Below, one piece after another: positions 1 to 32,508 of a stretch of DNA of 32,508 nucleotides. The stretch's first letter is position 1. Each line of letters begins with the position of its first letter. The notes under the pieces are model-generated. The model did not search any database and was not told where the DNA came from. It saw only the letters and a list, made by a program, of their open reading frames with translations. Source of the DNA: a virus; the IMG/VR virus record IMGVR_UViG_3300020317_000109, positions 1 through 32,508 of that record; one strand, written 5' to 3'. The translations under genes and the position numbers were made by a program.

Positions 1-544
1 AGCGAAGAATAGAAATGGTCGTATGTATCCAAAGCCTATTATGGAAAATGCGATCAACAAATATGTAAAAGAACAAGTTAAAACTGGACGCGCTGTAGGT
101 GAGTTAAATCATCCAGACGGTCCAACTGTTAACTTGGACAAGGTATCCCATCGTATTACTGACCTCAAGTTTGAGGGAAATGATGTGATGGGTAAAGCAC
201 TTATATTAGATACTCCAATGGGTAAAGTTGTAAAAGGTTTACTTGATGGTGGGTGTCAACTGGGTGTTTCGACTCGTGGTATGGGAAGTCTTGAGAAACG
301 TAATGGAATAATGGAGGTTAAGGATGATTTTATTCTTAACACCGTTGACATTGTTCAAGACCCAAGCGCACCTAACGCTTTTGTTAATGGTATAATGGAA
401 GGTGTAGACTGGGTATGGGATAATGGAATGATTAAACCTCAAGAAATTGAAAAAATAGAGACTGAAATAAAAAGAACTCCATCAAAAGGTTTGCAAGAAG
501 CGCAAATTCGTGGGTTTGAAAATTTCCTCTCGTTGCTGAAATAA
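1..544 (+). CDS. gp21: Prohead core protease gp21 (5' partial)
   Basis: This is the C-terminal part of the T4-type prohead maturation protease, a serine protease that cleaves scaffold, capsid and internal head proteins during head maturation. The reading frame is open to the left edge (frame of base 2). It reads KNRNGRMYP before the first ATG at 23, matching the N/R-x-RxYP segment inside T4 gp21, so the true start lies upstream of the window. The catalytic His lies in GELNHP and the catalytic Ser in GVSTRG, both in the order seen in T4 gp21. The gene sits 13 bases before the scaffold gene, as in all T4-like head clusters. It matters for the rest of the window because gp21 cleaves after (L/I)xE sites, which are present in gp23 here and at the N-termini of several downstream accessory proteins. 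Confidence 0.95.
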   Translation, partial: AKNRNGRMYPKPIMENAINKYVKEQVKTGRAVGELNHPDGPTVNLDKVSHRITDLKFEGNDVMGKALILDTPMGKVVKGLLDGGCQLGVSTRGMGSLEKRNGIMEVKDDFILNTVDIVQDPSAPNAFVNGIMEGVDWVWDNGMIKPQEIEKIETEIKRTPSKGLQEAQIRGFENFLSLLK

Positions 545-557
545 AAAGGAGTCAAGT

Positions 558-1640
558 ATGACTGATCAAACACAAGACCAGGAACTTGAGGTCCATGATG
601 ACAACGAAATTGTGGAATCTCACGAAGAAGTAACTGAAGCATCACTTTCAGATGATCCAGAAGGTGCGGAAGATAATTCTGTACAATCTGTTCAGAAAGC
701 GGCTCAAGTTACTAAAAAAGCATCTCCACCTAAAACTAAGGCGGGTATGGTTAATGCTATGACTGATAAAATGAATGGTATGAAAACCAAGACTGAAATC
801 AAAGCAGCATATGAAAAAATGATGGGTGAAGAAATTGAAGTAGATATGGAAGAAGAAACAATGGTAGAAGATACTTCTACTGCTGATTTGGAAGTCCTTA
901 TTTCTACTGATGAATCTCTATCAGAAGACTTTAAAGCAAAAGCAAGTACAATTTTTGAGGCAGCACTTACTACAAGAGTTGCAACTAGAGTTCAAGAATT
1001 GGATGAGGCATTTGGTGAAAAAGTCACATCTCTGGAAGAGCAATACGCTACAGAGACTGAAGAAGCAATCAATGAAGCAAAGGGTGACCTTGTAGACAAG
1101 ATTGATTCTTATTTAAACTACGTTGTTGAACAATGGATGGAAGAAAACCGCATTGCTGTAGAGCAAGGTATTCGCACGGAAATCGCTGAAGGCTTCATGG
1201 GTAAGTTGAAAGACTTGTTCACGGAATCTTACATTGAAGTTCCAGAAACCAAAGTTGACTTAGTAGACCAACTCGCTGAAGAAGTTCTAGAATTAGAAGA
1301 ACTTTTGAATAAGCAAACCCAAACCAATGTTGATATGAACGAAACAATTTCTAATTTGAAGCGTTCTGCTATTATTGTAGAAGCATCATATGATCTTGCT
1401 AGTACTGAAGCATCAAAATTGGAAAAACTGGTTGAAGGCGTAGAATTTGAAAATGAAGATAATTTCAAATTTAAAGTTGACACCATCAAAGAGTCTTACT
1501 TCAATGGAAAACCAGCAGTTTCACCTGCTGCAATCGTAGAAGAAACACTTACAGAAGAAACCCAAGAAGATACGGATGTAGATGTAAACGTATCAGATAG
1601 CATGGCTAAGTATGTCGCTGCTATTAAAGCAAGTAACTAA
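558..1640 (+). CDS. gp22: Prohead core scaffold protein gp22
   Basis: Main scaffolding protein of the prohead core; it is degraded by gp21 before DNA packaging. The 360-residue product is very acidic and predicted largely helical or coiled-coil (long runs of E, K, A and L). This fits the family, although it is longer than T4 gp22 (about 270 residues). A Lys-rich stretch around residues 48-75 (KKASPPKTKAGMVNAM and following) precedes the helical body. The family call rests mostly on position between protease and capsid genes plus composition, because gp22 sequences diverge quickly. The start ATG at 558 follows a good AAAAGGAG ribosome site. Many (L/I)xE triplets are available as gp21 sites. 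Confidence 0.9.
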   Translation: MTDQTQDQELEVHDDNEIVESHEEVTEASLSDDPEGAEDNSVQSVQKAAQVTKKASPPKTKAGMVNAMTDKMNGMKTKTEIKAAYEKMMGEEIEVDMEEETMVEDTSTADLEVLISTDESLSEDFKAKASTIFEAALTTRVATRVQELDEAFGEKVTSLEEQYATETEEAINEAKGDLVDKIDSYLNYVVEQWMEENRIAVEQGIRTEIAEGFMGKLKDLFTESYIEVPETKVDLVDQLAEEVLELEELLNKQTQTNVDMNETISNLKRSAIIVEASYDLASTEASKLEKLVEGVEFENEDNFKFKVDTIKESYFNGKPAVSPAAIVEETLTEETQEDTDVDVNVSDSMAKYVAAIKASN

Positions 1641-1652
1641 GGAGTATCCATT

Positions 1653-3005
1653 ATGGAAATGAACTACAATCAATTGATTGAAAAGTGGGCCCCGGTTCTC
1701 AATGAAGAATCTGCTGGTTCCATCCAAGACAAGCACCGCAAAGCAGTTACTGCTGTTGTGCTTGAAAACCAAGAAATTGCTTTGCGTGAGCAAGCAACAC
1801 AACAAGGTGGTTTCGGTCAACTGACAGAAGCAGCACCAGCAAACAACACTGGTAATGTTGCTAACTGGAACCCTGTACTTATTTCGTTGGTTCGCCGCGC
1901 AATGCCAAACATGATGGCATATGACGTATGTGGTGTTCAGCCAATGACAGGTCCAACTGGTCTGATTTTCGCAATGAAATCAACCTATGAAACAACTCGC
2001 GGTGGCGCGACTGCTGACAATGAAGCACTCTTTAGCGAAGCGGTAACTGCTTTCTCTGGAGATTCTGCTGCAAGCATGGTAAACGATGGTTCTGGTCTTT
2101 CTGGTGTAGGAGATTCAGCATCAGGTGACTCGTCTATTGACAATAACCGTAATGATCCTGCTGTTGGTACAACTGGAATGACTCTCGCCAATGGCGAACT
2201 TCTGGGTACAACTGGCGCAAGCGCATTTGCTGAAATGGGTTTCACCATTGAAAAAGCAACTGTATCTGCCAAAACACGCGCACTGAAAGCGGAATATTCG
2301 CTTGAACTCGCACAGGATTTGAAAGCAATTCATGGTCTGGACGCTGAAAGCGAACTCGCCAACATTCTTTCAACTGAAATCCTTGCGGAAATCAACCGCG
2401 AAGTAATTCGTACCATTAACTCACAAGCAAAAACTGGTGCATCCACTGGTAACACCTTGTTGAATGGTATTTTTGATCTTCAAACAGATGCTGATGGTCG
2501 TTGGAGCGTTGAGAAGTTTAAAGGTCTCATGGTTCAAATTGAGCGTGAAGCCAATAACATTGCCAAAGAAACTCGTAGAGGTCGCGGTAACTTCATCATC
2601 ACATCTAGTGATGTTGCATCGTGCTTGGCAGCAACTGGTATGTTGGATTATGCTCCAGCAATGTCAACCAACTTGAATGTTGATGACACTGGTAACACAT
2701 TTGCTGGTGTTCTTAACGGACGCACAAAAGTATATGTTGACCCATATGCCACTATTGACTACATCACTGTAGGTTACAAAGGTACAAATGCATATGATGC
2801 TGGTATCTTCTATTGCCCATATGTACCTCTCACAATGGTTCGCGCCGTTGGTGAGAATGATTTCCAGCCAAAAATCGGTTTCAAAACCCGTTATGGTATG
2901 GTATCAAATCCATTTGTTGGTGGCACACCAGCAAACGGTCTTGCAACAAAGCAAACAAACCAGTACTACAGAATCTTCAGAGTGGACAACATTCTGGGTG
3001 CATAG
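1653..3005 (+). CDS. gp23: Major capsid protein gp23
   Basis: Major head protein forming the hexamers of the T4-type icosahedral capsid. The 450-residue product shows the family hallmarks: NWNPVLISLVRRAMPNMMAYD near residues 71-91, the GPTGLIFAMKSTY segment, SLELAQDLKAIHGLDAE, and the C-terminal R-x-G-x-N-F region. Residues 57-59 (LTE, then AAPANNTGN) form a clean gp21 cleavage site, so the mature protein would begin at Ala60, comparable with Glu65/Ala66 in T4. ATG 1653 is preferred over ATG 1659 because AAGGAG at 1639-1644 lies 8 bases before it. Codon use is visibly more GC-rich at third positions than in neighbours, as expected for a very highly expressed gene. It is followed by two hairpins. 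Confidence 0.98.
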   Translation: MEMNYNQLIEKWAPVLNEESAGSIQDKHRKAVTAVVLENQEIALREQATQQGGFGQLTEAAPANNTGNVANWNPVLISLVRRAMPNMMAYDVCGVQPMTGPTGLIFAMKSTYETTRGGATADNEALFSEAVTAFSGDSAASMVNDGSGLSGVGDSASGDSSIDNNRNDPAVGTTGMTLANGELLGTTGASAFAEMGFTIEKATVSAKTRALKAEYSLELAQDLKAIHGLDAESELANILSTEILAEINREVIRTINSQAKTGASTGNTLLNGIFDLQTDADGRWSVEKFKGLMVQIEREANNIAKETRRGRGNFIITSSDVASCLAATGMLDYAPAMSTNLNVDDTGNTFAGVLNGRTKVYVDPYATIDYITVGYKGTNAYDAGIFYCPYVPLTMVRAVGENDFQPKIGFKTRYGMVSNPFVGGTPANGLATKQTNQYYRIFRVDNILGA

Positions 3006-3017
3006 TATTGCACAAGA

Positions 3018-3045
3018 AGGGCGAAACAACTAATGATTTCGCCCT
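3018..3045 (+). terminator. Hairpin just after gp23
   Basis: Perfect 9-bp inverted repeat AGGGCGAAA / TTTCGCCCT with a 10-base loop, starting 13 bases after the gp23 stop. It is not followed by a T-run, so it may act as an mRNA-end stabiliser or as the first half of a tandem terminator with the next hairpin rather than as a terminator by itself. Confidence 0.6.
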
Positions 3046-3058
3046 CTATAAAACTTTT

Positions 3059-3086
3059 AAAACAGTGCTTCGGCACTGTTTTTTTT
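3059..3086 (+). terminator. Rho-independent terminator (UUCG loop) after gp23
   Basis: Stem AAAACAGTGC / GCACTGTTTT around a TTCG tetraloop, running into eight T residues. This is a textbook intrinsic terminator closing the 21-22-23 head cluster. Read on the other strand it also ends in TTTT, so it probably also stops the convergent leftward gene at 3094-3432. Confidence 0.93.
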
Positions 3087-3093
3087 ATGATAA

Positions 3094-3432
3094 TTAGGAA
3101 GAAAAACCTACCTTGACAGTTTTTCCATTATGGGGAGAAACATTCAAAGCCATTTCCTTTTGAAAATCACGATAGTCTTTATCATCATCTTCCATACTCT
3201 CTAACCATTCATCAACATTTGTATTTGAAGAAGGATACTCTTTCCAACCCAAAGTGTTTTCACAAAATGCAGCCATTACAAAAGCAACAGCATCTTGCTC
3301 ACGTTCAACGTCAGAAACAATATAGGTATTTCCACCTTTGAACTTCCAATAGGCATTTCCACTTGAGAATTTTCCATCCTCTTCATGTGAGCCATAATTT
3401 TCCAGAACTTGTGTGTGAACTACAAAAGTCAT
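3094..3432 (-). CDS. Conserved phage protein, unknown function (only leftward gene)
   Basis: A 112-residue acidic protein of unknown function. The pattern MTFVVHTQVLENYGSHEEDG followed by YWKFKGGNTYIV and DAVAFV resembles a small family I recall from marine T4-like phages, whose members start with a V-x-T-x-V-x-ENYG strand. No catalytic motif is evident. It is the only gene on the minus strand in the window, and it converges with gp23 on a shared bidirectional terminator. Read leftward, the start is preceded by AAAGAGAG. On its upstream side lie TTGACA (3491 to 3486) and TATAAT (3464 to 3459), but they are 21 bases apart, so an early sigma70 promoter is possible but not well formed. The isolated strand position suggests transcription at a different time from the late head genes around it. 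Confidence 0.75.
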   Translation of the reverse strand: MTFVVHTQVLENYGSHEEDGKFSSGNAYWKFKGGNTYIVSDVEREQDAVAFVMAAFCENTLGWKEYPSSNTNVDEWLESMEDDDKDYRDFQKEMALNVSPHNGKTVKVGFSS

Positions 3433-3492
3433 ATGATTCTCTCTTTCTATTGATTACAATTATAATTACTATAAGTTTATGGGTATGTCAAG

Positions 3493-3500
3493 TATAAATA
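3493..3500 (+). promoter_or_regulatory. T4-type late promoter before gene 3
   Basis: Exact TATAAATA, the T4 late promoter element recognised by gp55-containing RNA polymerase, in the 101-base intergenic gap 41 bases before the gene 3 start. The octamer also occurs by chance inside genes of this AT-rich DNA, so the weight comes from its intergenic position upstream of a late structural gene. Confidence 0.75.
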
Positions 3501-3502
3501 CA

Positions 3503-3535
3503 GATATAAACGGATATAATTGGATATAATCGGAT
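3503..3535 (+). repeat. Three 10-bp tandem repeats in the gene 3 leader
   Basis: GATATAAACG, GATATAATTG, GATATAATCG, then GAT which enters the start codon. The copies differ only at positions 8-9. They fill the whole space between the late promoter and ATG 3534, and leave no purine-rich ribosome site in it. Confidence 0.8.
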
Positions 3536-4037
3536 GGCAACAGTTACCACAAATATGAACTATCTTCAGCCTACTAATTTTAAGGTAGTTATAAATCACA
3601 AAACTTTTGGGAACCTTGAGTTTTTTGCTCAAAGGATTATCCATCCAGGAGTAAGTGTTCAAGCAGCAAATGTTCCATACAAAAGAATTTCAAGTATTTC
3701 AATTCCCGGTGATACGCTTACTTTTGAAGATTTGGCAATGGATATTTTAGTTGATGAAAATATGCAAACTTATATTGAAGTTTTTAACTTATTGAGTTCT
3801 TTGGTTGAAACCAAATATAAATCGCCTATTACTAAAGCAGTAACTGCCAGTATAACACAAGAATTAGACATAACTTTAACCATAACTAGTAGTCACAATA
3901 ATGTTGTAAGAACAATTAGATATATTGATTGTGTTCCCACTAGCATTGGTACAGTTTTGATGGAAGCGACTTCTGAAACATCGCCTGTAATTACCTTTCC
4001 AGTAAACTTTAAGATCGGATATTACGAGATAAAATAG
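3534..4037 (+). CDS. gp3: Tail terminator / tail completion protein gp3
   Basis: T4 gp3 caps the head-proximal end of the tail tube and stabilises the contracted sheath before the tail joins the head. The 167-residue product aligns by eye with T4 gp3 (176 residues): TNFKVVINHK near the N-terminus, PGVSVQAANVP, a LTFEDLAMDILVDENMQTYIEVFNLL segment corresponding to the FIVDEEL-x-WIGMYEWM region, ITLTI-type strands, and a C-terminal VITFPVNFKIGYYEI strand. The position between gp23 and uvsY is the usual place for gene 3 in marine T4-like phages. A tail-tube-fold paralogue such as gp54 or gp19 is the alternative, but size and location favour gp3. ATG 3534 lacks a recognisable Shine-Dalgarno site. 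Confidence 0.82.
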   Translation: MATVTTNMNYLQPTNFKVVINHKTFGNLEFFAQRIIHPGVSVQAANVPYKRISSISIPGDTLTFEDLAMDILVDENMQTYIEVFNLLSSLVETKYKSPITKAVTASITQELDITLTITSSHNNVVRTIRYIDCVPTSIGTVLMEATSETSPVITFPVNFKIGYYEIK

Positions 4038-4072
4038 ACCTATATATTGTTAATACATTATGGAGAATATGA

Positions 4073-4519
4073 TTGCTTAACCTTGAAGAAATACTTGAAC
4101 ATTGGTCAAACGACTGTAATATTGATGAACATAATCTAGATAAATCTAGTGTGGACATTGCAAAACTACATGCAAAATATTTACAATTACTTTCTGTATA
4201 TAAACTTCAAAAGAAAAAGTCTGAGATGAATCAAAAAATTCTTCTCAAGGATAAGTGGTTATATTATAATGGTAAGATGACTGAACAGCAAATCATTGAA
4301 AAGAATTGGGAGTTTGACCCATTTGATGGTATGAAAATTATGAAGGGTGATATGAACCATTATTACGATTCTGATCCAGATATTCAGAAAAGTGAAGAAA
4401 AAATAATCTATTATAAAACATTGATTGAAACCCTACAAGAAATTGTAGAGACTTTGCGCTGGCGGCATCAAACAATTAGTAATATAATCAAATGGAAGGT
4501 ATATCAAAGCGGTGGATAA
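4073..4519 (+). CDS. uvsY: Recombination mediator UvsY
   Basis: UvsY loads the UvsX recombinase onto gp32-coated single-stranded DNA. The 148-residue product starts LNLEEILEHWSNDCNID, parallel to the T4 start RLEDLQEELKKDVFID, and keeps the helical, basic middle (HAKYLQLLSVYKLQKKKSEM, then a D-K-W-L-Y-Y-NGKMT turn). Its length is close to T4 UvsY (137). The only usable start is TTG 4073, because an in-frame TGA lies directly upstream. A four-codon ATG ORF (4069-4080) overlaps this start in another frame behind the same TGGAG ribosome site. The gene overlaps uvsW by 8 bases, as expected for a coupled pair. Confidence 0.9.
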   Translation: MLNLEEILEHWSNDCNIDEHNLDKSSVDIAKLHAKYLQLLSVYKLQKKKSEMNQKILLKDKWLYYNGKMTEQQIIEKNWEFDPFDGMKIMKGDMNHYYDSDPDIQKSEEKIIYYKTLIETLQEIVETLRWRHQTISNIIKWKVYQSGG

Positions 4520-6017
4520 GATAGTAGTGCAGAAGAAGAATGAATGCTCTCTTCTGTTAGGTTGTGACAATGGTATCATTCAAGAACTAAATGAATATTT
4601 TTCATTTTTTGTTCCAGGATATAAGTACATGCCAAAATATAAATCAAAGATGTGGGATGGTAAGATAAAGATATTTAATGCTTTATCTCATGAATTGCCA
4701 GCAGGTTTGTTACATCAACTTAAAATATTCTCTAAGGAAAGAGGGTATGAATTAGACTATGAAGATGGTGAGTATGGACCACCAGAAGTTTTTAATAAAA
4801 TAAACCCTAAAGAAATTATGAATTTTATTGAAGGTTTGAATTTAAGGAGTCGTGGTGAACCGATATCTATAAGAAGTTATCAATTTGATGCTGTGTGTTC
4901 TGCTATAAGAGAAAGAAGGTCTCTTTTACTATCACCAACTGGATCAGGTAAATCTTTAATTATCTATGTACTCATGCGTTGGTACATGGAAAATCATCAC
5001 GATAATGTTTTGGTTATTGTTCCAACCACTTCACTTGTTCAGCAGATGTTTGCAGATTTTAGTGATTATTCATCACACGATGATAGTGTTAATATAGAAA
5101 ATGATTGTCATTTTATTTATTCTGGTCAAGCAAAAAATGGAATAAAAGAAAGAATAATTATATCAACATGGCAGTCAATTTATAAGTTACCTGCAACATG
5201 GTTTTCTAATTTTGGTGTAATTTTTGGGGATGAGTGTCATGGTTTTAAATCAAAATCTTTAACATCTATTATGAATAAGAGTAGAAATACTGGATACAGA
5301 TTTGGAACTACTGGAACTTTAGATGGGACTGAAACACATAAATTAGTATTAGAGGGATTGTTTGGTAAGGTAATAAAGGTAACCACTACAAAAAAATTGC
5401 AAGACGATTCAACATTAGCACCCCTTGAAATATATTTATTGAAATTAGAATATGATGAGGCTGATTGTTTTCAAAACGTAGGTAACACCTATGCCCAAGA
5501 AATTAATTGGATTGTTCTAAATGAAAAAAGAAATAAATTTATTCGCAATTTAGCATTAGATATGAATGGTAATACTTTAGTATTATTTCAATTTGTGGAA
5601 AAACATGGTAAGGTACTTTATGATCTGATTTGTGATAAAAAGGAAGATAAAAGAAAAGTATTTTTTGTTTCTGGTGCTACAGAAGCAACAGACAGAGAAG
5701 CGATTAGAAAAATTGTAGAAAGTCAAAAAGACTCAATCATCGTCGCATCTCTAGGAACCTTTAGTACTGGTATAAATATTAGGAACTTACATAACATAGT
5801 ATTTGCTTCTCCAAGTAAATCCCAAATTAGAGTATTACAAAGTGTTGGGAGAGGACTGAGAAAAAGTGATGATGGAAGAATTACTAAATTATATGATATC
5901 GTAGATGATTTGAGACACAAAAAGAAATTAAATTATGCTTTACTTCATGGGGAAGAACGATTGAAAATATATAAAAAAGAACAATTCAATTTTAAAAGGT
6001 ATGAGGTCCGATTATGA
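4512..6017 (+). CDS. uvsW: DNA/RNA helicase UvsW
   Basis: SF2 helicase that unwinds R-loops and branched recombination intermediates and drives the switch from origin- to recombination-dependent replication. The 501 residues match T4 UvsW (503). The N-terminal domain has the KMWDGKIKIF motif at residues 46-55. The Q-like motif RSYQFDAV is at 121-128, Walker A SPTGSGKS at 141-148, DECH at 240-243, and motif VI VGRGLR at 445-450. Translation starts at GTG 4512, which overlaps the end of uvsY. It overlaps the next gene by 4 bases (ATGA). Confidence 0.96.
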   Translation: MDKIVVQKKNECSLLLGCDNGIIQELNEYFSFFVPGYKYMPKYKSKMWDGKIKIFNALSHELPAGLLHQLKIFSKERGYELDYEDGEYGPPEVFNKINPKEIMNFIEGLNLRSRGEPISIRSYQFDAVCSAIRERRSLLLSPTGSGKSLIIYVLMRWYMENHHDNVLVIVPTTSLVQQMFADFSDYSSHDDSVNIENDCHFIYSGQAKNGIKERIIISTWQSIYKLPATWFSNFGVIFGDECHGFKSKSLTSIMNKSRNTGYRFGTTGTLDGTETHKLVLEGLFGKVIKVTTTKKLQDDSTLAPLEIYLLKLEYDEADCFQNVGNTYAQEINWIVLNEKRNKFIRNLALDMNGNTLVLFQFVEKHGKVLYDLICDKKEDKRKVFFVSGATEATDREAIRKIVESQKDSIIVASLGTFSTGINIRNLHNIVFASPSKSQIRVLQSVGRGLRKSDDGRITKLYDIVDDLRHKKKLNYALLHGEERLKIYKKEQFNFKRYEVRL

Positions 6018-6448
6018 GTTATAAAGAACTTAAAGATTTTGATAAAGTAAAACAGATAAAGATTTCTTCTGGTGATGAAATTTTATGTGAAATAATGGAT
6101 ATTACGGATGAAGAACTTATAGTTCGTCACGCCCTTCAAATCTGTAAAATTGAAGTTGATGCCAGTAGAAGTTATGGTATGTTAAAACCTTGGATTTCGT
6201 TTCAAGAGCAAACACAAGAATTAGTATCATTAAACGACATGCATATTGTTGCTATTGCTACACCTAGTGAAGATTTAATAGTTCAATTTGGTAACGCCAT
6301 TAAAGGTAATAATAGCGATGAAGATTTTGATGTTGATACTTGGATGGATAGATTGTATAATAAAAAAGAAAGTTTAGAAGTTAATTTTAGTGAGATGCTT
6401 GATAGTGATGAAAATATCATCAGTTTTCCATCTGGATACAAACATTGA
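6014..6448 (+). CDS. Conserved phage protein, possible Sm-like barrel
   Basis: A 144-residue acidic protein of unknown function between uvsW and the late sigma gene. Residues 12-48 (VKQIKISSGDEILCEIMDI and the following V-x-H-A-L-Q segment) have the strand-turn-strand pattern of Sm-like or SH3-like small barrels, in which a GDEI/V-type turn is typical. The C-terminal third is acidic (DEDFDVDTWMDRLY). This reading of the fold is an inference. The start is coupled to uvsW by an ATGA overlap. A strong leftward promoter lies just after its stop and would make antisense RNA across it. Confidence 0.7.
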   Translation: MSYKELKDFDKVKQIKISSGDEILCEIMDITDEELIVRHALQICKIEVDASRSYGMLKPWISFQEQTQELVSLNDMHIVAIATPSEDLIVQFGNAIKGNNSDEDFDVDTWMDRLYNKKESLEVNFSEMLDSDENIISFPSGYKH

Positions 6449-6473
6449 TTCCCCCCCATAAAGGATACTCCTT

Positions 6474-6502
6474 ATTATACACATAACTTATGATTCTGTC
6501 AA
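6474..6502 (-). promoter_or_regulatory. Consensus sigma70 promoter pointing left (antisense to 6014-6448)
   Basis: Read on the minus strand: TTGACA (6502 to 6497), exactly 17 bases, TATAAT (6479 to 6474). Both hexamers are perfect. The predicted start point near 6467 would give an RNA antisense to the gene at 6014-6448 and then uvsW. It lies back to back with the rightward gp55 promoter. Confidence 0.7.
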
Positions 6503-6525
6503 CCCCTAAAATAAAATAATTATGC

Positions 6526-6554
6526 TTTACATTACCGTCTATTTGTGGTAGAAT
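6526..6554 (+). promoter_or_regulatory. Sigma70-type promoter of gene 55
   Basis: TTTACA (6526-6531), 17-base spacer, TAGAAT (6549-6554), one mismatch in each hexamer. It lies 27 bases before the gp55 start and probably drives early or middle transcription of 55-47-46. Confidence 0.75.
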
Positions 6555-6580
6555 GGTAGAAATATTAAGGAGTGAATTTG

Positions 6581-7177
6581 ATGCCAAAAGCAAAGTCTAA
6601 AAGTACGCATTATGTAGATAACAAAGAATTTTCCGCTAAAATAGTAGAATATGTTAAAACTATAAATGAAGCAAGAGATAATAATGAAGAATTGCCTGTA
6701 GTTCCAAATTATTTAGCATTATGTTTTTTAAGAATTGCTGAAAATCTTTCTCACAAATCTAATTTTATTAGGTATACCTATCGTGAAGAAATGGTTATGG
6801 ACGCAGTAGAGAATTGTTTAAAGGCAGTAGAAAATTATAATATTAATGCTGCTACTAGAAGTGGTAAACCAAACGCCTTTGCTTATTTCACTCAAATTAT
6901 TTGGTATGCATTTCTAAGAAGAATTGCCAAAGAGAAAAAACAACAAGATATTAAAGAAAAATATATGTCCCAATCTGGCATAGAAGCATTCCTTGTGACT
7001 GAAACTGGTGAAGCATCAACTGGCGTTGCGACACACTTCATTGACGTTCTCAAAGACCGAATTGACAAAGTAAAAGAATACGACACAGAAATAAAAGAAT
7101 TTGGTAAGGTTGAAAGGCAACAAAGAAAAAAAAGAACAGTTAATGTTGATTCCGATTTGAAAGACTTTTTAGAATGA
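6581..7177 (+). CDS. gp55: Late sigma factor gp55
   Basis: Phage-encoded sigma factor that directs host RNA polymerase to TATAAATA late promoters, with the sliding clamp as activator. The product is 198 residues (T4 gp55: 185). It has the sigma region-2-like core with YREEMVMDAVENCLKAVENYN, then KPNAFAYFTQIIWYAFLRRI. The last residues, SDLKDFLE, form an acidic and hydrophobic tail of the sliding-clamp-binding kind known at the C-terminus of T4 gp55. ATG 6581 is chosen because AAGGAG (6567-6572) lies 8 bases before it. The upstream GTG at 6572 overlaps that ribosome site and is unlikely. The gene overlaps gene 47 by ATGA. Confidence 0.93.
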   Translation: MPKAKSKSTHYVDNKEFSAKIVEYVKTINEARDNNEELPVVPNYLALCFLRIAENLSHKSNFIRYTYREEMVMDAVENCLKAVENYNINAATRSGKPNAFAYFTQIIWYAFLRRIAKEKKQQDIKEKYMSQSGIEAFLVTETGEASTGVATHFIDVLKDRIDKVKEYDTEIKEFGKVERQQRKKRTVNVDSDLKDFLE

Positions 7178-8235
7178 AATTATTAATACTGAACGATACA
7201 CATACAGGTATAAGAAATGCCTCTGATATTTTTTTAGATAATGCTGCAAAATTTTATAAAGAAATTTTATTTCCGCATTGTGACGATCATAATATCAAGC
7301 AGATATTACACTTGGGTGATTATTATGATCATCGTAAGTTTATAAATTTTAAGGCACTGACACACAATCGCAAGAGTTTTCTAAATCCTATGCGAGAGCG
7401 TGGCATGACTATGGATATTATTCCGGGTAATCACGACACATATTTCAAGAACACCAATGATTTAAATTCACTCAAAGAACTATTGGGTCATTATATGAAT
7501 GAAATTCATATTGTTATGAAACCCACAGTAATGAACTATGGTGGTCTTGACGTTGCGTTACTACCATGGATCACCAGTGAAAACTGTTCAGAATCTATGA
7601 ATTTTGTTAAAAATTGCAAAGCATCATTCCTTGCTGGTCATTTAGAATTATCTGGTTTTGATATGATGAGAGGAATTCAAAATAAACATGGAATGGATAA
7701 AGAAGCGTTCTCTAGGTTTGAGTTAGTTTTATCTGGTCATTATCATACCAAATCTCAAAAAAATAACATTATGTATCTGGGTACGCAGATGGAATTTTTC
7801 TGGTCAGATGCACATGATCCAAAACATTTTCATGTTTTAGATACTGAAACTCGCGAGATTGAAGCAATCGTTAATCCATTCACATTATTTGAAAAGATAA
7901 TCTATGATGATACAAAAACAGACTATAGTAATTATAATGTAGACCATTTAGATAATAAATTTGTAAAATTAGTTGTGATCAATAAATCTAACCCCTTTAC
8001 ATTTGATAAATTATGTGATAAAATAACAGATAGAAAAATACATGAATTAAAAATTGCTGAGAATTTTGACGAATTTATAGGTGAAAGAGTTGGTGATGAG
8101 GGTGTATCTGTAGAGGATACTACCACCCTTCTTGATAGTTACATTGATAATGTTGACACTGAATTAGATAAGTCTAGAATTAAAATTGAAATGAGAAACT
8201 TATTGACTGAAGCACAGGCACTTGAAATCGCATGA
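7174..8235 (+). CDS. gp47: Recombination exonuclease subunit gp47 (Mre11/SbcD type)
   Basis: Nuclease subunit of the gp46/47 complex, which resects DNA ends for UvsX-mediated recombination and takes part in host DNA breakdown. The 353-residue product (T4: 339) carries the calcineurin-type phosphoesterase motifs in order: NDTHTG (Asp8, His10), GDYYDHR, GNHDT, AGHLE, and SGHYHT. These are the two-metal ligands of Mre11. The C-terminal part should bind the coiled coil of gp46. Start and stop both overlap neighbours by ATGA, so 55-47-46 are translationally coupled. Confidence 0.96.
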   Translation: MKLLILNDTHTGIRNASDIFLDNAAKFYKEILFPHCDDHNIKQILHLGDYYDHRKFINFKALTHNRKSFLNPMRERGMTMDIIPGNHDTYFKNTNDLNSLKELLGHYMNEIHIVMKPTVMNYGGLDVALLPWITSENCSESMNFVKNCKASFLAGHLELSGFDMMRGIQNKHGMDKEAFSRFELVLSGHYHTKSQKNNIMYLGTQMEFFWSDAHDPKHFHVLDTETREIEAIVNPFTLFEKIIYDDTKTDYSNYNVDHLDNKFVKLVVINKSNPFTFDKLCDKITDRKIHELKIAENFDEFIGERVGDEGVSVEDTTTLLDSYIDNVDTELDKSRIKIEMRNLLTEAQALEIA

Positions 8236-9947
8236 TAATATTTAAATCGTTGAAGTATAAAAATTTCCTATCAACTGGAGATAATTGGACTGAAATAAAA
8301 TTAAATAATTCTAAGTCCACTCTCATTGTAGGAATAAACGGCGCAGGTAAATCAACCATGCTGGACGCCATATCATTTGGGCTATTTGGTAAACCTCATC
8401 GTGGTATAAATAAACCTCAATTAGTTAATACAATTAATAATAAAGATTGTGTAGTTGAAGTTGCATTTTCAATAGGTAGTAAAGACTTCAAAATTGTTCG
8501 CGGAATAAAACCAAATCTTTTTGAGATTTGGACAAATGGTAATATGATTGATCAATCATCTCACGCTAAAGAGTATCAAAAAATATTAGAACAAAATATT
8601 TTAAAATTAAATCATAAATCTTTCCATCAGATTGTAGTATTAGGTAGCAGTTCTTTTATTCCATTTATGCAACTGCCAGCACAACACCGTAGGGATGTTA
8701 TTGAAGACTTATTGGATATTAACGTCTTTTCTAAAATGAATACTATTCTAAAAGAAAAAACTTCTTTATTACGCGAAAATTTAAAGGACATAAAATATAC
8801 CATAGATTTGACTGAAAACCAGATAAAAACTCAAAAGAAATATATTAATGACATAACCACACTAAATGATGATTTTATAGAAAAAAGAAATACTGATATA
8901 TCTAATTTAATTTCTGAGCGTGAAGAACTGGAAAGCGATAATGAAATATGTCAAAAGTTTATAGATGAAAATCAGAAAACTATGCAAGAGGAATTAGATA
9001 ATGCGAATGATAAAAAGCAAGCGTTGCTCCAGTATCAAGCCCAATTCCAAACAAAAATCAAAAGATTGGTAAAGGAGAGCAAGTTTTATGAACAAAACGA
9101 AACATGCCCAACTTGTACCCAGAGTATTGACGAAAGTGTTAGATCAGAGAACCTTAAATCCGCAAAGGCCAAAGCAAAAGAATTTCAGCAAGCAATGGAC
9201 CATGGACTTAAAGAGTCGGCTGCTGTGGAACAGATTATTGAAAGGTACACTGAGTTGGCAGAAAAGATTAGACAACAAATGTCAACTATATCTTCTAACA
9301 ATAACACAATCACACGGTTCCAAAGACAAGTACAATCTTACCAAAATGAACTAAACCAACTTTCTGATCAAACTGGAGATTTGTCAAAGGCAAATATTGA
9401 ATTAAAAGATTTAGAAGAAAAAAAAGAAATATCAAATAATACGAGGTATGAGATAAACGAATCACATACCTATAATAACGTCATGGGTGAAATGCTTAAA
9501 GATACTGGAATTAAGACCAAAGTAATTAAACAATATTTACCTGTAATTAATAATTTGGTCAATAAATATTTACAGACCTTAGACTTTTTCGTACACTTTG
9601 ATCTAGATGAATCTTTTCAAGAGACCATTCGCTCAAGACATAGAGATGCCTTTTCATACGACTCTTTTAGTGAAGGTGAGAAACAGCGTATTGATTTGGC
9701 ACTTTTGTTCACTTGGAGAATGATTGCTAAGATGAAAAATTCTGTCGCGACCAATCTTCTAATTTTAGATGAAACTTTTGATTCATCTTTGGACCATGAC
9801 GGTGTTGACAATCTTATGAAAATACTATATACTCTCGGTGAAGATACTAACGTGTTTGTAATATCGCATAAAGGAGAAATTCTTGATGGGAAATTTGAAA
9901 ACAGATTGGAGTTTTATAAAGAAAAAAACTTTAGTAGGATGAAGTAA
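8232..9947 (+). CDS. gp46: Recombination exonuclease subunit gp46 (Rad50/SbcC type)
   Basis: ATPase subunit of the gp46/47 resection complex, 571 residues (T4: 560). Walker A GINGAGKS is at about residues 34-41. Two coiled-coil arms flank a zinc-hook CPTC at about residues 292-295. The ABC signature SFSEGEKQR is near 476 and Walker B LLILDETFDSSLD near 508, followed by a D-loop and VISHKGE with the switch His. All elements are intact and in the expected order. The gene ends 62 bases before gene 45, with a promoter in the gap, so 46 is the last gene of the coupled 55-47-46 set. Confidence 0.96.
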   Translation: MIIFKSLKYKNFLSTGDNWTEIKLNNSKSTLIVGINGAGKSTMLDAISFGLFGKPHRGINKPQLVNTINNKDCVVEVAFSIGSKDFKIVRGIKPNLFEIWTNGNMIDQSSHAKEYQKILEQNILKLNHKSFHQIVVLGSSSFIPFMQLPAQHRRDVIEDLLDINVFSKMNTILKEKTSLLRENLKDIKYTIDLTENQIKTQKKYINDITTLNDDFIEKRNTDISNLISEREELESDNEICQKFIDENQKTMQEELDNANDKKQALLQYQAQFQTKIKRLVKESKFYEQNETCPTCTQSIDESVRSENLKSAKAKAKEFQQAMDHGLKESAAVEQIIERYTELAEKIRQQMSTISSNNNTITRFQRQVQSYQNELNQLSDQTGDLSKANIELKDLEEKKEISNNTRYEINESHTYNNVMGEMLKDTGIKTKVIKQYLPVINNLVNKYLQTLDFFVHFDLDESFQETIRSRHRDAFSYDSFSEGEKQRIDLALLFTWRMIAKMKNSVATNLLILDETFDSSLDHDGVDNLMKILYTLGEDTNVFVISHKGEILDGKFENRLEFYKEKNFSRMK

Positions 9948-9951
9948 GAGG

Positions 9952-9980
9952 TTGACTAATTATTTATAATATGTTATAAT
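9952..9980 (+). promoter_or_regulatory. Sigma70-type promoter of gene 45
   Basis: TTGACT (9952-9957), 17-base spacer, TATAAT (9975-9980), in the short gap between 46 and 45. Only one base departs from consensus. It gives the clamp and clamp-loader genes their own start of transcription. Confidence 0.83.
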
Positions 9981-10009
9981 CACAGAAATGAAACAATGGA
10001 GATTAAATT

Positions 10010-10696
10010 ATGAGAGAAGTGATTAGCGAAGCTACAATTCAAGTATTGAAGAACTTCGCATCTATTAATTCAAATATTGTTATTGAAAATGGCAGCAGTA
10101 TTAGAACTATTTCAGAAGCAAAAAATATTCTGGCAAAAGCGGAAGTTGAGCAAACATTTCCCCAAAGGTTTGGAATTTATGATCTAAGCGAATTTCTTGG
10201 AGTACTTGGTTTGGTTGACACGCCAGTATTGGATTTCGCTGGAGATTATGTGACTATTGGAGATTCTACTGGTAGATCAAATATCAAGTATTTTTTCTCT
10301 GATCCAGACATGCTGACAACATCTACAAAAGATGTAAAGATGCCAGAAGGTGACGTTAAATTTCGCCTAGATATGGATACATTAAATAAACTAAAACGAG
10401 CGGCATCCGCACTAGGTCACTCAGAATTGATCATTGAATCTAGTGGAAATGACGGTCTTGCGAAATTGACGGTAACGACAACTGATAATTCTACAGCGAA
10501 TACTTTTTCTATTGATATTCCTGTTGAAGAAAATTCAAGTAGTTATAAGTTTGTGTATAACATTAACAACTTGAAAATTTTAACTGGTAATTATGATGTG
10601 GAGATTTCATCAAAATTGATTTCAAAATTAACTAATACTGAAACTAAATTGCAATACTGGATTGCACTTGAAAAAACATCTACTTATGGAGAGTAA
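10010..10696 (+). CDS. gp45: Sliding clamp gp45
   Basis: Trimeric DNA clamp that gives processivity to gp43 and tethers the gp55 late transcription complex. The 228 residues equal the T4 gp45 length. The sequence has the repeated beta-alpha clamp architecture, with recognisable stretches such as RFGIYDLSEFLGVLGLVDTP near 55-75, GDSTGRSNIKYFFSDPDML, and the C-terminal TKLQYWIALEKTSTYGE. Basic residues for the inner DNA-facing surface are present. The start follows ATGGAGA. It lies directly after a strong promoter and heads the set 45, small gene, 44, dexA-like, 62. Confidence 0.94.
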   Translation: MREVISEATIQVLKNFASINSNIVIENGSSIRTISEAKNILAKAEVEQTFPQRFGIYDLSEFLGVLGLVDTPVLDFAGDYVTIGDSTGRSNIKYFFSDPDMLTTSTKDVKMPEGDVKFRLDMDTLNKLKRAASALGHSELIIESSGNDGLAKLTVTTTDNSTANTFSIDIPVEENSSSYKFVYNINNLKILTGNYDVEISSKLISKLTNTETKLQYWIALEKTSTYGE

Positions 10697-10702
10697 TTAA
10701 AA

Positions 10703-10921
10703 ATGGCTGACGATAAAAATAAAAAAGTTGAAGACCCAAATAAAAAAGCATATGATCTTATGAATCAAATTTCTCGCAGCGCGATTGCAGTAATTGATAC
10801 CGTAACTCAGCGCGGTGGTTTTCGTGGTGAAGAACTATCAACGATTGGGCAGTTGAGAGATCAGTGTACTCAAGGTGTACAGATTGTTGAAAACTATAAG
10901 CAAGAGCAAGCAGAAGAATAG
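10703..10921 (+). CDS. Small conserved protein between clamp and clamp loader
   Basis: A 72-residue charged protein that I do not recognise. It begins with a Lys/Asp-rich stretch (ADDKNKKVEDPNKKA) and continues with a probable amphipathic helix pair (AYDLMNQISRSAIAVIDTVTQ; RDQCTQGVQIVENYKQEQAEE). It lies 6 bases after gene 45 and 23 bases before gene 44, each with its own ribosome site. Position suggests a replication or transcription accessory role, comparable only in location with T4 rpbA next to gene 45, but there is no clear sequence similarity to RpbA. Confidence 0.75.
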   Translation: MADDKNKKVEDPNKKAYDLMNQISRSAIAVIDTVTQRGGFRGEELSTIGQLRDQCTQGVQIVENYKQEQAEE

Positions 10922-10944
10922 ATATTAAAGGATAGATTTATATA

Positions 10945-11910
10945 ATGAATACTCAGAGTGACTTCTGTAATACAAATGAATTTCTGTGGGTGGAGAAGTA
11001 CCGCCCACAGAAAATTGAAAGAACTATCCTACCAAAAGAACTAAAGCAAAATCTACAAAAAATCGTTGAGACCGCCGAAATTCCTAACATGCTATTTACT
11101 GGAACCGCTGGTCTCGGCAAAACAACAGTTGCCAAAGCATTATGTAATACATTAGGTTTGGATTACATAATAATTAATGGCTCTGAAGATGGTAATATTG
11201 ATACCTTGCGTGGCAAGATCAAACAATTTGCTTCTACTGTATCATTGCAAGGTGGTTATAAGGTTGTGATCTTAGATGAGGCAGACTACCTCAATCCACA
11301 ATCAACTCAACCTGCTTTGCGTGGATTTATAGAAGAATTTAGCAACAATTGTCGCTTTATAATGACATGCAATTTTAAGAATAGAATTATTGAACCTTTA
11401 CATTCCAGATGTGGTGTATATGAGTTTAATACGACTAAAAAAGAAATGGCTGGTCTTTGTGGGGATTTTCTTAAACACGCTAGAAATATTCTTGAACAAG
11501 AGAATGTAAAATTTGAAGATCAAGACCTTGTTAATATTATTATGAAACATGCTCCTGATTGGAGAAGGGTTTTAAATGAAACACAAAGACGATCTATGGG
11601 TGGTATTCTTAGTGGGAATAGTTCTAGTAATACTGGTATTAATGAAATTGACTCTCTCTTAAAGTTCATCAAAGACAAAGACTTTAAGAAAATGCGTTCT
11701 TGGGTGGTCAATAATATTGATACGGATAGTTCTGCTATTTTTAGGGGAATTTATGATAAAATGTCAAATCATATAAAACCACACGCTATCCCTCAAGTTG
11801 TGTTAATTCTTGCAGAATATCAATATAAAAATGCTTTTGTTGCTGATTTAGAAATCAATACAGTTGCGTGTCTAACTGAAATAATGGCAAATGTGGAGTT
11901 CATAGAATGA
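10945..11910 (+). CDS. gp44: Clamp loader large subunit gp44
   Basis: AAA+ ATPase subunit of the gp44/62 loader that opens and loads gp45. The product is 321 residues (T4: 319). The opening motif is FLWVEKYRPQKI, Walker A FTGTAGLGKT is at 51-60, Walker B ILDEADYL at 109-116, sensor-1 MTCNFKNRI at 140-148, and the arginine-finger motif SRC at 154-156. A long perfect inverted repeat lies within codons 13-23. The stop overlaps the DexA-like gene by ATGA, so the usual direct coupling to gene 62 is interrupted. Confidence 0.96.
   Translation: MNTQSDFCNTNEFLWVEKYRPQKIERTILPKELKQNLQKIVETAEIPNMLFTGTAGLGKTTVAKALCNTLGLDYIIINGSEDGNIDTLRGKIKQFASTVSLQGGYKVVILDEADYLNPQSTQPALRGFIEEFSNNCRFIMTCNFKNRIIEPLHSRCGVYEFNTTKKEMAGLCGDFLKHARNILEQENVKFEDQDLVNIIMKHAPDWRRVLNETQRRSMGGILSGNSSSNTGINEIDSLLKFIKDKDFKKMRSWVVNNIDTDSSAIFRGIYDKMSNHIKPHAIPQVVLILAEYQYKNAFVADLEINTVACLTEIMANVEFIE
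10981..11013 (+). other. Strong hairpin inside the start of gene 44
   Basis: TTTCTGTGGG pairs perfectly with CCCACAGAAA. One T-G wobble and two GC pairs extend this to a 13-bp stem closing a 7-base loop (AGAAGTA). It begins 36 bases after the gp44 ATG and spans codons 13-23. Confidence 0.6.
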
Positions 11911-12518
11911 GTGTTGCTTATGAAGGATTAAATGATTGTGTGATATATGACTTTGAAACACTTTCTGTTGATGTAAACAGAGGTGTTGTATTATCTTTAG
12001 GTCTGCTTACTTTCTCTAGGGCGAGATTTACAAATAATCCATACAGTTATGAAGAACTTTTAGATGGTAGTGTTGGTATTAAATATGATGTTAAAAAACA
12101 AGTGGAAGTTTATGATCGTAAAATTTCAAAATCTACACTTGATTGGTGGAATAAACAGCCCAAAGAAACAACAGCAGCAGTGATGGTTCCATCAGAAAAT
12201 GATAAAGATATTAGCGAAACCTATAACTTTTTTGTGCAGAATGTAAATATCAATAACCTAAAAACTGTGTTTTCTCGCGGAAATACCTTTGATATTCCTT
12301 TCTTTGAAGGTATCTTAAATGATACTGGTAAAAAAGTTCCTTATCCATTTTGGATGGTTCGTGATACAAGATCATTTCTTGATGGTTTGCTTTGGGGGTC
12401 TGGTGTTAAGAACGATTATATTCCAGAAGGATGTGCAGAAAAGTTTGTTAAACATGATGCGCGGCATGATTGTGTAATGGATGTAATGCGTATGCAAACA
12501 GTGATACAAAACCTATGA
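11907..12518 (+). CDS. dexA: DexA-like 3'-5' exonuclease (DEDD family)
   Basis: RNase-T/DnaQ-fold exonuclease resembling T4 exonuclease A (227 residues; here 203). Exo I is DFET near residues 15-18. The Exo II region is RGNTFDIPFFEG, and Exo III is KHDARHDCVMDVM, with the His and Asp of the DEDDh type. The insert SKSTLDWWNKQPKE is typical of the DexA / Rv2179c-like family, some members of which act on RNA. Whether DNA or RNA is the substrate cannot be read from sequence. Its location is odd: it sits between the two clamp-loader genes, with ATGA overlaps on both sides. Confidence 0.85.
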   Translation: MSVAYEGLNDCVIYDFETLSVDVNRGVVLSLGLLTFSRARFTNNPYSYEELLDGSVGIKYDVKKQVEVYDRKISKSTLDWWNKQPKETTAAVMVPSENDKDISETYNFFVQNVNINNLKTVFSRGNTFDIPFFEGILNDTGKKVPYPFWMVRDTRSFLDGLLWGSGVKNDYIPEGCAEKFVKHDARHDCVMDVMRMQTVIQNL

Positions 12519-12892
12519 ACCACTTTGATTATTTAAACTCAATCAACCATAATAAAGGCGATATTATGGTTGATGATATCACTGAAAAATCATATAAATC
12601 ATACTACATTAATAGATCGTTATCCTATTTTAATGACACTATTCTTGCTGCAAACGAGATGAATAGGCACCATCATATTGATGGTAGGTTACAATATGAT
12701 TTTATGCGTAATATTGTTAGGAAACGAAAGCGGTTTTCTAAATGGACTAAGGCTGATAAAATGGATGCTTTAGATTCAATTAAGGAGTATTATGGATACT
12801 CAAATCAAAGGGCAAGAGAAGTTCTAAAATTGATCCCCAAAGAGCATTTAGATCATATTAGATTTAAGTTGCGTAAGGGTGGTAAAAACTAA
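12515..12892 (+). CDS. gp62: Clamp loader small subunit gp62
   Basis: Small subunit of the gp44/62 clamp loader. The 125-residue product is shorter than T4 gp62 (187), but similar in size to those of marine T4-like phages. It begins MNHFDYLNSINHNKGDIM, with the F-D-x-L-N-x-I-N pattern of the family. It continues YKSYYINRSLSYFNDTILAANEMN and KWTKADKMDALDSIKEYYGYS. ATG 12515 is chosen because it overlaps the DexA-like stop by ATGA. An open extension to 12470 overlaps the upstream gene and does not look like gp62. Confidence 0.9.
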   Translation: MNHFDYLNSINHNKGDIMVDDITEKSYKSYYINRSLSYFNDTILAANEMNRHHHIDGRLQYDFMRNIVRKRKRFSKWTKADKMDALDSIKEYYGYSNQRAREVLKLIPKEHLDHIRFKLRKGGKN

Positions 12893-12897
12893 AATTA

Positions 12898-12905
12898 TAT
12901 AAATA
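12898..12905 (+). promoter_or_regulatory. T4-type late promoter before regA and the packaged-protein cluster
   Basis: Exact TATAAATA in the 54-base gap between gene 62 and regA, 42 bases before the regA start. Transcription from it would run through regA into the genes at 13361-17010 that carry capsid-targeting-like leaders, giving them late expression as expected for internal head proteins. Confidence 0.7.
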
Positions 12906-12946
12906 CCATTGTCATTAATGAATATAACAAAAAAAGTGAGTTGACA

Positions 12947-13360
12947 ATGAATGAAGAAACAAATATAGTAAATTGGTCACCAACTGATATGTTGGAGATA
13001 ACTTTAAATGAACCTGATGATTTCTTAAAAGTAAGAGAAACATTAACACGAATTGGTGTATCAAGTAGGAAAGAAAATAAACTATTTCAATCTTGTCATA
13101 TCCTTCATAAACAAGGTAGATACTTTATAGTCCATTTTAAAGAGTTGTTTTTGCTAGATGGTAAAAAATCAAACTTAGAAGAAAGCGACATAGGCCGTAG
13201 AAATACTATCGCTACACTTATGTCAGATTGGGGTCTAGTCTCCATACAAAATGAATCAGTTGCTAAAAATTTAGCACCTCTGCGACAGATTAAGATTATT
13301 CCTTTTAAAGAAAAAAATAATTGGGAACTATGCCCCAAGTATAATATAGGAAGAAAATAA
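12947..13360 (+). CDS. regA: Translational repressor RegA
   Basis: RNA-binding repressor of early phage mRNAs that acts by occluding translation starts. The product is 137 residues. After a 15-residue extension it follows T4 RegA closely: MLEITLNEPDDFLKVRETL, then SCHILHKQGRYFIVHFKE, LMSDWGLV, and the C-terminal W-E-L-C-P-K-Y-N-I-G. The start is ATG 12947 behind AAGTGAG (12934-12940). The TTG at 12941 abuts that site and is rejected. The next gene starts on the base after the stop. In T4 the polymerase gene follows regA directly, whereas here about 6 kb of accessory genes intervene. Confidence 0.96.
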   Translation: MNEETNIVNWSPTDMLEITLNEPDDFLKVRETLTRIGVSSRKENKLFQSCHILHKQGRYFIVHFKELFLLDGKKSNLEESDIGRRNTIATLMSDWGLVSIQNESVAKNLAPLRQIKIIPFKEKNNWELCPKYNIGRK

Positions 13361-13924
13361 ATGCAGAGTTTCAAATCTCACCTTATAAATGAAAGTGCGC
13401 TTAGTGCGCTAAGAACTGCGACGAAAGCCCACAAAGGGCAGTTTAGAAAAAGTGGTGGTGAATACATTGCTCATCCAAAAGAAGTCGCTAAAATAGTTGC
13501 TAAGTTCAAACCAAAATCAAAAAATTTATCTGCATTAGTTCAAGCAGCATATCTGCATGATACTATAGAAGATACTGATTTATCACACGCTGACTTAGTT
13601 AAGCAGTTTGGTGGGTTGGTTGCCAATCTTGTTGACCAATTGACCACTAAAAAAGATGATCTGGAAGCAGCAGGTGGTAAGGGTGAGTATATAAAAGATA
13701 AGATGGTCAACATGACAAGTTGGGCATTAGTTATTAAACTCGCTGATAGACTTGCTAATGTATCTGATATTAAGCAGCAGAAACCAGAATGGCAAAGAAA
13801 ATATGCTGGCGATACAAAATTGGCGTTAGACGCTGTAAAAAGAGATAGAAAACATTTGAGTCCTACGCATAAGAAAATTATTAAGAATATAGAAACTATT
13901 ATCAAACCTTATGTGAAAGGATAA
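13361..13924 (+). CDS. SpoT/MESH1-like HD hydrolase with capsid-targeting-like leader
   Basis: A 187-residue stand-alone HD hydrolase of the RelA/SpoT class, predicted to hydrolyse (p)ppGpp or a related nucleotide. The family motifs are all present: HKGQFRKSGGEYIAHP (His38) at residues 24-39, YLHDTIEDT with His66-Asp67, and VIKLADRLANV with Asp129. There is no synthetase domain, so the architecture is that of a MESH1-type hydrolase. The first residues, MQSFKSHLINE, look like a T4 capsid-targeting leader ending in an (I/L)xE gp21 site, with cleavage predicted after Glu11, before the enzyme domain. It starts immediately after the regA stop. The family is firm; alarmone specificity and packaging are inferred. 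Confidence 0.88.
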   Translation: MQSFKSHLINESALSALRTATKAHKGQFRKSGGEYIAHPKEVAKIVAKFKPKSKNLSALVQAAYLHDTIEDTDLSHADLVKQFGGLVANLVDQLTTKKDDLEAAGGKGEYIKDKMVNMTSWALVIKLADRLANVSDIKQQKPEWQRKYAGDTKLALDAVKRDRKHLSPTHKKIIKNIETIIKPYVKG

Positions 13925-13929
13925 ATTCT

Positions 13930-14277
13930 ATGAAACTTTTTTCTAAATTTATAACAGAAATAACTAAAAATCAACGTAAAAAGAAAGAAGCCTATGCTTT
14001 GACATATGTTAGGCAAGGCAAGATGGGTATTCTAAGAATTAGGCCATTACCAGGAAGCAAGTGGGTTGAGGTACGTGGTAAGGTGGGATTTGAAAATAAT
14101 TACGATGAAAATGATTATTTACACAGAACTATGACTCTTATCGGTAAAGGTGTAAATGTATCTGAATTTGTAAATGGTTCAGAGGTTGTACTATATGATA
14201 GAGGTGATAAAGTTGCAAAACTAGCATTAAGAGCAGTTAGGGCAATTGTAAAATATCCAGACGTACAGCATTGGTAG
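13930..14277 (+). CDS. Putative internal head protein, unknown function
   Basis: A 115-residue basic protein that I do not recognise. The N-terminus MKLFSKFITE matches the leader pattern of its neighbours, with a predicted gp21 cut after Glu10. The mature part begins ITKNQRKKKEAY and is rich in Lys and Arg. It then runs through short strands (GILRIRPLPGSKWVEVRGKVG; GSEVVLYDRGDKVAKLA), which suggests a small beta-rich fold. The basic character would suit DNA association inside the head. It has its own AAAGGA ribosome site and lies 5 bases after the HD hydrolase gene. Confidence 0.72.
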   Translation: MKLFSKFITEITKNQRKKKEAYALTYVRQGKMGILRIRPLPGSKWVEVRGKVGFENNYDENDYLHRTMTLIGKGVNVSEFVNGSEVVLYDRGDKVAKLALRAVRAIVKYPDVQHW

Positions 14278-14287
14278 GTAATAATAA

Positions 14288-15496
14288 ATGAAAAGTTTTA
14301 TATCTCATTTAAATGAAAGTATGTTAGAAAAACTTTTAACTATGAAAGTTAGAAAGTCTATTAAAAACGCTGGTGGTAAAATCTATCAAATTGGTGGTGT
14401 GGTTCGTGATGAACTACTTGGAAAGGTTTCAAAAGACTTAGACTTAATCGTTGTTGGTGTAGAACTAAGCGATTTAGAAGAAATATTAAAGCCTCACGGT
14501 AAAGTGAATATGGTTGGCAAATCTTTTGGTATTCTAAAATTTGTACCAACAGGTTCAACAGAAGAAGAAGATGTTGATATTTCAGTACCAAGAGTTGACT
14601 CTAAGAGTACTGGGGCTGGTCATAAAGATTTTGAGGTACAATTAGGAAAAGGTATTACTTTACAACAAGATCAGTTGAGAAGAGATTTTTGGATAAATCA
14701 ATTGGCTAAAGATGTTGATACTGGAGAGATTATTGACACTGATGGCAAGGGTATGAAAGATATTAAGAATAAAGAAATTCGTATGATCAGTCCTACTTCA
14801 TTTGAAGATGATCCTTTAAGAATGTTAAGAGCCATTCAATTCGCGGCTAGGTTTGAATTTAAAATTGAAAAAAATACTTTCAAGGAAATGAAAAAACAAG
14901 CACATACTATTTCATCAGTTTCTTCTGATAGATTCAATGAAGAATTTAAAAAACTTTTCACCAAATCAAAAAAACCATCAATCGGTGTAAAACTTTTATT
15001 TGAAAGTGGATTGATTAAACATTTATTCCCAAAGGCATCCATTAAAGACATTAATTTAAAAGCATTAGATAAACTAGAAACTAAAAACTATGGTGCTTTT
15101 ATAGGAATGGTTCTAATGAGTTATAAACAAGATGCTGGTAAAATCGCCAAGGCTGGAATGAAATTATCTAATATTGATTCCAAAGCAGTTCAATCTGTAA
15201 CTTCATACAAAGATATGGATTTAGTTAAATTAGTTGGATGGGCTAAAGATAACGATATTAAATCTGTTGATGCCTATCTTACTGCTATAGGAAAACCAAC
15301 AGTATCATCAAAATTAAAAGGTGTTAAATACCTTTCAATTAAAGAACTACCTATAAATGGAAAAGATGTTTCTCAATTGGGGTTTAAAGGTAAGAGTATA
15401 GGTGATGCTTTACAATCTGCATTAGATTTCTCTATTAAGACTAATAAAACAAGTAAAAACGATCTTCTTAAACATATAAATAGTAAGAACAAATGA
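14288..15496 (+). CDS. CCA-adding-enzyme/poly(A)-polymerase-type nucleotidyltransferase with capsid-targeting-like leader
   Basis: A 402-residue class II tRNA nucleotidyltransferase-like protein. The head-domain motifs are complete: GGVVRDELLG at 36-45, the catalytic DxD at Asp50 and Asp52 (KDLDLIV), a further acidic strand EDVDISVPR near 94-102, RRDFWINQL at 131-139 (family RRDFTINAL), and EDDPLRMLRAIQFAARF at 173-189. The role could be addition or repair of CCA ends on tRNA; a poly(A) polymerase cannot be excluded by eye. The N-terminus MKSFISHLNE carries the putative capsid-targeting leader with a gp21-type site after Glu10. The C-terminal 180 residues are divergent. No tRNA gene is seen in the window, so its substrate would be host tRNA or phage tRNAs encoded elsewhere. 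Confidence 0.88.
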   Translation: MKSFISHLNESMLEKLLTMKVRKSIKNAGGKIYQIGGVVRDELLGKVSKDLDLIVVGVELSDLEEILKPHGKVNMVGKSFGILKFVPTGSTEEEDVDISVPRVDSKSTGAGHKDFEVQLGKGITLQQDQLRRDFWINQLAKDVDTGEIIDTDGKGMKDIKNKEIRMISPTSFEDDPLRMLRAIQFAARFEFKIEKNTFKEMKKQAHTISSVSSDRFNEEFKKLFTKSKKPSIGVKLLFESGLIKHLFPKASIKDINLKALDKLETKNYGAFIGMVLMSYKQDAGKIAKAGMKLSNIDSKAVQSVTSYKDMDLVKLVGWAKDNDIKSVDAYLTAIGKPTVSSKLKGVKYLSIKELPINGKDVSQLGFKGKSIGDALQSALDFSIKTNKTSKNDLLKHINSKNK

Positions 15497-15510
15497 TAAA
15501 GGACTGAAAC

Positions 15511-16083
15511 ATGGCATGGGTAACTATTACAAATAATCCGAGTTGGCAATATGACAATGCCCCTGCTGATCCTGGTGCTAATAGCCCATTACGACCCTTA
15601 TGGTTAAAGCAAACCAGCGGAGTTAGAACTACCAATGGTCATGAGGTATATACAAGTGTTCGCAAAACTATCGCGGGAACTGGTACTGTTACTTTTGCTA
15701 TAACTGTTTCAAATCCAGGAGTAGGAAATAGATACTATATAGATGGTGTTGGTCCTGCTAGAATATTAAGTTTGACAGAAGGTAGAACATACCGATTCGA
15801 TCAAAGCGCATCTTCTAATTCTGGGCATCCACTTAGATTTTCTATTACGTCAAATGGAACGCATGGCGGCGGGAGCGAGTACACAACAGGAGTAACAACA
15901 GCAGGAACTCCAGGAAGTTCTGGGGCATATACTCAGATATCTGTGGCTGTTGGTGCGCCTACCTTATATTATTACTGTACAAACCACAGCAATATGGGCG
16001 GGACTGCAAACACTCCAGCATCTAGTACATCTACAGTTTCTATGGGTGAAATTAGTAAAACTTTTTGGGATAATGTATCATGA
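15511..16083 (+). CDS. Cupredoxin-like structural protein
   Basis: A 190-residue Gly/Ser/Thr-rich beta protein without the capsid leader. Residues 75-165 look like a cupredoxin domain: YYIDG near the start, SGHPLRFS with His106, and YYYCTNHSNMGG with Cys156, His159 and Met162. These four residues match the ligand set of a type 1 copper site (His, Cys, His, Met). I recall similar repeats in marine phage virion or tail-fibre-associated proteins, where metal binding is untested. The N-terminal 60 residues (MAWVTITNNPSWQYDN) look like a separate attachment domain. The start follows AAAGGA, and its stop overlaps the HNH gene by ATGA. It is likely a virion decoration or fibre protein; function unknown. 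Confidence 0.72.
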   Translation: MAWVTITNNPSWQYDNAPADPGANSPLRPLWLKQTSGVRTTNGHEVYTSVRKTIAGTGTVTFAITVSNPGVGNRYYIDGVGPARILSLTEGRTYRFDQSASSNSGHPLRFSITSNGTHGGGSEYTTGVTTAGTPGSSGAYTQISVAVGAPTLYYYCTNHSNMGGTANTPASSTSTVSMGEISKTFWDNVS

Positions 16084-16349
16084 TTAAGTTTATGACATTT
16101 ATAACTGATGAGTATCAGAGAGATTACAAAAAAGAACGAAAAAACTATCTTGGAACTCCAGAGCAGATGGAGAGAAACGCCGCTAGAAAACGCGCTAGAA
16201 GAAAGATGGAAAAAGAGGGTAAGGCAGAGCCTTTTGATGGAAGAGATATTCATCACAAAGATGGTGACCCACTCAATAATAATCCAAAAAACTTATCAAG
16301 TGTAACTGTCCATTATAATCGTAAAGAGCCAAGGATGAGAGATAAATGA
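16080..16349 (+). CDS. HNH-family nuclease-like protein, possible capsid leader
   Basis: An 89-residue basic protein with an HNH-type motif: DIHHKDGDPLNNNPKNLSSV, then VHYNRKEPR. The histidine pair is at 58-59, the central Asn cluster at 66-71 and His78/Asn80 follow. No zinc-binding CxxC pairs are present. It is small enough to be a nicking or double-strand endonuclease domain only. The leader MIKFMTFITDE resembles those of neighbouring genes, but the candidate cleavage site (ITDE) departs from (I/L)xE, so packaging is less certain here. The middle, AARKRARRKMEKEGK, is strongly basic and could bind DNA. It overlaps both neighbours by ATGA. Confidence 0.8.
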   Translation: MIKFMTFITDEYQRDYKKERKNYLGTPEQMERNAARKRARRKMEKEGKAEPFDGRDIHHKDGDPLNNNPKNLSSVTVHYNRKEPRMRDK

Positions 16350-16612
16350 AATCTTTTAAAAATTTTAAAGAAGGTATGGACCGAGATGCTATCGCCATTT
16401 TTGCCAAAGAAGATGACGAAGAGGGTGGAGATATAACCATTTATAAATTACCTAACGTCCCATATTATAACCATGGTTACGGTGATAAGGGATGGGTTGG
16501 TGATGTACGTTCAGATTATGATTTTTTCGCTAAAAGTATGGCAGAACTTAAACAAAAAATTAAACGTGCTGGTGGCAATCCAAATAAACCAATATATGGA
16601 AAACTAAAATGA
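16346..16612 (+). CDS. Small putative internal head protein, unknown function
   Basis: An 88-residue protein with no recognised fold. It starts MKSFKNFKEG, a good match to the capsid-targeting-like leader pattern, though the putative cleavage triplet is FKE rather than (I/L)xE. The rest contains an acidic patch (KEDDEEGGD), a Tyr/Gly-rich strand (PYYNHGYGDKGWVGDV) and a basic C-terminal helix (MAELKQKIKRAGG). The C-terminal part resembles short phage proteins of unknown function. ATGA overlaps on both sides show that it belongs to the coupled chain 15511-17010. Confidence 0.68.
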   Translation: MKSFKNFKEGMDRDAIAIFAKEDDEEGGDITIYKLPNVPYYNHGYGDKGWVGDVRSDYDFFAKSMAELKQKIKRAGGNPNKPIYGKLK

Positions 16613-17010
16613 AAACATTCAAAAATTTTATAATAGAAGATAAATGTGATTTGGTAGGTATGAAACAAATCAAAGCATTTGAATCTATTGTTGATAAACT
16701 ATTCAAAAAGTATGGAATTGATTTTAAATTCACTCGTCATTTTGGTGATAGGATGGGAGATGATAGAAATAATCCTTGTATTTCCATGAAAGAGTTGGCA
16801 GAATTTATAAAAAAGATTTATGCAAAGCAAGGCAAATCCCTTAAAGGTGTTGCTGGTGCAGAAGCGGTAATTAAAGATATGCAAACTAATTTGAATATTC
16901 CAGTAGCAGTTAAGTATGATCAAAGAAATGATGAATTTGATGTTGTACTGAAAACCATTATGCGTAAAAAAGATTTTAAAACTCCAGATAAGATAATACG
17001 ATATGCGTAA
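16609..17010 (+). CDS. Putative internal head protein with HFxDRM motif, unknown function
   Basis: A 133-residue basic protein. The leader MKTFKNFIIE closely resembles the T4 internal-protein targeting peptide, with a gp21-type site after Glu10. The body carries FTRHFGDRMGDDRNN near residues 40-55, a motif I recall recurring in small marine phage proteins of unknown function. It is followed by ISMKELAEFIKKIYAK and a strand-rich C-terminus (IPVAVKYDQRNDEFDVVLKTIM). The arrangement of conserved His, Asp and Arg residues could be catalytic, for example in an RNase-like toxin fold, but this is only a suggestion. It is the last gene of the leader-tagged cluster. Confidence 0.7.
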   Translation: MKTFKNFIIEDKCDLVGMKQIKAFESIVDKLFKKYGIDFKFTRHFGDRMGDDRNNPCISMKELAEFIKKIYAKQGKSLKGVAGAEAVIKDMQTNLNIPVAVKYDQRNDEFDVVLKTIMRKKDFKTPDKIIRYA

Positions 17011-17045
17011 GAATGGAATGGCGTAGAACATTTTTGGATTAAATT

Positions 17046-17735
17046 ATGAAATACTTTATATCAGCACCTTTTGGAAACTATTTAAAACTTCCTAACGCAA
17101 TTAGCGTAACTGGAAGTTGGACTGTTGAAAAAAGAGAAGGACTCATTCCTCAAATTTTTAAAACTCTTAGGTATAAAAATGGTGGATGGATTAATAAAAT
17201 TGGATTGCGTAACGCAGGAATATATGAAGGTTTAAAAAGAACAAACTCTACAGATGTGTTGAGCCTTGCCGCAATAAATGAATATGATTGGATAAATTTA
17301 GACCGCATAGTAGGTAAAAATTTGTCTGTTGAAATTAATATAAGTTGTCCAAACCTTGATAAAGATGTAGGAGCGGTTAATCTTCGCGGATTTGATTTAT
17401 TTCCTAAAAATAACAGAGAATGGTGTATATGTAAGATACCGCCTACTGCGACAGAATGTCTCATAGACAAGATAGTAGATTTGGGGTATAATCAAATACA
17501 TGCAAGCAACACTTTGTACTCTTTAAATGGGGGTCAAAGTGGAACAATTTTAAAACCATATACTACAAGGATTATAGAATATATAAAGAGAAAACATCCC
17601 AGTGTCACTATAATCGCTGGTGGTGGGGTTACAAATAAGGATGATGCAGAATTTTATTTTGATAAAGGCGCAGACTATGTAAGTCTAGGAACAGTATGTT
17701 TCACACCTTGGAAAATAAAAAACATAATTTCTTAA
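17046..17735 (+). CDS. Dihydroorotate dehydrogenase-like flavoprotein (compact)
   Basis: TIM-barrel FMN protein of the class 1 dihydroorotate dehydrogenase family, which makes orotate for pyrimidine synthesis. The 229 residues are about 70 fewer than usual. NISCPN at 98-103 contains the class 1 catalytic Cys (Cys101) and flanking Asn residues. KIPPT (Lys130), SNTLYS, GGQSGTILKP, IIAGGGV and SLGTVCF follow in the expected order, the last two forming the FMN phosphate site. In the N-terminal region, TGSWTVEKREG aligns with the usual TKSxTLExREG, so the conserved Lys contacting FMN and substrate is replaced by Gly23. Activity on dihydroorotate is therefore uncertain. It has no capsid leader and only a weak ribosome site. 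Confidence 0.8.
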   Translation: MKYFISAPFGNYLKLPNAISVTGSWTVEKREGLIPQIFKTLRYKNGGWINKIGLRNAGIYEGLKRTNSTDVLSLAAINEYDWINLDRIVGKNLSVEINISCPNLDKDVGAVNLRGFDLFPKNNREWCICKIPPTATECLIDKIVDLGYNQIHASNTLYSLNGGQSGTILKPYTTRIIEYIKRKHPSVTIIAGGGVTNKDDAEFYFDKGADYVSLGTVCFTPWKIKNIIS

Positions 17736-17753
17736 TTTTTTTTACCTAACCCC

Positions 17754-17783
17754 TTGAAATCACAAAATAAAGACATATATACT
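17754..17783 (+). promoter_or_regulatory. Sigma70-type promoter of hsp20
   Basis: TTGAAA (17754-17759), 18-base spacer, TATACT (17778-17783). The start of transcription is expected near 17790, giving a leader of about 80 bases before the hsp20 ATG. A T-run at 17736-17743 just upstream may help to end transcription from the preceding cluster. Confidence 0.65.
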
Positions 17784-17789
17784 AATGAG

Positions 17790-17877
17790 TTAGCATTTTG
17801 GTGCTAATCAAATTAAGGGGATGCGAATAATCGGTCCCATTAATATCTTGCTTGATCAAAAGGAGATAACAATGACA
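17790..17877 (+). promoter_or_regulatory. ROSE-like RNA thermometer in the hsp20 leader
   Basis: Three hairpins can be drawn. (1) TTAGCA/TGCTAA (17790-17807) with a 6-base loop. (2) GGGA/TCCC (17818-17821 with 17835-17838) enclosing CGA/TCG. (3) TATCTT (17844-17849), bulged G50, then CTT (17851-17853), pairing with AAG and GAGATA (17860-17868). The third stem buries the AAGGAG ribosome site of ATG 17872. It contains UUGCU with a bulged G opposite the Shine-Dalgarno GG, the hallmark of ROSE thermometers that control ibpA-type hsp20 genes in proteobacteria. The structure is drawn by hand, without energy calculation. Confidence 0.65.
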
Positions 17878-18354
17878 GGCTTACAAACACTTTTTCCACG
17901 TTCATCTTTCGTGGGTTTTGACCATCTATTCAATGAACTAGAGTTCACTGCTAAACATGCTCAAGATCACTATCCACCACACAATATTATTAAAGCAGGA
18001 GAATCAGATTACTTGATTGAACTTGCTATTGCTGGATTTTCACAAGATGAAATCAATGTTGAAGTAAAAGATAGAACTTTGACAATAACTGGTGAACACG
18101 TTTCTAAAGGTAGAGAATTTATCCATCGTGGCATTTCAACAAAGAAATTTAAACGAACTTTTAGGCTGTCTGAACACGTACAAGTAAACGGAGCAGATAT
18201 TCAAGATGGTATTCTGGCAATTGAGTTGCAGTATATTATCCCAGAAGAAATGCGTCCTCGTAAAATTAAAATTGGCAATTACGAGGAAAACTCAAATGCA
18301 ACACATACTAACAACGCACAACTACTTAACGAAAGGTCTAACAGGACTGTTTGA
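17872..18354 (+). CDS. hsp20: IbpA-type small heat-shock protein Hsp20
   Basis: ATP-independent chaperone that holds unfolding proteins, 160 residues. The order of motifs follows E. coli IbpA: GFDHLFNELE near the N-terminus, YPPHNI, then the alpha-crystallin domain with AIAGFSQDEINVEV, LTITGEH, F-x-R-x-F-x-L (FKRTFRLSEHVQV), and GILAIEL (consensus GxLxIxL). It ends with the C-terminal IPEEMRPRKIKI segment, which corresponds to IPEAMKPRRIEI. A polar tail of about 25 residues follows. ATG 17872 is chosen for its strong AAAAGGAG site; an open extension to 17821 runs through the structured leader. Hsp20 genes are common in marine T4-like phages. Its end overlaps the next gene by 59 bases. Confidence 0.93.
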   Translation: MTGLQTLFPRSSFVGFDHLFNELEFTAKHAQDHYPPHNIIKAGESDYLIELAIAGFSQDEINVEVKDRTLTITGEHVSKGREFIHRGISTKKFKRTFRLSEHVQVNGADIQDGILAIELQYIIPEEMRPRKIKIGNYEENSNATHTNNAQLLNERSNRTV

Positions 18355-18508
18355 TCTTTTATCATCTTTAGTAAAAAGTATTCAACTCACAAGACAATGT
18401 TCTGCAAATGCAGATTTGGTAAGATATTTTAGAATAGAATATCCAAATATGTCTGATCACGAAATACTGACTGAACTAAATAGGAGAACTTTGGAGGAAT
18501 TTAAATGA
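18296..18508 (+). CDS. Small protein overlapping hsp20, unknown function
   Basis: A 70-residue product (start ATG 18296 behind ACGAGGA) whose first 59 bases overlap the hsp20 tail in another frame. The C-terminal half, SANADLVRYFRIEYPNMSDHEI and then LTELNRRTLEEFK, reads like a genuine helical protein with balanced composition. The N-terminal 25 residues are constrained by the overlap. It is coupled by ATGA to the next small gene, which supports its reality. I do not recognise the family. A later internal start cannot be ruled out, although there is no other in-frame ATG before the conserved-looking half. Confidence 0.6.
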   Translation: MQHILTTHNYLTKGLTGLFDLLSSLVKSIQLTRQCSANADLVRYFRIEYPNMSDHEILTELNRRTLEEFK

Positions 18509-18669
18509 TTCATTGGATCAAAAATTTCTTTAAGAGTGCGGCTCCTAAAACTATGATAGAAGAAAGAGATGAATATTTTGCAAATGCAAAAGATTTATGT
18601 GACCTTGAAAGAAGAATGAAGGCGTGGGAAAAAACATCTATGAATGAAAATCTTCGTGGGTGGATTTGA
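18505..18669 (+). CDS. 54-residue DUF3563-like small protein
   Basis: Short ORF, MIHWIKNFFK..., ending NLRGWI. The central segment EERDEYFANAKDLCDLERRM resembles the bacterial DUF3563 signature (EAYLAQSxDLxDLERRM), a family of unknown function widespread in proteobacteria. The ribosome site is TTGGAGGAA (18491-18499), 5 bases before ATG 18505, and the start overlaps the preceding stop by ATGA. The N-terminal MIHWIKNFFKS is amphipathic and could be membrane-associated. DUF3563 similarity is by eye from a short motif. Confidence 0.62.
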   Translation: MIHWIKNFFKSAAPKTMIEERDEYFANAKDLCDLERRMKAWEKTSMNENLRGWI

Positions 18670-18752
18670 TCTTATACCATATTATGATGAAATGGAAACT
18701 TTATAGACAGATTGCAGAATATATCTGGATTAGAGTTTTACCTTAAAATTAG

Positions 18753-18775
18753 GAAGGGCATCAATGCCCTTCTTT
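18753..18775 (+). terminator. Intrinsic terminator after the hsp20 operon
   Basis: Perfect 8-bp stem GAAGGGCA / TGCCCTTC with a TCAA tetraloop, followed by TTT. It separates the hsp20 group from the membrane-protein gene at 18804. A CACACACACA run follows directly. Confidence 0.75.
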
Positions 18776-18803
18776 CACACACACACAAATTATGGAGAAT
18801 ATA

Positions 18804-19109
18804 ATGAAAGAATATATTAATGACACTTGGAATAGTGTTATGGATGCAAACGTCAATCCTTTAAAGAATATCCCAAATTTACAAGTACGCCATTTAATCA
18901 TGCAAATTCTTGCATGGATGTGGGTATCTGTATGTTCTATGTACATTGGTAGTATCACTTTTTGGGGGATCAACGCAATCGCACATACACTTTTACTCGC
19001 TGCAATTGTTATTACAGTTGGCACATTTGAGACTGCGAAGCGAAAACCTAAAGTTTTTGATAGAATTGATGGATACAACGGGCGACAAAAGAACGGCGAA
19101 CATAATTAA
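18804..19109 (+). CDS. Small conserved membrane protein
   Basis: A 101-residue protein with two predicted membrane segments, roughly residues 34-57 (LIMQILAWMWVSVCSMYIGS) and 60-80 (GINAIAHTLLLAAIVITVG). A soluble N-terminal part (MKEYINDTWNSVMDANVNPL) and a charged C-terminus (ETAKRKPKVFDRIDGYNGR) flank them. I recall similar proteins next to hsp20 and DNA polymerase genes in marine T4-like phages, with no known role. ATG 18804 is preferred to ATG 18792 because GGAG (18794-18797) serves it with normal spacing. It may act at the inner membrane during infection. Confidence 0.78.
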   Translation: MKEYINDTWNSVMDANVNPLKNIPNLQVRHLIMQILAWMWVSVCSMYIGSITFWGINAIAHTLLLAAIVITVGTFETAKRKPKVFDRIDGYNGRQKNGEHN

Positions 19110-19128
19110 ATTTAGATAGGAACACACA

Positions 19129-19350
19129 ATGGCACACAAAAACCCTTTTGAAATCCGCGCAGAAATGTTACAAATGGCAAAAGATTATATGGATCAGCAA
19201 TGGACCATGAATATCCAACTTGCAAATGATTTGTATGAGCAAGGCCATAAATCAGCAGAAGAAGTTAAGGAAGCGTACAAAATTTATAGTACAGATGATT
19301 TGATGGCAAAGGCTAAAGAAATGTATTCTTTCGTATCAAAGAAAGATTAA
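19129..19350 (+). CDS. Conserved small protein upstream of gene 43
   Basis: A 73-residue helical protein: MAHKNPFEIRAEMLQMAKDY, then QQWTMNIQLANDLYEQG, ending DLMAKAKEMYSFVSKKD. The opening NPFEIR and closing MYSFVSKK match a small family I recall from marine T4-like phages, usually near structural or replication genes; its function is unknown. It has a good ribosome site (AGATAGGAACACACA) and is followed by palindromes and the gene 43 promoter. Confidence 0.78.
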   Translation: MAHKNPFEIRAEMLQMAKDYMDQQWTMNIQLANDLYEQGHKSAEEVKEAYKIYSTDDLMAKAKEMYSFVSKKD

Positions 19351-19393
19351 TGATCTACAGATCATATTTTAAGTTTATGATCTGAAAATCATA
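19350..19393 (+). repeat. Two ATGATCT-based inverted repeats upstream of the gene 43 promoter
   Basis: ATGATCT-AC-AGATCAT (19350-19365) is a perfect 7-bp inverted repeat followed by ATTTT. TATGAT-CTGAAA-ATCATA (19376-19393) repeats the ATGATCT word. They could be a weak terminator plus an operator, or paired sites for a dimeric regulator of the polymerase promoter 18 bases downstream. Confidence 0.55.
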
Positions 19394-19410
19394 TTATTAT
19401 TTTTAATTTG

Positions 19411-19439
19411 TTGACTAAACCTTTATATTATGATATAAT
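19411..19439 (+). promoter_or_regulatory. Sigma70-type promoter of DNA polymerase gene 43
   Basis: TTGACT (19411-19416), 17-base spacer, TATAAT (19434-19439), 21 bases before the TTG start. It is nearly identical in form to the gene 45 promoter. Confidence 0.83.
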
Positions 19440-19460
19440 AACTCCAAACGGAGAAGAATA

Positions 19461-21962
19461 TTGAAAGCATTTTATACAAACGTAGCAAGATATGGCAACT
19501 CACTCTTATACCGTGGTTATAATGACCACGGTGTTCGTATTGATAAGCGAGTCAAGTTTAAACCAAAACTCTTTGTTCGTAGCAAAGAAAAAAATACAGT
19601 ATGGAAAACCCTTGAAGGATTTTCTGTTGCACCAGTAGAATTTGAATCTATGAGAGCAGCAAAAGAATGGTTAGAGACTTACAAAGATATGGATAATGTC
19701 AAAATCTATGGCATGACTAATTATATCCAACAGTTTATAACTAGTGCATTTCCAAATGAAATACAGTTTAATCGTAAAACAATCAATGTCGCCAACTTAG
19801 ATATTGAAGTAGCATCAGATGATGGATTCCCACATCCAGATGCTGCTGATTATCCTGTTATATCAATTTGTCATAAATCGTCAACCTCTAATGTTTATCA
19901 TGTTTGGGGTTTGGGTGAATATGATGTTGATAAGCGTGAAAACCAAAATTTGATTGTCCAGTATCGTCATTGTAAAAATGAATTAGAGTTATTAGCAAAG
20001 TACATGGAATTTTGGACTAAGAATCCACCAGATGTTATAACTGGTTGGTATATTAAAATGTTTGACATGCCTTATCTAATTAATCGTATTACTAAAATTG
20101 CTGGTAATGATGTAGCAAAAAAGTTTTCCCCATGGGGTTTGATTAGTGAACGCAACGTAAATATCGCTGGTCAAAATAATAAACATTATGAAATAACTGG
20201 TATTTCTCAGTTAGATTATATGGACTTATTTAAAAAGTTTGGATATTCGTATGGAACTCAAGCATCGTACAAATTAGATCACATTGCCAATACTGTACTT
20301 GGCGAGAAAAAGTTATCGTATGAAGAGTATGGAACACTTCATACTCTTTATAAAAATGATCATCAATTATTCATTGATTATAACATCAAAGATGTTTACC
20401 TAGTAGATAAAATTGATGAAAAGATGGATTTAATTACTCTCGCGCTGACCATGGCATATCGTGGTGGTGTGAATTATGAAGCGACACTTGGAACAACTGC
20501 TATATGGGACTCAATTATATATCGTGAACTAAACAAACAAAATATCGCGATACCGCCAAATGAAAACACAATCAAATCTCCATATCCAGGAGGTTACGTT
20601 AAAGAGCCTCAAGTCGGATTACATGATTGGGTGGTTTCGTTTGATTTGAATTCACTATATCCTAATTTGATTATTCAATATAATATGTCACCAGAAACTT
20701 TGGTTGTAGATATTGACAACACTTATCAATCAGGTGTTGAATATTATATGAATAATATTCCAAATGTAAAAAATGATCTTTCTGTAGCAGCAAACGGTTC
20801 AACTTATACTAGACAAAGGCAAGGCATTGTTCCTCAAATCATTGCAGATTATATGTTGGAGCGTAAAGCAACTAAGAAGTTGATGCTTGAAGCAATGCAA
20901 AAAAATCAAGATAATCCATCTACTGAACTTGAAAAGCAAATCAATCAACTTGAAAATCGGCAAATGGCGATTAAAATTCTATTGAATTCTCTTTATGGTG
21001 CTTTGGGTAATGCTTACTTTCGGTATTTTGATATGCGTGTCGCAGAAGGTATTACTCTGTCTGGACAGTTAGCGATTCAATGGGCAGAACGCGCTATGAA
21101 TGATGAAATGAATAAAATACTCAAAACAGATAATTTTGATTATGTAATCGCTATTGATACTGACTCACTGTATATCAACTTTGGGCCTTTTGTAGATAAA
21201 TTGAAACCTAATGACCCTGTTAAAGCATTGGACAAAATTTGTGCTGAACATTTTGAAAAGGTTTTAGAGAAAGCGTATGATAAACTGTTTAATCAAATGA
21301 ACGCATATACAAATCGCATGGTTATGGAAAGGGAAGCGATTGCAGATCGTGGTATCTGGACTGCCAAAAAACGATATTTACTGAATGTTCATAATAATGA
21401 AGGTGTTCAATACGCAGAACCAAAATTAAAGATCATGGGTATTGAGGCTATCAAATCAAGCACACCTCAAGTGGTGCGAGATAAGTTTATGCATTCTTTT
21501 AAAATCATCATGTCTGGTTCTGAAGAAAAAACAAGAAAGTTTATTGCTGATTTCAAGAAAGAGTTTAAATCTCTACCACCAGAAGATATATCTTTTCCAA
21601 GAGGTGTTAGTGATATTATGAAATGGAGTGATAGAAATACTATTTACAAGAAAGGAACGCCAATTCATGTGAGAGGTAGTTTACTTTATAATAATCAGAT
21701 CAAAGATAAGGCATTAGGAAAAAAGTATGCACTTATTCAGAATGGTGAAAAAATTAAGTTTTGCTATTTAAAGATGCCCAACCCTCTAAAGGAAAATGTT
21801 ATATCATTTCCAGATTACATTCCAAGTGAGTTAAATCTACATAGATATGTAAATTATGACGTTCAATTTGAAAAGACCTTTGTAGAACCAATTACACCAA
21901 TCTTAGATGCAATTGGGTGGAGTGTAGAGGAAAGATCATCATTAGAAGATTTTTTCTCCTAA
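19461..21962 (+). CDS. gp43: Family B DNA polymerase gp43
   Basis: Replicative polymerase with 3'-5' proofreading, 833 residues (T4: 898). Exo I NLDIEV is near residue 113, and the Exo II/III regions are present (GWYIKMFDMPYL and IDYNIKDVYLVDKI). Polymerase motif A SFDLNSLYPNLI is near 393, motif B KILLNSLYGALGN follows, and motif C AIDTDSLYINF is near 564. The C-terminal tail RSSLEDFFS corresponds to the clamp-binding tail of T4 gp43. The start is TTG 19461 behind GGAGAAG; no better start lies close by. It is transcribed from its own promoter. Confidence 0.98.
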   Translation: MKAFYTNVARYGNSLLYRGYNDHGVRIDKRVKFKPKLFVRSKEKNTVWKTLEGFSVAPVEFESMRAAKEWLETYKDMDNVKIYGMTNYIQQFITSAFPNEIQFNRKTINVANLDIEVASDDGFPHPDAADYPVISICHKSSTSNVYHVWGLGEYDVDKRENQNLIVQYRHCKNELELLAKYMEFWTKNPPDVITGWYIKMFDMPYLINRITKIAGNDVAKKFSPWGLISERNVNIAGQNNKHYEITGISQLDYMDLFKKFGYSYGTQASYKLDHIANTVLGEKKLSYEEYGTLHTLYKNDHQLFIDYNIKDVYLVDKIDEKMDLITLALTMAYRGGVNYEATLGTTAIWDSIIYRELNKQNIAIPPNENTIKSPYPGGYVKEPQVGLHDWVVSFDLNSLYPNLIIQYNMSPETLVVDIDNTYQSGVEYYMNNIPNVKNDLSVAANGSTYTRQRQGIVPQIIADYMLERKATKKLMLEAMQKNQDNPSTELEKQINQLENRQMAIKILLNSLYGALGNAYFRYFDMRVAEGITLSGQLAIQWAERAMNDEMNKILKTDNFDYVIAIDTDSLYINFGPFVDKLKPNDPVKALDKICAEHFEKVLEKAYDKLFNQMNAYTNRMVMEREAIADRGIWTAKKRYLLNVHNNEGVQYAEPKLKIMGIEAIKSSTPQVVRDKFMHSFKIIMSGSEEKTRKFIADFKKEFKSLPPEDISFPRGVSDIMKWSDRNTIYKKGTPIHVRGSLLYNNQIKDKALGKKYALIQNGEKIKFCYLKMPNPLKENVISFPDYIPSELNLHRYVNYDVQFEKTFVEPITPILDAIGWSVEERSSLEDFFS

Positions 21963-22003
21963 GAATTATATCTAAGTTATAAACCAAAAGGAATAATTAT
22001 ATT

Positions 22004-22564
22004 ATGAAACTAAAGCCAAGTGAAATGTACGATTTAGCAAAAAACAATGAAATACAGAATTATATACAAAACAATCTTTATGACCCATGGATAGGAAGCC
22101 CCTTTGAAGGATATAGATACATGGGTAATAAACAAAAGGGTGAACTAGGAGAGAGATTAGTAACTCTAATAATGGAAAAGGCTGGTTACAATGTTGAATT
22201 TGCTCACACATCAACCGCTGGATATGATAGAATTTTAAATGGAATTAAAACGGAAATTAAGTTTTCTGTTGCACATACAGACACTAAAAAAAGATCAATC
22301 AAAAAAGATTGTTTTACAATGAACCATGTCGCAGTTGGTAAAGATTGGGACCGTCTTATTTTTATTGGAGTAAATGAAAATCCTAATGAATTTAAGGCTG
22401 TGTATATGACAAAAGAAATGTTTGAAAACTGTCTGAAAACAGATAATCATTTTAATCATCAACAAGGTGGTAAAAAATCAAAGAATGATGATTATATGGT
22501 TACGGAGAAAAAACTTAGAGAACTAATACAATCAGAATATGTAAAAGAATTGAGTGAATGGTAA
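22004..22564 (+). CDS. PD-(D/E)XK-type restriction-like endonuclease
   Basis: A 186-residue protein with a restriction-endonuclease-like core: KQKGELGERLVTLIMEKAGYNV at 44-64 (the G-E-x-G-E helix typical of these nucleases), then AGYDRILNGIKTEIKFS at 73-88, supplying Asp75 and Glu84-x-Lys86 of the PD-(D/E)XK site. The C-terminal half is unrecognised. It overlaps the following DNA methyltransferase gene by 7 bases. This tight pairing is like a type II restriction-modification locus, so the likely role is cutting DNA that lacks the paired methylation, either host or competitor. Specificity cannot be read from sequence. Confidence 0.72.
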   Translation: MKLKPSEMYDLAKNNEIQNYIQNNLYDPWIGSPFEGYRYMGNKQKGELGERLVTLIMEKAGYNVEFAHTSTAGYDRILNGIKTEIKFSVAHTDTKKRSIKKDCFTMNHVAVGKDWDRLIFIGVNENPNEFKAVYMTKEMFENCLKTDNHFNHQQGGKKSKNDDYMVTEKKLRELIQSEYVKELSEW

Positions 22565-23286
22565 AAACTATACTTGGTGATTGCTTAGAGGTATTGCCTA
22601 CAATTGAAGATAATTCAGTAGATATGCTTCTTGCTGATCTTCCATATGGCACTACTGCATGTAAATGGGATTCTGTTATTCCATTAGATAAACTATGGGA
22701 ACAATACAATAGGGTTTGTAAGAAAAATGCAGCAATGGTTTTTACCGCAATGCAACCATTCACAACAATTCTTGCTGCTTCTAATATAGAAAATTTAAGA
22801 TATGAATGGATTTGGGAAAAACCTCAAGGTACAAATCCCATGAATGTAAAAATAATGCCTTTAAAGTCTCATGAAAACATCTTAGTATTTTACCGAGAGA
22901 AACCAACTTATAATCCTCAAATGTGGTATAGTACACCGTATTCTGGATTTAGTAGCGATACTGCAAAAATTGGTGAAGTGTATGGCAATGCTGAATCAAA
23001 ACATAGGGATAACCCAGAAGGATCAAGATACCCAAAAACAGTGATAAAACATAAACAAGAAAAGGGTTATCATCCTACTCAAAAACCAGTAGGTTTGATG
23101 AAATATTTAATAAAGACTTACACTAATGAATGGGATGTTGTTCTTGATAATACGATGGGTTCTGGAACTACAGGAGTTGCTTGCGTTCATACAAATAGAG
23201 AATTTATAGGAATAGAAAAAGAAGAAAAGTATTTTAAAATAGCAGAAAAAAGATTAGGAACAAATTTAAACGAATTTTTCTATTGA
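22558..23286 (+). CDS. DNA methyltransferase (DLPY type) paired with the nuclease
   Basis: S-adenosylmethionine-dependent DNA amino-methyltransferase, 242 residues. Motif IV DLPYGTT is at 27-33, HPTQKP at 172-177, and the SAM motif DNTMGSGTTG at 197-206, followed by EFIGIEKEEKYF. The IV-before-I order is that of the beta class. DLPY in place of DPPY is common in phage adenine or cytosine-N4 enzymes, and the target base is not deducible. The C-terminus GTNLNEFFY resembles the clamp-binding tails of gp43 and gp55. It is expressed with the preceding nuclease by overlap. Confidence 0.92.
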   Translation: MVKTILGDCLEVLPTIEDNSVDMLLADLPYGTTACKWDSVIPLDKLWEQYNRVCKKNAAMVFTAMQPFTTILAASNIENLRYEWIWEKPQGTNPMNVKIMPLKSHENILVFYREKPTYNPQMWYSTPYSGFSSDTAKIGEVYGNAESKHRDNPEGSRYPKTVIKHKQEKGYHPTQKPVGLMKYLIKTYTNEWDVVLDNTMGSGTTGVACVHTNREFIGIEKEEKYFKIAEKRLGTNLNEFFY

Positions 23287-23352
23287 CTCTCTAATACGAA
23301 TCATGTATTCATATAGTTGAAGTTAGTGAATAAAACTTAATAGGAGAATATC

Positions 23353-23556
23353 ATGCACAGTAAAAAAGAATATAAATTTAATTCAGAGGCAGATGCTCAA
23401 AAGTTTGCTGATGCCGAAAATCAATCGTATGATCCTAGTTGTGATGTTTACATTACTGGACCTTTCTTTGTAGATGAGTCAAACACATTTAAAGATATGC
23501 CATGGGTTACTGATACTAAAACATACTGGCATGTTGGAGTAGAAGTTTACAGATAA
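23353..23556 (+). CDS. Small protein, unknown function
   Basis: A 67-residue acidic protein (MHSKKEYKFNSEADAQKFAD...), rich in aromatic residues, ending TYWHVGVEVYR. The alternation of a helix with two strands suggests a small alpha/beta fold, but I do not recognise the family. ATG 23353 has a clear TAGGAGAATATC site. It stands between the methyltransferase and the mazG promoter; its own promoter is unclear. Confidence 0.65.
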   Translation: MHSKKEYKFNSEADAQKFADAENQSYDPSCDVYITGPFFVDESNTFKDMPWVTDTKTYWHVGVEVYR

Positions 23557-23562
23557 AATCTG

Positions 23563-23597
23563 TTGACAAAATGTCCCATATATGTTAGTATGGGACA
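23563..23597 (+). promoter_or_regulatory. mazG promoter with overlapping palindromic operator
   Basis: TTGACA (23563-23568), 17-base spacer, TAGTAT (23586-23591). A perfect 9-bp inverted repeat TGTCCCATA (23572-23580) / TATGGGACA (23589-23597), separated by 8 bases, covers the spacer and the -10 box. A dimeric repressor bound there would block the polymerase. Confidence 0.6.
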
Positions 23598-23618
23598 AAC
23601 TTAAACAAAGGATATATT

Positions 23619-23963
23619 ATGGAAACTAAAAAAATTAGACCGCGCCGAGAATTTCCAGTAATGGCATTAATCAATAAAATTGGTGATTGGCATGAAAATC
23701 GTAATTTGATTGATGGATCAAGTGACAAAGACCAAGTTTTGAAGTTGATGCAAGAGTTAGGAGAATTGTCGGATAGCGTTTGTAAGGGTAATGATATTCG
23801 TGATGATCTAGGTGATATGATGGTTGTAATGATTAATATTATGAAACGTAATAATATTACTATGAATGAATGTTTAACAGTTGCTTACAATGATATTAAA
23901 GATCGTAAAGGGCGCATGGTTGACGGTATTTTTGTCAAGGAATCTGACTTAAAGGATATGTAG
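23619..23963 (+). CDS. mazG: MazG-like nucleotide pyrophosphohydrolase
   Basis: All-alpha NTP pyrophosphohydrolase of the MazG family, 114 residues. The metal-binding signature is present as LMQELGELSDSVCKG (E-x-x-E type helix) and RDDLGDMMVVMIN (E/D-x-x-D helix). MazG proteins hydrolyse (d)NTPs to monophosphates and are frequent in marine phages, where a link to alarmone levels or to recycling of host nucleotides has been proposed. It is followed with 1-base overlap by the AEP-like gene, which suggests a link with nucleotide supply and replication. The upstream promoter carries an operator-like palindrome. Confidence 0.88.
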   Translation: METKKIRPRREFPVMALINKIGDWHENRNLIDGSSDKDQVLKLMQELGELSDSVCKGNDIRDDLGDMMVVMINIMKRNNITMNECLTVAYNDIKDRKGRMVDGIFVKESDLKDM

Positions 23964-24898
23964 TGTACTCGCTTACAATATTCAAATCTATATATGATAA
24001 CAAAACCCACCGTAGAATGAATTTCTCGCGGTGGGAAGCCTTTAAGGATTTCCTATATAAATTATCAGAACAAAAAATAGAAAGTAAAAAAGATGCTCAA
24101 CTTATATCACCTGCTACTTACTTATCTAATACGACTAGGGCAAACGCGAATGTGGTTAATTGGGCAAATTGGACTGCTGTTGATGTTGATGATCATGTCT
24201 TTAAAGGAAACTTAAAGGATGAGTTATTTAATCGCTTTGGCGATTATACCTATATTTGTTATAGTACCGCTAGTAGTTCTATTGACCATCCGAAGTTTAG
24301 ACTTGTATTCCCACTCAGTAAAGAGGTTGAAAATTCTAAAATTCGCCACTTTTGGTACGCTCTTAATAAAGAACTCAGTGAAATCGGAGATGGGCAAACA
24401 AAAGACTTATCAAGGATGTATTATATCCCTGCTAATTATTCTAATGCTAACAACTTCATATTCAATAATGTTGGTAGTGATATTGATCCTGAAAAATTAA
24501 TGAGTAAACATTCATATGAAGTGAAAACTGGTAGTAGTTTCAAAGACCGTATGCCAAAACACATAGCAGATAGAGCAATTGAATATGAAAAGAATAAATT
24601 AGACAATACTGATGTTAGGTGGACGGGATATAGAGATTGTCCATTTGTGAATAAACGTCAGATACATGATTGGTTTGATATTTCTGGTGTTGACAATTCT
24701 GGTAGATATGCTATGATATATAAAATTATGGTAAGTACTGCAATGAATGCAATAAGTAGAAAGTATCCAATAACATCATTTGAGTTGGAGCAACTGATAA
24801 GAGAACTAGACAGTGAGACTTCTAGAAAATATGAAAAAAGACCTTTGGCTGTTGAAGCCGATAGAGCAATAGAATACGCATATAGAAACGTGTTGTAA
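23963..24898 (+). CDS. Archaeo-eukaryotic primase (AEP)-like replication protein
   Basis: A 311-residue protein. Residues 68-120 resemble the catalytic part of AEP-superfamily primase/polymerase domains found in mobile elements: NWTAVDVDDH (Asp74, Asp76; motif I), YICYSTASSS, then HPKFRLVFPL. The downstream KDLSRMYYIP near 147-156 matches the D-x-S-R-x-x-Y-x-P element of the same domains. The C-terminal 100 residues are helical and may be a DNA-binding or accessory domain. It could prime or extend DNA in addition to the T4-type gp61 primase presumably encoded elsewhere. The start is GTG 23963 behind AAAGGA. The fold call is moderate. Confidence 0.62.
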   Translation: MYSLTIFKSIYDNKTHRRMNFSRWEAFKDFLYKLSEQKIESKKDAQLISPATYLSNTTRANANVVNWANWTAVDVDDHVFKGNLKDELFNRFGDYTYICYSTASSSIDHPKFRLVFPLSKEVENSKIRHFWYALNKELSEIGDGQTKDLSRMYYIPANYSNANNFIFNNVGSDIDPEKLMSKHSYEVKTGSSFKDRMPKHIADRAIEYEKNKLDNTDVRWTGYRDCPFVNKRQIHDWFDISGVDNSGRYAMIYKIMVSTAMNAISRKYPITSFELEQLIRELDSETSRKYEKRPLAVEADRAIEYAYRNVL

Positions 24899-24907
24899 GG
24901 AGTTTAT

Positions 24908-25171
24908 GTGATAATGGGAAATAGTTTATTTGATGACGATGATGATCAGTCAACATCTGAATGGACAGATATGCCTGAGTTTGTCCAACCAAAGCAAGAA
25001 GAGTTTGCCAAGGTTATTGTTAGATTTCGTAATGAAGAAGATTTGAATGAGTTTCAAAAATTGATTGATCAAATCGTAACAACAAGAACAAAGAGTATTT
25101 GGCATCCAAAATTGGTTAGAGGTGCTACACTGCAAGAAGTTTGGGTTGATGAGTTTTTTGATGAAGAATAA
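24908..25171 (+). CDS. Conserved small phage protein, unknown function
   Basis: An 87-residue acidic protein. After an Asp-rich N-terminus (LFDDDDDQ) comes FAKVIVRFRNEEDLNEFQKL, then TKSIWHPKL, which I recall from a small marine T4-like phage family with no assigned role. The strand-helix layout suggests a ferredoxin-like small fold. GTG 24908 lies 5 bases after AAGGAG and ATG 24914 lies 11 bases after it, so either may be used. It overlaps the glycosyltransferase start by 11 bases. Confidence 0.75.
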   Translation: MIMGNSLFDDDDDQSTSEWTDMPEFVQPKQEEFAKVIVRFRNEEDLNEFQKLIDQIVTTRTKSIWHPKLVRGATLQEVWVDEFFDEE

Positions 25172-26036
25172 TTACCCAATATATGTGGTATCCAAAAATA
25201 GGTGGGAGAGTCGTATGACTATGAAGCACCTTGATTGGATGGGGTGTGATTATTATATTGTAATTGAACAATCACAGTGGAATGAGTATGCTGCAACTTG
25301 TGGTAAAGAAAGACTGTTAGTTCTTCCACAGTCATATATTGATGATTATGATACATGGGATAACTTGGGTGATAGCAAATCCAAAGGCCCGGGTGCTGCG
25401 CGAAACTTTGCTTGGGATCACTCAATAAGTAATGGTGACAAAAGACACTGGGTAATGGATGATAACTTTGAGGGGTTTTATCGCCTCAACAGAAACCGAA
25501 TTTTATTCTCTAAAACTCCTAGAGTTTTCTTGGCTATGGAAGATTTTGCTGATAGGTATGTTAATGCACCGATAGTAGGTCCAAACTATGCTTGCTTTGT
25601 AAAATCAACTGATTCTGTACCACCTTACATATTAAATACCAGAATTTATAGTTGTCTGTTGATTGAAAACGCAATCAAATATCGTTGGAGAGGGCGGTAT
25701 AATGAGGATACTGACTTATCACTAAGAGTATTGAAGGATGGATTATGTACTATTCAATTCAATGCATTCCTTGCTGGTAAACTTACTACACAAAAAATTA
25801 CTGGTGGTAATACTGATGAGTTCTATTCTAAAGAAGGTACTTATCCAAAGTCTAAGATGTTAGAGGATATGCATCCAGATGTTGCAAAGGTTGTTTGGAA
25901 ATTCAATCGCTGGCATCATCACGTAGATTACAAAAGATTTAGAAAAAATACCTTAATTCGTCATTCAAACTATACTCCAATAAAAGGTATAAATGAGTAT
26001 GGAATGAGGTTGGTTGATAGAAAAGGTTTAAGATAA
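25161..26036 (+). CDS. TET-associated-type glycosyltransferase (TAGT-like)
   Basis: A 291-residue GT-A-like glycosyltransferase. The pattern YPIYVVSKNRWESRMT, GPGAARNFAWDH, HWVMDDNFEGFYRLNRNR (DxD-type MDDN), ILNTRIYSCLLI, WRGRYNEDTDLSLRVL, and GGNTDEFY is the one I associate with the TET/JBP-associated glycosyltransferases, which add sugars to hydroxymethylated or otherwise modified bases in phage DNA. No TET/JBP dioxygenase is visible in this window. ATG 25161 overlaps the preceding gene. The sugar-activating genes at 26905-30612 lie close downstream and may feed it. The alternative is a protein or glycan glycosyltransferase. Confidence 0.78.
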   Translation: MKNNYPIYVVSKNRWESRMTMKHLDWMGCDYYIVIEQSQWNEYAATCGKERLLVLPQSYIDDYDTWDNLGDSKSKGPGAARNFAWDHSISNGDKRHWVMDDNFEGFYRLNRNRILFSKTPRVFLAMEDFADRYVNAPIVGPNYACFVKSTDSVPPYILNTRIYSCLLIENAIKYRWRGRYNEDTDLSLRVLKDGLCTIQFNAFLAGKLTTQKITGGNTDEFYSKEGTYPKSKMLEDMHPDVAKVVWKFNRWHHHVDYKRFRKNTLIRHSNYTPIKGINEYGMRLVDRKGLR

Positions 26037-26043
26037 TTTAAAA

Positions 26044-26064
26044 TTGTAAATTCTGAGTTTACAA
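26044..26064 (+). other. Short inverted repeat before the aldolase gene
   Basis: TTGTAAA / TTTACAA with a 7-base loop, 8 bases after the glycosyltransferase stop and 40 bases before the aldolase start. AT-rich and without a T-run; it could be an mRNA-processing or weak regulatory element. TATAAT at 26086-26091 lies downstream, but no -35 box is at proper spacing. Confidence 0.35.
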
Positions 26065-26104
26065 TAGATCAATATAATAAAGATTTATAATATAGGAGAA
26101 ATGT

Positions 26105-26908
26105 ATGACATTTATAGCAGCAATGGATCATTCTGGTGGTAGCACTGGCGGTGTATTAGAGCGATATGGTCAAGAATATACTGAAGATAATAAAATGGAT
26201 TTAGTTCACCGTATGCGGTTGCGTATGGTATTGAACGAAAACTTTACAAGTGATAAGATTAGTCATGCAATTCTTTACAAAGATTCTGTTGAAAAGGATA
26301 TGGTGGCTGTTCTTGCAAATAAAGGTATCCATGCTATTCTGAAGGTTGATAGTGGATGTGAAACAAATGGTTTCCTAAAGGTATTTGATATTGATTCAAT
26401 GATACGTTTTGCTTTAGGGTCTGGTTGTGTGGGAACCAAAATGAGAAGTATCGTTAAGGATATGTATGATGTTCCAAAACTTCTTGATCAACAATTTGAG
26501 TTAGCGTGGAGAATTTCAAACGCTGGCCTCACGCCAATAGTAGAACCAGAAGTTCCTATTGATGCTTTTAATAAATCAGTCATTGAAAAGCATCTAAATG
26601 AAGAATTGATGAATCGTTGTAGAGATTTTCCTGGACAACTTATTCTTAAACTTACCATACCTGATATTTCAGAAACGTACAATAATTTGTATGAATACAA
26701 TTCAGTTGAAAAGATTGTTGGTCTAAGTGGGGGGTATTCAACTGAGGAAGCATGTGCCAAATTATCTTGCTCTCCACATATGAGTGCGAGTTTTAGTAGA
26801 GGTTTGAGTGAAGGTCTATTCCATTCACAAACAGATGAAGAGTTTAGTGAAAGAATTAAATCAAACATAGATATGATATATGAAGCAAGCAAATGGAGTA
26901 AAGTATGA
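26105..26908 (+). CDS. fda: Class I fructose-1,6-bisphosphate aldolase
   Basis: Schiff-base aldolase that interconverts fructose-1,6-bisphosphate with glyceraldehyde-3-phosphate and dihydroxyacetone phosphate. The 267-residue product follows the bacterial Fda family from end to end: FIAAMDHSGGSTGGVLERYG at 3-22, LVHRMRLRM, KGIHAILKVD (Lys80), GTKMRS at 110-115, GLTPIVEPEV at 141-150, LILKLTIP with the expected Schiff-base Lys182, VGLSGGYS at 205-212, and ASFSRGLSEGL at 228-238. It is about 25 residues shorter than bacterial relatives, mainly at the N-terminus, with active-site residues retained. It overlaps the cupin gene by ATGA and begins a run of carbon-metabolism genes. Confidence 0.92.
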   Translation: MTFIAAMDHSGGSTGGVLERYGQEYTEDNKMDLVHRMRLRMVLNENFTSDKISHAILYKDSVEKDMVAVLANKGIHAILKVDSGCETNGFLKVFDIDSMIRFALGSGCVGTKMRSIVKDMYDVPKLLDQQFELAWRISNAGLTPIVEPEVPIDAFNKSVIEKHLNEELMNRCRDFPGQLILKLTIPDISETYNNLYEYNSVEKIVGLSGGYSTEEACAKLSCSPHMSASFSRGLSEGLFHSQTDEEFSERIKSNIDMIYEASKWSKV

Positions 26909-27255
26909 CAGTCGCGGGTAAGGTATGGGGTCAAACAGAATTGATTGAAGCAAATGGTGCATTAGAATTTCATAGAATTCAAATGAAAGAAGGTGGTGTT
27001 TGTTCCAAACATATGCATGAATTTAAATGGAATGGATTTTATGTTGAAGAAGGTATGATGAAAATAAAGGTTTGGTCTGAGGATTATGATTTAGTTGACG
27101 AAACTATTTTAGGGCCAGGAGATTATACCAAAGTGAAACCCGGAGTTTTTCATCAGTTTGAGTGTATTCAATCTGGTATTGCATATGAGTTATATTGGGC
27201 AGAATTTAACCATAATGATATTGTGAGAGAAACAGTTGGTTATTCTGCTTTATAA
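26905..27255 (+). CDS. Cupin, mannose-6-phosphate isomerase-like
   Basis: A 116-residue single cupin domain. GKVWGQTELI opens the protein as in type II phosphomannose isomerase cupins. CSKHMHEFKWNGFYVEEG supplies the His-x-His and Glu ligands of cupin motif 1. LGPGDYTKVKPGVFHQFE supplies the motif 2 His. By analogy it could isomerise fructose-6-phosphate and mannose-6-phosphate. This fits a phosphomannomutase four genes downstream and the aldolase coupled upstream, but small cupins vary widely in function. I recall very similar proteins in cyanophages, also unassigned. Confidence 0.75.
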   Translation: MTVAGKVWGQTELIEANGALEFHRIQMKEGGVCSKHMHEFKWNGFYVEEGMMKIKVWSEDYDLVDETILGPGDYTKVKPGVFHQFECIQSGIAYELYWAEFNHNDIVRETVGYSAL

Positions 27256-27266
27256 AGGATATTAAA

Positions 27267-28127
27267 ATGAACGCATATGCTGATGCTGGTGTTAATATTG
27301 AAAAGGGAAATGAGATAGCAAAATATCTTGGTTTCAAAGATTTTGGTGCTTCTATAATGATTGGTGGTGAAGAAGTTGTAATATCCACTGATGGTGTAGG
27401 CACAAAAATTTTAGTTGCAGAAGCACAAAATAAATTTGATACCATTGGTATTGATCTTGTCGCAATGTGCGTAAATGATATTCTATGTAAGTTTGCTCAA
27501 CCAATAGGGTTTCTTGATTATTATGCAACAGGAGAACTATGTTTAGATAAATCAAAAGAGATTTTGAAAGGAATATTAAAAGGCTGTGAACTTGCTGGCT
27601 GTACTCTTATGGGCGGTGAGACTGCTGAGATGCCAGGAGTTTATGAAGGTTCTAAATTTGACCTTGCTGGTTTTGTTGTGGGTACTGTAATTGATCGTCA
27701 TGTACCTAGAATTGTGCAAGAAGGCGATATTCTTGTAGGCATTCATTCAAGTGGCCCACACTCAAATGGATTTAGTATGCTAAGAGAAGTATTACCAGTT
27801 GATGAAATACCACTTACACCCACAAGAATTTATACAGATGAAATACTGAATAACCATCATTTGATTAATGCAGTATCACACATTACTGGTGGTGGTCTTA
27901 TAGAAAATATTCCTAGAATGTTGGGGGGTAGAGAACATAGTTTAGAATTAAGCATAGGAAATAGTGAATGGTGGAATGATTTATATTTCAAATGTCAGAA
28001 TAAAATGGATATGAGAGAATTTTTAACAATATTTAATGGGGGTTATGGTATGGTGTTAGCCGTTTCTCCACACAATGTGGATAAGTTAAATATAGAAAAT
28101 GTTAAAGTAATCGGAAAAGTGTTATGA
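27267..28127 (+). CDS. purM: Phosphoribosylformylglycinamidine cyclo-ligase PurM (AIR synthetase)
   Basis: Fifth step of purine synthesis: FGAM plus ATP gives AIR. The product is 286 residues, shorter than E. coli PurM (345), mainly in the C-terminal part. Motifs: YADAGVNIEKGNEI at the start, STDGVGTK (nucleotide-binding loop), MCVNDILC, PIGFLDYYATG, GCTLMGGETAEMPGVY, GDILVGIHSSGPHSNGFSMLR, and HITGGGLIENIPRML. PurM is a known auxiliary gene in marine T4-like phages, serving the demand for phage nucleotides. It is coupled by ATGA to the next small gene. Confidence 0.95.
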   Translation: MNAYADAGVNIEKGNEIAKYLGFKDFGASIMIGGEEVVISTDGVGTKILVAEAQNKFDTIGIDLVAMCVNDILCKFAQPIGFLDYYATGELCLDKSKEILKGILKGCELAGCTLMGGETAEMPGVYEGSKFDLAGFVVGTVIDRHVPRIVQEGDILVGIHSSGPHSNGFSMLREVLPVDEIPLTPTRIYTDEILNNHHLINAVSHITGGGLIENIPRMLGGREHSLELSIGNSEWWNDLYFKCQNKMDMREFLTIFNGGYGMVLAVSPHNVDKLNIENVKVIGKVL

Positions 28128-28309
28128 TTGAAAAGCAGATTGCAGATTTACAAAGACGTATAGAAAAGTTAGAAGCAAGACCTGTATTATATCAAAGAAA
28201 GGGCGTTCTAGGTGATCCGAATGGTTTCGTTTATACTCAAGGACAAAACGCATTACATGAGCCTGTTGAATTAGAACATATTAAAAATAAAGGACTAGAA
28301 AATGACTAA
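28124..28309 (+). CDS. Small coiled-coil protein, unknown function
   Basis: A 61-residue protein. Residues 1-18 (MIEKQIADLQRRIEKLEA) form a clear heptad-repeat helix likely to oligomerise. The rest (GVLGDPNGFVYTQGQNALHE) is unstructured in appearance. It is coupled to purM (ATGA) and overlaps the PEPCK gene by 8 bases. Function unknown. Confidence 0.65.
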   Translation: MIEKQIADLQRRIEKLEARPVLYQRKGVLGDPNGFVYTQGQNALHEPVELEHIKNKGLEND

Positions 28310-29519
28310 TATCAACATCACAACAAATCCAACAGGACGTAGCCCAGAAAATAAATACTTTTTTGGTGATGCCACTTCAGAGTTATGCACAGAGAGATCA
28401 AAATATTGCAAAGTTGGTAATATGGATGATTATCTTTCATTTGCACATCAGATGCTTCCTAGCATGATAACAGAATATATTTACAAAAAACCTTTACAAT
28501 TTGAATCTGCAAATATTAGATTTCAAGTATATACCAATGATGAACGTCATGAACAATTTGTAAAAAATATGTTTGATGTACTACCTAAAGGATTTGGGCA
28601 TCATGTTCCAGATTGGACAATTTGGCACAACACTGAATTAGATGTGCCGCATCCTAAAATCTATGTAAACCTTGATACTAAAACCATGTTTATTGCTGGA
28701 ACCACATTTCTTGGTGAGATTAAGAAAGGTGTGTTTGGTATCATTGGATTTGAACTTCCTAAACTAGATTATCTACCTATGCATTGTAGTGCATTTACAT
28801 ATGATGCAACTACTAATTTAATGTTTGGTCTGAGTGGAACAGGTAAAACTACTTTGAGCAGTGATCCAAACTATGCGCTAATTAGTGATGATGAGGTTTA
28901 TTGGGATAATAACGGCATCAAAATGATTGAAACTGGATGTTATGCTAAGAGTGAGGGGTTATCTCCAGAAACACATAAGACTATTTTTGACGCTGTTGAA
29001 AAAGCGAAGGCAGAAGATTGCTTAGTTGTAGAAAATCCAGGTGTACCAAATGCAAGATTGAGTTACCCTATCACTTGTGTTGAAAACGCATATCATAAGC
29101 CTCAGAAATTTGATCATCCAGATAATATATTTTTCTTAACTATGGACGCAAAGGGTGTATTTCCACCATACAGCAAGATTAGTGGTGAGACAGTTCGTAG
29201 ATTTTTTGAAACTGGATATACAAGTCAGATGCCAGGAACTGAGAAGGGCGCAACTGAGATTAAGCCACTCTTTAGTCCATGTTATGGATCACCCTTTATG
29301 CCAAGGCCAGTGAAAGAATACAGTGACTTATTAATGCGAAAAATTCATGAAAATAATTGTAATGTGTATTTGATTAACACTGGAATGGATAAGGATGGAA
29401 AGCGTTTTTCTCTTGACTTTACACGAAAATGTGTTAAAATGTGTATAGAAAATAATATGGAAGATAAGAGTCAAGAAGTATTAAAAACTCTTGAGGATTT
29501 AATAGGCAATAAAATATGA
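28302..29519 (+). CDS. pckA: Compact ATP-dependent phosphoenolpyruvate carboxykinase
   Basis: Predicted to catalyse oxaloacetate plus ATP giving PEP, CO2 and ADP. The 405 residues (bacterial enzymes about 530-540) keep the ATP-type PEPCK signature in order: TGRSPENKYF at 11-20 (oxaloacetate-binding Arg13, like Arg65 in E. coli), GEIKKGVFG at 138-146 (metal Lys142), MHCSA with His161, P-loop GLSGTGKTTLSSDP at 176-189, SDDEV with Asp196-Asp197, ARLSYPI with Arg252, FLTMDAKGVFPPYSKIS at 278-293, and TSQMPGTEKGATE at 307-319. YLINTG and GKRFSLDFTR follow. The missing length is mostly N-terminal to the TGRSP motif and at the C-terminus. The gene is coupled to the phosphomannomutase-like gene by ATGA. 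I know of no well-studied phage PEPCK. Confidence 0.93.
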   Translation: MTNINITTNPTGRSPENKYFFGDATSELCTERSKYCKVGNMDDYLSFAHQMLPSMITEYIYKKPLQFESANIRFQVYTNDERHEQFVKNMFDVLPKGFGHHVPDWTIWHNTELDVPHPKIYVNLDTKTMFIAGTTFLGEIKKGVFGIIGFELPKLDYLPMHCSAFTYDATTNLMFGLSGTGKTTLSSDPNYALISDDEVYWDNNGIKMIETGCYAKSEGLSPETHKTIFDAVEKAKAEDCLVVENPGVPNARLSYPITCVENAYHKPQKFDHPDNIFFLTMDAKGVFPPYSKISGETVRRFFETGYTSQMPGTEKGATEIKPLFSPCYGSPFMPRPVKEYSDLLMRKIHENNCNVYLINTGMDKDGKRFSLDFTRKCVKMCIENNMEDKSQEVLKTLEDLIGNKI

Positions 29520-30220
29520 TTCACTATATATTTGATGTTGATGGAACACTTACGCCAAGTAGGGCCAAGATGGATGAAAAATTCAGTTCATTCTTCTTTG
29601 ACTTCTGCACATTAAATAATGTATATCTTGTCACTGGTAGTGATAAAGAAAAAACAATTGAACAAGTTGGTAATGTTATATACGGTATGTGTAAACGTGT
29701 CTATAATTGCTCTGGTAATGATGTGTGGGAAAGAAGTAAAAATATAAGAAAGAACAATCTCAAACTACCAGACACAATGTGGGGATATCTGAATAAAGAG
29801 ATATGTGAAAGTGAATTTCCTGTTAGAACTGGTGGTCATATTGAAGAAAGAACGGGCCTTGTAAATTTATCTATCGTGGGTAGAAATGCTGGAAAACGTG
29901 CTAGAACTCAATATGTGGCTTGGGATAATCATACAAATGAAAGAAAAAATATTGCGAAACGACTGTCAGAAAAATTTACAGAATTTGATTTTAATGTTGC
30001 TGGTGAAACTGGAATAGATATTACGATAAAAGGTAACGATAAATCTCAGATATTGACAGACTTCACTAAATCTGATATAATACATTTTTATGGAGATAAA
30101 TGTGATTTCGGTGGTAATGATCACACTATAGCAATGGGAGTGTATGATCTTGGCGAACCGAACTCAGTATATCAAGTGCAAGATTGGAGAGAAACTTGGG
30201 AACTACTAAAGTCGGTATAA
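29516..30220 (+). CDS. Eukaryote-type phosphomannomutase-like HAD phosphatase
   Basis: A 234-residue HAD-superfamily protein similar to eukaryotic phosphomannomutase (PMM1/2): FDVDGTLTPSR (nucleophile Asp7, acid/base Asp9), VTGSDKEKTIEQVGN, GGHIEERTGLVNLSIVGRNAG, and the C-terminal FYGDKCDFGGNDHTIAMG, which matches the FFGDKTxxGGNDxEI element of PMM2. GDIDIT-like residues (GETGIDITIKGNDKSQIL) correspond to GQISFDVFPxGWDK. It likely interconverts mannose-6-phosphate and mannose-1-phosphate, or a related hexose phosphate. It lies between PEPCK and a nucleotidyltransferase, overlapping both. Confidence 0.87.
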   Translation: MIHYIFDVDGTLTPSRAKMDEKFSSFFFDFCTLNNVYLVTGSDKEKTIEQVGNVIYGMCKRVYNCSGNDVWERSKNIRKNNLKLPDTMWGYLNKEICESEFPVRTGGHIEERTGLVNLSIVGRNAGKRARTQYVAWDNHTNERKNIAKRLSEKFTEFDFNVAGETGIDITIKGNDKSQILTDFTKSDIIHFYGDKCDFGGNDHTIAMGVYDLGEPNSVYQVQDWRETWELLKSV

Positions 30221-30612
30221 CAGCATCAACTTTTGATTTTCTACATGCTGGTCATGTTGCTATGTTACGTGAAGCAAAAACACAATGCGATTATTTAATA
30301 TGTGCATTGCAAGTTGATCCGTCAATAGAAAGACCACAGAAAAACAAACCACTACAGACATTGGTTGAGCGACATACTCAACTCGCTGGTGTGAAGTATG
30401 TTGATGAAATTATCCCATACCAAACAGAGCAAGACTTAGAAGATATATTATCCATGTTTCCTATAAACGTAAGGATTATAGGTGAAGAATATAAAAATGG
30501 TAAGTTTACTGGTCGCGCTATTTGTTCAAAGCGTGGCATAGAGATATATTATAACAAAAGAGACCACAGATTTTCATCTAGTGATTTAAGAAAGCGAGTA
30601 AAAGATATATGA
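30196..30612 (+). CDS. Cytidylyltransferase-like nucleotidyltransferase (HxGH family)
   Basis: A 138-residue nucleotidyltransferase of the TagD/RfaE-C type. KVGITASTFDFLHAGHVAML carries the HxGH motif, YLICALQVDPS follows, and SSSDLRKRV near the end is the usual nucleotide-binding ISSSxxR element. Such enzymes join a nucleotide to a phosphorylated alcohol or sugar (for example glycerol-3-phosphate or heptose-1-phosphate). Start choice: TTG 30196 has GGAGAG (30186-30191) at 4-base spacing; TTG 30184 is also in frame but has no site. It overlaps the preceding gene by 25 bases. The substrate is unknown; next to a phosphomannomutase, a sugar phosphate is plausible. Confidence 0.85.
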   Translation: MGTTKVGITASTFDFLHAGHVAMLREAKTQCDYLICALQVDPSIERPQKNKPLQTLVERHTQLAGVKYVDEIIPYQTEQDLEDILSMFPINVRIIGEEYKNGKFTGRAICSKRGIEIYYNKRDHRFSSSDLRKRVKDI

Positions 30613-31868
30613 TTATTAATGGTGACTGTATTGAAGAAATGCAGAAATTAATTGACCAAGGCGTTCAAGTTGATGCGGTAGTTACAGACCCACCATATCA
30701 CCTACAATCTATTGTAGACAGATTTGGAAAAACATCTCTAAGCGATGATACTAAGACTTCAGAAAGAGCGAGAGATCGTAGTGACGGTTACGCGAGAATG
30801 TCTGCTGGTGGTTTCATGGGTCAAGAGTGGGACGGTGGCGATATTGCATTTCGTGCTGAGACTTGGAGACTTGCTTGGGAATTATTGAAGCCAGGTGGAC
30901 ACTTACTTGCATTTTCGGCTTCACGCAATTATCATAGAATGGCAGTTGCGATTGAGGATGCTGGGTTTGAAATTCGTGATCAAATGATGTGGTTATATGG
31001 AAGTGGATTTCCAAAGTCTCACAATATTGGAAAAAATATTGATAAGATGCCAAATGCAGATTTAAATGCTTTTTCTAAAGCACTTAAAGAGAAAAGAATT
31101 GAATTAGGCTACTCTTTGACGGAAGCAGACGAGTTAATAACTGGTGGCTCAACCATGTATTCTTTTTTAGAGGGCAGAAGGAATAATGATGTGTATCCAC
31201 CAAATAAAAAATATTGGGAAAAGATAAAAGAACATTTTGGCATGGACGGTTGGGACAAAATTATTGAAAACAACTTGAAAGTTGTGGGTGAAAAGGATGG
31301 TAACTTTGGTTATCAAAAAGATGGTAAAAGATGGAAAAACACAACCAATGAAACTGAAATGACAAGTAAAACAGCAAAGCAATGGGAAGGTTGGGGTACT
31401 GCACTTAAACCAGCACACGAACCGATTGCGGTAGGTCGTAAACCAATATCCGAAAGTACTGTTGCTAAGAATGTATTAAAACATGGTACTGGTGCAATCA
31501 ACATTGATGCTAGTCGGATTAAATCTAGTGAAAGTATTGAGGGCAGATTCCCAGCAAATGTAATGCACGATGGACTACAGCAAGATTGGGCGCGTTTCTT
31601 CTATTGCCCAAAAGTATCAAAAAAAGAACGTGGCGAGAATAACAAACACCCGACAGTCAAACCACAAGAATTAATGAAATACTTAGTGAGGCTTGTCACG
31701 CCTAAAGGTGGTACTGTACTTGATCCATTCATGGGTTCCGGCTCTACTGGTATGGCAGCAAAAGATTTGGGTTGTAATTTTATTGGCATTGAGAAATCAG
31801 AGGATTATTTTAAAATCTGTCAAGAACGAATTGATGAAACAAACCCACTAAGCGAATTTTTTGACTAG
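30609..31868 (+). CDS. DNA methyltransferase with inserted HTH domain
   Basis: Beta-class DNA amino-methyltransferase, 419 residues. Motif IV TDPPYH is at 26-31, GGHLLAFSASRNYHRM at 96-111, HPTVKP at 347-352, and the SAM motif DPFMGSGSTG at 372-381, with FIGIEKSEDYF. An extra segment at about 152-212 (FSKALKEKRIELGYSLTEAD, then FLEGRRNNDVYPPN and YWEKIKEHFGM) looks like an XRE-type helix-turn-helix inserted before the target-recognition region. The C-terminus NPLSEFFD resembles the clamp-binding tails of gp43 and gp55. It is coupled to the nucleotidyltransferase gene by ATGA. Target base and site unknown. Confidence 0.92.
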   Translation: MIINGDCIEEMQKLIDQGVQVDAVVTDPPYHLQSIVDRFGKTSLSDDTKTSERARDRSDGYARMSAGGFMGQEWDGGDIAFRAETWRLAWELLKPGGHLLAFSASRNYHRMAVAIEDAGFEIRDQMMWLYGSGFPKSHNIGKNIDKMPNADLNAFSKALKEKRIELGYSLTEADELITGGSTMYSFLEGRRNNDVYPPNKKYWEKIKEHFGMDGWDKIIENNLKVVGEKDGNFGYQKDGKRWKNTTNETEMTSKTAKQWEGWGTALKPAHEPIAVGRKPISESTVAKNVLKHGTGAINIDASRIKSSESIEGRFPANVMHDGLQQDWARFFYCPKVSKKERGENNKHPTVKPQELMKYLVRLVTPKGGTVLDPFMGSGSTGMAAKDLGCNFIGIEKSEDYFKICQERIDETNPLSEFFD

Positions 31869-31894
31869 ACAATCATTATAGAATATGCTATAAT
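31866..31894 (+). promoter_or_regulatory. Sigma70-type promoter of uvsX
   Basis: TAGACA (31866-31871), 17-base spacer, TATAAT (31889-31894), with one mismatch in the -35 box. A TTGACT at 31861-31866 is 22 bases from the same -10 box and is less likely. The uvsX ATG at 31920 follows TAGGAGAATTAT. Confidence 0.75.
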
Positions 31895-31919
31895 GGTGAA
31901 ATTAATATAGGAGAATTAT

Positions 31920-32508
31920 ATGTCAATAATGGACAAACTCAAAAAGAATTCAAAACTAAAGACCACAGAAGTTCTTTCAGAGTCTAAATTTTTTAATAAT
32001 AAAGAACAGGTTTCAACACCAGTTCCAATGATGAATGTAGCATTATCTGGATCAATAGATGGTGGTCTTACTCCTGGCTTGACTGTATTGGCTGGGCCAT
32101 CTAAGCACTTTAAAACTTCATTTACGTTGTTGATTGCAGCGGCCTACTTGGAGAAGTATGAAGATGCTGTAATGTTATTTTATGACTCAGAATTTGGATC
32201 ACCTGCATCATACTTTGAACAGTTTGATATTGATACCGCGAGGGTTTTGCACACACCAATTACAAACGTAGAAGAATTGAAATTTGATCTTATCGCTCAA
32301 CTTGAGGGAATGGATAAATCTGACCGTGTTATCGTGGTTATTGATTCAATTGGTAATCTTGCATCTAAGAAAGAAATGGAAGATGCAATCAACGAAAAGT
32401 CTGTAGCAGATATGTCAAGAGCAAAGGCACTAAAAGGTCTATTCAGAATGTGTACACCATATTTGGCAATGAAGAATATTCCCATGATTGCAGTCAATCA
32501 CACATACA
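31920..32508 (+). CDS. uvsX: Recombinase UvsX (3' partial)
   Basis: RecA-family strand-exchange protein; 196 residues are present and the frame is open at the right edge. It follows T4 UvsX closely: SKFFNNKEQVSTPVPMMNVAL, SGSIDGGLTPGLTVLAGPSK with the Walker A-like GPSKHFKTS, MLFYDSEFGSPASYF, VVIDSIGNLASKKEMEDA (Walker B), DMSRAKALKGLFRM, and IPMIAVNHTY. Partners UvsY and UvsW are encoded at 4073-6017. It has its own early-type promoter. Confidence 0.96.
   Translation, partial: MSIMDKLKKNSKLKTTEVLSESKFFNNKEQVSTPVPMMNVALSGSIDGGLTPGLTVLAGPSKHFKTSFTLLIAAAYLEKYEDAVMLFYDSEFGSPASYFEQFDIDTARVLHTPITNVEELKFDLIAQLEGMDKSDRVIVVIDSIGNLASKKEMEDAINEKSVADMSRAKALKGLFRMCTPYLAMKNIPMIAVNHTY

Follow-up and report, generated by a model that had tools for sequence, protein, structure and literature searches.

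Most of the known metabolic genes of marine phages act in photosynthesis or in the pentose phosphate pathway of cyanobacteria. What task, then, could an ATP-type PEPCK and a class I aldolase homologue have amid sugar-activation genes in a T4-like phage? We examined this question in a viral sequence of 32,508 nt, here called the window (IMG/VR record IMGVR_UViG_3300020317_000109, positions 1 to 32,508), to which all coordinates refer. The marker proteins gp23, S77 prohead protease, UvsY, UvsW, the SbcCD pair, clamp, RegA and PolB confirmed that it is a T4-like phage.

Layout of the locus

Seven tightly packed genes on the (+) strand occupy positions 26105-30612 and encode, in order, an aldolase, a cupin, PurM, a 61-aa protein, ATP-PEPCK, a phosphomannomutase family protein (PMM) and a nucleotidyltransferase (NTase). 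The run is flanked by a TAGT glycosyltransferase gene upstream and a DNA methylase gene downstream (Table 1). The initial annotation had given the same seven open reading frames in the same order, and all were found where it had placed them. It had also described almost all of them as overlapping by ATGA or a few bases, which agrees with the measured spacings (negative values are overlaps): -4 bases for aldolase/cupin, PurM/61-aa gene, PEPCK/PMM and NTase/methylase, -8 for 61-aa gene/PEPCK and -37 for PMM/NTase, the exception being cupin/PurM at +11. The end of the run at 30612 has to be moved, since the overlapping methylase gene continues it. The overlapping genes are probably translationally coupled. 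The TAGT gene directly upstream was absent from the earlier entry on this locus; its true start probably lies about 10-14 codons 3' of the GTG.

Compared with relatives, the cassette genes, including those for PEPCK and aldolase, are under purifying selection, with dN/dS of about 0.04-0.23. Because of this selection and the recurrence of the genes together in many viral contigs, the gene set is more than a chance assembly. Profile searches with the 61-aa protein gave no convincing family match.

Table 1. Features of the window considered in the analysis
Feature	Coordinates	Strand	Family match or remark
Dihydroorotate-dehydrogenase-like (DHODH-like) protein	17046..17735	+	PF01180 (9.6e-13)
TAGT-family (TET-associated) glycosyltransferase	25122..26036	+	PF20691, phrog_842
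Class I fructose-bisphosphate aldolase homologue (FdaB-like)	26105..26908	+	NF003784, PDB 2iqt
Small cupin	26905..27255	+	Cupin_2, phrog_7851
PurM (phosphoribosylformylglycinamidine cyclo-ligase)	27267..28127	+	TIGR00878, phrog_1207
61-aa protein	28124..28309	+	Stays beside PEPCK in close relatives
ATP-type PEPCK, shortened virus-specific subfamily, 405 aa	28302..29519	+	PF01293
Eukaryote-type (HAD-IIB) phosphomannomutase family protein	29516..30220	+	PF03332
HxGH nucleotidyltransferase (RfaE-II / TagD-like)	30184..30612	+	PF01467
N6/N4 DNA methylase	30609..31868	+	PF01555 (121.6 bits); ends overlapping run

PEPCK

The PEPCK matched PF01293 (PEPCK_ATP) with 308.5 bits (cut-off 26.5; E 9.8e-92) and stayed below the NCBIfam equivalog and subfamily cut-offs. 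It is shortened at both ends and shares about 32% identity with the Salmonella enzyme, to which the residues were mapped with a one-residue offset. The P-loop GLSGTGKTT, the kinase-2 DD, Arg65, Lys212, Lys213, His232, Arg333 and Arg449 (E. coli numbering) are all in place, and R13, K141, K142, H161, S178-T184, D196, D197, R252 and R368 are invariant in the set A1. Tyr207 of the CO2/oxaloacetate site (E. coli numbering) is replaced by Phe136. Across 34 cluster representatives this position is Phe in 32 and Tyr in 2, and the remaining active-site residues checked are invariant. The predicted fold (AlphaFold, pLDDT 83) agrees with that of solved PEPCKs, with a TM (query) of about 0.8. Based on these features, the protein is predicted to convert oxaloacetate and ATP to PEP, CO2 and ADP.

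All occurrences of the subfamily that we found lie on viral or apparently viral contigs, and all the phages bearing it are uncultured. A cellular home was sought in 84,980 genomes with subfamily-specific patterns, a sample that leaves ordinary cellular PEPCKs outside. Only two MAG contigs were returned and both look viral, one with the PEPCK-PMM-NTase-methylase order of the window (L126) and the other with neighbours resembling those of a viral relative (L127). In isolated phages, the matches to PEPCK or aldolase were limited to bacterial contigs or assemblies with apparent bacterial contamination.

Aldolase and the gluconeogenic steps

We call the aldolase a homologue and not an equivalog because it scored below the cut-offs of both NF003784 (224.5 bits against 392; E 1.7e-66) and PF00274 (21.9 bits, just under the gathering score of 22.2). 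It matched PDB 2iqt with an E of 2.4e-40. The Lys residues of LILKLTIP and GTKMRS and the Asp of AMDHSGG are kept among 42 viral sequences; the Schiff-base lysine and the catalytic Asp/Glu/Lys are present, and the PIVEPEV motif is also conserved. The protein is a predicted fructose-bisphosphate aldolase.

A third gluconeogenic gene, GAPDH, is encoded by relatives with its motifs kept and lies near PEPCK in 9 of 34 clusters. In L197 and L198, a close relative of the window, it stands between Hsp20 and a DHODH-like gene that overlaps it. GAPDH and PRPP synthetase were each present in 2/30 of the first record set and were more frequent in the wider one. Triose-phosphate isomerase was found in 0 of 28 relatives, and a complete phage-encoded gluconeogenic set was rejected for these records. 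The cassette also has no FBPase gene, so the host has to supply the steps between. The proposal of gluconeogenesis from PEPCK and aldolase accordingly holds for the linkage, the catalytic residues and the GAPDH of relatives, and fails as a complete set.

Sugar activation and DNA modification

The cupin passed the Cupin_2 cut-off (29.6 bits, cut-off 27.2; E 5.8e-7) and, with three conserved His, probably binds a metal. It belongs to phrog_7851, labelled 'cysteine dioxygenase'; cyanophages P-SSM2 and S-SM2 have a cupin with that label too, adjoining their HAD and NTase genes. The PMM matched PF03332 with 84.7 bits (cut-off 22.4; E 1.1e-23) and PDB phosphomannomutases with E values down to 3e-23, and its nucleophile motif DVDGT and the arginines of IEeR, GRN and aRT are kept among 31 viral sequences. 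The NTase, annotated as phrog_7878, matched PF01467 (CTP_transf_like) with 45.7 bits (cut-off 21; E 9.6e-12) and scored 73.4 bits against TIGR02199, the ADP-heptose synthase domain II, below its cut-off of 181.5; its class is settled by sequence at the level of CTP_transf_like membership alone. It is 71% identical to Vibrio phage proteins, and in Acinetobacter phage Ab1-TPeters a relative adjoins a PMM homologue. A mannose-specific route from fructose-6-phosphate through cupin, PMM and NTase, as first suggested, is not supported: the cupin did not reach the cut-off of PF01050, the mannose-6-phosphate isomerase family (15.3 bits against 23.6), and the NTase belongs to the HxGH family, unlike hexose-1-phosphate nucleotidyltransferases of the GT-A type.

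The TAGT protein scored 140.5 bits against PF20691 (cut-off 27.5) and shares 47-62% identity with proteins from T4-like phages of Aeromonas, Vibrio, Tenacibaculum and Pectobacterium. PMM, cupin, NTase, MazG and TAGT are grouped in two related contigs, both with PEPCK elsewhere. Related PEPCK phages also encode an AGT-like DNA glucosyltransferase and a thymidylate-synthase-family protein resembling dCMP hydroxymethylase. PF00303 is present in four of them and absent from the contigs of the window's own lineage, which are fragments. A TET scan of these fragments gave no match and is uninformative, its control being silent too. DNA is a putative target of glycosylation.

Neighbourhoods of PEPCK in viral relatives

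Viral relatives of the PEPCK, grouped at 90% identity, formed 34 clusters, which are not fully independent lineages. Near PEPCK we found PMM in 14 clusters, aldolase in 13, cupin in 13, NTase in 11, KdsA in 10 and GAPDH and a HAD phosphatase in 9 each. The search of marine viral contigs for kept PEPCK-aldolase-PMM neighbourhoods, which had been proposed at the outset, was thus positive. With aldolase near PEPCK in 13 of 34 clusters and PMM, cupin or NTase in 11-14 of 34, the possibility that the genes are scattered in all related phages can be set aside. Starts and stops of the neighbouring genes often overlap. In a GAPDH-centred scan of 30 clusters, aldolase and PEPCK were each present in 11. 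A within-contig distance test gave Fisher p values of 0.001 for aldolase and 0.005 for GAPDH, and is weak, as most partners were seen only in fetched flanks; it carries no weight in our reading. None of the listed partners lay within the flanks examined of several PEPCK phages (L051, L043 and L127).

Gene order varies: HAD-GAPDH-aldolase-(SGNH)-PEPCK in L162, aldolase-GAPDH-PEPCK-HAD in L170, PEPCK-HAD-(DHODH-like)-GAPDH-aldolase in L152, HAD-PEPCK-aldolase-DegT-GMD in L157 and L141, and KdsA-PEPCK-KdsB-cupin-PMM-NTase-Ugd in L181 and L189. The HAD partner is similar to AfhF, the D-arabinose-1,5-diphosphate phosphatase of phage HY126. KdsA, a PEP-consuming KDO-8-P synthase, scores above an equivalog cut-off in relatives; as a universal PEP sink it was rejected, being near PEPCK in 10/34 clusters and absent from contigs of 177 kb, 172 kb and 147 kb.

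Discussion

Then, what would such a cassette do? With middling confidence, we propose that it supplies carbon and activates sugar, yielding an NDP-sugar for glycosylation, most likely of phage DNA by TAGT. Enzyme activities, gluconeogenic direction and sugar identity are here predicted. During infection, PEPCK would turn oxaloacetate of the host, derived from amino acids or the TCA cycle, into PEP; host enzymes, with GAPDH where relatives encode one, would bring the carbon to triose phosphates, which the phage aldolase would join to fructose-1,6-bisphosphate. Sugar phosphates could be isomerised and shifted to the 1-position by PMM together with either the cupin or an isomerase of the host, after which the HxGH NTase would activate them. 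The NDP-sugar so formed would be consumed by glycosyltransferases, of which the adjacent TAGT, with phage DNA as its substrate, is the likeliest. Nucleotides may be a second sink, with PurM, the DHODH-like protein and, in relatives, PRPP synthetase drawing part of the same carbon.

More tentative is the wider idea of a widespread marine phage strategy in which gluconeogenic entry (virus-specific PEPCK, GAPDH and aldolase) is dedicated to sugar that hypermodifies phage DNA. If so, phages of organic-acid-fed cells would pay for DNA glycosylation from the TCA cycle. A conserved set of PEPCK-GAPDH-aldolase, sugar-activation and DNA-glycosyltransferase genes would show a source of sugar carbon for phages of organic-acid-eating marine bacteria and would link the armouring of phage DNA to the central metabolism of the host. 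The cassette also offers testable enzymes.

Nucleotide supply may instead be the main purpose, the sugar genes being separate neighbours, with PEPCK and aldolase driving carbon by way of gluconeogenesis into the non-oxidative pentose phosphate pathway towards ribose-5-phosphate/PRPP, PurM and the DHODH-like protein. PurM lies within the run (256 bits against TIGR00878, cut-off 236, with AIRS/AIRS_C domains matched) and also adjoins PEPCK in L027; PRPP synthetase adjoins GAPDH or aldolase in L022, L140, L151 and L146 and is near GAPDH in 6/30 GAPDH clusters; the DHODH-like gene adjoins GAPDH in L152, L197 and L198. Marine phage metabolic genes in general serve dNTP synthesis. However, PRPP synthetase was present in 4/34 PEPCK clusters and PurM in 2/34, fewer than PMM, cupin, NTase or KdsA, and the most frequent immediate neighbours of PEPCK are the sugar genes KdsA and PMM. 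We regard this purpose as rather unlikely.

Less probable still is a hot spot at which related phages acquire metabolic genes that share no task and whose linkage reflects common descent. Tight packing is common among the genes of these phages, the clusters are partly related, and PurM, MetK and KdsA/KdsB come and go around PEPCK; yet metabolically linked partners with overlapping reading frames recur despite varied order and phage backbone. Reverse flux, in which PEPCK would carboxylate PEP with CO2 to yield oxaloacetate and ATP while aldolase and GAPDH run glycolytically for energy and precursors, is quite improbable: the three enzymes are reversible and PEPCK is a carboxylase in some anaerobes, but the ATP-PEPCK of most heterotrophs works toward PEP, and relatives couple PEPCK to KdsA, which consumes PEP. 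Most improbable is recruitment of PEPCK as another small-molecule or DNA kinase or a decarboxylase in hypermodification, its oxaloacetate activity gone, which the truncation, divergence, Phe at position 207 and sugar and DNA-modification neighbours would fit, but against which stand the otherwise invariant active site and an E. coli Y207F PEPCK crystal with oxaloacetate bound, per the title of PDB 6at3.

Among known systems, RB69-like phages (Mosigvirus) and related Straboviridae are likewise T4-like and carry a sugar-modifying cluster with NTP-transferase and glycosyltransferases, but the clusters described there have isomerase, epimerase and sugar kinase (PMC6024577, PMC13390438); PMC13390438 includes TAGT among its classes of DNA-modification genes. 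The T4-GC 304-307 cassette of cyanophages P-SSM2 and S-SM2 shares with the window the phrog_7878 NTase, the phrog_7851 cupin and overlapping genes, and its HAD phosphatase is homologous to the HAD adjoining PEPCK in the window's relatives; it differs in having a carbohydrate kinase (P-SSM2) in place of PMM and in being without such a PEPCK or aldolase. The pentose phosphate pathway genes talC, zwf and gnd also redirect host central carbon, but draw on Calvin-cycle sugars, whereas the entry here would be oxaloacetate via PEPCK, GAPDH and class I aldolase (PMC4053976). The giant viruses Catovirus and Klosneuvirus encode PEPCK; these are eukaryotic viruses, and their longer enzymes show 14-26% identity (PMC9270025). 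Viral pckA and ALDO are listed among the auxiliary genes of Kermadec and Diamantina trench sediments as pathway annotations, with linkage, GAPDH, PMM, NTase and glycosylation context absent from the parts of that report consulted (PMC12448302). The view that a PEPCK/aldolase pairing is undescribed thus stands for the linkage, of which we found no report, and not for the single genes; viral pckA and aldolase had each been described before.

Gene content of the cassette and its recurrence

The window is a 32.5-kb portion of a T4-like phage genome, with genes for gp23 (MCP), S77 prohead protease, scaffold, UvsY, UvsW, late sigma factor, an SbcCD pair, clamp, clamp loader, RegA, PolB and UvsX. The MCP is 65%, 60% and 58% identical to those of the nearest isolates, Phage C48C1, Methylophilales phage Melnitz and Pelagibacter phage HTVC008M, respectively. 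All seven ORFs that the initial annotation had named in 26105-30612 were borne out; they encode a class I aldolase, a cupin, PurM, a 61-aa protein, ATP-PEPCK, a phosphomannomutase family protein (PMM) and a nucleotidyltransferase (NTase). Most cassette neighbors overlap by 4-37 bases, and the sole gap within the seven-gene set is the 11 bases between cupin and PurM. The aldolase gene is preceded, at a distance of 68 bases, by a TET-associated glycosyltransferase (TAGT) family gene, and a DNA methylase gene prolongs the run beyond the NTase. The methylase of the 30609-31868 type is present in two copies in at least one relative, L038.

One-protein scans located PEPCK at 55 viral loci and aldolase at 42. 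A profile scan yielded 113 PEPCK-encoding stretches, 80 of which were retained, and clustering of the PEPCK set at 90% identity gave 34 clusters, which are not wholly independent lineages. The contigs are fragments, and the partner counts are lower bounds because they were made in the fetched flanks only (8-10 kb per side). Near PEPCK, PMM was found in at least 14 of the 34 clusters, aldolase and cupin in at least 13 each, NTase in 11, KdsA (PEP-consuming KDO-8-P synthase) in 10, GAPDH and a HAD phosphatase in 9 each, KdsB and MetK in 6 each, an HMase-like protein in 5 and PRPP synthetase in 4. A separate GAPDH-centered scan yielded 30 clusters; aldolase was nearby in 11 of them and PEPCK in 11.

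Gene arrangements and feature coordinates in the window and in other contigs (L- and G-numbers)
Contig	Coordinates	Genes	Remark
ARRANGEMENTS (a), window lineage		TAGT-aldolase-cupin-PurM-small-PEPCK-PMM-NTase-methylase	
(b) L181, L189		KdsA-PEPCK-KdsB-cupin-PMM-NTase-Ugd	nearly all genes overlap
(c) L162, L152, L170, L160		PEPCK, GAPDH, aldolase, HAD phosphatase	4-base overlaps in several
(d) L022, L140, L151		enzymes of (c) plus PRPP synthetase	
(d) L146		PRPP synthetase-GAPDH-PEPCK	
(e) L157, L141		HAD-PEPCK-aldolase-aminotransferase-GDP-mannose dehydratase	
(f) G014, G017		PolB-PMM-cupin-NTase-MazG-TAGT-primase	PEPCK and aldolase elsewhere on same contigs
(g) L008/L010/L013 group		PEPCK-PMM-primase-cupin-NTase, then thymidylate-synthase-family protein and dCMP deaminase	
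Window	22558-23286; 30609-31868	two distinct N6/N4 DNA methylases	flank region from just past polymerase to cassette end
Window	14288-15496	CCA-adding/poly(A) polymerase-like protein	PF01743
Window	13361-13924	HD_4 protein	ppGpp-hydrolase-like type
L023	8598-9407	HxGH NTase fused to mannose-6-P-isomerase-type cupin	
L250 (P-SSM2); L249 (S-SM2)	4992-5336; 5001-5330	cyanophage T4-GC 306 gene	annotated 'phosphoheptose isomerase'
L010; L162; L045	11226-12320; 4676-5785; 1949-3028	MetK (S-adenosylmethionine synthetase)	adjoins PEPCK in several phage lineages
L022	4883-8820	PstS-like binding protein, then apparent phosphate ABC-transporter components	between aldolase and PEPCK
L013; L152; L004	6682-7110; 4733-5155; 3182-3622	pseudoazurin-like (blue copper)	in several PEPCK phages, near PolB or aldolase; by eye, sequence only
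L030; L047	16127-17182; 7178-8272	Bmp/PnrA-family nucleoside-type ABC binding protein	in PEPCK phages

Close relatives of the window have MetK in place of PurM, or PurM is absent. MetK beside PEPCK possibly serves the phage methylases. In L197 and L198 the GAPDH gene overlaps a DHODH-like gene, immediately upstream of Hsp20, and the window has the same site without GAPDH. The aldolase gene of G017 is overlapped by a GAPDH gene. In arrangement (g), the thymidylate-synthase-family protein is read as dCMP-hydroxymethylase-like, and L008 additionally encodes an AGT-like DNA glucosyltransferase and a C5-cytosine methylase.

Predicted enzymes

The window PEPCK scores 308 bits to PF01293 and is about 32% identical to Salmonella PckA over the aligned part. 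Compared with PckA it lacks about 47 residues at the N-terminus and two stretches close to the C-terminus, which accounts for its short length (405 aa). The P-loop, the kinase-2 aspartates and the equivalents of Arg65, Lys212, Lys213, His232, Arg333 and Arg449 are retained, and its AlphaFold model (pLDDT 83) has a TM (query) of about 0.8 to solved PEPCKs. Of the 34 viral clusters, 32 have Phe in place of Tyr207 (E. coli numbering). Since E. coli PEPCK Y207F was crystallized with oxaloacetate, according to the entry title of PDB 6at3, this change alone does not exclude the PEPCK reaction. Two MAG contigs filed under Flavobacteriales (L126) and Neomarinimicrobiota (L127, 335 kb) appear from their gene content to be viral; as they carry a phage-type PEPCK with viral neighbors, they are probably misbinned.

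Homologous to FdaB-type class I enzymes, the aldolase retains its lysines and scores under the equivalog cut-off. The PMM is a HAD-IIB phosphomutase with its active-site arginines retained, the roles of which we take to be those in human PMM1/PMM2. The NTase is of the HxGH class by sequence, and the three histidines of the cupin are conserved. In L023 the NTase-cupin fusion adjoins PEPCK and aldolase, and in the isolate Ab1-TPeters an NTase adjoins a PMM homologue. The HAD partner is homologous to AfhF, the D-arabinose-1,5-diphosphate phosphatase of phage HY126; in cyanophages P-SSM2 and S-SM2 relatives of this partner adjoin NTase and cupin genes. The T4-GC 306 product is a small HAD protein akin to AfhF-type phosphatases, so its public annotation is probably wrong.

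Proposed role and relation to known systems

The recurring PEPCK partners fall into two linked sets. PEPCK, GAPDH and aldolase would lead from oxaloacetate to sugar phosphate, and the HAD phosphatase, cupin, PMM, NTase, KdsA/KdsB, Ugd, GMD, TAGT and AGT-like transferases would make an activated sugar from this phosphate and transfer it. Together with the AfhF-like HAD, the NTase-PMM pair in Ab1-TPeters and the L023 fusion, this division suggests that the window cassette supplies carbon and activates sugars for glycosylation, nucleotide synthesis being a putative second sink. We infer the direction of flux, the identity of the sugar and DNA as the glycosylation target. At 34% GC, a 150-kb genome would hold roughly 51,000 cytosines; with a burst of tens, even partial glycosylation would therefore consume on the order of a million sugar units in each cell. 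Such a demand per infected cell may offer a rough rationale for a phage-encoded carbon supply.

Viral pckA and aldolase are already listed as auxiliary metabolic genes (PMC12448302), fba has been reported from marine viromes (PMC4053976) and giant viruses carry PEPCK (PMC9270025). In the open-access literature we found no paper describing the PEPCK-GAPDH-aldolase set or linking it to sugar activation. DNA arabinosylation in RB69-like phages uses sugar-gene clusters (PMC6024577, PMC13390438), and the DNA-modification gene classes of Straboviridae include TAGT (PMC13390438).
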